The notes under the pieces are model-generated. The model searched no databases. It was not told the DNA's origin and worked only from the letters and a program-made list of their open reading frames with translations. From Sphaerotilus natans (lineage in GTDB: Bacteria; Pseudomonadota; Gammaproteobacteria; Burkholderiales; Burkholderiaceae_C): a stretch of 64,000 nucleotides of DNA. Numbering within the stretch: position 1 is the first letter of the stretch; the number at the start of each line of letters is the position of its first letter. The stretch is from positions 124,001 to 188,000 of the forward strand of contig NZ_FTMZ01000006.1 in assembly GCF_900156335.1 (NCBI RefSeq), written 5' to 3'. A program made the position numbers and the translations under genes. Below are positions 1 to 64,000 of the stretch, one piece after another.

Positions 1-44
1 CCGGTGGAGTCCCGTGTCGTCCGGCCGCCGCCCTCCGCGGTGCC

Positions 45-243
45 AGTGCGCATGCTTCAGGCCGGTATCCGGGCTCGCGAGTGCAGGGGTCGCCCTGCCG
101 ATCGGGTCGCCTTCCCGGAAGCCATGGCTCCAGTGGCATCGTGACCTGATCTTCTCTCGCTGACCGTTGCGGGGGCAGCGCCGGCTTTTCACCGGCTTCC
201 CGTTTAAATCCGGTCGTTCGTCACGAACCGGATCACCTGCAGC
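45..243 (-). ncRNA. Cobalamin (B12) riboswitch
   Basis: Read on the minus strand, this stretch holds the conserved elements of the cobalamin riboswitch in the right order. They are GGGAAGCCGGTG (complement of 190-201), the B12 box CCCCCGCAACGGT (163-175), GCCACTGG (130-137), CGGGAAGG (110-117) and GGATACCGGCCTG (58-70). A hairpin with ATCCGGT/ACCGGAT arms precedes the first element. The boundaries are approximate. The element would control a gene to the left of the window, typically btuB, another cobalamin transporter or a B12-independent isozyme. No expression platform or start codon can be assigned within the 44 bases left. An extended -10-like sequence lies just upstream at 251-259. Confidence 0.93.
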
Positions 244-250
244 AGCGTGC

Positions 251-259
251 AGTCTATCA
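251..259 (-). promoter_or_regulatory. Candidate extended -10 element for the riboswitch transcript
   Basis: TGATAGACT on the minus strand resembles an extended -10 (TGn plus TAGACT, 4 of 6 matches to TATAAT). It would place the transcription start near 244, where the riboswitch fold begins. I see no convincing -35. The rest of 244-453 holds no gene I can support; it has a small CCCGC/GCGGG hairpin at about 335-351 and must contain the promoter of the chemosensory operon, which I could not identify. Confidence 0.4.
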
Positions 260-453
260 GCTTCGGCGGCACGGGCGCCAGTCCTCGTGCGTACCGGATC
301 GCCTGCTGCAAAAGAACGGAAAACCCACGCAAATCCCGCCATGGCTGCGGGAATGCGCATGATCGAATCACTGCGCCCTGACCCCGACCTGCCGCCGTCG
401 ATGACCGGACGGGAGTCGCTGTCCTTTCTGTCCAGAACATTCGGAGCCCGTCC

Positions 454-2382
454 ATGGCGCTGGTGACCAAGCATCGAGAGACTGTTCATGAACCCGTGGC
501 CGCACCGGTCGTCGCACGCGGCGTGACCCGCACGATGGCCCGCGATGCCGAGGCCGGCCGCAAGCGCGCGCGAACGCTGGCCAAGCAGCAGCAGGTCGCC
601 GAGCGGGTGGCCAGCGCATCGAGCCAGCTCTCTGCCGGCATCAATGAGGCGGCTTCCGCCTCCGAGGAACTCAAGCGTGCGGCCGACCAGATCGCCAGCG
701 GCGCCGAGGAAGCCTCGGGTGCGGCACAGGAATCGCTCGCCGCGATCACCCAGGTCAGTGCCTCGATCGCCCGCCAGCTGTCGGCGGTCAACAATTCGCG
801 CGCCAAGGCCGACAGCATGCAGGCCACCACCAGCCGCATCGATGCCGAGGTGCGTGCCACGGTGGCGAATGTCACGCTGGCGGCGCGCCGCCAGGCCGAG
901 TCGGTGCAGCGCGTGGCCGAGCTCGAGCGCCAGGCGGCCAACATCGGCGACATCGTCAAGGCGGTGGCGCGCATTGCCGACCAGACCAACCTGCTGGCCC
1001 TGAATGCCGCCATCGAGGCCGCGCGTGCCGGCCAGCACGGCAAGGGCTTCGCGGTGGTCGCCGATGAAGTGCGCACGCTGGCCGAGACCAGCGAGAAGAG
1101 CGCCAAGCAGATCCAGGATCTGGTCGGCCAGATCCAGGGCGAGGTCAAGGCCATCGCTGCCGGCATCAACCAGTCGTCCGAGACAATCGCCGGCGAGGTC
1201 GAGAAGAGCGAGCAGATCCTGCGCCAGCTCGACCGGGTGCGTCATGACGCGGCTGACATCGTGGCCGGGGCCGGAGAGATCTCCGCCGCAGCCCAGCAGG
1301 CCAGCGTGGCCTCGCAGCAGGCGCTCAAGGGCGCCGAGCAGATCGCCGCGGCCGCCGCGCAGCAGTCTTCCGCCTGCGAGGAGGCCGCCAAGACGGTCGA
1401 CGAGCAGAGCGCGGCGCTGTCCGAGTGCGAGCAGACCTCGCAGAACCTGTCGGAGATCGCCGACGAGCTGAAGAACTCCTCGGACATCGGCAAGAGCGCC
1501 GAGGAAGTCGCCAGCGCCGCCGAGCAGCTCGCCGGTGCGGTGCAGGAAATCAACCGCTCGGCCGCGCAGATCATGGTGGCGCTCGACGAGATCCGCAAGG
1601 GCGCGCAGACCCAGGCCTCGGCCACCGCCGAGTCCGCCGCGGCGATCACGCAGATCGAGCGCGGCGCGCAGATCGCCTCCGAGCGGGCGCAGAACGCCCG
1701 TGAGCGCTCCAGCACGATCCGCGCCCTGATGATCGACAACAAGCAGATGATCGAGGGGCTGGTGAGCAGCATCTCGGACAGCGTGGCCGCCACCCGCACC
1801 AGCCTGCAGCAGATCAAGGAGCTGGAGCTGGTCAGCCGCAAGATCGACAAGATCGTCGATGCCATCACCCAGGTCTCGATCCAGACCAACATGCTGGCGG
1901 TCAATGGCTCGATCGAGGCGGCGCGCGCCGGCGAGTATGGCAAGGGTTTCGTGGTGGTGGCCACCGACATCCGCAATCTCGCGCACGACTCGGCCGAGAA
2001 TGCCGATCGCATCAAGGATCTGGTCAAGGGCATCCAGGACCAGATCGCCACCGTCGGCCGCGACCTCGGCGAGATCGCCACGGCTGCGCTGGCCGAGGTC
2101 GACAAGACCCGCTCGATCACCGCCAACCTGTCGGCCATGGAAGGCGATGTGGTCGAGGTCGAGAAGGGCAATGTCGAGGCGGCCGAGTCGGCCCAGGAGA
2201 TCGTCTCGGCCCTGTCGCAGGTGCGAGTGGCGGTCGATCAGGTCTCCGCTGCGGCCCAGGAGTCCGAGAAGGCCGCCGAGCAGGCTTCGGCCGCGGCGCG
2301 CCAGCAGTCTCAAGGCGCCGAGGAGCTCTCCGCCGCGATCGAGGAGATCGCCTCGCTGGCCGACGAGCTGCAGAGCAACTGA
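454..2382 (+). CDS. Soluble methyl-accepting chemotaxis protein with two tandem MCP signalling domains
   Basis: This 642-residue protein has no signal peptide, membrane segment or recognisable sensor domain. It is almost entirely coiled-coil MCP signalling domain, present twice. The first hairpin tip (about residues 172-215) reads [20 protein letters not shown]. The second (about 470-515) reads [20 protein letters not shown]. Each tip is followed by the usual GKGF.VVA segment, so each should be able to contact CheA and CheW. Gln/Ala/Glu-rich helices between and after the tips could hold methylation sites. It is the first gene of the chemosensory operon; a triple-CheW gene starts 2 bp after its stop. 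A cytosolic receptor or an array scaffold is likely. The input signal is unknown. Confidence 0.9.
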
Positions 2383-2383
2383 G

Positions 2384-4051
2384 ATGGAGTCGCTCCACAC
2401 GGTCGCCGATGGCGACGAGATGCGGGCGGCCGGGCAGACGCAGCAGTTCGTCACTTTCAGCGTCGCCGGCGAGATGTTCGCGGTGCCGATGGCGCCGGTG
2501 CAGGAGATCATCCGTGTGCCGGATGTCGCACGCATGCCGCTGACGCCGCCAGCCCTCGAGGGTCTGGCCAACCTGCGTGGCCGGGTGCTGCCGATCATCA
2601 GCCTGCGCCGGCTGTTCGGCACGCCTGAGCGCGACAACGATGACGCGACCCGCGCGCTGGTGATCCACATCGGCCAGTCGCTGGGCTTCGTCGTCGACCG
2701 GGTGGCCAGCGTCATCAGCGTCGATGCCAGCGAGATCGAGCCTGCGCAGGTCGTGCAGTCGGTGGTGCAGACCGACTGCCTGACCGGGGTGATCCGCCGC
2801 GAGGTGCCCGATGGCCATGGCGGCCATCGCGGTCTGCTGCTGATCATCGACTTTGCCCGGCTGGTCCAGCAGCACCTCACCCGGATGATCCCGTCGCGCG
2901 AGAGCGGCGTGGTCGGCGGCTCGCGCAGCGCCGACGGGGGCGATCCCGCCGACTCGGCCGAACCCGGCCAGGGCAGCGGCGAGCTGCGGCTGGTCAGCTT
3001 CACGGTGGCGGCGCAGGAATATGCGCTCGACATCGCCGACGTGCAGGAGATCGTCCAGGTGCCGGAGACGATCACCGCGGTGCCCGGGGCGCCGGGTCAT
3101 GTGCTCGGGCTGATCTCGCTGCGTCGGCGACTGCTGCCGCTGGTGAGCCTGCGTTCGCTGTTCGCGCTGGCGGATGCCGAGCTCGACGAGCATCACCGCA
3201 TCGTCGTCGTGGCGCTTCCTGGGGGTGGGCAGATCGGCCTGGTCACCGACACCGTCAAGGAAGTGCTCAGCGTGCCGCGCAGTCAGGCCGACACCATGCC
3301 GGGCATCCTGGCGCGCGATGCCGACCTGCAGGAGTTCTCGGCGATCTGCAGGCTCGACGGTGGCCGCCGGCTGGTCTCGATCATCGCCACCGACCGGCTG
3401 CTCGGCATGGACAGCGTGAGAGAGGCCCTGCAGCTGGGCGCCTCGGGGGTTTCCGGGTCTTCAGACCGATCCGGATCGGCCGATTCACTCTCCAGCCCGG
3501 ACGCATCGATGAACAGAGCGATGAACAGCATGACTGCCCATCCCGATGACGAGGACGCCCAGGTCGTCATCTTCCGCCTTGGCGCGGAGGAATTCGGCGT
3601 GCCGATCATGAGCGTGCAGGAGATCGTGCGCCTGCCCGAGACGCTCACCCGCGTGCCGCGCACGCCCGACTTCGTCGAAGGCGTGATCAATCTGCGCGGC
3701 ACGGTGCTGCCGGTGATCGACCAGCGTCGGCGCCTGGGCATGGACGCGATCGAGCGCAATGACCGCCAGCGCATCATGGTGTTCACGCTCGGCGGCCTGC
3801 GCACCGGCTTCATCGTCGATTCGGTGGCCGAGGTGCTGCGCATTCCGCGCCAGAACATCGCCCCGGCGCCACAGCTCTCCGACGAGCAGATCCGCCTGAT
3901 CGGCCGGGTCGCCCGGCTCGATGGTGACCGCCGCCTGGTGCTGCTGATCGACCCGACGCAGCTGCTGGCGGCCCGTGAGGTGCGCGCCATCGAGTCGCTC
4001 GAGCCTGCGGGCGAGTCGCGTGCCGCACCGACGATGGCGCGTGCAGCCTGA
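2384..4051 (+). CDS. Coupling protein with three tandem CheW domains
   Basis: Ordinary CheW is about 160 residues with one domain. This 555-residue protein has three, starting near residues 18, 203 and 392. Each shows the CheW pattern VQEI(I/V)..P followed by an L.LI(S/N)LR...LP(I/L/V) strand pair: AVPMAPVQEIIRVP, ALDIADVQEIVQVP and GVPIMSVQEIVRLP. CheW links receptors to CheA, so a triple version could bridge several receptors or kinases in one array. The start ATG lies 2 bp after the upstream MCP stop. Three in-frame ATGs (3509, 3521, 3530) sit in the linker before the third domain. They could allow internal initiation of a single-domain CheW, but no clear ribosome-binding site supports that. 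Confidence 0.9.
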   Translation: MESLHTVADGDEMRAAGQTQQFVTFSVAGEMFAVPMAPVQEIIRVPDVARMPLTPPALEGLANLRGRVLPIISLRRLFGTPERDNDDATRALVIHIGQSLGFVVDRVASVISVDASEIEPAQVVQSVVQTDCLTGVIRREVPDGHGGHRGLLLIIDFARLVQQHLTRMIPSRESGVVGGSRSADGGDPADSAEPGQGSGELRLVSFTVAAQEYALDIADVQEIVQVPETITAVPGAPGHVLGLISLRRRLLPLVSLRSLFALADAELDEHHRIVVVALPGGGQIGLVTDTVKEVLSVPRSQADTMPGILARDADLQEFSAICRLDGGRRLVSIIATDRLLGMDSVREALQLGASGVSGSSDRSGSADSLSSPDASMNRAMNSMTAHPDDEDAQVVIFRLGAEEFGVPIMSVQEIVRLPETLTRVPRTPDFVEGVINLRGTVLPVIDQRRRLGMDAIERNDRQRIMVFTLGGLRTGFIVDSVAEVLRIPRQNIAPAPQLSDEQIRLIGRVARLDGDRRLVLLIDPTQLLAAREVRAIESLEPAGESRAAPTMARAA

Positions 4052-4073
4052 AACACGAGGAGTGTGATCGACC

Positions 4074-5195
4074 ATGTCTGGCAAGGTTCTCGTCGTCGAT
4101 GATTCGGCGCTGATGCGCCGGCTGCTCTCGGCTGTGCTGACGCAGGCCGGCTGGACGGTCGCCACTGCCCGCAACGGGCTCGAGGGCGTGGAGCAACTGA
4201 TCGAGTGGCAGCCTGATGTCGTCACGCTCGACATCAACATGCCCGAGATGGACGGGCTGACTGCGCTGTCGCTGATGATGCAGGCGCGGCCCACGCCGAT
4301 CGTCATGGTCTCGTCGCTGACCGAGAAGGGCGCGCAGGCCACGATGGAGGCGCTGGCGCTCGGCGCGGTCGATTTCATCGCCAAGCCGGGCGGCACCATC
4401 TCGCTGAGCATCGACGACATCCAGGCACTGCTGCTGGAGAAGGTGCGCACGGCCTCGCGCATCCGGCTGCGGCCAGGCCGGCCTGCGACCGCGATGCCCG
4501 CGCCGGTGCAACGCGCTCCGCGCCCCGCGCTGGCACGGCCAGCACCCGCGAGCCCCCGCACGATCGCGAGTGCACCCGCATCGCCCGCCCCGCTGCGCGG
4601 CAGCGCGGGTCGCTGTCCGGGCCTGGTGCTGATCGGCATTTCCACCGGCGGGCCGCGCACGCTCGAGGATGTGCTGCCTCAGCTGCCGGCCGACTTTCCC
4701 TGGCCGGTGCTGGTGGCCCAGCACATGCCGCCGAACTTCACGCTGGCCTTCGCGCAGCGCATGGACCGCATGTGCGCGCTGGAGGTGGTCGAGGTCGGCG
4801 AGCCGATGCCGCTGGAGCCCGGGCGCATCCACATCGGCCGCGGTGGCACCGATCTGGTCGTGGTCGAGCGGCTCGGGCGTCTGGTCGCGCAGCCCCGGCC
4901 GGAGTCTCCTTCGCATCCCTGGCATCCGTCGGCCGACGTGATGGTCGAAAGCGCGATGCGGGTTCTGCCGGCCTCGCAGCTGGTGGGCGTGCTGATGACC
5001 GGCATGGGCTTCGACGGCGCCCAGGCGATGGCCGAGCTGAAGGCTCGGGGTGGGCGAACGATCGCCGAGGCCGAATCGAGCTGCGTCGTCTTCGGCATGC
5101 CCTCCGAACTGATCCAGCGCGGGGGCGCCAGCGTGGTGCTGCCCAGCCAAGACGTGGCCCGGCAACTGCGCACCTGGGTGCAGCGCCTGGCCTGA
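4074..5195 (+). CDS. cheB: Chemotaxis response regulator protein-glutamate methylesterase CheB
   Basis: CheB removes methyl groups from receptor glutamates (and deamidates glutamines) when phosphorylated by CheA. The 373-residue protein has a receiver domain at about 1-120 with acidic pocket D9/D10 and phospho-acceptor D53 (VTLDINMPEMDG). A Pro/Ala/Arg-rich linker spans about 135-180, and the methylesterase domain follows at about 183-372. The catalytic triad is visible as S190 (GISTGGP), H217 (QHMPPNFT) and D314 (MTGMGFDG). It lies 22 bp after the triple-CheW gene, with a GAGG-type ribosome-binding site. The presence of cheB and cheR implies that the array adapts by receptor methylation. Confidence 0.97.
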   Translation: MSGKVLVVDDSALMRRLLSAVLTQAGWTVATARNGLEGVEQLIEWQPDVVTLDINMPEMDGLTALSLMMQARPTPIVMVSSLTEKGAQATMEALALGAVDFIAKPGGTISLSIDDIQALLLEKVRTASRIRLRPGRPATAMPAPVQRAPRPALARPAPASPRTIASAPASPAPLRGSAGRCPGLVLIGISTGGPRTLEDVLPQLPADFPWPVLVAQHMPPNFTLAFAQRMDRMCALEVVEVGEPMPLEPGRIHIGRGGTDLVVVERLGRLVAQPRPESPSHPWHPSADVMVESAMRVLPASQLVGVLMTGMGFDGAQAMAELKARGGRTIAEAESSCVVFGMPSELIQRGGASVVLPSQDVARQLRTWVQRLA

Positions 5196-5241
5196 GAACC
5201 CATTCATCCAAGCCAACGACACGGGCCACAGGGGACACCGC

Positions 5242-5868
5242 ATGGGACTGAGAAAGAGCAACACGCCGGATCCGCTGCGCGAGGTCGTCGACCGCGACTT
5301 TCCGCGTCATGTCGACGGGCTGGTCGCCCAGCTGCGCGGGGGGGACGCCGAGCAGCGTCGCTGGGCGGTGCGCGACCTGAGCGGTCATCCGCAGGCCGCG
5401 GCGGCGCTCGGCGCCCAGCTGCTGGTCGAGCGGGATGCAGCGGTGCGCGAGGCCCTGTTCCTCGCGCTTGGCACGATGGCCAGCGACGAGGCGGTCAGCG
5501 CGCTGCTGCCGCTCTTGCGCAGCGAGGACGCCCGGCTGCGCAATGGCGCCATCGAGGTGCTGTCAGGCCTGCCGAAGGTGGTGGGGCCGCGCATCTCGGC
5601 GCTGCTGCTCGATGCCGACGTGGATGTGCGCATCTTCACCGTCAACCTGCTGGGCGAGCTGCGCCATGAGCAGGTGACGCAGTGGCTGCAGCAGGTGCTG
5701 CTGTCCGACCGGGAGGTCAATGTCGTGGCGGCCGCCATCGAGGTCATGGCCGAGACCGGCCAGCCCGAGCACATCGACGCGCTGCGCGAGACCCGCCGGC
5801 GCTTTGCCGATGATCCCTTCATCGGCTTTGCTGCCGATGTGGCGATCGAGCGCATCCGGGCCTCATGA
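5242..5868 (+). CDS. HEAT-repeat protein of the chemosensory operon
   Basis: A 208-residue cytosolic protein made of about five helical HEAT/PBS-lyase-like repeats. Recurrent units such as DAAVREALFLALGTMAS, DARLRNGAIEVLSG and DADVDVRIFTVNLLGEL each show the Asp-Val-Arg and Leu-Gly/Ala spacing of these solenoids. HEAT solenoids are protein-binding scaffolds, and no catalytic motif is seen. It sits between cheB and cheR, and its stop overlaps the cheR start (ATGA at 5865-5868). It is therefore probably made in step with CheR and may organise CheB, CheR or receptors. That role is inferred from position only. Confidence 0.85.
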   Translation: MGLRKSNTPDPLREVVDRDFPRHVDGLVAQLRGGDAEQRRWAVRDLSGHPQAAAALGAQLLVERDAAVREALFLALGTMASDEAVSALLPLLRSEDARLRNGAIEVLSGLPKVVGPRISALLLDADVDVRIFTVNLLGELRHEQVTQWLQQVLLSDREVNVVAAAIEVMAETGQPEHIDALRETRRRFADDPFIGFAADVAIERIRAS

Positions 5869-6773
5869 CGATGCCCGCCCCCGCGAAGGACAGGCCGATG
5901 AAAGCCGCCACCGCCCCCGCGATCGTCCAGCCGACGATCAGCGATGCGGACTTCCTGAAGTTCCGCGAATTCTTCTATCGCAAGACCGGCATCCACTTCG
6001 AGGAAAGCAAGCGCTACTTCGTCGACAAGCGCCTGATCGAGCGCATCGAGGCCACTGGCAGCGACAGCTTCCGGGCCTATTTCATCGCGCTGCGCTTCGA
6101 GGCCGATGGCCGCGAGCTGCAGCAGCTGGTCAACCTGATGACGGTCAACGAGACCTACTTCTTTCGCGAGAGCTACCAGTTCGACTGCCTGGTCAACGAC
6201 ATGCTCGACGAGGTGGTCCGGCGCAAGCGCAAGGGCAGCCGCATCCGGATCTGGTCCATTCCGTCGTCGACCGGCGAGGAGCCCTACTCGATCGCGATCT
6301 ATCTGCTCGAGCGTTGGCGCCATATCGACGACTACGAGGTCGAGATCCTGTCCTCCGACATCGACACCACGGTGCTGGCGGCGGCCGAGCGTGGCGTCTA
6401 CTCGGCCCGCTCGGTGGCCAATCTGCCCAAGCATTACCTGGACAAGTATTTCCGGCGCCTGTCCGACAACGAATACCAGATCTCGCGCGATCTGGTCGCT
6501 GCGGTCGACTTCAGCCGCGTCAATCTCAGCGATGCGGCCGACACCCGGCGCTTTCGCGACATCGACGTGATCTTCTGCCGCAACCTGCTGATCTATTTCG
6601 ACGATCTGTCGCGCCGTCTTGCCGCCGAGGCGATGTACGACGCGCTCAACCCCGGCGGATTTGTCTGCCTGGGGCATTCGGAGTCGATGAGCCGGATTTC
6701 CTCGCTCTATGCCGTGCGCCGGTTCCCGGACGCGATGGTCTACCAGAAACCCCTCCCCGGAGACCGCCCATGA
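5865..6773 (+). CDS. cheR: Chemotaxis protein-glutamate O-methyltransferase CheR
   Basis: CheR transfers methyl groups from S-adenosylmethionine to receptor glutamates. The 302-residue protein has the helical N-terminal CheR domain (about 25-85), the family signature TVNETYFFRE, the SAM-binding segment WSIPSSTGEEPYSIA and the late motif FCRNLLIYFDD. There is no C-terminal pentapeptide-binding tail extension or TPR. The start ATG overlaps the HEAT gene stop. Further in-frame ATGs at codons 3 and 12 are possible alternatives. Its own stop overlaps the following cheY (ATGA at 6770-6773). Confidence 0.96.
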   Translation: MTMPAPAKDRPMKAATAPAIVQPTISDADFLKFREFFYRKTGIHFEESKRYFVDKRLIERIEATGSDSFRAYFIALRFEADGRELQQLVNLMTVNETYFFRESYQFDCLVNDMLDEVVRRKRKGSRIRIWSIPSSTGEEPYSIAIYLLERWRHIDDYEVEILSSDIDTTVLAAAERGVYSARSVANLPKHYLDKYFRRLSDNEYQISRDLVAAVDFSRVNLSDAADTRRFRDIDVIFCRNLLIYFDDLSRRLAAEAMYDALNPGGFVCLGHSESMSRISSLYAVRRFPDAMVYQKPLPGDRP

Positions 6774-7198
6774 AGCACATCCTCGTGGTCGACGACGCCG
6801 CGACCGTGCGCATGTACCACCGCAAGATGCTCGGCGATGCCGGCTGGAGCGTCGACGAGGCCGTCAACGGGCTGGAAGCGCTCGAGCGGGTTCTTGCCCT
6901 TCCGCCAGGCCAGTGCTACGACCTTTATGTCGTCGACATCAACATGCCCAAGATGGACGGATATACCTTGGTGCGTGAGCTGCGGAGGCTGTCCCAGACC
7001 GCCCAGAAGCCCGTCCTGATGGTGTCGACCGAGGCGCAGATGCATGACGCGGTCGCAGCCGAGGAGGCGGGTGCCAATGTCTACCTCATCAAGCCGGCGC
7101 GACCCAAGGAGCTGGTCCTGACGGCGGCCTTGATGATGGGCGATGCCGAGACGGCACGCCGCGTCGCTGCTGGTCACACGCAGGGAGTCAGTGCATGA
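6770..7198 (+). CDS. CheY-type single-domain response regulator
   Basis: A 142-residue stand-alone receiver domain. The acidic pair D8/D9 (VVDD), phospho-acceptor D56 (VVDINMPKMDGY), switch Ser/Thr (MVSTEAQ) and conserved Lys (LIKPA) are all present. There is no output domain, so it works as a diffusible phosphorelay protein. The start overlaps the cheR stop and the stop overlaps the cheA start, which argues for stoichiometric synthesis with the kinase. It is more distant from the two CheYs at the end of the operon than they are from each other. Its output (flagellar motor or another target) cannot be read from the sequence. Confidence 0.93.
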   Translation: MKHILVVDDAATVRMYHRKMLGDAGWSVDEAVNGLEALERVLALPPGQCYDLYVVDINMPKMDGYTLVRELRRLSQTAQKPVLMVSTEAQMHDAVAAEEAGANVYLIKPARPKELVLTAALMMGDAETARRVAAGHTQGVSA

Positions 7199-9624
7199 AT
7201 TCGACCGAACTGCTTGAACAGTTCATCTTCGAGGCCAGAGAGTGCCTCGAACGCATCGGCCAGCGTTTGCTCGATGTCGAGAAGTCCCCCGACGACACGG
7301 AGCTTCTCAACGACCTGTTCCGTCAGGTCCACACGCTCAAGGGCAACTGCGGTCTGTTCGAGTTCAAGGCGCTGGAGCGTGTGGTCCATGCCGGCGAGGA
7401 TCTGCTGGATCGGGTGCGCAATGGCCAGTTGACCTACGGTCCCGCCATCGCCGACACCTTGCTCGAGTCGATGGATTTCACCGCCGAGCTGATCGACACG
7501 ATCGCGTCCCAGGGTCAGCTACCTGCGCATGCAGACGAGCGAGCCGGGCCGATCGCCCAGCGTCTGCGCCAGCACATGGGCATGCCTGCGGCGCCTGCAG
7601 CCCCCAGCGCCGGTTCCCTTGCGGTTCAGCCGCGGAACGCGGATGCATCCATTCCGTCGCCTGCACCGCTGCCGGCCTGGACCGCGCGCATTCCCGAGGC
7701 GGCTCGCCAGGCAGGACGCATCGCGGTGCGCTACCAGCCCGAGCCCGACTGCTTCTTCAAGGGTGAGGACCCCTGGCATCACGCCCGACTGACCCCGGCG
7801 CTGCGCCATCTCTCGGTCGAGGCTCGCCAGCCCTGGCCGACGACGGACGATTTCGACTGCTATGCCTGCAATCTCGATCTGGTGATCCTCAGCGATGCCA
7901 CTCAGGCCGAGGTCGCTGCGCATTTCCGCTACGTGCCCGAGCAGATCGAGTTGCTGGAGATGCCGGCGCCTGCGGGCGCCCCGGTGATGCCGGTCGCACC
8001 GATGGTGCGCAGCGAGGCGGATGGATCGCGCGACGCGGCTCCGTCGATCGATGCGGCCGACGAGCACGAGGCGCTGATGCTCAGGCGCCTGCAGCAGATC
8101 TGGGACGACCAGTGCCGGCTGCTGGGCCGTGCCGGCGTGGCCGCGGGCACGGTGGCCGCCACGCGTGCGACGCTGCAGAACCTGCTGAGCTGCATCGACG
8201 ACGAGGCTGCGCGCAGCGCGCATGCCGCGCTGGCCCTGCTGCCGCCAGGGCCGGCGCCGCTGCTGCAGTGGGCGCGCCAGCATCGGCCTGGCTGTGCTGC
8301 GGCCGGGCAGGCCGATCAGCCGCCGCTGACTGCATCGGGCGGCACATCTTCGGAGCCGGCCGTCGGCAGTCCGACTGCGCAGATTGTGCCGCGCGGGTCG
8401 GCGGGCCAGGGGGGTCAGGCGAGCGACGAGCCCGGCTCGCCCGAACGCGGCCAGAAGGTGCTGAAGGTCTCGCAGGACAAGATCGACCGGCTGATGGAGC
8501 TGATCGGCGAGATGGTGGTGGCCAAGAACGCCCTGCCCTATCTGGCCACGCGCGCCGAGACGGTGTTCCAGCAGCGCGAGCTGGCGCGCGAGATCAAGGC
8601 GCAGTACTCGGTGATCAACCGCATCGCCGAGGACATGCAGCACGCGATCATGCAGGTGCGCATGCTGCCGGTCGGGATCATCTTCCAGCGCTTCGGCCGG
8701 CTGGTGCGCGACATCGGCAAGAAGCTCGGCAAGGACGTCTCCCTGGTGGTCGAGGGCGAGGAGACCGAGGCCGACAAGAACGTCATCGAGTCGCTGGCCG
8801 ACCCGCTGATCCACATCCTGCGCAACAGCCTGGACCACGGGCTGGAGACACCGGATGTACGCGTGGCCAGCGGCAAGCCGCCGCAGGGCGTGCTGCGGGT
8901 CTCGGCGCGCCAGGAAGGCGACCGCGTCGTGCTGACGATCAGCGACGACGGCGCCGGCATCGATACCGAGCGAGTGCGGGCCAAGGCCGTCGAGCGCGGC
9001 CTGATCCCGGCCGATCGGGCCTCCTCGCTCAGCGATGTCGAGGCGGTGCAGCTGGTCTTCCTGCCGGGATTCTCCACGGCCGAGTCGATCTCCGACCTGT
9101 CCGGGCGCGGCGTGGGCATGGACGTGGTGCGCACCGCGGTCGAGCGCATCAACGGCCAGGTCGAGCTCGAGAGCGAGCGCGGTCGCGGCACCATGGTGCG
9201 GCTGACGCTGCCGCTGTCGATGGCGGTGACCAACGTGATGATGATCGAGGCTGGCGGGCGCCACTTCGGCGTGCCGATGGACCTGATCGTCGAGACGGTG
9301 CGGGTGCCGGCCGAGGAGATCCACCACTTCAAGCGATCGCAGACGACAGTGCTGCGCGGGCGCATCGTGCCGCTGCGCGCGTTGTCGGAAATGCTCGGCA
9401 TGGACCAGCCTCCCCTGCCCAACAGCGACGGCGAGCTGGCGGTGCTGGTGGTGAGGCTCGGCAGCGAGAGCATCGGCCTGCTGGTCGACAACTTCCACGG
9501 CACCTCCGACATCATTCTCAAGCCGCTCGAGGGCGTGCTGGCGGGCATCACCGGCTTTGCCGGCACCGCGCTGATGGGCGATGGCAGCGTGCTGATGATC
9601 CTCAACCCGAAGGAGCTGGTCTGA
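7195..9624 (+). CDS. cheA: Chemotaxis sensor histidine kinase CheA
   Basis: An 809-residue kinase with the CheA domain order. HPt/P1 is at about 5-105 with the phospho-histidine H46 in VHTLKGNCG. A poorly conserved P2-like region follows (about 175-270). The dimerisation helices are near 425-490 (KIDRLMELIGEMVVAKNALP). The HATPase carries N box NSLDHGLE (about 543), DDGAGI and the GRGVGMDVVR lid. A CheW-like P5 is at about 670-805. It should autophosphorylate when receptors signal and pass phosphate to CheB and the three CheYs encoded nearby. A Pro/Ala-rich linker before P3 (about 345-420) is unusually long. The start overlaps the cheY stop and the stop overlaps the next gene. Confidence 0.97.
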   Translation: MNSTELLEQFIFEARECLERIGQRLLDVEKSPDDTELLNDLFRQVHTLKGNCGLFEFKALERVVHAGEDLLDRVRNGQLTYGPAIADTLLESMDFTAELIDTIASQGQLPAHADERAGPIAQRLRQHMGMPAAPAAPSAGSLAVQPRNADASIPSPAPLPAWTARIPEAARQAGRIAVRYQPEPDCFFKGEDPWHHARLTPALRHLSVEARQPWPTTDDFDCYACNLDLVILSDATQAEVAAHFRYVPEQIELLEMPAPAGAPVMPVAPMVRSEADGSRDAAPSIDAADEHEALMLRRLQQIWDDQCRLLGRAGVAAGTVAATRATLQNLLSCIDDEAARSAHAALALLPPGPAPLLQWARQHRPGCAAAGQADQPPLTASGGTSSEPAVGSPTAQIVPRGSAGQGGQASDEPGSPERGQKVLKVSQDKIDRLMELIGEMVVAKNALPYLATRAETVFQQRELAREIKAQYSVINRIAEDMQHAIMQVRMLPVGIIFQRFGRLVRDIGKKLGKDVSLVVEGEETEADKNVIESLADPLIHILRNSLDHGLETPDVRVASGKPPQGVLRVSARQEGDRVVLTISDDGAGIDTERVRAKAVERGLIPADRASSLSDVEAVQLVFLPGFSTAESISDLSGRGVGMDVVRTAVERINGQVELESERGRGTMVRLTLPLSMAVTNVMMIEAGGRHFGVPMDLIVETVRVPAEEIHHFKRSQTTVLRGRIVPLRALSEMLGMDQPPLPNSDGELAVLVVRLGSESIGLLVDNFHGTSDIILKPLEGVLAGITGFAGTALMGDGSVLMILNPKELV

Positions 9625-9860
9625 TGGGCATCCGCTACCTGAAGAAATCCGCCACGCTGCAGGGCCGAATCAGCGCCGAGGAGGCCGAAGCGCTGCAGCA
9701 GTGGCTCAAGTCGCAGCCCCGGGCGGCCGTTAACGTGGGCAAGTGCGAGCACATGCATGCTGCGGTGCTCCAGGTGCTGCTGGCCATGCGGCCCCGGGTG
9801 ACGGGAACGCCGGCCGACCCCTGGCTCCAGGCGGCCCTGGCACCGCAAGCCTCGTCATGA
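9624..9860 (+). CDS. Small STAS-like protein
   Basis: A 78-residue protein starting inside the cheA stop (ATGA at 9624), so it is translationally coupled to the kinase. The pattern of a short strand (SATLQGRIS), a helix, then VNVGKCEHMHAAVLQVLLA resembles a minimal STAS fold of the MlaB/anti-anti-sigma type, in which a strand ending in Asp/Ser or Cys precedes the helix. The usual phosphorylatable Ser/Thr is not clear; the equivalent loop here has Cys-Glu-His. It may be an accessory protein of the chemosensory array. The family call rests on pattern only, and the function is unknown. Confidence 0.7.
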   Translation: MGIRYLKKSATLQGRISAEEAEALQQWLKSQPRAAVNVGKCEHMHAAVLQVLLAMRPRVTGTPADPWLQAALAPQASS

Positions 9861-9927
9861 GGCGAGCACAGCCACAGCCGCCGTCGTGCCTAGCCGACTT
9901 TTTTCATGAACCGCAGGGGGCTCCCCG

Positions 9928-10293
9928 ATGAAACACGTCTTTTTGGTCGACGACTCCGCCACGATGCTGATGAGCCTGAAGGGCACGCTGGAGATGAGCG
10001 GCTTCAAGGTCGACACCGCCGGCGACGGTCAGGCGGCACTGGATCGCATCAAGTCCGGCCTGAAGCCCGACCTGATCATCACCGACATCAACATGCCCCG
10101 CATGGACGGCATCCAGCTGATCCGCGAGGCGCGCAAGCTGCTGCGCTTCACCCCGATCCTGGCGCTGACCACCGAAAGCCAGCAGGGCAAGCGCGACGAG
10201 GCCAAGAAGAACGGGGCCACCGGCTGGCTGGTCAAGCCGGTCGGCGGCTCCGATCTGGTCAAGGTCATCAAGCAGGTGCTGCCCGGAGCCTGA
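9928..10293 (+). CDS. CheY-type single-domain response regulator
   Basis: A 121-residue receiver domain with VDDS at the N-terminus, phospho-acceptor D53 in IITDINMPRMDG, Thr in LALTTES and Lys in LVKPVGG. It resembles the TapA/PilG-like short CheYs common beside CheA in proteobacteria. It has 80 identical residues of 121 aligned by eye with the CheY at 11682, and the two genes flank the membrane MCP gene, so they look like a local duplication. The ribosome-binding site is CAGGGGG 5-11 bases before the ATG. Confidence 0.95.
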   Translation: MKHVFLVDDSATMLMSLKGTLEMSGFKVDTAGDGQAALDRIKSGLKPDLIITDINMPRMDGIQLIREARKLLRFTPILALTTESQQGKRDEAKKNGATGWLVKPVGGSDLVKVIKQVLPGA

Positions 10294-10332
10294 GCCCGAC
10301 CGCCCGCCAGAACGTTTCACTTTCCTCTGCGC

Positions 10333-11646
10333 ATGCAGCAGCGAGCCGGCAGTACGCACGAGCACACCATGAACCAGAGAACGGACACGACCTCGCCTCC
10401 GCATGTCGCCCCACCGGCATGGCGCCGACTGAATGCCCGTCATGCCGTGCTGGGCGGTCTGGGGCTGCTGACCGCCGCGGTGCATCTGACCTGGCCAGGA
10501 CTGGTCAGCTCGGAAACGGCCTTCACGCTGATCGGCGGCCTGGTCACCGGTCATGCTCTGGGACGCTGGGCCGGCCCGAGCGGCCGGGTCCGGCAAGACC
10601 GAGCCGCCGACGTCATCGCGCAGGATATCGGCACGCTGCGCCAGGCCTTCGGCATTCTCGAGGCCCAGGTCAAGGCGACGATCAAGACCTCGGAAGATGC
10701 GGTGATGTCGATGATGGAGCGCATGCAGCGGGTGCATGCCACCGTCATCCAGCTGCATGAGCGGGTCGATCAGGCGGTCGGGCGATCGCACAGCCTCTCG
10801 GCGGAGACCCTGTCGCGGGCGAGCCAGCACACCGCGGCCGTCAGCGCGCTGGCCGAGCATCAGAAGAGCGTCGAGCAGGGACGCGACGAGAGCGTGCTGC
10901 GCGTTCGGGCGGTGGCCGACCAGGTCCGTGCGCTCATGCCGCTGGCCGAACTGATCTCCAACATCTCGCGCCAGACCAATCTGCTGGCGATCAATGCCTC
11001 GATCGAGGCTGCGCGCGCCGGCCAGGAGGGCGCAGGCTTCAAGGTGGTGGCGGCCGAGGTGCGCAATCTCTCGACCCAGACCGCCGAAGCGGCGCAGAAG
11101 ATCACCGAGGGCATCGCCCATGCCGCCGAGCAGATCGACCTGCAGTCGGCTGCCCGTTCCGCCGGCGGTGACCGAGGCCCTTCGTCCAGCACCGCCGAGC
11201 AGCTCGACGAGATCGCCAGCCACATCGAGACCATGAGCCGCACCCTGGGCGATGTCGTGCCCTATCTGGGTGATCTCTCCTCCAGCATGGACAGCACCAT
11301 CCGGGTGATGACCCAGGACGTGATCGACACGCTGGGCGATATGCAGTTCCAGGACATCAATCGCCAGATGCTCGAGCAGGTCAACATGGCGCTGGTGGGC
11401 ATGTCGGAGCACTTCTCCCAGCTCTACGAACTGCTCGACGGCGATGCGCCGCCGCCGCCCGTCCAGCTCGAGCACCTGATCACCCGCTGGAGCGAGAACT
11501 ATGTGATGCACAGCCAGCGCAAGGCCCATGCCCAGGCCACCGGCGGCGCTGGCGTCTCGGGCTCATCGGGTTTCGTGCCATCTCGCGCGCAGCCCGAGCT
11601 GGCTGCGGTCAGCGAGCCGGCCGGGCCCAAGATCGAGCTGTTCTGA
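10333..11646 (+). CDS. Membrane-anchored MCP with CheZ-like C-terminal motif
   Basis: A 437-residue receptor with one or two hydrophobic N-terminal segments (about 33-75) and no sizeable periplasmic domain. A helical region leads to an MCP tip at about 215-260 ([20 protein letters not shown], then [16 protein letters not shown]). Unlike a normal MCP, the descending helix is short. It gives way to a linker and a C-terminal helical region with [17 protein letters not shown] (about 335-352). The D...Q spacing of FQDINRQ equals the catalytic D-x3-Q of CheZ (FQDLTGQ), so receptor and CheY-phosphatase functions may be joined. The start is uncertain: ATG 10333 or ATG 10369, neither with a good ribosome-binding site. 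Confidence 0.85.
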
Positions 11647-11681
11647 ACTTGTAGATCCTGCCCTTTATCCCGGAGGAGACG

Positions 11682-12065
11682 ATGCAGACCATCCTGGTGG
11701 TGGAGGACTCGGCCACGATGCGCCAGAGTCTCCAGAACACGCTCGAGATGAGCGGCTACGCGGTCGTGCTGGCGCCAGAAGGCCAGACGGCGCTGACGCG
11801 GCTGCAGTCCGGGCTGCGCCCGGACCTGATCATCACCGACATCAATATGCCCTGCATGGACGGCATTTCCTTCATCGTCGAGACGCGCAAGCTGCTGCGC
11901 TTCACCCCGATACTGGCCCTGACGACCCGCGACCAGCAGGCCAAACGCGATCAAGCCAAGAACATCGGTGCCACCGGCTGGCTGATCAAGCCGGTCGGGG
12001 GCAGCGAGCTGATCCGGCTGATCAAGCCCTTGCTGCCCCCGCAGAATCCGTCCGGTCGAGCCTGA
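11682..12065 (+). CDS. CheY-type single-domain response regulator, last gene of the chemosensory operon
   Basis: A 127-residue receiver with VEDS, phospho-acceptor D53 (IITDINMPCMDG), LALTTRD and LIKPVGG. It is a close paralogue of the CheY at 9928: the segment RKLLRFTPILALTT is identical in both. A strong ribosome-binding site (CGGAGGAGACG) precedes the ATG. Its stop TGA (12063-12065) directly abuts the stop of the convergent permease gene, leaving no room for a terminator. Having two similar CheYs suggests one may act as a phosphate sink or bind a different target. Confidence 0.95.
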   Translation: MQTILVVEDSATMRQSLQNTLEMSGYAVVLAPEGQTALTRLQSGLRPDLIITDINMPCMDGISFIVETRKLLRFTPILALTTRDQQAKRDQAKNIGATGWLIKPVGGSELIRLIKPLLPPQNPSGRA

Positions 12066-13091
12066 TCAGCCGCGGCGGTTGCGCTGGCGATACTGGTCGG
12101 CCACCACCGCCGCGACGATGATCGCGCCCTTGACCATCTCCTGGTAATAGGCGTCGATGCGGATGAAGGTGAAGCCGGAGGTCATCACGCCCAGGATCAG
12201 CACGCCGATCACGGTGCCGGTGATGCGGCCCAGGCCGCCGGCCAGCGAGGTGCCGCCGATCACGACCGCGGCGATCGCGTCGAGCTCGTACATCACGCCC
12301 ATGCCGGACTGGCCGGAGACGGCGCGTGCGGCGGTCACCGTGCCGGCGATGCCCGCCAGCAGGCCGGCGATCGAGTAGACCCAGATCAGGTGGCGGTTGA
12401 CGTTGATGCCCGAGACGCGTGCCGCCTGGCGGTTGGCGCCGATCGCGTAGGTGAACTTGCCGAAGCGGGTGTAGCGCAGCACCACATGGAAGATGGCCGC
12501 CAGCACCAGGAAGATGATGACCGGATTGGCGCCTGCGCCGATCCATGCGAAGTCGTCGGTCAGCATCGACACCGGCATGCCGTTGGTGAACCACTTGGCA
12601 AAGCCCCGTGCGGCCACCATCGTGCCCAGCGTGGCGATGAAGGCGGGAATCGCGGTGTAGGCGATCAGCGCGCCGTTGATCAGTCCGACGATCAGGCCGA
12701 CCGTCGCGCCGGCCAGGACCGGCCAGATGATCGGCAGGTCGGTCAGGTGCGGGAAGATCGCGCGGGGGAAATCCGACACCTGCGCCAGGCTGGCCGAGAC
12801 AACCGCGGCGGCCGCCACCACCGAGCCCGAGGACAGGTCGATGCCGCTGGTGATGATCACCAGGTTGACGCCGATGGCGATGATGCCGATGACCGCCATC
12901 TGCAGGATGATGATCTGCAGGCGATCGACATTCATCAGGAAGCTCTGGCCGTTGACCCACCAGCCCAGGCCCTCGAACAGCAGGCAGATGCCCATCAGCA
13001 CCAGGAAGATGCTGGTCTCGGGGGGCCACTTGCGCTTGGCCGGCTTGAAGGTCATCGACTGTGCGCCGACAGTCGCGTTGGTGCTTGCCAT
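12066..13091 (-). CDS. Inositol/sugar ABC transporter permease (RbsC/IatP type)
   Basis: This 341-residue inner-membrane permease has about eight to ten hydrophobic segments and belongs to the ribose/inositol (BPD_transp_2) family. Family landmarks include GIDLSSGSVVAAAAV and the late IGGTSLAGGLGRITGT. It would carry sugar through the membrane, powered by the ATPase encoded just upstream. The start ATG (MASTNATVG) has GGAGACC-like bases before it. The gene ends head to head against cheY with the stops sharing TGATCA. The adjacent inositol genes suggest myo-inositol as substrate; ribose or another sugar is not excluded. Confidence 0.92.
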   Translation of the reverse strand: MASTNATVGAQSMTFKPAKRKWPPETSIFLVLMGICLLFEGLGWWVNGQSFLMNVDRLQIIILQMAVIGIIAIGVNLVIITSGIDLSSGSVVAAAAVVSASLAQVSDFPRAIFPHLTDLPIIWPVLAGATVGLIVGLINGALIAYTAIPAFIATLGTMVAARGFAKWFTNGMPVSMLTDDFAWIGAGANPVIIFLVLAAIFHVVLRYTRFGKFTYAIGANRQAARVSGINVNRHLIWVYSIAGLLAGIAGTVTAARAVSGQSGMGVMYELDAIAAVVIGGTSLAGGLGRITGTVIGVLILGVMTSGFTFIRIDAYYQEMVKGAIIVAAVVADQYRQRNRRG

Positions 13092-13147
13092 GAAGGTCTC
13101 CGCTTCGGTGATTTCGTTGATCTCGTTGATGTTCGTGTGCCGGGAAT

Positions 13148-14683
13148 TCAGCGCGAGGCCAGGTCCATGATGGTCACCTGATCGGCCTGCGCACGGTCGA
13201 CGATGCCGGTCATGCGGCCCTCGTGCATGACCATGACCCGGTCGCTCATGCCGAGCACCTCGGGCATTTCCGAGGAAATCATCAGCACCGCGACGCCCTC
13301 GCCCGCGAGCTTGCTCACCAGGCGGTGGATTTCGGCCTTGGCGCCGACGTCGATGCCTCGTGTCGGCTCGTCGAGGATCAGGATCTTCGGGCGGGTCAGC
13401 AGCCAGCGCCCGATCAGCACCTTCTGCTGGTTGCCGCCGGAGAGGTTCTGGATGACCTCTTCCAGGTTGGGCGTCTTCACGCGCAGCGTGCGGCTCATTT
13501 CCTCGCAGTCGCGCTTGAGCGCGGCCTCCTGGACGAAGCCGAACTTGACGTAGCGGTCGTGCAGCACGGCCGTCTCCATGTTGGAGAGGATGTCCAGGAT
13601 CAGGAAGCAGCCGGTGTCCTTGCGGTCTTCCGTCAAGAAGGCCATGCCGTGCTTCATCGCGGTGGCGGGCGAATCGATCTTCACCGCCTCGCCGCGGATC
13701 GCGATCGTGCCGCCGGTGGCCGGCACGACGCCGAACAGCGCCTCGGCCACGTTGGAGCGGCCTGAGCCGACCAGGCCCGCCAGGCCCAGGATCTCGCCGG
13801 CACGCAGGTCGAAGCTCACGCCCTCGAAGATGCCCTCGACCTTCAGGTCCTTGACGGACAGGACCACGCTGCCGATCGGCACCTCTTCCTTGGGGAACAT
13901 CTGCGTGATCTCGCGCCCGACCATCATGCGGATGATGTCGTCGCGGGTCACGTCCTTCGAGGCGTGGGTGCCGATGTACTTGCCGTCGCGGAACACCGAG
14001 AACTCGTCGGCGATCTCGAACAGCTCGTTCATCTTGTGCGTGATGTAGACGATGCCCTTGCCCTGGCTGCGCAGCTGCCGAATGATGCGGAACAGGTGGG
14101 CGACCTCCTTGTCGGTCAGCGCCGAGGTCGGCTCGTCCATGATCAGCACGTCCGAGTCGAAGGACACCGCCTTGGCGATCTCCACCATCTGGCGGCTGGC
14201 GATGGACAGGCCCTGGATCTCGGTCTCGGGATCGAGGTCGATGGCCAGGCGGTCGAACAGCGCCTGGGTGCGCCGGCGCATCTCGGCATGGTCGACCAGG
14301 CCGAGGCGATTCTTGGGCTCGCGGCGGATCCAGATGTTTTCCGCGATCGTCATGAAGGGCATCAGGTTGAGTTCCTGATGGATCATCGCGATGCCGCGGT
14401 CGAGCGCGTCGAGCGGACCGCGCAGCGCGACCGGCTGGCCCTTGATGCGGATCTCGCCCTGGTCGGGCATGTAGACGCCGGCAATGATCTTCATCAGCGT
14501 CGACTTGCCCGCGCCGTTCTCGCCCATCAGCGCGTGCACCGTGCCGGCGCGCAGGCTGAACTGCACGTTGTCGAGTGCGACGACGCCGGGAAAGGCCTTG
14601 CGGATGCCCTGGATCGCCAGCAGCGGCGGTGCGGCAGAAGGTGCGGCCGCATCGGGCCGCTCGACGGTGGCGGTGTCGGACAT
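13148..14683 (-). CDS. Inositol/sugar ABC transporter ATP-binding protein, two ATPase domains (RbsA/IatA type)
   Basis: A 511-residue protein with two fused ABC domains, as usual for CUT2 sugar importers. The N-terminal half has Walker [10 protein letters not shown], the linker region around [13 protein letters not shown] and Walker [13 protein letters not shown]. The C-terminal half has the degenerate first nucleotide motif [10 protein letters not shown], signature [14 protein letters not shown] and [12 protein letters not shown]. It energises uptake through the permease downstream (gap 56 bp) with the binding protein encoded upstream. CUT2 systems carry ribose, xylose, galactose or inositol; the divergent iol genes favour inositol. 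Confidence 0.94.
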
Positions 14684-14768
14684 CGGGGTCTCGCGGGGTT
14701 CGGATCGGGGGGAAGGACAAGGGCGTCGGGCGGCACGCGGGCCGCCCGGGATCAGCGCTGCGGCGCGA

Positions 14769-15698
14769 TCAGTTCTTGCCGGCGTACTTGCTCAGGTTTT
14801 CCGGCGTGACCAGCTCGAAGGGCACGTTGACGAAGCGGTCGACAGGCTGCTTCTTGATCAGCTTGAGCGCGGCGTCCACCGAGCCTGCGCCCTGGCCGGC
14901 GGCGTTCTGGAACACCGTGACCTTCAGCTCGCCGGCCTTCATCGAGGCCAGCGCGTCCGGGGTGGCATCGATGCCGGCCACGATGCTCTGCGGCGTCCAC
15001 TTCTTGGCGGCCTTCAGCGCGTTGATCGCGCCCAGCGCCATCTCGTCGTTGTTGGCGATGATGGCGTCGAACTTCATGCCCGACGACAGCCAGTTGGTGG
15101 TGATGTCCTGCGCGGCGGTGCGGCTCCACTTGCCCTCGCGCTTGTCGGCGATCTTCAGGCCCGAGCACTCCTTGGTCTTGACGACATCCTCGATGTCCTG
15201 GGTGCGGGTGCGCGCGGCCTCGTTGGAGAGTTCGCCCATCAGCACCAGCACCGTGCCCTTGCCGCCCAGCAGCTTGCAGACCTGCTGGGTCTGCAGCGTG
15301 CCCGAGACCTTCTCGTCGGAGGCGACGAAGGCCACGCCGGCGGGCAGCTTGGCGAAGTCGGCCGGCTTGCGGTTGACGTAGATCAGCGGAATCTTGGCGT
15401 CGGTCACCATCTTGGTGATCTTCGGCGTCACGTCGGTGTCGACCGGGTTGACGATGATCGCGTCGAACTTCTGCGCGATCATGTTCTGGATCTGGCTGAG
15501 CTGCTTGCCCACGTCGTTGCCGGCGTCCTCGAGCTGGGCCGAGGCACCGGCCTTCTTGGCCGAATCGTTGATGCCGTTGCGCAGGATGGTCAGGAAGGTG
15601 TCGTCGAAGGCCGCCATCGTCACGCCGATCTTCTGGGCGTGGGCCATGGGGGTGGCCAGCGTGCCTGCAACTGCAACAGCCATCAGCATCTTCTTCAT
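14769..15698 (-). CDS. Periplasmic inositol/sugar-binding protein (IbpA/RbsB type)
   Basis: A 309-residue binding protein with a clear Sec signal peptide ([21 protein letters not shown], cleaved before QKIGV). It has the two-lobed periplasmic-binding type 1 fold typical of ribose/inositol receptors: [12 protein letters not shown] in the first lobe, [12 protein letters not shown] and [11 protein letters not shown] in the second. The ATG at 15698 has a strong GAGGAGA ribosome-binding site. It is the first gene of the minus-strand transporter operon and diverges from iolC across a 316-bp promoter region. Substrate assignment to myo-inositol is by context. Confidence 0.93.
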
Positions 15699-15857
15699 CT
15701 CTGTCTCCTCGTCGAAGTCGGCGCCCTGGGCGCCATCCGGTTGGGTGGGTGAGCTCGTGACCGGCCTGTGTCCCTGCGCGGGCCCTGGTGTCTGTCTGCG
15801 GGCACCGTGCTGTTTGTCCGGCACGGTGGCAACTGTAGCTTCAAGCGCTAGAATTTT

Positions 15858-15871
15858 GGAAACACATTTCT
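15858..15871. promoter_or_regulatory. Candidate IolR-type operator, imperfect copy
   Basis: GGAAACACATTTCT fits GGAA-N6-TTCC with one mismatch. As I recall, RpiR-family IolR of rhizobia binds GGAA-N6-TTCC in iol promoters. The perfect copy is centred 30 bp away, close to three helical turns. Confidence 0.45.
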
Positions 15872-15887
15872 AAGTGAATACACCTAA

Positions 15888-15901
15888 GGAATTGTTTTTC
15901 C
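15888..15901. promoter_or_regulatory. Candidate IolR-type operator, perfect GGAA-N6-TTCC
   Basis: GGAATTGTTTTTCC is an exact GGAA-N6-TTCC inverted repeat in the divergent iol promoter. Position, motif and the neighbouring second copy all agree with an inositol-responsive repressor site. The regulator gene is not in this window. Confidence 0.55.
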
Positions 15902-16014
15902 GTCGCTTCTAGACTGAGCGCCAACTTCCGCACAAGCCTGCGCATCAGCGCATCAGCGTTTGTATTTGCCTTCGCAGCCTTCGGGCTGCCTCCACCTCAG
16001 GCCGGACACCTTTC

Positions 16015-17970
16015 ATGAGCATCCTGAACTTCCCCGCCGGGCGCCGCATCGACCTGGCCTGCCTGGGCCGCGTCGCGGTCGATCTGTACGCGCAGCAATT
16101 CGGCAGCCGCCTGGAGGATGCACGCAGCCTCCAGATGTACCTGGGCGGCTCCTCGGGCAATGTCGCGTTCGGCGTGGCGCGCCTGGGGCTGAAGACCGCG
16201 ATGGTCTCGCGCGTCGGCAATGACCAGATGGGCAATTTCCTGCGCGAGACGCTCGAGCGCGAAGGCTGCGACACGTCGGCGCTGCAGACCGACCCCGAGC
16301 GCCTGACCGCGCTGGTGCTGCTGGGCCTGAAGGACCGCGACACCTTCCCGCTGCTGTTCGTGCGCGAGAACTGCGCCGACATGGCGGTGCGCGCCGACGA
16401 GATCCGCGAGGACTTCATCGCCGAGTGCCGCGCGCTGGCCCTGACCGGCACCCACCTCTCGACGCCGACCACCCGCGAGGCGGCGCTGACCGCGCTGGGC
16501 TACGCCAAGAAGCACGGCACGGTGCGCATCCTCGACATCGACTACCGCCCGGTGCTGTGGGGCCTGACCTCGCGCGGCGCCGGCGAGAACCGCTACGTGC
16601 CGGACGCGCGTGTCACGCAGCAGCTCCAGCAGGTGCTGGGCGAGTTCGACCTGCTCGTCGGCACCGAGGAGGAATTCCTGATTGCCGGCGGCGTGCCCGG
16701 CGACCTGATGGCCTGCCTGCGCGCGGTGCGTGCGGTCTCCGGCGCGGTGCTGGTGGTCAAGCGCGGCGCGCTGGGCTGCTGCGTCATCGAGGGCGACATT
16801 CCGGCCGAGATCGACCACGCGCCGACCTTCCGCGGCGAGCGCGTCGAGGTGCTCAACGTGCTGGGCGCCGGAGACGCCTTCCTGTCGGGCCTGCTGGCGA
16901 GCCTGCTGCGCGGCCAGGACTGGCTGGAGGCCACCCGCACCGCCAACGCCTGCGGCGCCATCGTCGTCTCGCGCCACGCCTGCTCGGCGGCGATGCCCAC
17001 GCCGGCGGAGCTGGCGCACTGGTTCTCCGGCAGCCGCAACCCCAAGGTCGATGCCGACCGCGATCTGGCGCACCTGCACCGGGTCAGCCCGGCGCGCGCC
17101 GTCTGGGACGAGCTGTGCGTGATGGCCTTCGACCACCGCAGCCAGTTCTATGACCTGGCGCGCGAGGCCGGCGCCGACGAGTCGAGGATCCCGGCGCTGA
17201 AGCAGCTGCTGGTGAAGGCGGCCGAGCAGGTGGAAGTCAGCCACCAGCTCCAGGGCCACACCGGCGTGCTGATCGACGGCGGCGACTACGGCCAGGACGC
17301 GCTGGCCGCCGCCACCGGCCGCGGCTGGTGGGTGGGCCGCCCGGTCGAGCTGCCGGGCTCGCGCCCCTTGCGCTTCGACGGCACCCGCTCGGTGGGTTCG
17401 GCGCTGATCCACTGGCCGACCGAGCAGGTGGTCAAGTGCCTGGTGCACTACCACCCGGACGACGCGGTGGACCTGCGCCTGGAGCAGGAGCAGCGCGTGC
17501 TCGAGCTCTGGGAAGCCACCCGCGAGAGCGGCAACGAGCTGCTGCTGGAGATCATCGCCCCGAAGGCGATGACGGCTGCCGGCACCGAGGACGAGGTGGT
17601 GCTGCGCGCGGTCAAGCGCTTCTACAACCTGGGCGTGCGGCCGGAATGGTGGAAGCTCGCGCCGATGAGCGTCGAGGGCTGGAGCCGCCTGGCCGCGCTG
17701 GTGGCCGAGCGCGACGGCCACTGCCGCGGTGCGGTCATCCTGGGCCTGAACCAGCCGCTGCAGTACCTGGCCGACAGCTTCGCGCAGGCCACCAACCCGA
17801 TCGTCAAGGGCTTCATGGTCGGGCGCACGCTGTGGGTCGAGGCCTCGCTGAAGTGGTTCGCCGGCCAGATCGACGATGCGGCCTTCATCGACGAGGTGGC
17901 GCGCAACTTCGCCACGCTGGTCGAGGCCTGGAAACGCCGCCACGACGGCCGCCACGCCGCCGCCGCCTGA
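16015..17970 (+). CDS. iolC: Bifunctional 5-dehydro-2-deoxygluconokinase IolC fused to DUF2090 (aldolase-like) domain
   Basis: A 651-residue fusion. Residues about 10-335 are a PfkB sugar kinase (GGSSGNVAFGVARLG near the N-terminus, catalytic base D287 in LGAGDAFLSG) that phosphorylates 5-dehydro-2-deoxygluconate in myo-inositol breakdown. Residues about 350-645 are a DUF2090 domain, a TIM-barrel thought to act as the DKGP aldolase in bacteria lacking iolJ (markers CVMAFDHRSQFYDLA and KLAPMSVEGW). The fusion would therefore cover two consecutive steps. It is the first gene of the plus-strand iol operon. The start ATG has only a weak ribosome-binding site. Confidence 0.94.
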   Translation: MSILNFPAGRRIDLACLGRVAVDLYAQQFGSRLEDARSLQMYLGGSSGNVAFGVARLGLKTAMVSRVGNDQMGNFLRETLEREGCDTSALQTDPERLTALVLLGLKDRDTFPLLFVRENCADMAVRADEIREDFIAECRALALTGTHLSTPTTREAALTALGYAKKHGTVRILDIDYRPVLWGLTSRGAGENRYVPDARVTQQLQQVLGEFDLLVGTEEEFLIAGGVPGDLMACLRAVRAVSGAVLVVKRGALGCCVIEGDIPAEIDHAPTFRGERVEVLNVLGAGDAFLSGLLASLLRGQDWLEATRTANACGAIVVSRHACSAAMPTPAELAHWFSGSRNPKVDADRDLAHLHRVSPARAVWDELCVMAFDHRSQFYDLAREAGADESRIPALKQLLVKAAEQVEVSHQLQGHTGVLIDGGDYGQDALAAATGRGWWVGRPVELPGSRPLRFDGTRSVGSALIHWPTEQVVKCLVHYHPDDAVDLRLEQEQRVLELWEATRESGNELLLEIIAPKAMTAAGTEDEVVLRAVKRFYNLGVRPEWWKLAPMSVEGWSRLAALVAERDGHCRGAVILGLNQPLQYLADSFAQATNPIVKGFMVGRTLWVEASLKWFAGQIDDAAFIDEVARNFATLVEAWKRRHDGRHAAAA

Positions 17971-18005
17971 ACGCTTTTGTTCCCCAGAATTCCCGAGCGA
18001 GATCG

Positions 18006-19898
18006 ATGATGGACAGGAAGACCGTGAGACTGACCGTGGCCCAGGCGCTGGTGCGCTATCTGGCCGCGCTGAAGGCGGAAGTCACCCAGCCCGACGGCCG
18101 CACCGAGGTGCTGCCCTACTGCGGCGGCGTGTTCTCGATCTTCGGCCACGGCAACGTGGCCGGCCTGGGCGAGGCGCTGCAGGCCGAGAAGGCGGTGCTG
18201 CCGACCTTCCGCGCCCACAACGAGCAGGGCATGGCCAACGCGGCCATCGCCTACGCCAAGACGAACTTCCGCCAGCGCATCATGGCGGTGACCTCCAGCA
18301 TCGGGCCGGGCGCGACCAACATGGTCACCTCGGCCGCGCTGGCGCATGTCGCCCGCCTGCCGGTGCTGCTGCTGCCCGGCGACGTCTTCGTCAGCCGCCT
18401 GCCCGACCCGGTGCTGCAGCAGGTCGAGAGCTTCGAGCAGGGCGACCTCAGCGCCAACGACTGCTTCCGCCCGGTGACGCGCTACTTCGACCGCATCACC
18501 ACGCCCGAGCAGCTGCTGGTGGCGCTGCCGCGGGCGATTGCAGTGATGACCGATCCCGCCCAGTGCGGCCCGGTCTGCCTGGCGCTGCCGCAGGACGTGC
18601 AGACCTTCGCCCACGACTGGCCGGAGGACTTCTTCCAGCCCGAGGTGATCCGCTTCCGCCGCCCGCCGGCCGAGGCGCGCGAGCTGACTGCAGCCGCCGA
18701 GCTGCTGAAGTCGGCCAGGAAGCCGCTGATCGTCGCCGGGGGCGGCGTGCTCTACAGCCAGGCCTGGGACGCGCTGCGCGACTTCGCCGAGGCCCACGGC
18801 ATCCCGGTGGCCGAGTCGCAGGCCGGCAAGGGCAGCCTGGCCTGGAACCATCCGCTCAACCTGGGCTCGATCGGCGTGACCGGCTCGCCGGCGGCCAACC
18901 GCCTGGCCGAGGACTGCGATCTCGTCTTCGCCGTCGGCACGCGGCTGCAGGACTTCACCACCGGCTCGCATGCGCTCTACGCCCACGCGAAGCTGCTGAG
19001 CCTGAACGTGCAGCCCTTCGACGCCGGCAAGAAGCGCGGCCGCATGCTGGTGGCCGACGCCCGTGACGGCCTGGCCCAGCTCGGCGCCGCGCTGGGCGCC
19101 TGGACGGCCGACGCCGCCTGGACCGCGCAGGCGCGCGACCTGGCCGCCGGCTGGGTGGCGCGCGTCGCCGAGCTGACGCTCAACACGCCCGCCGCCGGCA
19201 CCCTGCCCTATGACGCCGAGGTGATCGGCGCGGTGCGCGAGTCGGCCGCCGACATCGGCCTCGATTCGGGCGCCAGCGACATTGTCGTCTGCGCTGCCGG
19301 CACGCTGCCCGCCGAGCTGCACAAGCTCTGGCGCTCGGGCGTGCCCGGCAACTACCACATGGACTACGCCTACTCGTGCATGGGCTACGAGGTCGCCGGC
19401 GGCCTGGGCGCGAAGATGGCCCGCCCCGAGCGCGAGGTGATCGTCATGGTGGGCGACGGCTCCTACATGATGCTCAACAACGAGCTGGCCACCTCGGTCA
19501 TGCTCGGGCGCAAGATCATCGTCGTGCTGCTGGACAACCGCGGCTACGGCTGCATCGAGCGGCTGCAGGTCAAGTCGGGCGGCGCGAGCTTCAACAACAT
19601 GCTCGACGACTGCATCCCCGAGGGCGGCGTGCCCTCGGCGATCGACTTCGCGATGAACGGCCGCTCGCTGGGCGCCGAGTCCGTGCACGTGCGCGACGTC
19701 GCCGAGCTGCGCCGCGAGATGGCGCGCGCGCGCCGCGCCACCCGCAGCCAGGTGCTGGTGATCGACACCACGCACCACCGCACCACCGGCGACGGCGGCG
19801 CCTGGTGGGAGGTCGCCATCCCGCAGGTCTCGCAGCGCCCCGAGGTCGAGGCCGCGCACGCGCGCTACCTCGACGCCAAGAAGAAGCAGTTCAACTGA
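18006..19898 (+). CDS. iolD: 3D-(3,5/4)-trihydroxycyclohexane-1,2-dione hydrolase IolD
   Basis: A 630-residue thiamine-diphosphate enzyme that opens the ring of the inositol catabolite THcHDO to 5-deoxyglucuronate. The ThDP glutamate lies in RAHNEQGMANAA near the N-terminus and the Mg/ThDP motif is VMVGDGSYMMLNNE near the C-terminus. Length and motifs match IolD of the acetolactate-synthase superfamily. ATG 18006 and ATG 18009 are consecutive, so either may be used. It follows iolC by 35 bp and precedes iolE by 82 bp. Confidence 0.95.
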   Translation: MMDRKTVRLTVAQALVRYLAALKAEVTQPDGRTEVLPYCGGVFSIFGHGNVAGLGEALQAEKAVLPTFRAHNEQGMANAAIAYAKTNFRQRIMAVTSSIGPGATNMVTSAALAHVARLPVLLLPGDVFVSRLPDPVLQQVESFEQGDLSANDCFRPVTRYFDRITTPEQLLVALPRAIAVMTDPAQCGPVCLALPQDVQTFAHDWPEDFFQPEVIRFRRPPAEARELTAAAELLKSARKPLIVAGGGVLYSQAWDALRDFAEAHGIPVAESQAGKGSLAWNHPLNLGSIGVTGSPAANRLAEDCDLVFAVGTRLQDFTTGSHALYAHAKLLSLNVQPFDAGKKRGRMLVADARDGLAQLGAALGAWTADAAWTAQARDLAAGWVARVAELTLNTPAAGTLPYDAEVIGAVRESAADIGLDSGASDIVVCAAGTLPAELHKLWRSGVPGNYHMDYAYSCMGYEVAGGLGAKMARPEREVIVMVGDGSYMMLNNELATSVMLGRKIIVVLLDNRGYGCIERLQVKSGGASFNNMLDDCIPEGGVPSAIDFAMNGRSLGAESVHVRDVAELRREMARARRATRSQVLVIDTTHHRTTGDGGAWWEVAIPQVSQRPEVEAAHARYLDAKKKQFN

Positions 19899-19980
19899 AA
19901 CTGAACCACCGAGCTGCCCGCCCGAAGATTTCCGACCCCTCGCAGACCGCATTCACTGCTTTTCGATTAGGAACCCCACC

Positions 19981-20919
19981 ATGTCCTGGAACGTCCGCAT
20001 CGGCATCAATCCCCTGTCCTGGATGAACGACGACCTGCCCTCGCTGGGCGGCGAGACCCCGCTGGAGACGGCGCTCTCCGAAGGCCGCGAGATCGGCTAC
20101 GCCGGCTTCGAGCTGGGCAACAAGTTCCCCAAGGACGGCCCCGGCCTGAAGGCCAAGCTCGACGAGTTCGGCCTGGTCTGCGTCTCGGGCTGGTATTCCG
20201 GCTTCCTGGCCGAGGTGCCCGCCGGCCAGACCGACGCGCAGGCCGTCGCCGCCGAGATCGAGCGCGCCCAGGCCCACCTGCGCAAGCTGCAGTACAACGG
20301 CGTCAAGGTGGTCGTCTACGGCGAGTGCGCCGGCACCATCCAGGGCCAGATCGACACCCCGGTGGCCAAGCGCCCGAAGTTCAAGGACGAGGCCGCCTGG
20401 GCCGGCTACGCCGCACGCCTGAACGCCTTCGGCCAGCACCTGATCGAGACCTACGGCATCAAGCTGGCCTATCACCACCACATGGGCGCCTATGTCGAGA
20501 GCCCGGCCGACGTGGACAAGCTGATGGCCCTGACCGATCCGGCCAAGGTCTTCCTGCTGTTCGACACCGGCCACGCCTACTTCGGCGGCGCCGCCGACCC
20601 GGTCACGGTGCTGAAGAAGCATGTCGGCCGCGTGGTGCACGTGCACTGCAAGGACGTGCGCGCCCAGGTCATCGCCAAGGCGCGCAACGAGAGCTGGAGC
20701 TTCCTCAACGGCGTCATCAACGGCACCTTCACCGTGCCGGGCGATGGCGTGATCGACTACGACGCCGTGCTCTCGACGCTGCACGATGCCGGCTACGAAG
20801 GCTGGCTGGTGGTCGAGGCCGAGCAGGATCCGGCCGTGGCCCCGAGCTACGAGTACGCCAAGAAGGGCTACGACACGCTGCGCGCCATCGTCGATCGCAT
20901 CGACGCCACCGCGGTCTGA
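19981..20919 (+). CDS. iolE: myo-inosose-2 dehydratase IolE
   Basis: A 312-residue TIM-barrel protein of the xylose-isomerase-like family that dehydrates 2-keto-myo-inositol to THcHDO, the IolD substrate. Characteristic stretches are GINPLSWMNDDLPSLGG, GYAGFELGNKFP, KLAYHHHMGAYVES and FLLFDTGHAYFGG, which supply the His/Asp/Glu metal ligands. The length is normal. The upstream dehydrogenase step (iolG) has no gene in this window. Confidence 0.95.
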   Translation: MSWNVRIGINPLSWMNDDLPSLGGETPLETALSEGREIGYAGFELGNKFPKDGPGLKAKLDEFGLVCVSGWYSGFLAEVPAGQTDAQAVAAEIERAQAHLRKLQYNGVKVVVYGECAGTIQGQIDTPVAKRPKFKDEAAWAGYAARLNAFGQHLIETYGIKLAYHHHMGAYVESPADVDKLMALTDPAKVFLLFDTGHAYFGGAADPVTVLKKHVGRVVHVHCKDVRAQVIAKARNESWSFLNGVINGTFTVPGDGVIDYDAVLSTLHDAGYEGWLVVEAEQDPAVAPSYEYAKKGYDTLRAIVDRIDATAV

Positions 20920-20939
20920 CCCCGCCCGCAGGAGCCGAC

Positions 20940-21755
20940 ATGCCCCAGTCTCCCCTGCTGGTCAAGGCCGCCGACGGCCGCCAGATCTGCGACATCACGC
21001 CCGAGCGCGCCGGCTGGACGCACGTGGGCTTTCGCGCGCTGCGCCTGCAGGCCGGCGAGCACGAGTCGCTCGACACCGGTGCGCGCGAGCTCTGCCTGGT
21101 CGTGCTGACCGGCACCGTCGACGTGCAGGTCGGTGGCGCGACGCACGCGGGCCTGGGCTCGCGCGAGAGCGTCTTCGAGGAGAAGTCGCCTGACGCGCTC
21201 TACGTGCCCGGCGGCGAGGCGGTCGTCATCACCGCGCGCGGCGCGGCGGAGGTGGCGCTGTGCACCGCCCCGTACGAGGGCGGCAAGTCGGTGCGCCGCA
21301 TCGACGGCAGCACCATGCGCCGCAGCGTGCGCGGCCAGGGCAGCAACACCCGCTACGTCTGCGACGTGCTGATGGCCGACGACCCGACCGCCGATCACCT
21401 GCTGGTGACCGAGGTCATCACGCCGGGCGGCCATTCGAGCAGCTACCCCCCGCACAAGCACGACCGCGACGTGCCGCCGGAGGAGACACTGCTGGAGGAG
21501 ACCTACTACCACCGCCTCAACCCGCCGCAGGGCTTCGCCTTCCAGCGCGTCTACACCGACGACCGCAGCCTCGACGAGGCCTGCGTGGTCGAGGACCACG
21601 ACGTGGTGATGGTGCCGCGCGGCTACCACCCCTGCGTGGCGCCGCACGGCTACGACCTGTACTACCTCAACGTGATGGCCGGTCCCGGTCGCGCCTGGCA
21701 TTTCAAGAATGACCCGGCGCACGAGTGGATGCTGCAGACCCCGCCCAAGGCCTGA
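20940..21755 (+). CDS. iolB: 5-deoxy-glucuronate isomerase IolB
   Basis: A 271-residue bicupin isomerase converting 5-deoxyglucuronate to 5-dehydro-2-deoxygluconate, the IolC substrate. The second cupin carries GGHSSSYPPHKHDRD and EETYYHRLNPPQGFAFQRVY, typical metal-binding IolB motifs, and the late VPRGYHPCVAPHGYDLYYLN. The ATG at 20940 follows iolE by 20 bp with AGGAG as ribosome-binding site. It is the last gene of the iol operon; its stop is 11 bp from that of a convergent MCP gene. Confidence 0.95.
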   Translation: MPQSPLLVKAADGRQICDITPERAGWTHVGFRALRLQAGEHESLDTGARELCLVVLTGTVDVQVGGATHAGLGSRESVFEEKSPDALYVPGGEAVVITARGAAEVALCTAPYEGGKSVRRIDGSTMRRSVRGQGSNTRYVCDVLMADDPTADHLLVTEVITPGGHSSSYPPHKHDRDVPPEETLLEETYYHRLNPPQGFAFQRVYTDDRSLDEACVVEDHDVVMVPRGYHPCVAPHGYDLYYLNVMAGPGRAWHFKNDPAHEWMLQTPPKA

Positions 21756-21766
21756 TCCGAGCGGTC

Positions 21767-23362
21767 TCAGGCCGCCTCGGCCTGCAGCCGGAAGTCGCCG
21801 ACCAGCTCGCCGAGCCGGTCGGCCTGCTCGGTCAGGGCGCTGACCGCAGCGGCGGTCTGCTCGGCCATCGCCGCGTTCTGCTGCGCCACCGCGTCGAGCT
21901 GCTGCAGCGCCCCGCGCGTCTGCTCCAGCCCGCCCATCTGGCCGCTGGCCTGCTGCGAGATGGTCGTGATCAGGCCGAAGACCTGCTCGATCGAGCACAT
22001 CAGCGCCTGCGTGCTGTCGCCGGCCAGGCGCACCTGCTGCGAGCCGGCGGCCACCTTGTCGAGCGAATCGCCGATCAGCGACTTGATCTCGCGCGCGGCC
22101 TGGGTGCTGCGCTGCGCCAGGCTGCGCACCTCGCCGGCCACCACCGCGAAGCCGCGGCCCTGCTCGCCGGCCCGGGCCGCTTCCACCGCGGCATTTAGCG
22201 CCAGGATGTTGGTCTGGAAGGCGATGCCGTCGATGATGCCGATGATGTCGGAGATCTTGCGCGCGGCCGTCTCGACCTCGCCCATCGTCGACACCGCCTG
22301 CGAGACGGTGCGCCCGCCATGGGTCGCCACCTCGCTGGCCGAGCGCGCCAGCTCGTCGGCCTGGCGGGCCGAGCCACCGGTCTCGGTGACCGAGCCGCTC
22401 AGCGTGTCGAGCGTGCCCAGCGTCACCTGCAGCGTCGCTGCGGCCTGCTCGGCGCGCTGGCTCAGGTCCTGGCTGCCGCTGGCGAGCTCGCCGCCGGCCA
22501 GGCTGATCGATGCCGCGGCCTCGTGCACGCCGCTGACCATGCGGTTCATCTGCTGGCGCAGATCCTCGAGTGCCTGCAGCACCTCGCCGATCTCGTCGGC
22601 GCGGCCCGGCGGGATCGGCCGCGACAGGTCGTGCGAGGCCATCTGCGCGGCGGCATCGACCGCCTGGCGCAGGCCGCGGCTGATGTCGCGCGTCAGCCAG
22701 GTGCCCAGTCCGGCCGCCACCAGCAGCGCAAGCACCGCACCGCCGAGCAGCACCTGGCGGGCCTGCGTGGCCACCGGTGCGGCCGCCTCGGCCACCTGGC
22801 GCTGCGCGGCATCATCCCAGTCGCTGAGCGTGCGCAGCGCCTGCGTCCAGGCGACCAGTTTCTCTTCCTGCTTTTCCTGCTCGTAGCTCATCGCGACCCG
22901 GATGCCGAAGGCCACCGCCGCCTCGCCGCGGCTGGCGTACTCCTTGCGCGCCTGCGCGATGATGATCACGGCCTGGTCCTGGGCGGCGCGCGCCGCGTCC
23001 AGCAGCTTGCGCCCTTGCGGATCGTTCACGGTCGTGCGCGCCTGGTCGAAGGCCGCAGTGCAGGTCTTCACCTGTCCTTCGAGATTGCGGTAGAGCGCCT
23101 CGATCGAGGTGGGGTCCGCGGCGGCGAAGCTGCGCAGCGTCGAGCCGTAGGCCTGGGCGCAGCGCTCGAGGTCGCGCACCATGCGGCTGCGCTCGGCTTC
23201 GGCGCCGGCCAGACGCACCAGCGTGCGATCAAGCATCTCGATGCGCTGCAGCGCCAGGCCGCTCAGGGCCAGCAACAGCAGCAGCATCGCGGCAAAACCC
23301 AGGGCCAGCCGGTGGGACAGACGCAGGCCGGAGGGGGGCGGGCGATGAGGATGGAAGGTCAT
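21767..23362 (-). CDS. Transmembrane methyl-accepting chemotaxis protein
   Basis: A 531-residue classical receptor. A first membrane segment lies at about 18-40 ([20 protein letters not shown]). A periplasmic four-helix-bundle domain spans about 45-190. A second membrane segment lies near 203-223 ([20 protein letters not shown]), followed by HAMP and a full MCP signalling domain with tip [20 protein letters not shown]. No C-terminal CheR-binding pentapeptide is present (it ends FRLQAEAA). ATG 23362 was chosen because the 27 codons before it are arginine- and proline-rich and do not resemble a signal anchor. Convergent to iolB, but a sensory link to inositol is not shown. Confidence 0.93.
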
Positions 23363-23627
23363 GGCATGGAGCAGTCCGACCGACGCCGGCTGCGAAGCGG
23401 CAGAGTGTCTGATTGGACCGAATGACGGTTTTTTGCATCTCATGAAATCACTTGCGGAAACCGCGCATTCCCATGCCGGTTCGGCACGAAGCGGAAATTT
23501 CCGATCAAAAAGTGAGAAAAATGACGTGGCGTTGACAGCGCGCTGGCAGGCCGTGCTTTCTCCGGCAAAATAGTTGGTACCAATCTGTTTTGCTGCCTGG
23601 ATCGCTGTTTCCCCGGGCTTGTCCCGG

Positions 23628-26186
23628 ATGATGCGCCGTCTGCCCAGCCTTTTCTTTCACGCGCTTGCCACCTCGCTCCTCTGGCTGCTCGGGGGCCTGA
23701 TGGCGTCAGTGCCTGCGCTGGCGTCCACCCCGGTCGATCTTTCGTCCTGGCCGGACCACAGCCTCGATCTGACCGAGTCGATGCAGGTGCTGCAGCAGCC
23801 GGCTGCAGCGGTTTCGGCAGATGCCGCCGTGCTGGGTCAGCCCGGGTGGCGTCCTGCCACGCTGGCGCAGCGTGACGGGCTCTGGAAGAACGCCACCGTC
23901 TGGCTGACCGGCCTGCTCACGAATGCGTCGGCGCAGCCTCAGCACCGGCTGATCGTGATGCGAGGCTGGCGCATCGCGGATCTGCAGATGCAGGTGCTCG
24001 ATCCGGCCTCCGGCCAGATCCTGCAACAGCAGAAGGGGGGGCTGGAGCGGCCTCAGCCTTTGGCCGCGTTCGCCGGAACCGATCTGGTGCTGCCACTGAC
24101 GCTGGCTCCCGGCGAGACGGTGCGCCTGCTTCTGCGGCTTCAGGACCGCAATGTGCCCCCGACGGTCGTGAAGGCGTGGCCGGAGTCCCTCTACAGGCAG
24201 CACGAGGCCAGCTCGATGCTGCTCGAGACGGTCACGGTCACCGCGGCGGCAGTCCTGGGCCTGCTGATGCTGTCGACGAGACGGTCTCGCTTCTGCCTGC
24301 TGGGCGGCTGGGTGCTGGCGGTGGCTGTCTTCGACGCGGCGTTCCGGGGGCAGCTCTGGGCTCATCTGCTGCGTGACCACCGTGACTGGCTGCTTCCGCT
24401 GATCGCCTTGTCGGGGGCGCTGACCAGCCTGCTGTTCTCCCTGGCCTCGCTGCGGCTGCTGAGGCTGTGCCACCGCGAAGGCTGGAGCGGTGCGCTGCTG
24501 CTGACCGGCATGCTGGCGGTGCTGTGCGCGCTGGCCGTGCCGATGGTCGACAACTATGCCCAGCCGCTCCGGGCCGTCAACCTGCTGGTGATGCTCGGCG
24601 TGCTGCTCTGGCCGCTGGCGATCTGGCGTCGTCCGCTCGTGCGGCCCGAGCTGCGTGCCATCCAGATCAGCCTGACGCTGTGCTTCGTCGGCATGCAGAG
24701 CTACCTGCTGCTGATGCACAGCCACAGCTGGCTGCCCGTCACACCGGACCTGCTCAAGACCCTGGCCTGGATCGATTACATGGCGATGCTCTGTGCACTG
24801 CACATCTGTGCCGTCAGCTGGCAGGTCGACCGCCGTCGCCGCCATCTGGAGCTCGAGTTCCTGGCCCTGAACGATGCGCTGACCGGCCTGCCCAACCGGG
24901 TGCAGGGCATCGAGCAGCTGCAGCAGGCCCTGCGCTCGGCCGAGGCGAGCCGATCCGGATCGGGTGTGGGCGTGCTCTGCATGGACCTCGATGGCTTCAA
25001 GCAGATCAACGACACCTACGGTCATGCCCTGGGCGATCAGCTGCTGTGCGCGGTGGCCCGGCGGCTCGCGGACCAGGTCGGGCACCGGGGCATGGTGTGC
25101 CGGCTCTCCGGTGACGAGTTCATGGTGGTGATCACGCAGGCGGGTCCGGCGGGCGAGCACGCGCTGCATCTGGCCGCCCAGCTGGCCCGGCATGTCGAGC
25201 AGCCCTTCGACCTGGACGGGCGGGTCATTCCTGCGGCCATGTCGATCGGGGTGGCCTGCTCGCCGCAGCACGGTCGCCGCGCCGAGCTGCTGATGCGCCA
25301 TGCCGACGCCGCGCTCTATGAAGCCAAGCGTGCCGGTCGGCGCCAGCCCTGCCTGTTCTCTCCGCCGATGCTGGCGCGCCTGACCGAGCACGAGCGCATT
25401 CGCTCCGCCCTGCATCAGGCGCTCCAGGCGCTGCCGGGCGGGTTCTCTCTGCTGTACCAGCCTCAGCGCTGCCTGGCCGGTGGTCGGATCGTGGCGGTGG
25501 AGGCGCTGCTGCGCTGGCGCCCGAGCGCCGAGGCGTCGGAGATCGGTCCGGACCGATTCATCCCGGTGGCCGAGGAAAGCGGCCTGATCGGGCCCTTGGG
25601 GGAGTGGGTGCTCAACGAAGCCTGTCGTCAGGCGCTGTCCTGGCCGGATCTGGTGATGTCGGTCAATGTGTCCTCGGTCCAGTTCAGGATGGCGGACTTT
25701 CCTCAGCAGGTTCGCCGCACCCTGGCCCGCAGTGGCCTGCCGGCCCAGCGCCTGGAGCTGGAGCTGACCGAGTCGGTGCTGATCGGCCACGAGGACGAGG
25801 CCCCGCGCTGGCTGACCGAGCTGCGCGCCATGGGCGTGCGCCTGGCGATCGACGACTTCGGCACAGGCTACTCCAGCCTGTCCTACCTGCACCGCTTTCC
25901 GGTGCATCGGCTGAAGATCGACCGCAGCTTCATGCGGCAGATGGAGTCGGTCGATCCTGTGGGCGAGGCTGCGCTGGTGGCCTCCATCCTGCAGATCGCC
26001 CGCCAGCTCGGGCTGGAGACGGTGGCCGAGGGGGTGGAGTCGCCCGCCACGCTGGCGCGGCTGACCCTGATGGGCTGCGATGCGGTGCAGGGCCATGCGA
26101 TCGCACGGCCGATGCCCGCCGAGGCGATGGGCCGCTGGCTCGAGGCGCAGTCGGCCCGGCCACTGGTGGCTGACGCGAGCGCCTGA
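23628..26186 (+). CDS. Membrane 7TM-type diguanylate cyclase/phosphodiesterase (GGDEF-EAL)
   Basis: About 852 residues. A signal peptide leads to an extracytoplasmic 7TMR-DISMED2-like domain (about 30-185), then roughly seven membrane helices (about 200-395), a GGDEF domain (about 413-580) and an EAL domain (about 600-845). The GGDEF signature reads SGDEF, a variant often still active. [14 protein letters not shown] is intact. The EAL domain keeps EALLRW and [12 protein letters not shown], so c-di-GMP hydrolysis is plausible. ATG 23628 or 23631 is favoured over an upstream TTG at 23574. The last 257 bp overlap a convergent nuclease gene. Confidence 0.93.
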
Positions 26187-28107
26187 GCCGCAGATCGATC
26201 AGCACCGGATCATGATCGGAGCTGCGGAACTCGTCGGCCGCGTACAGCGAGGCCTGCAGGCCGGCGCTCTTGAAGTTGATGTTGTAGTCCAGCGCGGCCG
26301 GCTCGTCGGCGTTGATCGCCCAGTGCTGCGCCCGCACCACCTGTGCCGCCATCGAAGCGCTGGCCAGCGCATGGTCCAGATAGCCCCAGCGGCCGTCGAA
26401 GGCATGGCTGGAGGCCTGGGCGCCCTCGTCGCGAGCGATCAGATCGGTCCAGCCGCTGGCGGTGAAGGCGGTGACCGCCTCCTCGCGGGCATAGGCGTTG
26501 AGGTCGCCGATCACCAGCAGGTCGGCCTCGCCGGTGGCGGTCGGATCGGTGGCCAGCCACTGGCGCAGCGCGACCGCGGCGCGACGGCGCACCTGGGCGC
26601 ATTCGCCCTGGCCGTCGCCGGCGTCCGGCGTGTCGCAGGCGCTGCCCTTGCTCTTGAGGTGACTGACCGCGACGACGAAGCGCGCGCCGTCGGTCTGCTC
26701 GAAGGCCTGCGCCAGTGCCGGGCGGTTGCGCTCGCTGGCATCGCCGCCGCGCACGAACTCGGCGCTGTCGAGCACCGCGGTGCGGCCGACCGGCTTCACC
26801 CGGGCCGGGCGATAGATCAGCGCGACCTTGATCGCGTCGCTGCCGAGGCGGTTGGGCGTGCCCAGCCGTGCATCGACATCCAGCGCGGCCCAGGTGCCGG
26901 GCGCACTGGCGGCATCGAGTGCGTCGACCAGCGCCCGCAGCGCGCTGCCCAGCCCGTGCCCGTCGTTCTCGATCTCGATCAGGCCGACCACGTCGGCATT
27001 CATGCGACCGATCGCCGCCACCGTCTTGGCCCGCTGGCGTGGGTATTCGATCGCGAACTGGGCGGCCTGGGCGGCCGCGCCGCTGACATCGGAGCCCGCG
27101 CCGCGACAGGCCATGCTCGTGCCACCGACACCGCCGGTGCAGCCGGCGACGTTGTCGAAGAAGTTGAGCACGTTGAACGAGGCCACGCGCAGCGTGCCCT
27201 GGGATGGTGGCGCATGGGTCGGGCGCGGATTCGTCGGCTGGAAGGCCGGCAGGCTGCCGCCGAGCGCGCCGATCGGGCGCACGCGCCAGGCATTGCCGCT
27301 GGCGCTCGCACCGGCCCAGGTCCAGGTCATGACGCCGACCACGCCGCTGACACTGTCGCCGCCGCGCAGGGTGTTGGTGGCCGACAGCGGCAGGCCGCCG
27401 CGGGCGAACAGGATCGGGTCGTCGTTCTGGGCGTTGCGCGCATCGTCGAGGATCAGCCGGTCGAGCTGCTGCGCCTGCAGCAGCGCCTGTGCGGCCGCGC
27501 CGGGCGGATGGGTCTGGGTCGGCTGGATCTGGCGGCCGGCCGAGCTCAGCAGCACCTGGCCGAAGCGCGCCAGCTGGTAGTGCTCGGTGACCTGCAGCGT
27601 CTGGGGCAGCCGCACCAGCATGCCCTCGAGGCGCTCGGCCTCGTCGGCGCTGGCGAAGGGCAGTCGCAGGTCGGTCGGCGCGACCGTGCCGCTGCCGCAG
27701 GCCACCAGCGTGCCGGCCTGCGCGGAGAGCTGGGTCTGGCCCTGGAATTCCGACACCGTGCCGGTCACCCGCACTCGCTGGCCGACGCTGACCTCGTCGC
27801 GGTCGGCGTTGAAGACGAAGATCGCGTCCGAGGTGGCGGCGTCGCCGTCGCCCTGCTCGTCCTGCAGGTAGAAGCCGCGCAGGGCCGGCGACGGTCCCTC
27901 GAAGTCGCCGACGACGATGCCCTGGACGGTGACGGTCGCGCCGGCCAGAGCGGTGGCGGCACCCCGGCCCTGGATCGCCGGTGCGGCGGTGAAGGGGGAG
28001 GCGCAGGCGGCCGACTGCGCCACGGCCGGCAGCGTGGCGGCCGACAGCAGCAGCGCGGGCCAGGCCAGGCGCAGGCCGGTCGCGAGGCAACGAGCAAGCG
28101 GTTTCAT
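25930..28107 (-). CDS. Extracellular endonuclease/exonuclease/phosphatase-family nuclease (ExeM-like)
   Basis: About 725 residues with a signal peptide (cleavage near AVAQSAACAS). An N-terminal OB-fold-like region follows (TVTVQGIVVGDFEG, GFYLQDEQGDGD). The C-terminal EEP domain carries catalytic motifs ASFNVLNFFDN, VGLIEIEND, GDLNAYARE and SSDHDPV. Secreted DNases of this type release phosphate and nucleosides from extracellular DNA. The conserved part ends at [10 protein letters not shown]. The frame then stays open for about 80 Pro/Arg/Ala/Ser-rich residues read antisense to the EAL gene, so the true C-terminus is unusual or a stop has been lost. ATG 28107 has AGGA upstream; GTG 28113 is an alternative. 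Confidence 0.88.
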   Translation of the reverse strand: MKPLARCLATGLRLAWPALLLSAATLPAVAQSAACASPFTAAPAIQGRGAATALAGATVTVQGIVVGDFEGPSPALRGFYLQDEQGDGDAATSDAIFVFNADRDEVSVGQRVRVTGTVSEFQGQTQLSAQAGTLVACGSGTVAPTDLRLPFASADEAERLEGMLVRLPQTLQVTEHYQLARFGQVLLSSAGRQIQPTQTHPPGAAAQALLQAQQLDRLILDDARNAQNDDPILFARGGLPLSATNTLRGGDSVSGVVGVMTWTWAGASASGNAWRVRPIGALGGSLPAFQPTNPRPTHAPPSQGTLRVASFNVLNFFDNVAGCTGGVGGTSMACRGAGSDVSGAAAQAAQFAIEYPRQRAKTVAAIGRMNADVVGLIEIENDGHGLGSALRALVDALDAASAPGTWAALDVDARLGTPNRLGSDAIKVALIYRPARVKPVGRTAVLDSAEFVRGGDASERNRPALAQAFEQTDGARFVVAVSHLKSKGSACDTPDAGDGQGECAQVRRRAAVALRQWLATDPTATGEADLLVIGDLNAYAREEAVTAFTASGWTDLIARDEGAQASSHAFDGRWGYLDHALASASMAAQVVRAQHWAINADEPAALDYNINFKSAGLQASLYAADEFRSSDHDPVLIDLRLRRSRQPPVAGPTAPRASGPSPRRASAVRSHGPAPHRSPSGSAAPAWRATPPPRPPSPARAGGRSAGWRPPAQPRPQDRPTPSAA

Positions 28108-28227
28108 GCGCACATCCTGGTGGAAGCCTGTGGCAAGAATCGGATGGGCTCAGGCTGGGCAGCGTCCGTGAGCTTCGGTGATCCGTGCAGACTTCAGATC
28201 GGCCCGAGCGCCCGGGCCATCAGGGGC

Positions 28228-28356
28228 TCAGGTCATCAGCCCGAACAGCAGCGTGCAGGCCAGGGCCAGCAGCTGCAGGCCCAGGACCGAGCCCCGGAAC
28301 GCGAACACGGAACGGGCTGGCCGGTTGCGGCGGGCGGTGACAGGCAGCGTGGACAT
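28228..28356 (-). CDS. Putative 42-residue single-pass membrane peptide
   Basis: A short frame with a strong ribosome-binding site (CAGGAGTCCGCG before ATG at 28356). It encodes an Arg-rich N-terminus (ARRNRPARSVFAFRG) followed by one hydrophobic helix (SVLGLQLLALACTLLFGLMT) that ends the protein. It lies between phoX and the nuclease gene, on the same strand as both. The layout fits a small membrane protein co-expressed with phosphate-scavenging enzymes. No family is recognised; it could also be a chance frame. Confidence 0.5.
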   Translation of the reverse strand: MSTLPVTARRNRPARSVFAFRGSVLGLQLLALACTLLFGLMT

Positions 28357-28493
28357 CGCGGACTCCTGATTCCTGGGGCACGGTGACAGGATCTCACGAT
28401 CGGCCCTGGCGGTGACAGGCGCGTGAAGACCGCGGGACGGCGCGATGACGCACCGCCGGCTGCGCTTCAGTCCGTCCGGAAATCCGCATCGCC

Positions 28494-30416
28494 TCAGCTT
28501 CCGATCACGCCGCCGTCGTCCTTGCGGATCACCACGGTGGCCGAGCGCGGCCGGCCGGCGCCGTCGGGCCAGCGCGAGAGCTTCATCGGGTCGGCCGGAT
28601 CGCTGCGCTCGCTGGGCGATTCGCCCGGGTGCTGGATGTTGACGAACATCGTGCGCAGGTCGGGTGTCATCACCACACCGGTCACCTCGCAGCCGGCCGG
28701 GCCGAGCAGGAAGCGGCGGATCTCGCCCTGGGTGGGGTCGCAGGCCAGCATCTGGTTGTTGGGCAGGTTGGCATAGTCGCCCTTGCCCAGCGTCGAGGTC
28801 GACACGTCGGTCTGGATCCACATCGTGCCGCGCGGGTCGATCCACAGGCCGTCGGGGCTGCCGAAGGTGTCGCCGCGGATGTTGCCCCGGGCGTCGGCAC
28901 GCGCCAGCGTGGCGTCGCCTGCCAGCACGAAGTGGTTCCAGGCGAAGCGGCGCGCGTCGAGATCGCCGTCTTCCTTCCAGCGGATGATGTGTCCCATCGT
29001 GTTGTTGGCGCGCGGGTTGGCCGCGTCCACCGCCGGCTGGTTGTTGCCGCCGCGGCTGGAGTTGTTGGTCAGCGTGCAGTAGACCTCCTTGCTCACCGGG
29101 TCGACGGCAGTCCATTCCGGGCGGTCCATCTTCGTCGCGCCGAGCCGGTCGCTGGCCTGGCGTGCCTTGATCAGCACCTCGCCCTGGTCGGCGAAGCCCT
29201 GAGCCGCGGTGAGCGGACCCTGGCCATGCACCAGCGGCAGCCATTCGCCGCGGCCGTCGGCATCGAAGCGGGCCACGAACAGCGTGCCGTGGTCGAGCAG
29301 CTCGCGGTTGGCGGCTGCGCCGCCCGGCTTCATCGCGTCGCGGCTGACGAACTTGTAGAGGTACTCGAAGCGCGCATCCTCGCCCATGTAGACGACGGCG
29401 CGGCCGTCGGCGGTCAGCGCGAGCGCTGCGCCTTCGTGTGCGGCACGGCCCAGCGCGGTGCGCTTGATCGGCGTGGATGTCGGGTCGGCCGGATCGATCT
29501 CGACCACCCAGCCGAAGCGGTTGAACTCGTTCGGATGCCGGCTGGCGTCGAAGCGCTCCTCATGCTCGTGCCAGCGGTAGGCGGCGCCATTGCCTTTCTT
29601 CAGGCCCCAGCGCTTCTGGTGCGCGTCGGGCTGCTCGGGGCCCTCGAAGTAGTTGACGAAGTTCTCCTCGCAGGTCAGGTAGGTGCCCCACGGGGTGGCG
29701 CCGTTGCCGCAGTTGTTGAGCGTGCCCAGCACGGTGCGTCCGGCCGGGTCGGCGGCGGTGCGCATCAGCGCATGGCCGGCGGCCGGACCGGTCAGCGCCA
29801 TCGGGGTGGCCGCGGTGATGCGGCGTGCGTACCGCGACGGCGACACCACCGACCAGGCCGCGCCCTGACGCTGCACCTCGACCACCGACACGCCGTGCGC
29901 GGCGATCGACTTGGCGACCTTCTCGGCCGACCAGGTCTTCATGCCGTCGGCGTGCAGCAGCCCATCGTCGACATACTCGTGGTTCATCGCCAGCAGGCCG
30001 CGTGCCGAGCCGTCGGCGCCGCTGCCGAGCGGGAAATAGTGGATGCCGTCGTGGTGCATGCCGGCCTGCAGCGCCTGCTCGGCCGCGGTGTTGCTGGCGT
30101 CCAGGCGGAAGGCGGGCTGGCCGGCGGTCGCGCCGACCGGATCGCCCCAGCGGTACAGCACCGAGGCGGTGTAGCCCGCAGGCACCACTACCTGGTCGAC
30201 CGCGCGCATCGGCACCGAGGCGAAGCCGATGCCGCGGCCGGCCGATGCCGCGCCCAGACCCAGGCTGGCGCAGCCCCCCAGACCGCCGAGCAGGCCGGCG
30301 GCCACGCCGCCCAGGCCGCCGCGCAGCAGCAGGCGGCGGGTCGGGCTGGACATCTCGTGAATGCTGGGGTTGGTGCTGCGGTTGGAGTCTTCCATCCGCG
30401 AAAAGTCCTTGGCCAT
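28494..30416 (-). CDS. phoX: PhoX-family alkaline phosphatase
   Basis: A 640-residue secreted phosphatase of the PhoX/DUF839 family, Ca/Fe-dependent enzymes that release phosphate from organic esters. A twin-arginine (Tat) signal is present at about 27-50 (SPTRRLLLRGGLGGVAAG). Family motifs include LLAMNHEYVDD, LTCEENFVNYFEG and the late SPDGLWIDPRGTMWIQTD. ATG 30416 (MAKDFSRMED) has GAGGA seven bases upstream and is preferred over the in-frame start 57 bp earlier. A Pho box lies 63 bp upstream, indicating PhoB control under phosphate starvation. Confidence 0.94.
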   Translation of the reverse strand: MAKDFSRMEDSNRSTNPSIHEMSSPTRRLLLRGGLGGVAAGLLGGLGGCASLGLGAASAGRGIGFASVPMRAVDQVVVPAGYTASVLYRWGDPVGATAGQPAFRLDASNTAAEQALQAGMHHDGIHYFPLGSGADGSARGLLAMNHEYVDDGLLHADGMKTWSAEKVAKSIAAHGVSVVEVQRQGAAWSVVSPSRYARRITAATPMALTGPAAGHALMRTAADPAGRTVLGTLNNCGNGATPWGTYLTCEENFVNYFEGPEQPDAHQKRWGLKKGNGAAYRWHEHEERFDASRHPNEFNRFGWVVEIDPADPTSTPIKRTALGRAAHEGAALALTADGRAVVYMGEDARFEYLYKFVSRDAMKPGGAAANRELLDHGTLFVARFDADGRGEWLPLVHGQGPLTAAQGFADQGEVLIKARQASDRLGATKMDRPEWTAVDPVSKEVYCTLTNNSSRGGNNQPAVDAANPRANNTMGHIIRWKEDGDLDARRFAWNHFVLAGDATLARADARGNIRGDTFGSPDGLWIDPRGTMWIQTDVSTSTLGKGDYANLPNNQMLACDPTQGEIRRFLLGPAGCEVTGVVMTPDLRTMFVNIQHPGESPSERSDPADPMKLSRWPDGAGRPRSATVVIRKDDGGVIGS

Positions 30417-30478
30417 CGTGTCCTCGCAGTCAGCGTCGCTGGGCGACAGAGTGATGCGGCACATCGTGAACACGGGTC

Positions 30479-30496
30479 ATGAAAGTGTCATGACAT
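30479..30496 (-). promoter_or_regulatory. Pho box (PhoB-binding site) for phoX
   Basis: ATGTCATGACACTTTCAT on the minus strand matches the Pho-box layout of two 7-bp half-sites (CTGTCAT) repeated at 11-bp spacing, with 6 of 7 matches in each half. It is 63 bp upstream of the chosen phoX start and in the same orientation, as expected for PhoB activation. Confidence 0.7.
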
Positions 30497-30573
30497 GACG
30501 CGATGGCGCACGGGTGCGCCAAGGCTCGAGATTTTCCCTGAATGTGGGCATCCGGCAACATCGTGACGGGATC

Positions 30574-30999
30574 ATGAAGTTTCATGTCCGATTTCACTAT
30601 CATCGCTGGATGATCTTCTGGCGTCGTCACAGCTTCCGTCTCGTCAGCGCGGCCATCGCGCTGCTGATGATGGTCGCGCTGGCGCCGACGCTGTCGCGCC
30701 TGCTGGCCGCCGCCGATCCGGTGCGCGCGGCGATGCTGGCCGAGATCTGCTCGGCCACGATGCCGGCATCCTCGCGCACCGATGCCGGCGCGATCGGCAT
30801 GACGGACGCTGCCGGCGGCAACCACTGCCCGGCCTGCCTGAGCCCGGCCCTGGGCGCCTTGCTCCCCGAGCCGGACCGCCGCGCCGACTACCGCCTGCTC
30901 GAGCCCCTGCCTGTGCCGGTGCTGCGCATCGACTTCGTGCCGGATGCGGCGGCACATCACCCTCCTCTGCCCGCCCGGGCCCCGCCTGCGCTCGTCTGA
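30574..30999 (+). CDS. DUF2946-like small membrane/periplasmic protein
   Basis: About 141 residues. One N-terminal hydrophobic segment (FRLVSAAIALLMMVALAPTLS) is followed by a periplasmic tail with EICSAT and the family-type cysteine motif HCPACL, then a Pro/Ala-rich end. DUF2946 proteins are short, usually sit beside TonB receptors and copper proteins, and the CxxC-type motif may bind metal. ATG 30574 was chosen; ATG 30610 is equally possible because neither has a good ribosome-binding site. It precedes a TonB receptor gene by 219 bp and opens the copper-handling island. Confidence 0.7.
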   Translation: MKFHVRFHYHRWMIFWRRHSFRLVSAAIALLMMVALAPTLSRLLAAADPVRAAMLAEICSATMPASSRTDAGAIGMTDAAGGNHCPACLSPALGALLPEPDRRADYRLLEPLPVPVLRIDFVPDAAAHHPPLPARAPPALV

Positions 31000-31218
31000 G
31001 CGCGAACTGATCCGACGCATTCACGCCAGCGCGCACCATCGAGCGTGCCGCGCCATGGCCGCAGCACGCCCGCGGCGGCGGCTGCACATCCGTCGATCGT
31101 TCTCCATCCCGCCTGAATCCTGCTCTGGCCGCACCTGCACGGTGTAGCCCGGCTTGCGCTCGTCCGGCCTTCGTTCCGGTCGCGACGGGCTGCCGCTTTT
31201 TCTTGCGAATTTCCGTTC

Positions 31219-33309
31219 ATGCCTGCCATCACATTCACCATCTCGCCGGTGCCGTTCCAGAAGAAAACGCTGCCGTGGCTGTGCGCGCTGATGCTGCTGC
31301 CGCCAGTGGCTGCAGCGCAGGCGCAGGACCCCGCCGCGGCCACGGCCGAGGCGGCCACGCCGCGCTTCGACATCGGCCGCATCGACGTGCGCTCGGCACG
31401 CCGCCCTGCGCTGTCGGCCCGGCAGCTGCTGACCTCGGTCGACACGCTGCACCGCGACGTGATCGAGCCCCAGCCGGTGCAGACCACCTGGGAGCTGTTC
31501 AGCCTGGTGCCCGGGGCACTGCTGACCCCCTTCCAGCAGGGCACCACATCCGGCAAGGTCTCGCTGCGTGGCTTCAACGGCGAAGGCGAGGTCAACGCGG
31601 TCAAGCTGCTGATCGATGGGGTACCGGCCAACAGCCACAACGGCAACATGCCCTACATCGACAGCGTCTTTCCGCTTGAGCTGGAGTCGGTCGAGGTGGT
31701 GCGAGGCACCAGCGATGCCCGTCACGGCCTGCATGCGATCGCCGGCAGCATCGACCTGCGCACCCGCCAGGGCGGCCAGGGCAGCACGGTTCGACTGGGG
31801 GGGGGCTCGTTCGGACAGCGCAGCGTGGAGCTGGCGCATGCCGGTGCCCTGTCGGCTGACGGTGTCAGCCTGAATCTCTTTGCAGGTCGCAAGACCTCGG
31901 ACGGCTGGCGAGACCATGCCGCATCGACGCGCCAGGCGCTGTCGCTTCGCCTCGGCCATGCCGGCGACGGCTGGACCCGCAGCCTGAGCCTGCGCTACTT
32001 CGAGCATGAGGCCGACGAGCCGGGCTATCTCGTGCGCAGCGTGGCGCAGAGCGCGCCGTCGAGTTCTCCCGCCTATGTCGCCACGGACGGCGGCCGTCGC
32101 CACACCGTGCAGGCGGCGGTGCAGCTCGAGGGGGCGCTCTCGCCCGAGCTCAGCTCGAGCAGCCGCTTCCATGTCAACCGCTTCTCGGATGATCGCTGGG
32201 TGCGCTTCTCGGCCTCGGTCTCCCAGCAGGAGCGCCTGACCAGCGAGACCCAGGTGGGCGCCGCCACCACGCTGAGCTGGCGTCCACGGATGCTGGCGAG
32301 CCGTGCCGGTCTGCATGATCTGGCGCTGCAGGGCGGCATCGACATCGAGTCGCAGGACAACATCAGCCAGCGCTACGCCACCGTCGAGCGGGTGCGCGGC
32401 ACCCAGACGCGCGATCAGGCCTACACCCTGCATGTCGCTGGCGTGCATGCCCAGGCGCTGGTGCAGCCCACGCCCGCGCTGCGGCTGGTGCCGGGCTGGC
32501 GACTGGACCGGGTGGCTGGCCATTTCACCAATCGCCTGACTGGTGTCGAGTCACCGGTCAACGACTACGGCACCATCAGTCAGCCCAAGATGAGCCTGCT
32601 CTGGCAGGTGCAGCCGCAGCTTGCTTTGCATGCCAACTGGGGGCGTACCTTCCAGATCGGCACCGAGGCGGCCGCCTACAAGATCCCGCCGCGCCAGGCT
32701 GACCTGAAGCCCTCGATCAACGAGGGCTGGGAGGCGGGCCTGCGCTTCACCCCGGACGAGGCGACCACGCTGCGCCTTGCGGTGTGGCAGCAGACCGCCA
32801 CCGACGAGGTGCGCCGGCGCCTGAACGATCCGAGCGGCGATTCCGACAACATCGGCGCCACCCGCCGCCGTGGCGCCGACCTGCAGCTGCGCCTGCTGCC
32901 CGCCGCGACGCTGGAGCTGTGGAGCGCGCTGACGCTGCAGAAGGCGATCATCGTCACCCCCGACCCGTCGGCGCCGGCCACCCAGGGCAAGGAGATCGAC
33001 CATGTGCCGCGCCGCATGGTGCAGGCTGGCGTGAACTGGATGCCGAACGAGGTCTGGCGCCTGTCGGCCGAGCTGCAGTCGCAGGGCGACTACTTCCTGG
33101 AGCGCACCAACAGCACCGGCCGCTTCGGTGGCTTCACCGTGCTGAACCTGGGCACGAGCTGGCAGTTCTCGCCGCGGCTGCGGCTGGAAGCCTGGGTGCG
33201 CAACGCCACCGACCGCCGCACCGAATATGTCTGGCATGACGGCACGCAGTCGCTGCATTCGCCGGGCGCACCACGCAGCGTGTCGTTCGCGCTGCGGAGC
33301 GATCTGTGA
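31219..33309 (+). CDS. TonB-dependent outer-membrane receptor, probable copper/metal uptake
   Basis: A 696-residue receptor with a signal peptide (cleavage near AAAQAQDP). The plug domain (about 60-180) contains VSLRGFNGEGEVNAVKLLIDGVPAN and VEVVRGTSDARHGLHAIAGSIDL, and a 22-stranded-type barrel follows (conserved FGGFTVLNLGTSWQF and NATDRRTEYVWH near the end). It moves a substrate across the outer membrane using TonB energy. The downstream PepSY, MbnP, MbnH and PCu(A)C genes suggest copper or a copper chelate. Iron-siderophore transport is the main alternative. Its stop overlaps the GTG start of the next gene. Confidence 0.9.
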   Translation: MPAITFTISPVPFQKKTLPWLCALMLLPPVAAAQAQDPAAATAEAATPRFDIGRIDVRSARRPALSARQLLTSVDTLHRDVIEPQPVQTTWELFSLVPGALLTPFQQGTTSGKVSLRGFNGEGEVNAVKLLIDGVPANSHNGNMPYIDSVFPLELESVEVVRGTSDARHGLHAIAGSIDLRTRQGGQGSTVRLGGGSFGQRSVELAHAGALSADGVSLNLFAGRKTSDGWRDHAASTRQALSLRLGHAGDGWTRSLSLRYFEHEADEPGYLVRSVAQSAPSSSPAYVATDGGRRHTVQAAVQLEGALSPELSSSSRFHVNRFSDDRWVRFSASVSQQERLTSETQVGAATTLSWRPRMLASRAGLHDLALQGGIDIESQDNISQRYATVERVRGTQTRDQAYTLHVAGVHAQALVQPTPALRLVPGWRLDRVAGHFTNRLTGVESPVNDYGTISQPKMSLLWQVQPQLALHANWGRTFQIGTEAAAYKIPPRQADLKPSINEGWEAGLRFTPDEATTLRLAVWQQTATDEVRRRLNDPSGDSDNIGATRRRGADLQLRLLPAATLELWSALTLQKAIIVTPDPSAPATQGKEIDHVPRRMVQAGVNWMPNEVWRLSAELQSQGDYFLERTNSTGRFGGFTVLNLGTSWQFSPRLRLEAWVRNATDRRTEYVWHDGTQSLHSPGAPRSVSFALRSDL

Positions 33310-34472
33310 GCGCGGTCTCGCCACGCGCGCGCCGCGTGTGGCTGCAGATCCACAAGCTGCTGGGTCTGGCGCTGGGGCTGTGGTTCCTGCTGATGGGCGT
33401 GACCGGCAGCCTGCTGGTCTATTACCGCGGCCTGGATGCCCTGCTCGATGCCCGGCTGCGCGAGCAGCCCGGCGTGAGCGCGCCCGCGAAGATCGCCGAG
33501 GTGCACCGCACGCTGGTCGCGGCCCATCCGCAGCGCGGCACCGGCTGGCGCATCGAGGTGCCGTCTCGGCCAGGCGAGCCGGTCACCGCCCGCTTTCTCA
33601 AGCCGGTCGAGACGCAGGGCGCCTACTTTGCGCCGCTGCTGGCCACCACCGACCCGAGTGGCCGCACGCTGCTCGCCAACCGCTTCTGGGGCCAGACCCC
33701 GGGCACCTGGATCTACGACCTGCATTTCTCGCTGCTCGGCGGCGAGCTGGGCGTGAAGGTGGTGGGCTGGGGCGGCGTGGCGCTGGCGGTCTCGCTGATC
33801 AGCGGTCTGGTGATCTGGTGGCCGGCCCGCGGGCGTTGGCGCCAGGCACTGCGGCTGCGCCGGGGCGTGTCCACGGTGCGGCGGGTCTACGACCTGCACA
33901 CCGTCTTCGGCGCGCTTGGTGCAGTGCTGCTGCTGATCCTGGCCCTGACCGGCTCGGCTCTGGCGCTGCCGGACTGGGTCAAGCCGATGATCGCCAGCGT
34001 CTCGCCGCTGACGCCGATGCCCCGACCCGCCGTGCCGCCCCCCACGGAGACGGCGGGTCCGCGACTGGATGCCGACGCCGTCATCGCGCGGGCGGTGCAG
34101 GCCTTCCCTGGTGCCCAGGTGCTCTGGATCGACACGCCGGCCACCGACGGCGGGCTTTACCGCATCCGGCTGCGCCAGCCCGGCGAGCCCGGAGACCGTT
34201 TTCCCGACACCCTCGTCTGGATCGAGGCCAGCCGCGGCGAGATCGTGGCCCGCCGCGATCCGCGCCATTTCAGCGCTGGCGACACCGTCTGGCAGTGGAT
34301 GCATCCGCTGCACAGCGGCGAGGGCTTCGGCCCGGTCGGCCGCTTGCTCGTCTGCCTGTGCGGCGTGCTGCCGGTGCTGCTCGCCGTGACCGGTCTGTGG
34401 CGCTGGCTGGACAAGCGCCGGGCGCGCCGCCGAACGGCGGCCCGTCAGATTCTTCTCCACCCCGTTTCTTGA
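33306..34472 (+). CDS. PepSY-associated transmembrane protein
   Basis: A 388-residue inner-membrane protein with four helices in the PepSY_TM arrangement: HKLLGLALGLWFLLMGVTGS near the start, VVGWGGVALAVSLISGLVIW, DLHTVFGALGAVLLLILALT, and a last helix after HPLHSGEGFGPVGR. Conserved membrane histidines (HK, DLH, HPLHS) resemble those of reductases that release iron or copper after TonB-dependent import. GTG 33306 lies inside the stop of the receptor gene (GTGA), so the two are translationally coupled. It is probably the metal-reduction partner of that receptor. Confidence 0.88.
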   Translation: MSAVSPRARRVWLQIHKLLGLALGLWFLLMGVTGSLLVYYRGLDALLDARLREQPGVSAPAKIAEVHRTLVAAHPQRGTGWRIEVPSRPGEPVTARFLKPVETQGAYFAPLLATTDPSGRTLLANRFWGQTPGTWIYDLHFSLLGGELGVKVVGWGGVALAVSLISGLVIWWPARGRWRQALRLRRGVSTVRRVYDLHTVFGALGAVLLLILALTGSALALPDWVKPMIASVSPLTPMPRPAVPPPTETAGPRLDADAVIARAVQAFPGAQVLWIDTPATDGGLYRIRLRQPGEPGDRFPDTLVWIEASRGEIVARRDPRHFSAGDTVWQWMHPLHSGEGFGPVGRLLVCLCGVLPVLLAVTGLWRWLDKRRARRRTAARQILLHPVS

Positions 34473-34484
34473 AAGACCTTTTCC

Positions 34485-35519
34485 ATGACACCGTTCCATC
34501 GCTCCGCCCCGACCCTGCTGAAGCTGTCTCCTCTGGCCCTTGCCGCATTGCTCGGCGCCTGCGGCGGTGGCAGTGACGACACGGGCAGCACCACGGCTCC
34601 TGCTGCGACCACCCAGTCGGTCGCGATCGACTTCGCCGCCACCGTCGGCTCCACCGTGCTGAACATTGGCGACTGCGCCAGCACCACCGTCAGCGGCGTG
34701 GCCACCCGCAATGGCGTCGCGGTCGATGCCCGCCTGACCGACCTGCGCTTCTATGTCTCGAACCTGAAGCTGCTCAAGGCCGACGGCACCGCGGTGGCGG
34801 TCACGCTCGACGAAAGCATCTGGCAGGCCAAGGCCGGCGACGACACCATCGCGCTGATCGACTTCGAGAACGGCACCTGCACCAACAACAGCGGCGGCAC
34901 GGGCGGCACCAACACCCGCATCACCGGCAGCGTGCCGGCGGGCAGCTATGTCGGCGCGGTCTTCACGCTGGGCGTGCCTTCGTCGTGGAACCACAGCAAC
35001 CCGGCGCTGGCCACCACCCCGAAGCCGATCGACAGCAGCGTGCCCGGCATGGCCTGGTCCTGGCAGGCCGGCCGCAAGTTCACCAAGATCGAGCTGAGCC
35101 CCGTCAACGCCACCACGCCTGACACCTACACCGGCGGCGTGCAGATCATCAATGCCGATGGCACCCAGGCCACCACCACCACGGCCGGCGTGACGACCGC
35201 GACCGCCAACACCAGCGTCTTCCCGTATCACCTCGGCTCCACCGGCTGCGTCGCCGATGCGGCCGCCACCGGCACCGGCGGCTATACCTGCACCAGCCCG
35301 AACCAGTTCGATGTGCGAGTGGCAGCCTTCAACCCGACCAGCCAGCGCCTGACCGTCGACCTGCAGGCCCTGTTCGCGGGCAACAACGTGACGCAGAACA
35401 CCACTGGCACCGCGGGCGGATGCATGTCCTCGGCCAGCGATCCGCAGTGCACCGCGATGTTCACCATGCTGGACGGCGTGAAGTCGGGCGGCACGGTCTT
35501 CCGCGCGATCGCGAAATGA
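34485..35519 (+). CDS. MbnP-like copper-binding lipoprotein
   Basis: A 344-residue lipoprotein (lipobox LLGAC, Cys26). It matches the MbnP family (AZL_007920/MXAN_0976 type) through LTDLRFYVSNLKLL, VFTLGVPSSWNHSNPA, MAWSWQAGRKFTKIEL, FPYHLGSTGC and the C-terminal pair CMSSASDPQC. MbnP proteins bind copper after their partner MbnH oxidises a tryptophan to kynurenine. Several conserved Trp are visible here, but I cannot say which would be modified. It is coupled to the MbnH-like gene by an ATGA overlap. No methanobactin precursor or biosynthetic gene is seen in the window. Confidence 0.88.
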   Translation: MTPFHRSAPTLLKLSPLALAALLGACGGGSDDTGSTTAPAATTQSVAIDFAATVGSTVLNIGDCASTTVSGVATRNGVAVDARLTDLRFYVSNLKLLKADGTAVAVTLDESIWQAKAGDDTIALIDFENGTCTNNSGGTGGTNTRITGSVPAGSYVGAVFTLGVPSSWNHSNPALATTPKPIDSSVPGMAWSWQAGRKFTKIELSPVNATTPDTYTGGVQIINADGTQATTTTAGVTTATANTSVFPYHLGSTGCVADAAATGTGGYTCTSPNQFDVRVAAFNPTSQRLTVDLQALFAGNNVTQNTTGTAGGCMSSASDPQCTAMFTMLDGVKSGGTVFRAIAK

Positions 35520-36709
35520 TCGCCGCAGGCCGCCGTCTCCTTGCGGCCTGCGCCGCCCCGCTTGCACTGGCCGCAGCCCTGGCGACAGGGTTGCTGGGCG
35601 GCTGCTGCGGCGGCGGCACGCAGGCGACCGACACCGGACTGAGCACCGGATCCTGGACCTGGCGGCTGCCTGCCGGCTTTCCGGTGCCGGTGGTGCCCGC
35701 CGACAACCCGATGAGCGAGGCCAAGGTCGAACTCGGACGCCATCTCTTTCATGACAGGCGCCTGTCCGGCAATGGCACGCAGGCCTGCGCGAGCTGCCAT
35801 CTGCAGTCGCTGGCCTTCACCGACGGCCGGGCCACTTCGCTGGGCTCGACCGGCGAAGCCCATCCGCGCAACGCCCAGCCGCTGGCCAATGTCGCCTACA
35901 GCCCGCTGCTGACCTGGGCGAACTTCTCGCTGACCTCGCTGGAGCAGCAGATGCTGGCGCCGCTGTTCGGCGACAACCCGGTCGAGATGGGCGTGACCGA
36001 CCGCAACCAGGCCGAGGTGCTGGCGCGTCTGCGCCAGGATCCCGACTACCGCAGCCGCTTCGCCCAGGTGTTTCCCGGCCAGGCCGAGCCGATCCAGTGG
36101 GACAGCGTCATCAAGGCCATCGCAGCCTTCCAGCGCTCGATCATCTCGGGCAACAGCCGCTTCGACCGGGCCCAGCGCGGCGAGCTGCTGCTCAGCGCGG
36201 CCGAGACCCGCGGCATGAACCTGTTCAACGGCGAGAAGGCGGAGTGCTTCCACTGCCACGGCAGCTTCAACTTCAACGATCAGGTCAATCACCTCGGGCT
36301 GCGTCTGGTCGACACGCCTTTCCACAACACCGGTCTCTACAACATCGACGGCCGGGGTGGATTTCCGGCACCCAACCGCGGCCTCTTCGAGCTCAGCGGC
36401 AAGGCCGAGGACATGGGCCGGTTCCGCGCGCAGACGCTGCGCAATGTCGCGGTGACCGCACCCTACATGCATGACGGCTCGATCGCGACGCTCGAGGAGG
36501 TGCTCGACTTCTACGCCGCCGGCGGCCGGGTGATCGCCAGCGGCCCGCACGCGGGCGACGGCCGTGCCAACCCCTACCGCAGCGATCTGGTAGGCGCCAT
36601 CGCGCTGACCGCGCAGGACAAGGCCGACCTGGTGGCCTTCCTGCGCACGCTGACCGACGAGAACCTGCTGACGGACCCGGCCTATGCCGATCCGTTTGCC
36701 TCACGATGA
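35516..36709 (+). CDS. MbnH-like di-haem peroxidase-family enzyme
   Basis: A 397-residue protein of the di-haem cytochrome c peroxidase/MauG superfamily. It has a lipoprotein-type leader (TGLLGGCCGGG) and two haem sites, C91-ASCH and C244-FHCH. Axial or active-site context is visible in GVTDRNQAEVLARL and VTAPYMHDGSIATLEEVLDFY. MbnH-type members activate oxygen or peroxide to form kynurenine in their MbnP partner. The adjacent, overlapping MbnP-like gene supports that specific assignment over a generic peroxidase. The stop overlaps the next start (ATGA at 36706). Confidence 0.9.
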   Translation: MIAAGRRLLAACAAPLALAAALATGLLGGCCGGGTQATDTGLSTGSWTWRLPAGFPVPVVPADNPMSEAKVELGRHLFHDRRLSGNGTQACASCHLQSLAFTDGRATSLGSTGEAHPRNAQPLANVAYSPLLTWANFSLTSLEQQMLAPLFGDNPVEMGVTDRNQAEVLARLRQDPDYRSRFAQVFPGQAEPIQWDSVIKAIAAFQRSIISGNSRFDRAQRGELLLSAAETRGMNLFNGEKAECFHCHGSFNFNDQVNHLGLRLVDTPFHNTGLYNIDGRGGFPAPNRGLFELSGKAEDMGRFRAQTLRNVAVTAPYMHDGSIATLEEVLDFYAAGGRVIASGPHAGDGRANPYRSDLVGAIALTAQDKADLVAFLRTLTDENLLTDPAYADPFASR

Positions 36710-37989
36710 GAACGACGATGCCCCGAAGCCCGATGCGGACCAGCTGGCCACGGCCGGCATGGCTGGCTGGCGCCCTGCTGCTGTCGCTGGCCGGTGCGCA
36801 GGCACACGAGCGCGAGTCCGACGAGGCGCTGGAGGCGCCCGGATGGAGCGTGCGTGCGGCCGCGGCCCTGTCGGCCATGGCCGCCCGCGAGGCCTGGCCC
36901 GTGGCCCGCCGCTCCGGCGTGCTTGGCAGTGGCATGACGCTCGACGAGCAGCGTGGCCTGCGCCTCGAGCATGCGACGGTCGGTGCGGCGCTGCGGCTGG
37001 ATCCGACCGACATGACGCGGCTGCAGGCCAGCGTCGACATCGGCCGCCATGGCGATGGCACGACCCATGTGGAGACCGCCCGGCTCGACGGGCAGCGCGA
37101 GCTGGCCTCCGGTGCCCGCATCGGCCTGCGCGCCGGGCGCATGACTGTGCCGCTGGGCAGCATGATCGACACGGCGGGTCACCTGGACCGCTTCGCGCAG
37201 ATGCCGCTGGTGCGCCAGGCGGTGTCGGATGGTGACTGGATCGACGATGGCGTGGTGCTGCACTGGCAGGGCGATGTGCATGGCCCGGACGATGCGACGG
37301 TGCTCGAGCGGATCGAGGTCGGCGGCTGGCGGGCCCAGGCCCTGCCCGGCTCGGCCGAGAGCGGCATTGCGCCCGGACTGCAGCTTCGGCTGCGCCGGGG
37401 CGACTGGCGCCTGGAGGCCGGTGCGATCCATCTGCAGCCGCGCAACCGCGGTGCCCATGCGGCCAGCACCCGCAGCGGCCACACCCACGCCGCCCCCGAC
37501 TGCAGCCGCAGCCTGATCGGCGTGACCTGCTTCGATGGCCGCAGCACGGTGGCATCGGTCAGCCTGCGCTGGCAGCCGGACGCCAGCCCGCTGGGGCTGA
37601 CGCTGGCCACGATGGCGCAGCGCGAGCGCGGCCAGCTTGCCTCCGCCAGCGGCACGGCCGACTACCGTGGCCTCGTCACCGGAGGCTGGATCGAGGCCGA
37701 CTGGCAGGTCCGCCCGGACTGGACGCTTGCGCTGCGCGCCGAGCGGCTGGCCAGCGACCACCGCCTGATCGGGCCTGGTGCGACCGGCGTGGCGGCCGAT
37801 GCCGCGCTGACGCCGAACCAGCCAGCCTGGCGGCTGGCCGTGTCGGCCGGCTGGACACCGGCTCCAGGCTGGCAACTGCTGGCCGAGACCGGCACCGAAC
37901 GCGCCGAGCCGGCGGCCGGTCGTCGTCCGGTCTGGGCGGGGCTGCGGCTGATCTGGCAAGGCCGGCACACCGCCGAGCTTCCTTTCTGA
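36706..37989 (+). CDS. Outer-membrane beta-barrel protein linked to the MbnP/MbnH pair
   Basis: A 427-residue protein with a long signal peptide (cleavage near AGAQAHERES). Alternating amphipathic strands throughout end in a terminal Phe (HTAELPF), typical of an outer-membrane barrel. Porin-like stretches include GLRAGRMTVPLGSMIDTAGH and LVTGGWIEADWQVRPDWTL. A His-rich loop (GAHAASTRSGHTHAAPDC) could touch metal. It overlaps the MbnH-like gene stop, so it belongs to the same translational unit. Function unknown; a porin or docking site for the lipoproteins is possible. Confidence 0.78.
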   Translation: MRTTMPRSPMRTSWPRPAWLAGALLLSLAGAQAHERESDEALEAPGWSVRAAAALSAMAAREAWPVARRSGVLGSGMTLDEQRGLRLEHATVGAALRLDPTDMTRLQASVDIGRHGDGTTHVETARLDGQRELASGARIGLRAGRMTVPLGSMIDTAGHLDRFAQMPLVRQAVSDGDWIDDGVVLHWQGDVHGPDDATVLERIEVGGWRAQALPGSAESGIAPGLQLRLRRGDWRLEAGAIHLQPRNRGAHAASTRSGHTHAAPDCSRSLIGVTCFDGRSTVASVSLRWQPDASPLGLTLATMAQRERGQLASASGTADYRGLVTGGWIEADWQVRPDWTLALRAERLASDHRLIGPGATGVAADAALTPNQPAWRLAVSAGWTPAPGWQLLAETGTERAEPAAGRRPVWAGLRLIWQGRHTAELPF

Positions 37990-38241
37990 AGTTGCATCCG
38001 ACAGTTCATGGAGACCGAGATGGCCCCTCTTTTTGTCCTGAAGCGTGCGCTGCGGCGCCAGGATGAGCACACGTGCTGTGCACCCGGACCGCTGCCGCCG
38101 ACCTTCGCGGGCGTGGTCATGATCTCCGGGAAAGACCCGCACGGCCTTGCGGTCACTGATTCACTCACCTTCGCACCCCTTCCCCATGGAGGACAGACCG
38201 ATCTGTCCCATACTTTTCAGCAACAACCTGAGGAAAGACGA

Positions 38242-38730
38242 ATGTCCCTGAAGCACTCTCTTCGCGCCCTCGTGGCCTGCACCGCGCTGTTCACGGCCAC
38301 CGGCGCCGCACTCGCCCAGGTCACCGTCAAGGATCCCTGGGTCCGCGCCACCGTTGCCCAGCAGAAGGCCACCGGCGCCTTCATGCAGATCACCAGCACC
38401 GAACCGGTGCGGCTGGTCGAGGCGAAATCCGCTGCTGCGAAGATCGTCGAGATCCATGAGATGCGCATGGAGGGTGACCGGATGATGATGAAGGCGATCG
38501 ACGCGCTGGACATCGTCCCGGGCCGGGCCCTGGAGCTCAAGCCGGGCAGCTATCACGTCATGCTGATCGACGTGGTCAAGCCGGTGAATGCCGGCGACAA
38601 GGTGCCGCTGACGCTGGTGATCGAGGGCCGCGACGGCAAGCGCAGCGCAGTGGAGGTGAGCGCCGAGGCCCGGGCGATGAACGCGGCCCGGCCGGCTGCA
38701 GCCGCCCCCGAGCACAAGCATCAGCACTGA
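38242..38730 (+). CDS. Periplasmic copper chaperone PCu(A)C
   Basis: A 162-residue protein with a signal peptide (cleavage near GAALAQVTVKD) and the PCu(A)C cupredoxin-like fold. The Cu(I) motif of His and Met residues is EIHEMRMEGDRMMMKAID, and KPGSYHVMLIDV supplies the second His/Met pair. The C-terminal tail EHKHQH adds possible copper ligands. PCu(A)C proteins deliver copper to the CuA site of cytochrome oxidase. The ATG at 38242 has a GAGGAAAG ribosome-binding site; the in-frame stretch upstream lacks signal-peptide character. Confidence 0.93.
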   Translation: MSLKHSLRALVACTALFTATGAALAQVTVKDPWVRATVAQQKATGAFMQITSTEPVRLVEAKSAAAKIVEIHEMRMEGDRMMMKAIDALDIVPGRALELKPGSYHVMLIDVVKPVNAGDKVPLTLVIEGRDGKRSAVEVSAEARAMNAARPAAAAPEHKHQH

Positions 38731-38763
38731 AGTCGCTGACTGCGCCGGACGACCGACCTCCAG

Positions 38764-39183
38764 ATGCACTGGCGAATCCACCGACGCCTGATCAGCAGCA
38801 TCGCCATCCTGGCGGTGCTGCTGAACGCGCTGGTGCCCTCGCTGTCGCAGGCCTTCGCGGCAAGCCACCGCTCCAGCCAGGACCGGGCGGGCGGCTGGGT
38901 CGAAATCTGCGCGTCCAATGGCGCCGTCTGGATTCTGCAGGCTCCGGACGGCCGAGTCCTTGAACAGACATCCACTCGGCCGGACGATGTTCCTGGGCCG
39001 CTGCACGAAGCCTGCGCCTACTGCCTGACGCATGCCGGGTCCTTCGGCCTGCTGCCGGTGGCTGGCCTGCCCGGTGTGTCCGCTCAAGCGGTGGGCGCGG
39101 CGCCGTTCTTCTTTTTCTCGACCTTCTCTGACGACGAGCCGGGCTGGATCCGGCCCGCTCCGCGCGCTCCTCCGTGCCGTTGA
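38764..39183 (+). CDS. DUF2946-like small membrane/periplasmic protein
   Basis: A 139-residue protein with an N-terminal signal anchor (RLISSIAILAVLLNALVPSLS), the segment VEICASNGAVWIL and the cysteine motif HEACAYCLTHAGSFGL, all typical of DUF2946. It lies 33 bp after the PCu(A)C gene and is a diverged second copy of the protein at 30574, so the copper island is bracketed by two such proteins. Metal binding by the CxxC pair is plausible but not proven. Confidence 0.8.
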   Translation: MHWRIHRRLISSIAILAVLLNALVPSLSQAFAASHRSSQDRAGGWVEICASNGAVWILQAPDGRVLEQTSTRPDDVPGPLHEACAYCLTHAGSFGLLPVAGLPGVSAQAVGAAPFFFFSTFSDDEPGWIRPAPRAPPCR

Positions 39184-39341
39184 ACTGAGCATCACCCGCA
39201 CGCCGTGGCGATCTGCCCGGCGCTGTGGTCCCGATGTCTTGTTCCCTGATCCCGATGCCCTCGCGACCTGTCTTCCGGCTCCGCTCCGGCAGACCGGTCC
39301 GGGCCTTCTCGATTCACGGTCCGTTCTCCGGGAGTAGCGCC

Positions 39342-39653
39342 ATGCCGCGCATCCGTCTCTTCATCGCCGCCCATCTGGCGGCCGTCCTGTCTCTCTACGC
39401 GCTGGCCGTGCACATCGGCGACGGCTGGGCCAGTCCCCCGATGCCGGCCCTGGCCGGGTCGTCAGCCGTCGTGGCTCGCCAGCCGGACCGCAGCCCGGAT
39501 CCTTCATTCTCGTCTGCGCTGCTGGCGGCACCTGACCCCGCGGACACCCTTCGCACGGCCGACCATGACCTGGTGCGCCGATCAGCCCTTCAGGATCTGC
39601 AGTCCCCCTGGGACCGCGATCAGCACGCCAACGCCCTCATCTCCGGAAAGTGA
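39342..39653 (+). CDS. Hypothetical exported protein
   Basis: A 103-residue protein with an N-terminal hydrophobic segment (RIRLFIAAHLAAVLSLYALAV) and a polar tail rich in Asp, Pro and Ser. No domain is recognised. ATG 39342 has GGGAG upstream and gives a clean signal-anchor start. Its stop overlaps a GTG start of the Crp-like regulator, so the two are probably co-expressed. It may be an unassigned part of the copper island. Confidence 0.55.
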   Translation: MPRIRLFIAAHLAAVLSLYALAVHIGDGWASPPMPALAGSSAVVARQPDRSPDPSFSSALLAAPDPADTLRTADHDLVRRSALQDLQSPWDRDQHANALISGK

Positions 39654-40276
39654 CGATGCACACCCACACCCCTACCCGAACTGCTGAGGCCCCGCTGTCG
39701 TGGTGTGGCACGGACCGCGATCTGTACAGGCGAGGCGAACAGATCATTCGGCCCGGCCGGATGAGCATGCCGATGGTGGTGGTCTCCGGCGCGATGAGGC
39801 TGGACCTGCCTGGCGAGGACGACAGTGCCATCACGCTGGCCCTGCCCGGCGATCTGCTGGGTGTCGAGGTGCTGTTGGGTCAGCTGCCTCGCAGCCGGGG
39901 CGTGGCCTTGGTGGCCACCGAGGTGGCGCTGCTCGGCCCCGTGCCTCAGGACCAGTGGCTTGCGCTGCTGGGACGGCAGCTGCTGTCCGCGCGGCAGCGC
40001 CAGATGCACCTGGCACGACTGCGGCACGGCGCCGCTGCAGACCGTGTCGAGACCCTGCTGGGTCTGCTCGAGGGGGTGCAGCTGCCCCGGCTCACCGACA
40101 TCGCGGCCCTGACCGACCTGGCGCCCGAGACGGTGTCACGGCACCTGTCCGGGCGCCGTCGCGCCTTGCAGGACCTGCCGAGCGGACAGGTCCCGGGCAG
40201 AGTCGCGGTCAGTCCGCCGTCTGCAGCGTGCCGCGGCGCATCTGGTCGCGCTCCAGCGACTCGAACAGCGCCTTGA
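39650..40276 (+). CDS. Crp/Fnr-family transcription regulator
   Basis: About 208 residues. An N-terminal cyclic-nucleotide-binding-like barrel ([38 protein letters not shown]) is joined by a long helix to a winged helix-turn-helix ([20 protein letters not shown]). No Fnr-type N-terminal cysteines are present. The start is GTG 39650, overlapping the previous stop, or ATG 39656. The last 68 bp overlap the convergent HPPD gene, and the tail after the HTH (about 30 residues) is Ala/Arg/Pro-rich and unlike the family. It may control the copper island; the ligand is unknown. Confidence 0.8.
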
Positions 40277-41357
40277 AGTTGCCCTCGCCGAAGCCCTCGT
40301 CGCGCTTGCGCTGGATGAACTCGAAGAAGACCGGCCCGAGCAGCGGCTGGCTGAAGATCTGCAGCAGCAGGCGCGGCGTGCCGCCGGCGGTGTAGCCGTC
40401 GAGCAGGATGCCGCGCGTCTGCAGCGCGTCCACCGGCTCGCCGTGGCCGGGCAAGCGCTCGGCGAGCATCTCGTAGTAGACCGCGTTGGGTGCGCTCATC
40501 AGCGGCACGCCGGCCATCTGCAGCGCGTCCACCGTCGCGATCAGGTCGTCGCAGAGCAGCGCCACATGCTGGATGCCCTCGCCGTTGAACTGCATCAGGA
40601 ACTCCTCGATCTGGCCGCCGCCCTGGCGCGCCTCCTCGTTGAGCGGGATGCGGATCAGGCCGTCGGGCGCGGTCATCGCCTTCGAGGTCAGGCCGGTGTA
40701 CTCGCCCTGGATGTCGAAGTAGCGGATCTCGCGGAAGTTGAACAGGTGCTCGTAGAAATGCGCCCAGTAGGCCATGCGGCCGCGGTAGACGTTGTGCGTG
40801 AGGTGGTCGATCAGGCGCAGGCCGTGGCCGACCGGGCGGCGCTTCGCGGCATCCTCGAATTCGGGCAGGAACTCGAAGTCGATGTCGTAGATGGACTTGC
40901 CGTCCTCGAAGCGGTCGATCAGGTAGAGCGGCGCGCCGCCGATGCCCTTGATGGCCGGCAGGCGCAGCTCCATCGGGCCGGTCGGGATCTCCACCGGCTG
41001 TGCGCCCAGCTCCAGCGCCCGGGCATAGGCGCGGTGTGCGTCCTTCACGCGGAAGGCCAGGCCGCAGGCGCTGGGGCCGTGCTCGGCGGCGAAGTAGGTC
41101 GCCAGGCTCCTGGGCTCGCGGTTGACGATGAAGTTGATCTCGCCCTGGCGGTAGAGCACCACGTCCTTGGAGCGGTGGCGGGCGACGAGCGAGAAGCCCA
41201 TTCGCTCGAACAGCGGCTCGAGCACGCCGGCGGTCGGCGCGGCGAACTCGACGAACTCGAAGCCGCACAGGCCCATCGGGTTGTCGAACAGGTCGGTACG
41301 GGGGGAGGACAGGGGCGTAGTAACGGAAACGGGAGCGGAAACGGTCGGGTCAGCCAT
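40209..41357 (-). CDS. hppD: 4-hydroxyphenylpyruvate dioxygenase
   Basis: A 382-residue Fe(II) dioxygenase that turns 4-hydroxyphenylpyruvate into homogentisate in tyrosine breakdown. The two vicinal-oxygen-chelate halves are clear. The iron ligands are His in [12 protein letters not shown], His in [11 protein letters not shown] and Glu in [20 protein letters not shown], the last being the HPPD C-terminal signature. ATG 41357 has GAAGGAG upstream. It stands alone, convergent with and overlapping the Crp-like gene, and has no visible link to the flanking copper or uronate genes. The 279 bp upstream (41358-41636) hold no gene I can support. Confidence 0.95.
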
Positions 41358-41636
41358 GACAGGCTCCTTCGGCGGAGGTCGGGACGTGCAGGGGCGAACG
41401 CGAACGCGCGGGCCGCATCGGCCGCGTCGATCACGACGACGGGAACAAGGACAGGGGGAAGCCGCGAGGGCGGCTCAGGCGCACGAAGGCGGCGAGCACG
41501 GCACGCCGCGCACGCTGCGGGCGAGGTGATCACCGATGACCAGCTGGAAGCAGCCGTCGAAACCGTGAAGGCGGAAAGGCATGGGCTGAATCTAGTCGAT
41601 CCGGCAGGGGCTGCCTAGAGGGCTGACCAGCAGGGC

Positions 41637-42368
41637 TCAGGCACCGCCCATGCGCCGGCGGCGCTCACGGCTGTTGGCCAGATGGGTGCGCATGGCCGCG
41701 CGTGCGGCCTCCGGGTCGCTGGCGGCGATCGCGTCGCAGATGCTGTCGTGCTCGGCGTTGACCCGGCGCAGGTAGTGGCGCCGCTCCTGCTCCTGTTCCG
41801 GCGTGCTCTGCCCGTCCAGGCGCGAGCGCGGGATGATGGTGCGTCCCAGCGTGCCGATCAGCTCGGCGAAGTGATGGTTGCCGGTGGCGCGAGCGATCGC
41901 CAGGTGGAAGTGGAAGTCGGCCTCGACCGCGTCGCGGCCGGCCTCGATCGCGGCGGTGACCTCGGCCAGCGCGGCGCGCATCGCGGTCAGGTCGGCCTCG
42001 GTGCGGCGCTGCGCGGCCAGCGCGGCCGCTTCGGTCTCCACCCCGATGCGCAGCTCCAGCATCGCGATGACATCGTGCAGCGTGGCGACCTGCTCGGGCG
42101 CGATGCGAAAGCCCGGTGCCTCGCCCAGACCGAGCACGAAGGTGCCGATGCCGTGGCGCGTCTCGACCAGGCCGCTGGCCTGCAGCCGCGAGATGGCCTC
42201 GCGCACCACGGTGCGACTGACGGCGAACTCGGCCATGATCGCCGCCTCGGTGGGCAGCTTGGTGCCGGGGGGGAGCTGGCCGTCGCGGATGCGCTCGCCG
42301 ATCGACGCGACCAGTTCGAGCGCGAGGGTGCGGGGGCGGCGGCGTTCGGCGGGCGGGTGCAGCGACAT
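41637..42368 (-). CDS. GntR-family (FadR/FCD subfamily) transcription regulator, uronate-type
   Basis: A 243-residue regulator with an N-terminal GntR winged helix (LPTEAAIMAEFAVSRTVVREAISRLQASGLV) and a C-terminal FCD ligand domain with Asp/His metal-binding pattern (DAVEADFHFHLAIARATGNHHF and NAEHDSICDAI). FCD members often bind organic acids or uronates (UxuR, ExuR, DgoR). It is the second gene of a lacI-gntR pair, 32 bp after lacI, next to the uronate TRAP transporter. Control of hexuronate or aldarate genes is the likely role. Confidence 0.9.
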   Translation of the reverse strand: MSLHPPAERRRPRTLALELVASIGERIRDGQLPPGTKLPTEAAIMAEFAVSRTVVREAISRLQASGLVETRHGIGTFVLGLGEAPGFRIAPEQVATLHDVIAMLELRIGVETEAAALAAQRRTEADLTAMRAALAEVTAAIEAGRDAVEADFHFHLAIARATGNHHFAELIGTLGRTIIPRSRLDGQSTPEQEQERRHYLRRVNAEHDSICDAIAASDPEAARAAMRTHLANSRERRRRMGGA

Positions 42369-42400
42369 GGGTTCGGAGATGGACGGAAAAACGGTCGACT

Positions 42401-43477
42401 TTACCGCGTGCGGCCCTCGCCTCGGCTGACAGCCGGGCGGCCGAGCGTCGAGCCGCGCACGATCACCCGCGCGGCGATCAGCTCATGGCCGCTTCTGGCG
42501 GCCGGATCGCCGCCGATGCGCGCGATCAGCCGGCGCATCGCGCGCTCGCCGGTCTGCTCGCTGCCGCTGTCGACGGTGGTCAGCGCCGGGCTGGTGTAGC
42601 GGCCGTAGACGATGTTGTCGAAGCCAGCGATCGAGACGTCGTGGGGCACGGCCAGGCCCAGTGCCTGCGCCTGGCCGAGCAGGCCCAGCGCGATCAGGTC
42701 GTTGTAGGCCACCACCGCGTCGGGTGCGTCCGCGCTCAGCAGCACTTCGGAGGCGATGCGCTCGCCCTCGTCGGCGCTGGCCTCGTTCACATCATGGCGG
42801 TGCAGCTCGGCCCCGCTGCCCTCGAAGGCCTGCTGCAGCCCGAGCCAGCGCTCCTGGCTCCAGCGGGCGCCGGAGAATCCCACATAGCGCAGGCGCCGAT
42901 GGCCGAGCTCGCGCAGGTGGCGACCGAGCATCGCGGCGGCGGCGCGGTTGTCGATGCCGACGCTGCTGCAGTCCTGCTGCGCCGGCGGCCCGCCGTAGTA
43001 GACCACCGGCATGTCCGAGGCACCCAGCCAGGCCCGCGCCTCGTCCGACAGCCGCGCGCTGACGATCAGGCCGTCGACCCGCCGGCTCAGCGCCTGCAGC
43101 GTCGGCAGCTCCGGCGCCAGACCCTCGGCGATGTCGGCGAACAGCAGGTTCAGCTCCGCCTCGGCCGCCGGGCGCGAGGCGCCGCGGATCAGGCTGGTGA
43201 AGTGCGGGTTGCGCACATCCAGCACCACGATGCCGACGTTGCCGGTGCGGCCGGTGATCATGCCGCGCGCCATCGGGTTGGAGCTGTAGCCCAGATCACG
43301 CACCGCCTGCGCCACCCGCTCCTCCACTTCACGGGTGAAGCGCTGGCCGCCGTTGAGGAACTTCGACACCGTCGCGGTCGACACGCCGGCCGCCTGGGCG
43401 ACATCGCGGATCGTCGAGGCACGGCGGCGTCCGGCCCCCTCGGGCGCGGCGATGGGCGTTCTGGAATTCACTGTCAT
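42401..43477 (-). CDS. LacI-family transcription repressor of the TRAP/uronate operon
   Basis: A 358-residue repressor with a LacI helix-turn-helix after a short extension (STIRDVAQAAGVSTATVSKFLN), hinge helix NPMARGM and a periplasmic-binding-like effector domain (VGIVVLDVRNPHF, VSIAGFDNIVYGRYTSPALTTV). It diverges from the TRAP operon. Two AAACGTTT palindromes, the classical LacI-family core, lie in the shared promoter region: one 25 bp before its own start, one overlapping the likely TRAP promoter -10. Autoregulation and repression of the transporter are therefore likely. The effector is probably a uronate or derived acid. Confidence 0.93.
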   Translation of the reverse strand: MTVNSRTPIAAPEGAGRRRASTIRDVAQAAGVSTATVSKFLNGGQRFTREVEERVAQAVRDLGYSSNPMARGMITGRTGNVGIVVLDVRNPHFTSLIRGASRPAAEAELNLLFADIAEGLAPELPTLQALSRRVDGLIVSARLSDEARAWLGASDMPVVYYGGPPAQQDCSSVGIDNRAAAAMLGRHLRELGHRRLRYVGFSGARWSQERWLGLQQAFEGSGAELHRHDVNEASADEGERIASEVLLSADAPDAVVAYNDLIALGLLGQAQALGLAVPHDVSIAGFDNIVYGRYTSPALTTVDSGSEQTGERAMRRLIARIGGDPAARSGHELIAARVIVRGSTLGRPAVSRGEGRTR

Positions 43478-43499
43478 GACGCAGATTCTATCGTCCAGG

Positions 43500-43511
43500 T
43501 AAAACGTTTAT
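43500..43511. promoter_or_regulatory. LacI-family operator upstream of lacI
   Basis: TAAAACGTTTAT contains the palindromic core AAACGTTT (43502-43509), 25 bp before the lacI start. It is the weaker of two sites in this gap. Confidence 0.6.
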
Positions 43512-43563
43512 TCCCCGCACATGACAGGATACGTTCCTAGTGAATACCCTTGCAACGATTTGC

Positions 43564-43593
43564 TTGACCCTCATGGAAGGTTAAACGTTTAAT
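43564..43593 (+). promoter_or_regulatory. Candidate promoter of the TRAP operon
   Basis: TTGACC (43564-43569) and TTTAAT (43588-43593) are separated by 18 bp and match sigma-70 consensus at 5 of 6 positions each. The -10 lies within the TTAAACGTTTAA operator, 49 bp before the dctP start. Confidence 0.55.
43581..43592. promoter_or_regulatory. LacI-family operator before the TRAP operon
   Basis: TTAAACGTTTAA is a perfect 12-bp palindrome with the LacI-family core. It overlaps the candidate -10, so binding should block transcription of the TRAP genes. Confidence 0.7.
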
Positions 43594-43641
43594 CACTGGT
43601 ACGACATCCGACCATTGCGACACTGACCTGAGGAGACAAGC

Positions 43642-44610
43642 ATGTCCAGACTGAATGCCGTTCTTGCTGCCGCCGCGCTGGCCGCACTGACCCCGCTGGC
43701 CCAGGCGGTCGACTTCCGCTCGGCCGACATCCACAACTCCGACGACTATCCGACCGTGGCGGCCGTCAGGCACATGGGCCAGCTGCTCGAGCAGAAGAGC
43801 GGCGGCAAGCACAAGATCAAGGTCTTCAACAAGGGGGCGCTGGGCACCGAGAAGGAGACGATCGACCAGCTCAAGATCGGTGCGCTGGAAATGGCCCGCG
43901 TCAACATCAGTCCGATGAACGGCATCTGTCAGAAGACCCTGGTACCCACCATGCCCTTCCTGTTCAGCTCGATCGAACAGATGCGTCGCACGCTCGACGG
44001 CGTGGTCGGCGAGGAGATCCTGAAGTCCTGCGAGGAGCAGGGCTTCGTCGGTCTGGCCTTCTACGACTCGGGTGCGCGCTCGCTCTACGCCAAGAAGCCG
44101 ATCCGCACGGTCGCCGACGTCAAGGGCATGAAGGTGCGCGTGCAGCAGTCGGACCTGTGGGTGGCGCTGGTCGGCGCGATGGGGGGCAACGCCACGCCGA
44201 TGCCCTTCGGCGAGGTCTACACCGGCCTGAAGACCGGCCTGATCGACGCGGCCGAGAACAACGTTCCTTCGTACGACAGCGTCAAGCACTACGAATCGGC
44301 CAAGTACTACTCGAAGACCGAGCACTCGATGGCGCCCGAGATGCTGCTGATGTCGAAGATCGTCTGGGACAAGCTGCCCAAGGCCGATCAGGACCTGGTG
44401 CGTGCCGCAGCCAAGGAGTCGGTCGCCTTCCAGCGCCGCAAGTGGGACGAGCAGGAGGCGAAGTCGCTGGCTGCGGTCAAGGCCGGCGGCGCCGAGATCA
44501 TCGAGGTCGACAAGAAGTCCTTCCAGGCGGTGATGGGCCCGGTCTACGACAAGTTCATGACCACGCCCGACCTCAAGCGCCTGGTCAAGGCCATCCAGGA
44601 CAGCAAGTAA
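43642..44610 (+). CDS. TRAP transporter periplasmic binding protein (DctP family), probable uronate receptor
   Basis: A 322-residue receptor with signal peptide (cleavage near LAQAVDFRS). DctP landmarks are visible: [21 protein letters not shown], the helix with the carboxylate-binding Arg in [12 protein letters not shown], and [18 protein letters not shown]. It would bind a sugar acid in the periplasm and deliver it to the Q/M membrane subunits encoded next. Neighbouring uronate dehydrogenase and lactonase genes suggest D-galacturonate or D-glucuronate. An AGGAGACA ribosome-binding site precedes the ATG. Confidence 0.93.
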
Positions 44611-44626
44611 GGCGAGGCGCAGGACC

Positions 44627-45115
44627 ATGTACACCAAGTTCTGCGCCGGGCTGTCCCGGCTCAGCCTGATGCTGGCGGTCGCCGGCCTGATCGCCGTGGT
44701 GCTGTGCGTGCAGTACCAGGTGATCGGTCGCTACGTCTTCAACGACACCCCGACCTGGGCCGAGGCGCTGTCGATGCTGCTGGTGCTGTTCGTCACCGCG
44801 TTCGGGCTGGCGGTGGGCGTGCGCGATGCCGGCCACATCGGGCTCGAATCGATGGTGGCGCTGCTGCCGCAGGTCTGGCGTCATCGCATCGAGCTGCTCA
44901 TCCACGCGCTCGTCGGTCTGTTCGGTGCGCTGATGGTGCACGGCGGGTGGCGCTGGATGGCGGCCAAGTGGGGCGAGAAGAAGCCGATGCTGCCGGTGCC
45001 TGACGGCATCGACTATCTGCCACTGGTCATCGCCGGCGTGCTGATCGTGCTGTTCTCGATCGAGCACATCATCGCGCTGCTGCGCGGAGAGGACGTGGTG
45101 CCCGCATGGAACTGA
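44627..45115 (+). CDS. TRAP transporter small permease (DctQ family)
   Basis: A 162-residue protein with four membrane helices, including LMLAVAGLIAVVLCVQYQVI, SMLLVLFVTAFGLAVGV and the last YLPLVIAGVLIVLFSIEHII. The DctQ signature surrounds RYVFNDTPTWAEAL. It pairs with the large permease. It begins 16 bp after dctP and overlaps the next start by 10 bp. Confidence 0.92.
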   Translation: MYTKFCAGLSRLSLMLAVAGLIAVVLCVQYQVIGRYVFNDTPTWAEALSMLLVLFVTAFGLAVGVRDAGHIGLESMVALLPQVWRHRIELLIHALVGLFGALMVHGGWRWMAAKWGEKKPMLPVPDGIDYLPLVIAGVLIVLFSIEHIIALLRGEDVVPAWN

Positions 45116-46398
45116 CCATTCTCGCGGTGAGCTTCACCGTGCTGCTGCTGCTGGGCGTGCCGGTGGCCTTCGCCATCGGCCTGTCGTCGGTGGCGACGAT
45201 CCTGGCGGCGGGCCTGCCGATCGCCGTCGTCTTCCAGAAGATGGTCGGCGGCATGCAGGTCTTCAGCTTCCTGGCCATTCCCTTCTTCGTCTTCGCGGGC
45301 GAGCTGATGCTCTACGGCGGCATCGCCGAGCGCATCGTGCGCTTCGCCAACAGCCTGGTTGGCCATGTGAAGGGCGGCCTGGGCATGAGCAACGTGCTGG
45401 GCTGCACCATCTTCGGCGGCGTGGCCGGCTCGCCGCTGGCGGACGTGTCCGCGATCGGCTCGGTGATGATCCCGCTGATGAAGAAGGACGGCTACGACGC
45501 CGACTATGCGGTCAACGTCACCACCCACGCGGCGCTGGTCGGCGCCATCATGCCGACCTCGCACAACCTCATCATCTTCACGCTGGCGACGTCGGGCATC
45601 GCCTCGGTCAGCGTGCTGAGCCTGATGCTGGCCGGGCTGGTGCCCGCCATCCTGCTGACGCTGTGCAATCTGGCAGCAGCCTACTGGGTGGCGGTCAAGC
45701 GCGGCTATCCGGTGCGGCCGGGCGGCTTCGGCGGTTGGGCGGCGGTGCTGGCGGCCTTCCTGGCCTCGCTGCCGGGGCTGCTGGTGGTGGTGATCATTCT
45801 CGGTGGCATCCTGTCGGGCGCGTTCACCGCGACCGAGTCGGCCTCGATCGCGGTGGCCTGGGCCCTGCTGATCACGACGCTGGTCTACAAATCGCTCACC
45901 TGGGACAACTTCCTCAAGGCCTGCGCCAAGGCGTGCAAGACCACTGGCGTGGTGCTGCTGCTGATCGGCATCTCGGCGGCCTTCGGCTACTTCATGGCCC
46001 TCTACGAGGTGCCGCAGAAGACGGGCGAGCTGATGCAGTCGATCTCGACCGAGCCGTGGGTGATCTTCCTGATGATCAACCTGCTGCTGTTCGTGCTGGG
46101 CACCTTCCTGGACATGGCCGCGACCATCCTGATCTGCACGCCGATCTTCCTGCCCATCGCGATGCAGTTCGGCATGGACCCGGTGCAGTTCGGGATCATC
46201 ATGCTCATCAACTGCGCGCTCGGCCTCAACACCCCGCCGGTGGGCTCGGTGCAGTTCGTCGGCTGCGCCATCGGCGGCATCTCGGTCGGGCAGGTGATGC
46301 GCACCATCGGGCCGTTCTACGGCGCGCTGGCGGTGTGTCTGCTGCTGGTGACCTATGTGCCGGCCTTCTCGCTGTGGCTGCCCGGCCTCTTCAAGTGA
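45106..46398 (+). CDS. TRAP transporter large permease (DctM family)
   Basis: A 430-residue, roughly 12-helix sodium-coupled permease of the DctM/SiaT large-subunit type. Characteristic motifs include FLAIPFFVFAGELM, GGVAGSPLADVSAIGSVMIP and the late INCALGLNTPPVGSVQFVG. With the DctP and DctQ proteins it completes a three-part importer for a carboxylated sugar. The start overlaps the dctQ end, which couples translation. Confidence 0.94.
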   Translation: MELTILAVSFTVLLLLGVPVAFAIGLSSVATILAAGLPIAVVFQKMVGGMQVFSFLAIPFFVFAGELMLYGGIAERIVRFANSLVGHVKGGLGMSNVLGCTIFGGVAGSPLADVSAIGSVMIPLMKKDGYDADYAVNVTTHAALVGAIMPTSHNLIIFTLATSGIASVSVLSLMLAGLVPAILLTLCNLAAAYWVAVKRGYPVRPGGFGGWAAVLAAFLASLPGLLVVVIILGGILSGAFTATESASIAVAWALLITTLVYKSLTWDNFLKACAKACKTTGVVLLLIGISAAFGYFMALYEVPQKTGELMQSISTEPWVIFLMINLLLFVLGTFLDMAATILICTPIFLPIAMQFGMDPVQFGIIMLINCALGLNTPPVGSVQFVGCAIGGISVGQVMRTIGPFYGALAVCLLLVTYVPAFSLWLPGLFK

Positions 46399-46420
46399 TC
46401 GCGTCCCAGGAATTCCCCCG

Positions 46421-47251
46421 ATGCTGAGTTGTCCTGTTTCCCCGATCCGCTTCGGCCGGATCCTGCTGACCGGTGCGGCCGGCTATCTCGGCCGCGAGAT
46501 GCGCCCTCGCCTGAAGGCCTACTGCGACCAGCTGCGCCTGAGCGACCGCGAGCCGATGGCTCCGGCCACCGAGGGCGAGGAGACGATCGTCGCCGACCTG
46601 GCCGACCGCGCTGCGGTGCTTGCGTTGCTCGAGGGCGTCGATGCGGTCGTGCATCTCGGCGGCGTCTCGACCGAGCAGACCTGGGAGGCCATTCTCGACG
46701 GCAACATCGTCGGCATGGTCAACCTCTATGAAGCCGCGCGCCGCCATGGCGTCCGGCGCATCGTCTTCGCCAGCTCCAACCATGTCACCGGCTTCTATCG
46801 CCAGGACGAGGTCATCAGCCCGCGCGACCCGGTGCGCCCGGACGGCTTCTACGGCCTGTCCAAGGCCTTCGGCGAGAACCTGGCCCAGCTCTACTGGGAC
46901 CGTCACGGCATCGAGACCGTCAGCATCCGCATCGGCTCCTCGCTGCCGGCACCGACCACGCGGCGCATGCTGGCCACCTGGCTGAGCCTGGACGACACCG
47001 AACGGCTGATCGTCACGGGGCTGACCGCGCCGGTCGTGCGCCACACCGTCGTCTACGGCATGAGCGACAACGCCACGAGCTGGTGGGACAACACCTCGGC
47101 CCGTCATCTCGGCTACCGTCCGCAGGATCGCTCCGAGGTGTTCCGGCATCAGCTCGAAGCCGCCCAGCCGGTGCTGGACCGCGACGATCCGGCCGTCGTT
47201 CACCAGGGCGGCAAGTTCGTCCAGGACGGTCCCTTCTTCCGGGGCGAGTGA
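46421..47251 (+). CDS. udh: Uronate dehydrogenase (NAD-dependent)
   Basis: A 276-residue short-chain (extended SDR-like) dehydrogenase oxidising D-galacturonate or D-glucuronate to the aldarolactone. It has the N-terminal NAD-binding motif LLTGAAGYLG, catalytic FASSNHVTGFY and Tyr-x3-Lys in GFYGLSKAFGENLA. This matches known bacterial Udh proteins in length and motifs. ATG 46421 follows a modest purine-rich stretch; an earlier in-frame ATG overlaps dctM and is less likely. It sits directly after the TRAP transporter that probably brings in its substrate. Confidence 0.9.
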   Translation: MLSCPVSPIRFGRILLTGAAGYLGREMRPRLKAYCDQLRLSDREPMAPATEGEETIVADLADRAAVLALLEGVDAVVHLGGVSTEQTWEAILDGNIVGMVNLYEAARRHGVRRIVFASSNHVTGFYRQDEVISPRDPVRPDGFYGLSKAFGENLAQLYWDRHGIETVSIRIGSSLPAPTTRRMLATWLSLDDTERLIVTGLTAPVVRHTVVYGMSDNATSWWDNTSARHLGYRPQDRSEVFRHQLEAAQPVLDRDDPAVVHQGGKFVQDGPFFRGE

Positions 47252-47252
47252 C

Positions 47253-48215
47253 ATGACGGAGCCGCTGTCGCTGCGCTATCCCGATCCCGCCATCGAGATC
47301 CTGCACCCGGATTTCCTGAAGCTGCGTCTCTACAGCGCCAGTGTCGAGCGGCTGGCCACCGGGCTGCGCTGGGCCGAAGGACCGGTGTGGTTCGGCGACG
47401 GGCGCTTTCTGCTGCTGTCGGACATTCCGAACGACCGGGTGCTGCGCTGGGACGACTGCTCCGGCGCGGTGAGCGTGTTTCGCCAGCCTGCGAACAACGC
47501 CAACGGCCACGCGCGCGACGCGCAGGGGCGGCTGCTCACCTGCGAGCACCTGAGCCGTCGCGTCACGCGCACCGAGCATGACGGCCGCCTCACCGTGCTG
47601 GCGGATCACTTCGAGGGCGCCCGGCTGAACTCGCCCAACGACATCACGCTGTGCCGCCGCGACGGCGCGGTCTGGTTCACCGACCCGGATTTCGGGCTGC
47701 ACGGCCACTGGGAAGGCGAGCCCGGCACGCCGGAGCGACCGCACGCGGTCTACCGGATCGACGCGGCGAGCGGGCGCATCGACTGTGTGCTCGACGATCT
47801 TGCGGGGCCGAACGGGCTGGCGTTCTCGCCGGACGAGTCGGTGCTTTACGTGATCGAAAGCCGCGCCGCGCCGCACCGTCTGATCTGGGCCTGGGACCAC
47901 GCCGCCGACGGCACGCTGTCGAACAAGCGACTGCACGTCGATGCCGACGGGCCGGGAGCGCTGGACGGCATGGCTGTCGACGTGGCCGGCAATCTCTGGT
48001 GCGGCTTCGGGACCAGCGGCGCACCCGGCACCGAGGCCGCCGCTCTGGACGGCGTGCGCGTCTACGACCCGACAGGTCGCCCGATCGGCCACATCCACCT
48101 GCCCGAGCGCTGCGCCAACCTGTGCTTCGGCGGTGCCAAGGGCAACCGGCTGTTCATGGCCGCGAGCCATTCGCTGTACGCGCTGTACGTCAACACCACG
48201 GGTGCGGTGCGTTGA
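47253..48215 (+). CDS. SMP-30/gluconolactonase-family lactonase
   Basis: A 320-residue six-bladed beta-propeller. Metal ligands fit the SMP-30 pattern: Glu in RWAEGPVWF, Asn in GARLNSPNDITL and Asp in GALDGMAVDVAGNLWCG. In this setting it should hydrolyse the lactone made by uronate dehydrogenase to an aldaric acid, or act on another sugar lactone. It begins one base after the udh stop. The aldarate dehydratase that would follow is not in the window. Confidence 0.9.
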   Translation: MTEPLSLRYPDPAIEILHPDFLKLRLYSASVERLATGLRWAEGPVWFGDGRFLLLSDIPNDRVLRWDDCSGAVSVFRQPANNANGHARDAQGRLLTCEHLSRRVTRTEHDGRLTVLADHFEGARLNSPNDITLCRRDGAVWFTDPDFGLHGHWEGEPGTPERPHAVYRIDAASGRIDCVLDDLAGPNGLAFSPDESVLYVIESRAAPHRLIWAWDHAADGTLSNKRLHVDADGPGALDGMAVDVAGNLWCGFGTSGAPGTEAAALDGVRVYDPTGRPIGHIHLPERCANLCFGGAKGNRLFMAASHSLYALYVNTTGAVR

Positions 48216-48299
48216 GCAGAGCCTGACGCATTTCCCTCGGCGCCTGCTGCCGGTCCTGTGCCCTGGCCCTGCGCCGGGGCATTTTCGTCGTGAAGCCGC

Positions 48300-48328
48300 T
48301 TGCTGCTGCTGCACTCGCTCTTTAAAAT
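48300..48328 (+). promoter_or_regulatory. Candidate promoter of kdgK
   Basis: TTGCTG (48300-48305) and TAAAAT (48323-48328) are spaced by 17 bp. The -10 matches consensus at 5 of 6 positions and overlaps the left edge of the KdgR-type palindrome, so repressor binding would block it. Confidence 0.5.
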
Positions 48329-48344
48329 GAAATCATGTTTCATT
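48326..48344. promoter_or_regulatory. KdgR box upstream of kdgK
   Basis: AATGAAATCATGTTTCATT is a perfect inverted repeat with 7-bp arms (AATGAAA/TTTCATT) and 5-bp spacer. It fits the enterobacterial KdgR consensus, which I recall as AATGAAACAnTGTTTCATT. It ends 15 bp before the kdgK start and overlaps the candidate promoter. A KdgR-type regulator is encoded at 61420. Confidence 0.75.
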
Positions 48345-48359
48345 GAATTTGGAATAAAC

Positions 48360-49322
48360 ATGATTTCCCCGCAATCCCAAGCCTTCCGTGCGGTGCTGTT
48401 CGGCGAATGCATGCTGGAACTGCAGGGCCAGGCCTTCGGCGCGATGCAGCAGTCGTTCGGCGGCGACACGCTGAACACGGCGGCCTACCTGGCGCGCTGC
48501 AGCGCCAGCACCGGACTGGCGGTGGATTACGCCACCGCGGTCGGCGAAGACCCGCTGAGCACGGAGCTGCTGCGGCGCTGGGCGCAGGAGGGCATTGGCT
48601 GCACGCTGGTGCACCGGCATCCCCGGCGGCTGCCGGGCCTCTACCAGATCCAGGTCGACCCGCAGGGCGAACGCACCTTTCTCTACTGGCGCGACCAGAG
48701 TGCCGCGCGGGCCTACTTCGACGAGGCGCTCACTCCGCTGGAGGCGGCGGCCGACACGATCGACCTGCTCTACTTCAGCGGCATCAGCTTGGCGATCCTC
48801 GACGGCGACGGCCGCGACCGGCTGATCGCGCTGGCCGAGCGGCTGCGCGCACGCGGCGCACGGGTTGTCTTCGACAACAACTATCGGGCCCGCCTGTGGC
48901 CGGACCGCTCGATTGCGCAAGCCTGGTACGACCGCGCCTACCGCACGAGCACGCTGGCCTTGCTGACGCTGGACGACGAGATGCTGCTGCGCGGACTGAG
49001 CGGCGAGGCGCAAGGCCTGGACTTCGCCCATGCCCTGCCGGTCGAGGAGGTGGTGGTCAAGCGCGGGGCGCAGCCGAGCTGCGTGCGCATGAATCGCCAG
49101 GGCTGGACCGAGGTGCCGACCGTGCCGGTGGAGAGGGTTGTGGACACGACGGCCGCAGGCGATTCCTTCGGTGCGGGTTATCTGGCCGCCCGGCTCCAGG
49201 GGCTGGCGCCGGCCGAAGCGGCTGCGGCGGGCAACGCGCTGGCCGCCCGTGTCATCCAGCACCGCGGCGCCCTGATTCCCCATGCGGCGATGGCCGACCT
49301 GTGCGGCCGGCCATCGGTGTGA
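48360..49322 (+). CDS. kdgK: 2-dehydro-3-deoxygluconokinase KdgK
   Basis: A 320-residue PfkB-family kinase that phosphorylates 2-keto-3-deoxygluconate to KDPG for aldol cleavage. It shows the N-terminal GECMLEL and FGGDTLNTAAYLAR (substrate site), VVFDNNYRARLW and the catalytic C-terminal motif DTTAAGDSFGAGYLAARL with the Asp base. The DNNYR segment is characteristic of KdgK. ATG 48360 is chosen; upstream codons run through the palindromic operator and are not coding-like. It joins the isomerase (kduI/kduD) and possibly oxidative branches. Confidence 0.93.
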   Translation: MISPQSQAFRAVLFGECMLELQGQAFGAMQQSFGGDTLNTAAYLARCSASTGLAVDYATAVGEDPLSTELLRRWAQEGIGCTLVHRHPRRLPGLYQIQVDPQGERTFLYWRDQSAARAYFDEALTPLEAAADTIDLLYFSGISLAILDGDGRDRLIALAERLRARGARVVFDNNYRARLWPDRSIAQAWYDRAYRTSTLALLTLDDEMLLRGLSGEAQGLDFAHALPVEEVVVKRGAQPSCVRMNRQGWTEVPTVPVERVVDTTAAGDSFGAGYLAARLQGLAPAEAAAAGNALAARVIQHRGALIPHAAMADLCGRPSV

Positions 49323-49324
49323 AA

Positions 49325-49339
49325 CACACCGGCCGTGTG
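49325..49339. terminator. Possible bidirectional hairpin between convergent kdgK and porin genes
   Basis: CACACCGGCCGTGTG folds into a 5-bp CACAC/GTGTG stem with a CGGCC loop and nearly fills the 19-bp gap between the two stops. No T-run follows on either strand, so intrinsic termination is uncertain. Confidence 0.35.
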
Positions 49340-49341
49340 GA

Positions 49342-50349
49342 TCAGAAGTTGTAGCGCACGGCGGTCTCGTACTGCATCACCCCGTTGTCCACGGTGCCCT
49401 TGCGATAGCCATGGTGCGCCAGTGACAGGTTCAGCGACACCTGCTTGCTCAGCGGGTAGTGGTAGCCCAGACCCAGTCGGCGTTCGGCTGCACTGCCCAG
49501 CGCCGCGTTGTCATCGCGCTTCTGCCACGACACGCGCACTTGGCCTGGCCCGGCCGGAATCTGCGCTCCCAGCGTGAGAACGGTCTGCTCGCCGTTGTTG
49601 GCCACGTTCAGGTCGCTGGACTTCGCCCAGATGCCCATCAGCTTGACCACCTTGAAGTCATACGTGCCGGCCAGTGCCAGGGTCTTCCAGTCGTCGGTGG
49701 CACTGGCGTCGGTCTGGTAGGTGACCGAAGCCAGAACGGGGCCCTGAATGTAGTCGGCCTGAATGCCGGACACCCGCTTGCGCTGGGTCGCCGAGGCTTC
49801 GGACACCGCAGCGCCGAACGAGAACCCGCTCCAGCGCGGTGCCTGGTAGTACACAGTGTTGTCCCACTTGGCGACCAGCTTCGCGCCACGGCTGCCGTTG
49901 GAGGCCAGGCTGTCCCCCCCAAAGGCTTCGTAGCGGCCGGCGATGCCGTTGTTGTCGCCAGGCGAGCTGATGCGGCCCAGCGTGATCGAGCCGAACTGCT
50001 TGTGCCCGATGCCGACGAAGGCCTTGTCCTTCCACATCACGCCGTCCTGCACGCCGGTATCGGCCTTGAAGCGGTGTTCCAGGTTGAAGAAGGCGCTCAG
50101 ACCGCCGCCCAGATCTTCCGTGCCCCGGAATCCCAGACGGGCGGTGGAGCTGTCCTGCACCATGGCCTTGGTGTCTTCGCTGCTCTTGATGTCCTGGGCG
50201 TAGCGGCCTGCGCCCAGATCAACACGGCCATAAACGGTGACATTGCTGCCGCTGTTGGCGGATTGAGCCAAGGCAGGCAGGGCGGCGGTCAGTGCCAGCG
50301 GCAGAGCGAGCAGGGTCAGGCGGGCCGTGGGGCGAACGAAGAGGGTCAT
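49342..50349 (-). CDS. Outer-membrane porin (Gram-negative trimeric type)
   Basis: A 335-residue porin of the betaproteobacterial family, with signal peptide (cleavage near PALAQSANSG), first strand SNVTVYGRVDLGAG, the plug-region motif LGFRGTEDLGGGLSAFF and a terminal aromatic strand ending in Phe (YETAVRYNF). It lets small hydrophilic solutes cross the outer membrane. Placed among pectin genes, it may admit uronates or oligogalacturonides, a role played by KdgM in enterobacteria. CTGGAGACAGACC precedes the ATG. Confidence 0.93.
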   Translation of the reverse strand: MTLFVRPTARLTLLALPLALTAALPALAQSANSGSNVTVYGRVDLGAGRYAQDIKSSEDTKAMVQDSSTARLGFRGTEDLGGGLSAFFNLEHRFKADTGVQDGVMWKDKAFVGIGHKQFGSITLGRISSPGDNNGIAGRYEAFGGDSLASNGSRGAKLVAKWDNTVYYQAPRWSGFSFGAAVSEASATQRKRVSGIQADYIQGPVLASVTYQTDASATDDWKTLALAGTYDFKVVKLMGIWAKSSDLNVANNGEQTVLTLGAQIPAGPGQVRVSWQKRDDNAALGSAAERRLGLGYHYPLSKQVSLNLSLAHHGYRKGTVDNGVMQYETAVRYNF

Positions 50350-50620
50350 GGTCTGTCTCCAGAATCAATCGATGAATGAATCGACGGCGGATGCGCTGCA
50401 GGGCACGCACGCAGTCAAGCGCCGGCAGCGATCCAGGGCGAAGCCCGGGCGAAGGTCGTCCTGAAGCCGGAGGGCCTCATGGGACAGTCCATCGGGGGCG
50501 AGGGGGATGCGCCGTGGCGTCAGACCACAGACCAGGCCTCCGCGCCGGCACCCAGCAGGGATGCCGGACACTCACACCCGCAGCAGGCGGGATGGAGCGA
50601 GCGGAAGCGGGAAACCCGCG
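50350..50620. other. Intergenic region upstream of the porin gene
   Basis: 271 bp with no gene I can support. It must contain the porin promoter and the end of kdgF. An ATCGAT-centred, AT-rich patch (about 50363-50385) with repeated TGAATCGA-like words lies just before the porin start. I found no KdgR-like site here. Confidence 0.5.
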
Positions 50621-50992
50621 TCAGGCGAAGAAGTCGTCCCGCCGCGGTGAAAACATGTCGATGAGCTGGCTGGCGGGCTCCAGGGCGATGGCCTCATGCC
50701 AGACGGTCTTGGGGGCGACAAAAGCATCCCCGGCGCGCAGGACGCGGCGTGTCTGCCCCACCAGCACGTCGAACGAACCGGTCAGGACGTACACCACCTG
50801 ATCGTGCAGCTCGTGCGCGTGGGCCGTGCCGACACCGGCGCCCTGCTCGAAGCGCACCACAGCGCCCAGCAGTTCGGGTGTGTGTCCCAGGATCTTGCGT
50901 TCGATGCCAGGCGCCACCTGTTCCCAGGGGTGGTCTCCATCCAGGAAGAACGCAGGTGCAGGGTCGATGGACGGGGTGTCAGGAGGGTTCAT
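50621..50992 (-). CDS. kdgF: KdgF-like cupin, unsaturated uronate converting enzyme
   Basis: A 123-residue single cupin. Residues WEQVAPGIERKILGHTPELL, the metal site GTAHAHELHDQVVYVLTG and the ending IDMFSPRRDDF match KdgF, which speeds conversion of 4,5-unsaturated galacturonate to the linear keto form (DKI) used by KduI. ATG 50992 has AGGAGG-like bases nearby and leaves a normal KdgF length; an upstream TTG would add 14 residues. It diverges from kduI, so one promoter region serves both. Confidence 0.88.
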   Translation of the reverse strand: MNPPDTPSIDPAPAFFLDGDHPWEQVAPGIERKILGHTPELLGAVVRFEQGAGVGTAHAHELHDQVVYVLTGSFDVLVGQTRRVLRAGDAFVAPKTVWHEAIALEPASQLIDMFSPRRDDFFA

Positions 50993-51011
50993 GGTGTCAG
51001 CTTGATCAGCT

Positions 51012-51026
51012 TCGTTTTCAAAACGA
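51012..51026. promoter_or_regulatory. 15-bp perfect palindrome in the kdgF-kduI promoter region
   Basis: TCGTTTTCAAAACGA is a perfect inverted repeat with a single central base, 20 bp upstream of the kdgF start. It differs from the KdgR box and could be an operator for a second regulator (the LacI or GntR proteins nearby are candidates) or simply a palindrome in an AT-rich promoter. Confidence 0.45.
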
Positions 51027-51039
51027 CGTTCCAAAAAAA

Positions 51040-51068
51040 TTGCAATTTGCTTGCATGGGTGGCATTAT
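51040..51068 (+). promoter_or_regulatory. Candidate kduI operon promoter
   Basis: TTGCAA (51040-51045) and CATTAT (51063-51068) are spaced by 17 bp, 4 of 6 matches each. TATAAA at 51066-51071 is an alternative -10. Either would start transcription near 51076-51079, just before the KdgR box. Confidence 0.45.
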
Positions 51069-51084
51069 AAAGGACATGGAAAAA

Positions 51085-51103
51085 AATGAAACAGCAGTTC
51101 ATT
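51085..51103. promoter_or_regulatory. KdgR box at the head of the kduI operon
   Basis: AATGAAACAGCAGTTCATT has AATGAA/TTCATT arms and matches most positions of the enterobacterial KdgR consensus. It begins about 10 bp after the predicted transcription start and contains an in-frame ATG (51086). Repressor bound here would act as a block just downstream of the promoter. Confidence 0.7.
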
Positions 51104-51193
51104 AATAAAAGAGCGCTGTTTCTGGAAAACACCGAGTCATCGACTGACGACCACTTCACCCCGCGCACGGGGCATCTCGACAAGGAAACGATC

Positions 51194-52030
51194 TTGGACA
51201 TCCGCCAGCCCATCCACAGCGACCACGCCAAGACCCTGGACACCACCGGCCTGCGCCAGCAGTTCCTGCTGGACACGGTGTTCCAGCCCGGCGGCATGAC
51301 GCTGACCTACAGCCACATCGACCGCATCATCGTGGGCGGCATCCAGCCCGCCGAGGCGCCCGTGGTGTTCTCGCCCGAGCTCGGCAAGCACACCGGCACC
51401 GAGTTCTTCCTGGCCCGCCGCGAGATCGGCCTGATCAACATCGGCGGCGACGCGGTGGTGACGGTGGATGGCATGCGCTTCGAGGTGCTGCGCGAGGAGG
51501 CCCTCTACATCGGCGCCGGCGCGCGCGACGTGGCCTTCGAGAGCGTGAGCGCTGCCGATCCGGCCAAGCTCTACTTCAACAGCGCCCCGGCCCACACGAG
51601 CTACCCGACGCGCAAGATCACGCTGGAGCAGGCCTCGCCCGAGACGCTGGGCGAACCGAAGACCAGCAACCGCCGCACGATCTACAAGTACATCGTCCCG
51701 AACGTGCTGCCGACCTGCCAGCTGCTGATGGGCATGACCAAGCTCGAAGAAGGCAGCCTCTGGAACACCATGCCCTGCCACACGCACGAGCGGCGCATGG
51801 AGGTGTACTTCTACTTCAACATGAAGTCCGACGCTGTGGTCTTCCACATGCTGGGCCAGCCGCAGGAGACCCGCCACCTCGTGGTGCGCAACGAGCAGGC
51901 CGTGATCAGCCCGAGCTGGTCGATCCACTCCGGCGTGGGCACGCAGGCTTACACCTTCATCTGGGGCATGGTGGGCGAGAACCAGGTGTTCCCGGACATG
52001 GACCACGTGAAGATGACCGAGCTGCGCTGA
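51194..52030 (+). CDS. kduI: 5-dehydro-4-deoxy-D-glucuronate isomerase KduI
   Basis: KduI isomerises DKI (5-keto-4-deoxyuronate) to DKII in pectin breakdown. The sequence follows E. coli KduI closely ([29 protein letters not shown] with the Zn-binding His/Glu set, [20 protein letters not shown]). I place the start at TTG 51194. It gives 278 residues, the E. coli length as I recall it, beginning (M)[15 protein letters not shown], and has AAGGAA 7-12 bases upstream. The frame is open back to ATG 51086, which would add 36 residues unlike KduI and puts its start codon inside the KdgR box. The first gene of a long pectin operon. Confidence 0.92.
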
Positions 52031-52154
52031 GCCTGCGCGGTCCCTCCCGCGCCCCAGGCCCCTGACGGGCCGCCCCGAACCCGATCCTCCGACCTGTCGC
52101 CGGTGGCCTGATGCCGCTGCGAGGGGGCGGTCTTGTCCGAAAGTCCCTCGAGCC

Positions 52155-52937
52155 ATGACTTCCGCCATGTCTTCCACCTCCGCCGCCGCCTTCGACCTCA
52201 CCGGCAAGGTCGCCCTCGTCACCGGCTGCGATACCGGCCTGGGTCAGGGCATGGCCCTGGCCCTGGCCCGGGCTGGCGCCGACATCGTCGGCGTCAACAT
52301 CACCGAGCCCAGGGACACCATCGTCCGCATCGCCGAGACGGGCCGTCGCTTCATCGACGTGCGTGCCAACCTGTCCGATCTGTCGGTCATTCCCGATGTG
52401 CTCGGCCAGGCGGTCGCGGCGCTGGGTCGCATCGACATCCTGGTCAACAACGCCGGCATCATCCGCCGCGAGGATGCGCTGAAGTTCAGCGAGAAGGACT
52501 GGGACGACGTGATGAACCTGAACGTGAAGACGGTGTTCTTCATGGCGCAGGCCGTCGCGCGCCAGTTCATCGCGCAGGGCTCAGGCGGCAAGATCATCAA
52601 CATCGCCTCGATGCTGTCCTTCCAGGGCGGGGTGCGTGTGCCGTCCTACACCGCCTCGAAGAGCGGCGTGATGGGCATCACCCGCCTGATGGCCAACGAG
52701 TGGGCTGCGCACGGCATCAACGTCAATGCCATTGCCCCGGGCTACATGGCCACCAACAACACCGCGCAGCTGCGGGCCGACGAAAACCGCAACCAGGCCA
52801 TCCTGGAGCGCATCCCGGCCGGCCGCTGGGGCACGCCGGACGATCTGGCCGGCCCGGTGGTGTTTCTTGCCTCCCGCGCCGCGGACTATGTCAACGGCTA
52901 CACCCTGGCCGTGGACGGTGGCTGGCTGGCGCGCTGA
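52155..52937 (+). CDS. kduD: 2-dehydro-3-deoxy-D-gluconate 5-dehydrogenase KduD
   Basis: A 260-residue short-chain dehydrogenase reducing DKII to 2-keto-3-deoxygluconate with NAD(P)H. The cofactor motif is VTGCDTGLGQGMA, then NNAG (ILVNNAGIIRR) and the catalytic Ser/Tyr/Lys set in IASMLSFQGG and YTASKSGV. The DTGLGQG form of the Gly-rich loop is typical of KduD. It lies 124 bp after kduI and supplies substrate for KdgK. ATG 52155 or ATG 52167 could be used. Confidence 0.93.
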   Translation: MTSAMSSTSAAAFDLTGKVALVTGCDTGLGQGMALALARAGADIVGVNITEPRDTIVRIAETGRRFIDVRANLSDLSVIPDVLGQAVAALGRIDILVNNAGIIRREDALKFSEKDWDDVMNLNVKTVFFMAQAVARQFIAQGSGGKIINIASMLSFQGGVRVPSYTASKSGVMGITRLMANEWAAHGINVNAIAPGYMATNNTAQLRADENRNQAILERIPAGRWGTPDDLAGPVVFLASRAADYVNGYTLAVDGGWLAR

Positions 52938-52999
52938 CGCCTGTTCGACAAACGCGCAGCCCCGTCCTCGCCGGCGTGCGGCTGCCAGGAGACAAGATC

Positions 53000-53884
53000 A
53001 TGTACGAGAACAAGCGACTGGGCTTCCTGTTCGTGCTGCCCTTCGTGCTCGGCGTGCTGATGTTCAAGCTCTTCCCCTTCGTGATGAGCTTTGCGCTGAG
53101 CTTCACCGAGTACGACGTGATGAATCCCCCGGTGTGGATCGGCACCGAGAACTACGAGCAGATGCTCACCAAGGACCCGCTGTTCGGCAAGTCCCTGGGC
53201 GTCACGCTGTTCTTCGTGGCGATGGCCGTGCCGCTGCGCGTCGGCTTTGCGCTGTTCATCGCCCACGTGCTGAACTTCAAGCTGCGCGGCATCAACTTCT
53301 TCCGCTCGGCCTTCTACCTGCCCTCCATCCTGGGCGGCTCGATCGCGGCGGCGGTGCTGTGGCGCTTCCTGTTCGCGCAGCACGGGCTGGTGAACATCGT
53401 GCTGGGCAAGCTGGGCCTCGAGCCGATCGCCTGGCTGGCCGACGAGCACTACTCGATCTGGACCGTGATCCTGCTGTTCACCTGGCAGTTCGGCTCGGCG
53501 ATGGTGATCTTCCTGGCTGCGCTGCAGAACGTGCCGATCTCGCTCTACGAGGCCGCCGAGATCGATGGTGCGAGCAAGACGCAGCAGTTCTTCCGCATCA
53601 CCGTGCCGCTGATCACGCCGGTGATCTTCTTCAACCTGATCATGCAGATGGTGCACGCCTTCCAGGAGTTCAACGGCCCTTACATGATCACCGAGGGCGG
53701 CCCGCTGCACTCGACCTACCTGCTGTCGCTCTACATCTACGACCAGAGCTTCAAGCTGTTCAACCTGGGCTACGGCGCGGCGCTGTCGTGGGTGCTGTTC
53801 GCCATCGTCGGGTCCTTGAGCGCGCTGTCGTTCTTCACCTCGAAGTACTGGGTCTTCTACGCCGGTGAAAAGGACCACAAATGA
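53000..53884 (+). CDS. togM: Oligogalacturonide-type ABC transporter permease (TogM-like)
   Basis: A 294-residue CUT1-family permease with six membrane helices and the EAA loop YEAAEIDGASKTQQFFRITVPLI that contacts the ATPase. It pairs with the second permease, whose ATG overlaps its stop. The start at 53000 follows AGGAGACAAG. Its place between kduD and pectate lyase genes, with a TogA-like ATPase, suggests uptake of short oligogalacturonides. The gene symbol rests on context and resemblance. Confidence 0.88.
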   Translation: MYENKRLGFLFVLPFVLGVLMFKLFPFVMSFALSFTEYDVMNPPVWIGTENYEQMLTKDPLFGKSLGVTLFFVAMAVPLRVGFALFIAHVLNFKLRGINFFRSAFYLPSILGGSIAAAVLWRFLFAQHGLVNIVLGKLGLEPIAWLADEHYSIWTVILLFTWQFGSAMVIFLAALQNVPISLYEAAEIDGASKTQQFFRITVPLITPVIFFNLIMQMVHAFQEFNGPYMITEGGPLHSTYLLSLYIYDQSFKLFNLGYGAALSWVLFAIVGSLSALSFFTSKYWVFYAGEKDHK

Positions 53885-54792
53885 ATTCCGCTGCCCTGAA
53901 CCCCGCGGCTGCCTCGGACCGCGTCGCCTCCGACCGCGAGGCCCGTCTCACCCTGCGCCGCGAGCGCCTGGCCGCCCTCACCCGCTATGTCGTGCTGTGC
54001 GCGGTGGGCGTGGTGATGCTCTATCCGATGATCTGGCTCATCGGCGCCTCGTTCAAGACGAACGCCGAGATCTTCACCGAGATCGGCTTCATCCCCTCGC
54101 AGCTGGACTTCACCGCCTATCTCAAGGGCTGGAAGACCAGCACCGAGTACACCTTCGCCACCTACTTCCTGAACTCGTTCCTGATCACCATCCCGCGCAT
54201 CATCGTCACGGTGATCTCGTGCGTGCTGGTGGCCTATGCCTTCGCGCGCTTCGAGTTCTGGGGCAAGAAGTTCCTGTTCTCGGTGATGGTGGCCACGATG
54301 ATGCTGCCGCTGATCATCCTGCGCCTGCCGCAGTACCTGATGTTCAAGGAGTTCGGCTGGCTGGACACCTACCTGCCGATGATCGTGCCCTCGGCTTTCG
54401 CCACCGACACCTTCTTCGTCTTCATGCTGGTCCAGTTCCTGCGCGGCATCCCGCGCGACATGGAGGAGGCCGCGCAGATCGACGGCTGCAACGCGCTGCA
54501 GCTGCTCTGGCACATCATCGTGCCGCTGTTGAAGCCCGCCATCATCAGCGTCATCGTCTTCCAGTTCATCTGGACGATGAACGACTTCATGGGCCCGCTG
54601 ATCTACCTCTCCACCGTGGAGAAATATCCGGTCTCCCTGGCCCTGAAGATGAGCATCGGCGCCACCGAGGAGGTCGAGTGGGCCTCGGTGCTGGCGATCT
54701 CGGTGGTGGCCCTGCTGCCCTCCGTCGCCGTCTTCTTCGCCGCCCAGCGCCACTTCATCGAAGGCGCCTCCAGCAGCGGCATCAAGGGCTGA
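53881..54792 (+). CDS. togN: Oligogalacturonide-type ABC transporter permease (TogN-like)
   Basis: A 303-residue CUT1-family permease with a cytosolic N-terminal extension (about 40 residues), six helices and the EAA motif MEEAAQIDGCNALQLLWHII. It partners the preceding permease (4-bp ATGA overlap) in the membrane channel of a MalFG-like importer. The residue after the EAA Gly is Cys rather than the more usual Ala, without obvious consequence. Confidence 0.88.
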   Translation: MNSAALNPAAASDRVASDREARLTLRRERLAALTRYVVLCAVGVVMLYPMIWLIGASFKTNAEIFTEIGFIPSQLDFTAYLKGWKTSTEYTFATYFLNSFLITIPRIIVTVISCVLVAYAFARFEFWGKKFLFSVMVATMMLPLIILRLPQYLMFKEFGWLDTYLPMIVPSAFATDTFFVFMLVQFLRGIPRDMEEAAQIDGCNALQLLWHIIVPLLKPAIISVIVFQFIWTMNDFMGPLIYLSTVEKYPVSLALKMSIGATEEVEWASVLAISVVALLPSVAVFFAAQRHFIEGASSSGIKG

Positions 54793-54824
54793 AGCGCCCG
54801 CCCCCATTCCTCAGGAGACAAGTC

Positions 54825-55973
54825 ATGGCCCAAGTCAGCCTCAAAGGCATCGAGAAGGTTTACGGCAACGGTTTCAAGGCCGTGCACGGGGTGGATCTGG
54901 ACATTCACGACGGCGAGTTCATGGTGTTCGTCGGCCCCTCGGGCTGCGCCAAGAGCACGCTGCTGCGCATGGTGGCGGGGCTGGAGTCCATCAGCGGCGG
55001 CGAGCTGCGCATCGGCGGCACGGTGGTGAACAACCTGGCGCCCAAGCAGCGTGGCATCGCGATGGTGTTCCAGAACTACGCCCTCTACCCGCACATGAAG
55101 GTCTACGACAACCTGGCCTTCGGCTTGAAGCTGGCCGGCACGCCCAAGGCCGAGGTGGACGCCCGGGTGCGCGACGCCGCCCGGCTGCTGGAGATGGACC
55201 ATCTGCTGGAGCGCTATCCCAAGCAGCTCTCGGGCGGTCAGGCCCAGCGCGTGGCGGTGGGCCGTGCCATCGTCAAGAAGCCGGGCGTGTTCCTGTTCGA
55301 CGAGCCGCTCTCCAACCTGGACGCCAAGCTGCGCGCCAACATGCGGGTGCGCCTGACCGAGCTGCACCGCACGCTGCGCGAGCAGGGCCGCGCCTCCACC
55401 GCCGTCTATGTCACGCACGACCAGGTCGAGGCGATGACGATGGGCGAGCGCATCTGCGTGCTCAAGGACGGCACCATCCAGCAGGTCGATGTGCCCACGG
55501 CGCTCTACAGCCGTCCGGCCAACGCCTTCGTGGCCGGCTTCATCGGTTCGCCGGAAATGAACATCCGCGAGGCCCGCGTGGTCGGCGGTGACGCCGGGGC
55601 CGTGGTGGACGTGGGGGGCGTGGCGCTGAAGCTGCCAGCCCGCCATGCCGAGCGTCTGGGCGTCTGGCGCGATCGCATGCTGCGCTTTGGCATTCGCCCC
55701 GAGCACATCGTGGCCGATCTGAACGCCCCCGGCGTGGCCGGTACGCCCGACCTGGTCGAGGTCGAGGGTGTGCTGCGCTTCGTCGAGCACATGGGCAGCG
55801 AGGTGTATGTGCACTTCGACCTGGGCGGTGTGCCCTTCACCAGCCGCGTCGGCGCCGAGCTGCTGGGCGGCGTGGACGCCAAGCCGCGCGGTGCCCTGCA
55901 TCGCTTCGGCTTCCTGATGGGTCAGAGCCACGCCTTCGAACCCGAGGGCAGCGGCCGCAACCTGCTGCTGTGA
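54825..55973 (+). CDS. togA: Oligogalacturonide-type ABC transporter ATPase (TogA-like, MalK family)
   Basis: A 382-residue ATPase with an N-terminal nucleotide-binding domain and a C-terminal MalK-type OB regulatory domain (from about 240). Signature LSGGQAQRVAVGRA, Walker B VFLFDEPLSNLDA and switch His in VYVTHDQVEA are intact. Walker A reads GPSGCAKST, with Ala in place of the third Gly; I recall the same variant in TogA of pectinolytic enterobacteria. It powers the two permeases encoded just before it (gap 32 bp, AGGAGA ribosome-binding site). Confidence 0.9.
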   Translation: MAQVSLKGIEKVYGNGFKAVHGVDLDIHDGEFMVFVGPSGCAKSTLLRMVAGLESISGGELRIGGTVVNNLAPKQRGIAMVFQNYALYPHMKVYDNLAFGLKLAGTPKAEVDARVRDAARLLEMDHLLERYPKQLSGGQAQRVAVGRAIVKKPGVFLFDEPLSNLDAKLRANMRVRLTELHRTLREQGRASTAVYVTHDQVEAMTMGERICVLKDGTIQQVDVPTALYSRPANAFVAGFIGSPEMNIREARVVGGDAGAVVDVGGVALKLPARHAERLGVWRDRMLRFGIRPEHIVADLNAPGVAGTPDLVEVEGVLRFVEHMGSEVYVHFDLGGVPFTSRVGAELLGGVDAKPRGALHRFGFLMGQSHAFEPEGSGRNLLL

Positions 55974-56045
55974 GGCCGTCCCGCTTTCGCCTTGCCCTTC
56001 CCCTTGCCTTCACACCCAGAACATCCCGTCTTGGAGACACATGCC

Positions 56046-57341
56046 ATGCAACGCCGCTTTTGCCTGAAGTCTGCTGCTGCCGCCGCCCTGGTGCTGGCGG
56101 GCTCTTCCGCTTTGGCCCAGGAGGCCACCTTGCGTTTTTCCTGGTGGGGAGGCGGCGAGCGCCATGAGACCACGCTCAAGGCGATTGCCGCCTTCGAGGC
56201 CAGGAATCCCGGTGTCAAGATCAAGGGCGAGTACATGGGCTTCGGCGGCTACCAGGAGCGCCTGACCACCCAGATCGCCGGCGGGCAGGAGCCTGACATC
56301 ATGCAGATCAACTGGGCCTGGCTGGCGACCTACTCGAAGAACGGCGAGGGCTTCTACGACCTGAACCAGTCCAAGCCGCACCTGGCGCTCAAGGAGTTCT
56401 CAGCGGAGGAACTGCGCATGGGCACGGTGGCGGGCAGGCTCAACGGCCTGCCGACCTCCTACACCGCGCGGCTGTTCGTGTGGAACAAGGCGGCCTTCGA
56501 GCGCGCCGGCATGAAGCTGCCCGCCACCTGGGACGAGCTGTTCGCCGCCGGCAAGGCCTTCCAGGCCAAGAACGGCGACAAGGCCTATGTCATCGACGGC
56601 GAGCTCTACGACATGATCCTGCTGTCGCAGACCTACATTTACCAGAAGCACGGCACCCCCTATGTGGACCCGACCGCCCCCAAGGTCGCCATGAGCCCGC
56701 AGGCCGTGCTGGAATGGGTGCAGACCTACAAAAAGCTGGTCGATGGCAGGACCGCCACGCCGCTGCCCTACCGCGCCAGCCTGGGCGGGGCCGAAAAGCC
56801 CACCGAGCAGCAGCCCGACTGGGTCACCGGCACCTGGGCCGGCAACTACACCTGGGACTCGGTGCTGCGCCTGCGCGCCAGCACGCTGAACAAGGACCAG
56901 AAGCTCGACATCGGGGACTTCCTCACCGTGCCCGGCGCCAAGAACTCCGGCATGTTCGGCCGCCCGTCGCTGCTGTTCGTGGTCAGCAAGCGCAGCAAGC
57001 ACCCTGAGGTTGCCGCCAAGTTCATCAACTTCATGCTCACCGACCCCGAGGCGGCCCGCATCCTGGGACTGACCCGCGGCGTTCCGGCGGCCGACAGCCA
57101 GTACAAGGTGCTGGTGGACGAAAAGCGCATCGACCCGCTGGAGCAGAAGGCCTTCGCCCAGATCAAGGCGGCCAAGGACGCCGGCAAGATCACTCTGCCG
57201 TCGCCGCTGTTCGAATCGCCGCGCATGCAGAAATTCATGCGCGAGGTCTTCGAGCAGCTGGCCTACGGGAAGATCACCGAGCAGCAGGCCGCCACTCGCT
57301 TGCTGGACGAGGGCAATGCGCTGCTGGCGCGTCTGAAGTGA
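56046..57341 (+). CDS. togB: Oligogalacturonide-type ABC transporter binding protein (TogB-like)
   Basis: A 431-residue extracellular solute-binding protein, family 1, with a signal peptide (MQRRFCLKSAAAAALVLAGS, cleaved near ALAQEATL). It shows LRFSWWGGGERHETTLKAI, the aromatic-rich PDIMQINWAWLATYSKNG and KAFQAKNGDKAYVIDGELYD. Binding proteins of this family capture oligosaccharides for CUT1 importers. ATG 56046 gives a clean leader. It is the last transport gene before the pectate lyase, so oligogalacturonides are the likely ligand. Confidence 0.9.
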   Translation: MQRRFCLKSAAAAALVLAGSSALAQEATLRFSWWGGGERHETTLKAIAAFEARNPGVKIKGEYMGFGGYQERLTTQIAGGQEPDIMQINWAWLATYSKNGEGFYDLNQSKPHLALKEFSAEELRMGTVAGRLNGLPTSYTARLFVWNKAAFERAGMKLPATWDELFAAGKAFQAKNGDKAYVIDGELYDMILLSQTYIYQKHGTPYVDPTAPKVAMSPQAVLEWVQTYKKLVDGRTATPLPYRASLGGAEKPTEQQPDWVTGTWAGNYTWDSVLRLRASTLNKDQKLDIGDFLTVPGAKNSGMFGRPSLLFVVSKRSKHPEVAAKFINFMLTDPEAARILGLTRGVPAADSQYKVLVDEKRIDPLEQKAFAQIKAAKDAGKITLPSPLFESPRMQKFMREVFEQLAYGKITEQQAATRLLDEGNALLARLK

Positions 57342-57360
57342 GCCCCGAGGAGTCCCCACC

Positions 57361-58716
57361 ATGCAACGACGTCAATGGATGGGCACCTGGGGTGCCCTGA
57401 GCGCCAGCCTGTGGCTGTCGGCCTGTGCCGGTCTGCCCGGCGGCAGCGCCTCCGCCCCCGCCCCGCTGGACCCTGCCCGCGTGGCCCAGGCCCGTGAAGG
57501 CCTGGCCGACAACGACGGCTGGGCGGCTGCCCAGGGTGGCACCTGGGGCGGCGCTGATGCCAGGCCCGAACACGTCTTCACCGTGCGCACCCGGGCCGAG
57601 CTGGTCCGGGCCCTGGGCTTGGGCGGCAGCGCCCCGGCCAGCACGCCCAAGATCGTGCAGATCGCCGCGATGATCGATCTGATGACCGACGACGCCGGCC
57701 GGCCGCTGAGTGAAGCGGACTTCCGCGACCCGGCCTTCAGCTGGGAGGCCTACCTCCAGGCCTACGCCCCGGCCACCTGGGGCAAAAACAAGCCCGAAGG
57801 CCCGCAAGAGGCGGCGCGCGCGCGCTCGGCCCAGCGGCAGGCGGCCCAGGTCATCGTCAAGGTGCCGTCCAACACCACCGTGATCGGCGTCACCGCCGAT
57901 GCCGGCTTCAAGAACGGTGGCCTGATGGTCGAGAACGCCGAAAATGTGGTGATCCGTCACCTGCGCTTCGAGGACGCCTACGACCTCTTCCCCGAGTGGG
58001 ATCCGAAAGACGGCCCCGACGGCAACTGGAACAGCGAGTACGACACCCTGGCGCTGCGCGGCGCCAGCCAGGTCTGGGTCGACCACAACACCTTCAGCGA
58101 CGGGGCCCGGCCGGACGCGCGCGAGCCGGTCTGGTTCGGCCGCCAGGTGCAGCACCACGACGGGCTGCTGGACATCACCCTGGCCTCGACCAACGTCACC
58201 GTCTCGTGGAACCACTTCAAGGCCCACGACAAGACCAACCTGGTCGGCGGCAGCGACAGCCTCAAGACCGACGACGGCAAGCTCAAGGTCACCTTCCACC
58301 ACAACTGGTGGGACGGGGTGGGCCAGCGCACCCCGCGCGTGCGCTGGGGCGAGGTGCATGTCTACAACAATCTCTACACCGTGCCCGCCACGGTGGCGCC
58401 GGACGACATCCGCTACGGCTACTCCATCGGCGTGGGCGTGAACTCACGCATCGTCAGCCAGGCCAACGCCTGGGAGGTGCCCGACAGCGTGCCCGCCCCC
58501 CAGCTCGTCAAGCTGTGGAAGGGCGAGACCTTCACCGACAGCGGCAGCACCCGCAACGGCCAGCCCGTGGATCTGTTCGCCGCCCTCCAGGCCGCCAACC
58601 CGAGCGCCAAGCTCAGCCGCGATGTGGGCTGGACGCCCTACCTGATGGCCCTTCCAGTGGAAAGCGCTGCCAGCGCCGCCGCCCGCGTGCGCGCCGGCGC
58701 TGGTGCCGGCCGCTGA
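57361..58716 (+). CDS. Pectate lyase, polysaccharide lyase family 1, lipoprotein
   Basis: A 451-residue right-handed beta-helix enzyme that cleaves polygalacturonate by beta-elimination. PL1 markers are VWVDHNTFSDG (vWiDH region with Ca ligands DTLALRG before it), WNHFKAHDKTNLVGGSDS and the catalytic Arg region GQRTPRVRWGEVHVYNNLY. The leader ends in a lipobox (WLSACAG, Cys22), so the enzyme is probably membrane-anchored rather than freely secreted. An Ala-rich tail follows the helix. It lies 19 bp after togB, which suggests co-expression with uptake of its products. Confidence 0.92.
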   Translation: MQRRQWMGTWGALSASLWLSACAGLPGGSASAPAPLDPARVAQAREGLADNDGWAAAQGGTWGGADARPEHVFTVRTRAELVRALGLGGSAPASTPKIVQIAAMIDLMTDDAGRPLSEADFRDPAFSWEAYLQAYAPATWGKNKPEGPQEAARARSAQRQAAQVIVKVPSNTTVIGVTADAGFKNGGLMVENAENVVIRHLRFEDAYDLFPEWDPKDGPDGNWNSEYDTLALRGASQVWVDHNTFSDGARPDAREPVWFGRQVQHHDGLLDITLASTNVTVSWNHFKAHDKTNLVGGSDSLKTDDGKLKVTFHHNWWDGVGQRTPRVRWGEVHVYNNLYTVPATVAPDDIRYGYSIGVGVNSRIVSQANAWEVPDSVPAPQLVKLWKGETFTDSGSTRNGQPVDLFAALQAANPSAKLSRDVGWTPYLMALPVESAASAAARVRAGAGAGR

Positions 58717-58743
58717 TCCCCTTGTCCCACTTTCCGTGTCGCC

Positions 58744-59892
58744 ATGAGCAAAGCCACCGTCCGACAGCTCGCCTTCCAGATCGAGACCGACCCCGACACC
58801 GGGACGCGCGTCACCCGCCTCACCCCTGAGGATGTGACCTGCCACCGCAACTACTTCTACCAGAAGTGCTTCACCAACGACGGGCGCCGTCTGATCTTCG
58901 GTGCGGAGTTCGGCCCGGGCCCCGACTGGCATTACCACCTGCTCGACCTGGACAGCCAGACCGCGCTGCAGCTGACCGACCAGCCGGGGGAGAACACCTT
59001 CGGCGGCTTCCTCAGCCCGGACGACCGTCACCTGTATTTCGTGCGGCAGCAGCGCAACTTCGTGCGGCTGGAGCTGGCCACGCTGCGCGAGGAGGTGGTC
59101 TATGTCGTGCCCGAGGGCTGGGTGGGCTACGGCACCTGGGTGGCCAACTCGGCCTGCACCAAGGTGGTGGGCATCGAGATCGCCGCCGAGGACTGGTTTG
59201 CCTTGAGCGACTGGCAGAAGTTCAACGAGATGTTCGAGCGCCAGCCCCGCTGTCGCCTGTTCAGCATTGATCTGGCCACAGGCGCACGCCAGGTGATCCT
59301 GGAGCAGAAGGGCTGGCTCGGCCACCCGCAGTACCGCCCGTTCGACGACCGCACCGTCGCCTATTGCCATGAAGGCCCGCACGACCGCATCGACGCGCGC
59401 ATGTGGTTCATCGACGAGGACGGCACGAATCGCCGCTGCGGCAAGCCGCACGAGAACGGCGAGAGCTGCACGCACGAGTTCTGGGTGCCGGACGGCTCGG
59501 CCATGATCTACGTCAGCTACCTGAAGGACAGCCCGGAGCGCTGGATCCGCTCGCTCGACCCGGTGACGCTGGCCGACCGGCCGCTGACGCAGATGCCGCC
59601 CTGCTCGCACCTGATGAGCAACCACGACGGCACGCTGATCGTCGGCGACGGCTGCGGCCACGCGGCGGCGGGCAACAACGAGATGCTGACGGGCGACCCC
59701 TACCTGCACCTGTTCGACCTGAAGGCCGGCACCACCCGCCGGCTGGCCCGCCACGACAGCTCCTGGGGCGTCTACAAGGGCGACCGCCAGGTCACGCACC
59801 CGCACCCGTCGTTCACGCCAGATGACCGCCAGGTGCTGTTCAGCTGCGACAAGCGCGGCGAGCCGGGGCTGTTCCTGGTGGATCTGGCCTGA
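58744..59892 (+). CDS. ogl: Oligogalacturonate lyase, polysaccharide lyase family 22
   Basis: A 382-residue cytosolic beta-propeller lyase that splits short oligogalacturonides to unsaturated monomers. It has no signal peptide. Family features include CHRNYFYQKCFTNDGRRLIF near the start, FGPGPDWHYHLLDLDS, YCHEGPHDRIDARMWFIDE and GESCTHEFWVPDGS, which carry the His/Gln metal ligands. It acts on what TogMNAB imports and feeds KdgF and KduI. It begins 27 bp after the pectate lyase stop. Confidence 0.93.
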   Translation: MSKATVRQLAFQIETDPDTGTRVTRLTPEDVTCHRNYFYQKCFTNDGRRLIFGAEFGPGPDWHYHLLDLDSQTALQLTDQPGENTFGGFLSPDDRHLYFVRQQRNFVRLELATLREEVVYVVPEGWVGYGTWVANSACTKVVGIEIAAEDWFALSDWQKFNEMFERQPRCRLFSIDLATGARQVILEQKGWLGHPQYRPFDDRTVAYCHEGPHDRIDARMWFIDEDGTNRRCGKPHENGESCTHEFWVPDGSAMIYVSYLKDSPERWIRSLDPVTLADRPLTQMPPCSHLMSNHDGTLIVGDGCGHAAAGNNEMLTGDPYLHLFDLKAGTTRRLARHDSSWGVYKGDRQVTHPHPSFTPDDRQVLFSCDKRGEPGLFLVDLA

Positions 59893-59917
59893 TCTTCGAT
59901 CTCGCCCCGATCTTCGC

Positions 59918-61423
59918 GTGCCGGTGATCCATCGCCTGCGGGCAGCGCATCGGCAGGGCTGGCGCGGGCTGAGGCTGGTGCTGCGCCGGTGCTTTGGCCG
60001 GCCGATCGGTGCCTGGGCGCTGGCGGCCCCGCTGCTGGTGCAGGAGCTTGCGCTGGTGCTCGGCAGCGTGCTGATGACGCTGCTGGCGGCCCGGCTCGGC
60101 CCGGCTGCGGTGGCGGCGATCGGCTGGGTCGAGGTGCTGGGGCAGCTGCTGAACGCGCTGATGGGCGCCGTCGCGATCGGCACCACCGTCGTGACGGCGC
60201 AGGCGGTCGGTCGTGCCGGACGCTCTGCACGGCTGCACCGCATCGTGGCGCCGATCGCCGCCGATGCGCTGCGGCTGATGGGGCTCACCGGGCTGCTTCT
60301 GGCGCTGCTGCTCGGGCTGGGCCGCGAGCAGCTGATCGAGTGGGCGCTCGGCCGCAACGAGGTGGCGGTGCGCGATGCCGCAGGGCTGTATCTGGGCGCC
60401 CTGATCGTCGCCGACCTGCCGATGGCGCTGGTGCTGGTCGGCTGCGGCGTGCTGCGCGGTCTGGGTCACACACGGCAGACCCTGCACATCCAGCTGCTCA
60501 TGGTCGCCAGCCAGGTGCTGCTGGCGGCCGGGCTGATGCACGGTGCCGGCTGGGGCGTCGAGGGCGCGGCGGTGGCGCTGGTGGTGTCCCGCGTGCTGGC
60601 CCTGGTGCAGGTGCTGCAGGCGCTGGAGCGGGTGCTGGGGGCCGGCAGGCTGGCCCGGCATGGGCGTCGCCGTGGTTGGAGGGCGCTCGGCAGCTCCCAG
60701 GTGCGAGGCATCGTGACGATCGGCGGACCGGCTGCGCTGGAAAGCCTGTTCTTCCATGTCGGCAAGATGCTGACGCAGACCCTGGTCGCCGGACAGGGCA
60801 CGGCGGCGATGGCTGCCAATTTCATCGCGTTCTCCGTCGTCGGGCTGATCAACATTCCAGGCAATGCGCTGGGCAGTGCCGCCACCACGCTGGTCGGCCA
60901 GTCGATCGGTGCACGGCACCTGGCACGTGCACACGCGCTGGTGCGGCGCATCCACCGCAGTGCCGCAGCCGCCCTGTGCCTGCTGGCGGTGCCGATGGGC
61001 CTGCTCGCGTCGCCGCTGGCCAGTCTCTACACGCCGATGCCTGACGTGCAGGCGCAGGCGGCGCTTCTGATCCGCCTCAACGCGCTCTTCATGCCGGTCT
61101 GGGCCCTGTCCTTCGTGCTGCCTGCGGCCTTGCGCGGCGCAGCCGACACCCGCCACACGATGCACGTCGCCATCGCGAGCATGTGGCTGTGCCGGGTCGG
61201 ACTCGCGCTGACCTTCGTGCATGTCACCGGCTGGGGGCTGACAGGCATCTGGCTCGGCATGTTCGCGGACTGGTGCCTGCGGGGGCTGCTGTTCTGGCGG
61301 CGCAGCCGGGGGCGCGCCTGGCTGACGGTCGGATCGCCTGAAACGTGTCGATGCGTGAGCCGGGTTTGCCGCCACAATCCAGTCCAGATGAAACACGATC
61401 CCGACGGAAACAAAACATCATGA
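59918..61423 (+). CDS. MATE-family efflux transporter
   Basis: About 501 residues and 12 hydrophobic segments of the MATE (NorM/DinF) type. Conserved features are ALAAPLLVQELALVLGSVLM near the start, VVTAQAVGRAGR, the mid-protein GIVTIGGPAALESLFFHVGK and the INIPGNALGSAATTLVGQSIGA repeat. It would export drugs or metabolites in exchange for H+ or Na+. GTG 59918 (or GTG 59924) is the likely start; no ATG fits. The last 30 or so residues are polar and overlap the region before kdgR, whose ATG lies in its stop. Confidence 0.85.
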   Translation: MPVIHRLRAAHRQGWRGLRLVLRRCFGRPIGAWALAAPLLVQELALVLGSVLMTLLAARLGPAAVAAIGWVEVLGQLLNALMGAVAIGTTVVTAQAVGRAGRSARLHRIVAPIAADALRLMGLTGLLLALLLGLGREQLIEWALGRNEVAVRDAAGLYLGALIVADLPMALVLVGCGVLRGLGHTRQTLHIQLLMVASQVLLAAGLMHGAGWGVEGAAVALVVSRVLALVQVLQALERVLGAGRLARHGRRRGWRALGSSQVRGIVTIGGPAALESLFFHVGKMLTQTLVAGQGTAAMAANFIAFSVVGLINIPGNALGSAATTLVGQSIGARHLARAHALVRRIHRSAAAALCLLAVPMGLLASPLASLYTPMPDVQAQAALLIRLNALFMPVWALSFVLPAALRGAADTRHTMHVAIASMWLCRVGLALTFVHVTGWGLTGIWLGMFADWCLRGLLFWRRSRGRAWLTVGSPETCRCVSRVCRHNPVQMKHDPDGNKTS

Positions 61424-62268
61424 CGTCTGCCCACGACACGCCTGACTCTCGCCATGCACCCGAATCGGTGGCTGCGGTCCTGAAGGTCTTCACGATCCTG
61501 CAATCCCTTGCCGATCGCAGCGAGACCAGCCTGTCCGAGCTGTCGATTCGACTGTCCATGCCCAAGGCCACGGTCTATCGTTTCCTGCAGACGATGAAGA
61601 GCCTGGGCTATGTGCGTCAGGAGGAGGATTCCGAGCGCTACGGCCTGACGATGAAGCTGTTCGAGATCGGCAGCAAGACGCTGCGCTATCCCGATCTGAT
61701 CGAGATCTGCAAGCCGCACATGCACCTGCTGTCGGAGCGCACCGGCGAGACCGTTCACCTGGGCACGCTGATCGACAGCGAGATTCTCTACGTCCACAAG
61801 GTGGACTCGCGCCACATGCTCGGCATGTACTCGCGCGTGGGCCGGCGCGCACCGCTGCACTGCACCGCGATCGGCAAGGTCCTGATGGCCTGGGAAGAGC
61901 CCGTGCGACGCGATGCGGTGCTGGCGGGTGCCGAGTTCAAGCGCTTTCGCGACAAGACGATCTGCGACCTGCCGTCCTATCTGCAGGAGCTTGAAAGAAC
62001 CCGTGCCCAAGGCTTCGGCGAGGACCGCGAGGAGTTCGACGAGCACATCCGCTGCGTCGCGGTGCCGCTTTTCGGCCCGCACGGCGCCCCTGTGGCGGGG
62101 ATGAGCGTCTCGTTTCCGACCTTCCGGTTCAGCGAGGAACTCGCCCGGGAGACGGTCGAGCTGCTGACACAGGCGAGCCGCGACGTTTCCGCACAGCTCG
62201 GCTGCGCCGCCTGGCCGCTTCAGCCGTCGGCGCGGTTCCCCTCGTCGACGCACATGCGCTCGGAGTAG
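61420..62268 (+). CDS. kdgR: KdgR-type IclR-family repressor of pectin/uronate genes
   Basis: A 282-residue IclR-family regulator with an N-terminal winged helix ([28 protein letters not shown]) and a C-terminal effector domain. Long stretches agree with E. coli Kdg[11 protein letters not shown], the MYSRIGRR-like [20 protein letters not shown], and the ending [11 protein letters not shown]. KdgR senses KDG and represses kdu, kdgK, ogl and pel genes. Two KdgR-box sequences at 48326 and 51085 support the same role here. ATG 61420 overlaps the MATE stop (ATGA), so kdgR may be the last gene of the operon it controls. Confidence 0.92.
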
Positions 62269-62335
62269 GCGAAAATCTACAGTCCTGTCCTTACGCTCTG
62301 ATGCCCTGCGCACAGAGCTGCCCGAAAGAGCTGCC

Positions 62336-64000
62336 ATGCCCGCCTACCGTTCGAAGACCTCCACCGCCGGCCGCAACATGGCCGGAGCCCGTTCCCTGTG
62401 GCGCGCCACCGGCATGAAGGATGACGACTTCTCGAAGCCGATCATCGCCGTGGCCAACAGCTTCACCCAGTTCGTGCCGGGTCACGTCCACCTGAAGGAC
62501 CTGGGCCAGCTGGTCGCACGCGAGATCGAGGCCGCCGGCGGCGTGGCCAAGGAATTCAACACCATCGCGGTGGACGACGGCATCGCGATGGGCCACGACG
62601 GCATGCTGTACTCGTTGCCCAGCCGCGACCTGATCGCCGACTCGGTCGAGTTCATGGTCAACGCCCACTGCGCCGACGCGCTGGTGTGCATCAGCAACTG
62701 CGACAAGATCACCCCGGGCATGCTGATGGCCGCCATGCGCCTGAACATCCCGGTCGTCTTCGTCTCCGGCGGCCCGATGGAGGCCGGCAAGGTGCGCCTG
62801 GCGGTGCCGGGCACGCAGACCGTGCAGATCAAGAAGCTCGACCTGGTGGACGCCATGGTCATGGCGGTGGACAGCAAGGTGTCCGACGCCGATCTGGCCG
62901 AAGTCGAGCGCTCGGCCTGCCCGACCTGCGGCTCGTGCTCGGGCATGTTCACCGCCAACTCGATGAACTGCCTGACGGAAGCCCTGGGCCTCTCCCTGCC
63001 CGGCAACGGCACCGTGCTGGCCACGCACGCCGACCGCGAGCAGCTGTTCAAGCGCGCCGGCCGTCTGGCGGTCGATCTGTGCAAGCGCTACTACGAGCAG
63101 GACGATGCCAGCGTGCTGCCGCGCTCGATGGGCTTCAAGGCCTTCGAGAACGCGATCACGCTCGACATCGCGATGGGCGGCTCGACCAACACCATCCTGC
63201 ACCTGCTGGCCATCGCCCAGGAAGCCGGCATCGACTTCACGATGGCCGACATCGACCGCCTCTCGCGCGTGGTGCCGCAGCTGTGCAAGGTCGCGCCCAA
63301 CACCAACAAGTACCATATCGAGGACGTGCACCGCGCCGGCGGCATCATGGCCATCCTGGGCGAGCTGGCCCGCGCCGGCAAGCTGCACACCGACGTGCCG
63401 ACCATTCACGCGCCGACGATGGCCGACGCGCTGGCCCAGTGGGACATCGCCGGCCAGCCCAGCGACGAGGTCAAGACCTTCTACATGGCCGGCCCCGCCG
63501 GCATCCCGACGCAGGTCGCCTTCAGCCAGGCCACCCGCTGGCCCAGCCTGGACCTGGACCGCGCCGAGGGCTGCATCCGCTCCGACGAGCATGCCTTCTC
63601 GAAGGAAGGCGGCCTGGCCGTGCTGCGCGGCAACATCGCGGTCGACGGCTGCGTGGTCAAGACCGCCGGCGTCGACGAGTCCATCCTGGTGTTCGAGGGC
63701 TCGGCCTACGTGACCGAGTCGCAGGACGAGGCGGTGGCCGACATCCTGGCCGACAAGGTCAAGGCCGGCGACGTGGTCATCGTGCGCTACGAAGGCCCCA
63801 AGGGCGGCCCGGGCATGCAGGAAATGCTCTATCCCACCAGCTACATCAAGAGCAAGGGCCTGGGCAAGGCCTGCGCGCTGCTGACCGACGGCCGCTTCTC
63901 GGGCGGCACCTCGGGCCTGTCCATCGGCCACTGCTCGCCGGAAGCGGCGGCCGGCGGCGCGATCGGCCTGGTGAAGAACGGCGACCGCATCCGCATCGAC
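62336..64000 (+). CDS. ilvD: Dihydroxy-acid dehydratase IlvD (partial, runs off right edge)
   Basis: The first 555 codons of IlvD, which makes 2-ketoacids for valine, isoleucine and pantothenate synthesis. The N-terminus [19 protein letters not shown] and segments [21 protein letters not shown] and [20 protein letters not shown] match the E. coli-type enzyme (about 616 residues) rather than Edd. Fe-S cluster cysteines are visible in ISNCDK and [11 protein letters not shown]. It starts 67 bp after kdgR and is probably unrelated to the pectin operon. IlvD-like sugar-acid dehydratases exist, but the close IlvD match argues for the biosynthetic enzyme. Confidence 0.94.

Follow-up and report, generated by a model that had tools for sequence, protein, structure and literature searches.

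The gene cluster at positions 30574–40276 of the window (the whole stretch of Sphaerotilus natans DNA analyzed, 64,000 nt in length) very likely serves the uptake of scarce copper. In our preferred reading, which we hold with considerable confidence, it would be a copper-starvation operon under CruR attenuation, with a front half ordered like cruR-crtA-crpH of Bordetella and MbnP-MbnH-barrel as its back half. Gene content, gene order, motifs and the CruR signature were read from the sequence, and we infer the biochemical and physiological steps. Little is known about how bacteria without methanobactin bring copper through the outer membrane, or about what MbnP and MbnH do outside methanobactin operons. 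In S. natans, the pair is joined to a predicted copper-sensing leader, one TonB receptor, a likely copper reductase and a candidate third partner, an outer-membrane barrel. A sequence-only reading had described the region as a copper island; its relation to copper is supported here.

All genes of the cluster are located on the forward strand. The central run begins with a TonB-dependent receptor of 696 aa (31219–33309), which contains Plug and barrel domains (PF07715 and PF00593), and continues with a PepSY_TM membrane protein (33306–34472; PF03929, 183 bits), an MbnP lipoprotein (34485–35519; PF20243), an MbnH di-haem enzyme (35516–36709) and the outer-membrane barrel (36706–37989). The receptor and PepSY_TM genes overlap by 4 bp (GTGA at 33306), PepSY_TM and MbnP are separated by 12 nt (34473–34484), and the MbnP/MbnH and MbnH/barrel junctions are 4-bp ATGA overlaps, at 35516 and 36706, respectively; the single run claimed earlier, held together by overlaps and one 12-bp gap, is confirmed. 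The flanking genes are also positioned after or beside the run as claimed. These are one DUF2946 ORF (leader ORF 1, 30574–30999), a PCu(A)C copper chaperone (38242–38730; PF04314, 113 bits in a profile search whose query began at the second codon), a second DUF2946 ORF (leader ORF 2, 38764–39183) and one Crp-like regulator (39650–40276; PF00027, 23 bits, under the cut-off of 27.5); a small membrane protein (39342–39653, or from GTG 39225) precedes the regulator. PCu(A)C starts 252 nt past the barrel, and the gap contains a weak terminator-like stem (38191–38208), one of four terminator-like sites found in the region versus 2.2 expected. Owing to the gap and the stem, PCu(A)C may belong to a transcript separate from the receptor-to-barrel run. 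The region yielded no sigma-70-like promoter, a point against the operon reading.

CruR peptides are recognized by a CxxC motif and a C-terminal RAPP motif, spaced by ∼45 residues, give or take one or two (PMC9426467). In both DUF2946 ORFs (PF11162, 33.9 and 65.9 bits, respectively; cut-off 23.7) the spacing is 46 residues. Leader ORF 1 contains CPAC (30826–30837), 46 residues, RAPP (30976–30987), ALV and the stop; leader ORF 2 contains CAYC, 46 residues, RAPP, CR and the stop. They are the only DUF2946 ORFs over the cut-off in the 4.63-Mb genome, and are 8 kb apart. As the CruR definition asks, leader ORF 1 heads a copper-related operon and is followed by a long gap; because long gaps are typical (162 nt after the Bordetella leader), the 219 nt between leader ORF 1 and the receptor gene were counted for CruR. 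The gap after leader ORF 2 is 158 nt (start 39342) or 41 nt (GTG 39225). C exceeds G across the second half of leader ORF 1 and the following gap, a weak support for Rho termination. A role of both ORFs as working proteins of the uptake chain was considered and rejected on the basis of the leader signature, which the earlier reading had missed; both are predicted to be CruR-type copper-sensing leader peptides. For comparison, we used two sets of loci, those of the 80 nearest MbnH relatives and 36 that contain MbnP and were drawn from broader samples of genomes. CruR-type ORFs are present in 50 of the 80 loci (81 ORFs, versus 4–5 with the reversed motif); they lie upstream of MbnP in 47 loci, within 600 nt in 22.

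According to the available portion of PMC9973294, the related DUF2946-type leader CutF precedes a multicopper oxidase and works in the sense opposite to CruR; some members of the wider CutF-like family may be nickel or cobalt binders, a point against the copper reading. If the S. natans leaders were CutF-like positive switches, the cluster would handle copper excess through sequestration or detoxification. One bufferin-type locus, presumably with a role in copper excess, is located elsewhere in the genome, and suggests that the bacterium also deals with excess. However, the CxxC-RAPP spacing and the long gap are those of CruR, the negative type, and the TonB receptor and PepSY_TM indicate import; we consider a role in copper excess unlikely.

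In the available parts of PMC9426467, PMC12914433 and PMC13038864, the Bordetella pertussis cruR-crtA-crpH system resembles the front half of the cluster: it has a DUF2946 leader with CxxC and RAPP, a long gap, a TonB receptor and a PepSY_TM protein. Different from Bordetella, in S. natans the run continues with MbnP, MbnH and the barrel, a second CruR heads another unit, and the receptor is only a candidate CrtA. With 696 aa, the receptor is shorter than the published CrtA orthologues (707–911 aa). His233 is the only invariant His among nine aligned receptors, and no invariant one falls where the essential His of CrtA (strand 8, H358) is expected, as judged from these nine sequences alone. 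OprC was considered as the identity of the receptor and rejected; TIGR01778 is not among the 11 NCBIfam matches at E 0.001, assuming that the library includes this model. A PepSY_TM gene adjoins the receptor gene in five of seven close orthologues from other genomes, and the order CruR, receptor, PepSY is repeated in loci L154 and L155, with no MbnP within the 5 kb examined. In the PepSY_TM protein, His16, His140, His198 and His336 align with the haem-ligand His residues of FoxB (7abw), and are invariant in six sequences; the protein is a likely candidate for a periplasmic Cu(II) reductase like CrpH. The receptor and PepSY_TM might instead take up iron xenosiderophores and form a unit that just happens to adjoin a copper unit. 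The top NCBIfam model of the receptor is a siderophore receptor (144 bits, under the cut-off of 223.5), and PepSY_TM proteins with known activity reduce ferrisiderophores, as stated in the available part of PMC13038864. However, the CruR-type leader stands at the head, MbnP follows PepSY_TM after just 12 nt, and no Fur-like site was found upstream (best 10/19 in the upstream stretches tested, versus 13/19 elsewhere in the window), which makes the iron unit improbable.

The identities of MbnP and MbnH were confirmed by the TIGR04052 and TIGR04039 searches proposed earlier, with 199 bits (cut-off 140) and 511 bits (cut-off 363), respectively. Their structure matches are PDB 7l6g (E 3.2e-30) and 6e1c (E 6.9e-142), which we take to be the MbnP/MbnH pair of methanobactin operons. 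Kynurenine in MbnP was reportedly described in a 2021 PNAS paper. The WSW motif of S. natans MbnP is formed by residues 191–193 (nt 35055–35063), the first Trp being the expected kynurenine; Trp191, Trp193, His170, His249 and Met314 are invariant in 32 of 32 aligned sequences. MbnH contains two CxxCH motifs, at positions 91 and 244. The residues for Trp-to-kynurenine chemistry are kept in the two proteins. A lipobox was also spotted by eye in MbnH.

The island had been described as lacking methanobactin, which holds: the best MbnB match in the whole genome reaches 34.6 bits versus the cut-off of 325, and methanobactin production was rejected on that basis. One DUF692 gene elsewhere in the genome was considered as MbnB and ruled out; it sits in the bufferin-type locus. 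The pair without methanobactin is not in itself a novelty, since MbnP/MbnH outside methanobactin producers was in print in 2013 (the available part of PMC3621798) and MbnPH-like genes within CruR-headed copper operons in 2022 (PMC9426467). As far as the available part of PMC3621798 describes them, MbnP and MbnH of methanobactin operons share with the S. natans pair the families, the WxW motif, the two haem sites and the adjacency; different from those operons, the S. natans genome has no MbnB, the barrel is third, and a CruR leader replaces the MbnI/MbnR regulators. MopE/SACCP and CorA/CorB are also similar, combining a copper-binding partner, a di-haem enzyme and kynurenine chemistry (PMC3912023 and PMC3621798, available parts). 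MbnP is present in all 80 loci of the nearest MbnH relatives, and MbnH in 33 of the 36 broader MbnP loci (in L178 ∼1.7 kb away); the pairing is thus beyond chance.

The barrel belongs to no named family. Pfam and NCBIfam gave no match at E 0.001, its profile had no PDB match at E 10, a Pfam scan of 52 members yielded a best E of 0.0015 with no family agreed, and a plasmid search with the barrel found none at E 1e-8. In near relatives, MbnP/MbnH often have the barrel as a third partner; 73 of the 80 loci encode it downstream of MbnH. It is also present in the culturable Rubrivivax gelatinosus, whose loci L043 and L050 contain CruR, MbnP and MbnH as well. As far as could be searched, the barrel family and this gene combination are new, and the individual known parts were described before. 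One His-x-His-x4-Cys-x8-Cys stretch (His259, His261, Cys266 and Cys275; 37480–37530), defined by alignment, is invariant in all 52 aligned barrels; three distant MbnP-linked barrels have no Cys pair.

Homologous cousin barrels occur outside MbnP/MbnH loci in relatives from the same taxonomic order. Of 48 such loci, 47 also encode a ZnuA-type protein and 42 an ABC-3 permease; in 26 the barrel is located directly behind a CruR-like ORF. CruR-like ORFs are thus also found at the head of zinc-type ABC loci, which we counted against the copper reading, and the available part of PMC4176598 describes a DUF2946 gene heading a Zur-activated zinc-efflux operon in Caulobacter. Both observations would fit a cluster that serves another metal (zinc or nickel) or several metals. 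Different from the MbnP-linked barrel, however, the His/Cys stretch is missing from all 48 cousins, which have no MbnP/MbnH in the DNA examined; on sequence grounds, the MbnP/MbnH-linked barrel is a subfamily of its own. MbnP and PCu(A)C are, moreover, copper families by name, and we regard another metal as highly improbable. Tentatively, the barrel may be what MbnP works with in the outer membrane: a channel or platform specific for copper, with an extracellular His-x-His/Cys-Cys loop that would capture the metal and exchange it with kynurenine-bearing MbnP at the cell surface. Its ancestor could have been a general metal barrel, frequently controlled by a CruR-like leader, of the kind that elsewhere supplies ZnuA-type ABC importers. 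If true, the barrel would represent a TonB-independent metal entry route, so far undescribed.

For the copper-starvation operon that we prefer, the following mechanism is proposed. CruR attenuation has been demonstrated for Bordetella CruR, and we infer it here from motif, spacing and position. At low copper, ribosomes would stall at the RAPP of leader ORF 1 and exclude Rho, so that the receptor-to-barrel genes are transcribed; copper bound by the CxxC of the nascent leader would relieve the stall, and Rho would terminate ahead of the receptor gene. The TonB receptor may import a copper chelate, PepSY_TM would use its haem to reduce Cu(II) to Cu(I), and MbnH would turn Trp191 of MbnP into kynurenine, which completes the Cu(I) site. 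Through its His/Cys stretch, the barrel may cooperate with MbnP at the outer membrane. PCu(A)C would supply cuproenzymes with copper, respiratory oxidases being the probable recipients. The small membrane protein and the Crp-like regulator would be switched by leader ORF 2 in the same way. The full uptake chain from outer membrane to chaperone, as claimed earlier, was overstated, being read from gene order only.

The set had also been suggested to be a general copper-acquisition system. Among the 36 broader MbnP loci, however, only 8 have a same-strand ORF of the CruR type, only 7 the barrel and 2 a receptor over 60 bits, one of these receptors being strong; the full set is therefore not general, and it is complete in none of the other loci examined. 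Coupled change of CruR and the barrel was looked for in the MbnH tree and rejected for lack of support; there are four independent pairs on starred branches and seven when all branches are counted, and the barrel changes at least 7 times and CruR at least 12 times. Clustering of all ORFs from the 80 loci was uninformative, yielding GC-rich shadow frames.

PCu(A)C carries the copper motif H-x10-M-x21-H-x-M with its key residues kept, and a second copy is present on another contig of the genome. ORFs related to the small membrane protein were found in L022, L024 and L061. The Crp-like gene was also considered for a frameshift near its end, an idea that was rejected since the C-termini of its relatives vary too. 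Homologues of the Crp-like regulator are present in 17 of the 80 loci of the nearest MbnH relatives.

Family-model searches of the window bore out the gene positions and families named in the sequence-only reading for the island (30574-40276). The TonB receptor, PepSY_TM, MbnP, MbnH and outer-membrane barrel genes are joined by GTGA/ATGA overlaps and one single 12-nt gap, as had been claimed. The PCu(A)C gene, whose metal motif is intact, starts at 38242, 252 nt past the barrel gene (36706-37989); due to this gap and one terminator-like stem between the two genes, PCu(A)C may be a separate transcript. The island is flanked by one large, divergently oriented gene (28494-30473, minus strand) that by eye looks PhoX-type. 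At the other end, the plus-strand Crp-like gene overlaps one minus-strand, by eye 4-hydroxyphenylpyruvate dioxygenase-like gene (40209-41357) tail-to-tail by 68 nt (40209-40276).

In our best reading, the island is probably a copper-acquisition operon under CruR control. As described in PMC9426467, CruR is a leader peptide ORF of the CxxC/RAPP kind; when copper is absent, stalling of its ribosome at RAPP lets the operon be transcribed, whereas copper on the CxxC releases the ribosome, and transcription is then terminated by Rho. The two DUF2946 ORFs of the island, leader 1 (30574-30999) and leader 2 (38764-39183), both contain CxxC and, after 46 residues, RAPP located 2 or 3 residues ahead of the stop. 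Judged by these motifs, both are CruR-type leader peptides, which had been overlooked in the sequence-only reading. Leader 1 is separated from the receptor gene by 219 nt. Loose searching of the own genome (GCF_900156335.1) gave seven DUF2946 matches; two pass the cut-off, both inside the island, and neither of the two inspected among the five sub-cut-off ORFs (L085 and L088) has the CxxC-RAPP motif.

We then collected MbnH relatives as the best 80 of 337 genome_contigs stretches, with similarity to the island's own MbnH as the ranking criterion. Fifty of these 80 loci contain 81 CruR-type ORFs, versus 4-5 ORFs for the reversed-motif control; 78 of the 81 are on the MbnH strand, and the CxxC-RAPP spacing is 41-47 in 80. 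CruR-type ORFs are upstream of MbnP in 47 of the best 80 loci (at least 1 kb of upstream DNA was covered in 73), at distances of ≤600 nt in 22, 600-3000 nt in 22 and farther in 3. The small membrane protein of the island (39342-39653) has weakly matching relatives in three loci with CruR-type leaders (L022, L024 and L061).

The front half of the island has the same leader-receptor-PepSY_TM order as Bordetella pertussis cruR-crtA-crpH, in which, according to PMC12914433 and PMC13038864, crtA encodes one TonB copper importer and the PepSY_TM protein CrpH is speculated to be a copper reductase. The PepSY protein of the island aligns with FoxB and keeps all four FoxB haem His. OprC, another TonB receptor, was rejected as the identity of the receptor; the OprC model is not among the NCBIfam matches. 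Among nine aligned sequences of the candidate CrtA-like receptor, the sole invariant His is H233, outside the strand-8 region. Receptor matches at E 1e-60 or better are present in 8 of 200 genomes of the order, own genome counted. Within the ∼5 kb examined, one PepSY_TM gene adjoins the receptor in five of the seven full-length orthologues from other genomes (L149-L155), L149 by a weak match (73 bits); two of these five (L154 and L155) are also behind one CruR ORF. In the Delftia locus L152, MbnP follows the receptor instead of PepSY_TM. The own-genome paralogue of the receptor (L156) is 42% identical and on a different contig; neither CruR nor PepSY was found within the 5 kb examined.

In the TIGR04052 and TIGR04039 searches proposed earlier, MbnP scored 199 bits (cut-off 140) and MbnH 511 bits (cut-off 363). 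MbnP also matches PDB 7l6g, and MbnH matches PDB 6e1c, 'Di-heme enzyme', across 352 residues; we take these to be the methanotroph MbnP and MbnH, respectively. The WSW of MbnP and the two CxxCH of MbnH are intact; an alignment of 32 MbnP, the island's own plus 31 from the 80 loci, shows no variation at W191, W193, H170, H249, M314 or at four Cys. MbnH reportedly converts the leading Trp of the MbnP WxW motif to kynurenine, and the pair is said to be widespread, both in one 2021 PNAS paper. The pair does stand here without methanobactin, as proposed: the own genome is without MbnB (34.6 bits versus cut-off 325). Its single over-cut-off DUF692 match was rejected as MbnB; it sits in one bufferin-type locus (L093, contig 29: 207041-210898), where, by eye, its neighbours are presumably one small Cys-containing exported precursor, BufC-like and DoxX-like proteins. 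The pair was described beyond methanobactin producers in 2013 (PMC3621798), MbnPH-like genes within CruR-headed operons were described in 2022 (PMC9426467), and MbnP/MbnH was speculated to aid methanobactin maturation or copper release (PMC9601215). Two loci (L097 and L158) have one CruR-type leader upstream of MbnP/MbnH and, by eye, one DUF692/MbnB-like gene just 3′ of MbnH; they are possible methanobactin operons under CruR control. In Zoogloea and others, two tandem MbnH genes lie between MbnP and the barrel (L004-L006, L013, L014, L016, L017, L023, L025, L033 and L076).

MbnP is present in all the best 80 of 337 loci. Single-sequence search (>25 bits) of the same loci found the barrel in 69, PCu(A)C in 44, leader-2-like DUF2946 in 21, the Crp-like gene in 17 and the receptor in 6, two of them strong (L008 and L021); no PepSY was found. 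In broader samples, drawn evenly and with the own genome in each count, MbnP matches 9 of 150 genomes of the order (E 1e-10), 13 of 369 of the class and 19 of 398 of the phylum (E 1e-20 for both), 16 of the 398 being over the curated cut-off. The 36 resulting loci, the window's excluded, have MbnH in 33, same-strand CruR in 8, the barrel in 7 and the receptor (>60 bits) in 2, one strong (L094, the same locus as L008); eight are from the window's order, with CruR in six and the barrel in two. The complete single-run set was found in none of the other loci examined (80 best of 337 plus 36), and the full set is not borne out as the proposed general copper-acquisition system. The closest are the Delftia loci L008 (receptor, PCu(A)C, CruR, MbnP, MbnH, barrel, PCu(A)C) and L021 (CruR, receptor, CruR, MbnP, MbnH, barrel). 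Presence was also mapped onto one MbnH tree, built by a quick method from 114 rows (112 of them different) and with some branches long. The minimum number of changes is 7 for the barrel and 12 for CruR, and the comparison of independent pairs gave no sign of linked change.

No named family was found for the barrel. Its profile matches in 75 of the best 80 of 337 loci and in none of the other five; 73 of the 75 lie 3′ of MbnH (71 fall inside the distance window, and two more, L026 and L035, have open frames that start earlier), and L018 and L081 match elsewhere. An alignment of the island's barrel with 51 of the 66 relatives >60 bits has six invariant His and Cys positions, H34, H115, H259, H261, C266 and C275. 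The last four form one His-x-His-x4-Cys-x8-Cys stretch, which, being an insertion in the barrel, may be an extracellular loop. Loose patterning found the stretch in 71 of the 75 profile matches, the exceptions being the contig-end fragments L037, L039 and L052, plus L081; in L040 the pattern matches at a different place, though the invariant columns are present. Alone, the loose pattern is weak, matching 117 of 1,486 ORFs of ≥300 aa, barrels counted in. Four of the seven broader-sample barrels have the full stretch and three distant ones (L164, L175 and L177) keep only His-x-His; therefore, the link between the stretch and MbnP is not a simple rule.

Barrel matches are present in 50 of 150 genomes of the order. 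Subtraction of the MbnP/MbnH-linked ones (own genome, G133 and contig 342 of G021) left 48 cousin loci; G021 contributes a barrel to both groups. ZnuA-type binding protein is present in 47 and ABC-3 permease in 42, by naming from one Pfam-verified seed each, and none of the 48 cousin barrels has the His/Cys stretch. All ORFs of the set, six MbnP loci included, gave 42 CruR-like versus 2 reversed-motif; the one scored has 17.3 bits, under the DUF2946 cut-off of 23.7. The parts and most pairings of the island are already known, thus the finding as first titled, one copper island around an MbnP/MbnH pair without methanobactin, is not new. Neither the combined run nor the barrel family with the His/Cys stretch and CruR-like/ZnuA cousins turned up in the open-access literature searched, where barrel context was targeted only narrowly; on these searches, the barrel family is the newer element, more so than the combined run. 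With MbnP/MbnH absent from the surrounding DNA examined, 26 of the 48 cousin loci (L100-L147) have a second widespread arrangement: one CruR-like ORF directly 5′ of the barrel, then the ZnuA-type protein and usually the ABC-3 permease.
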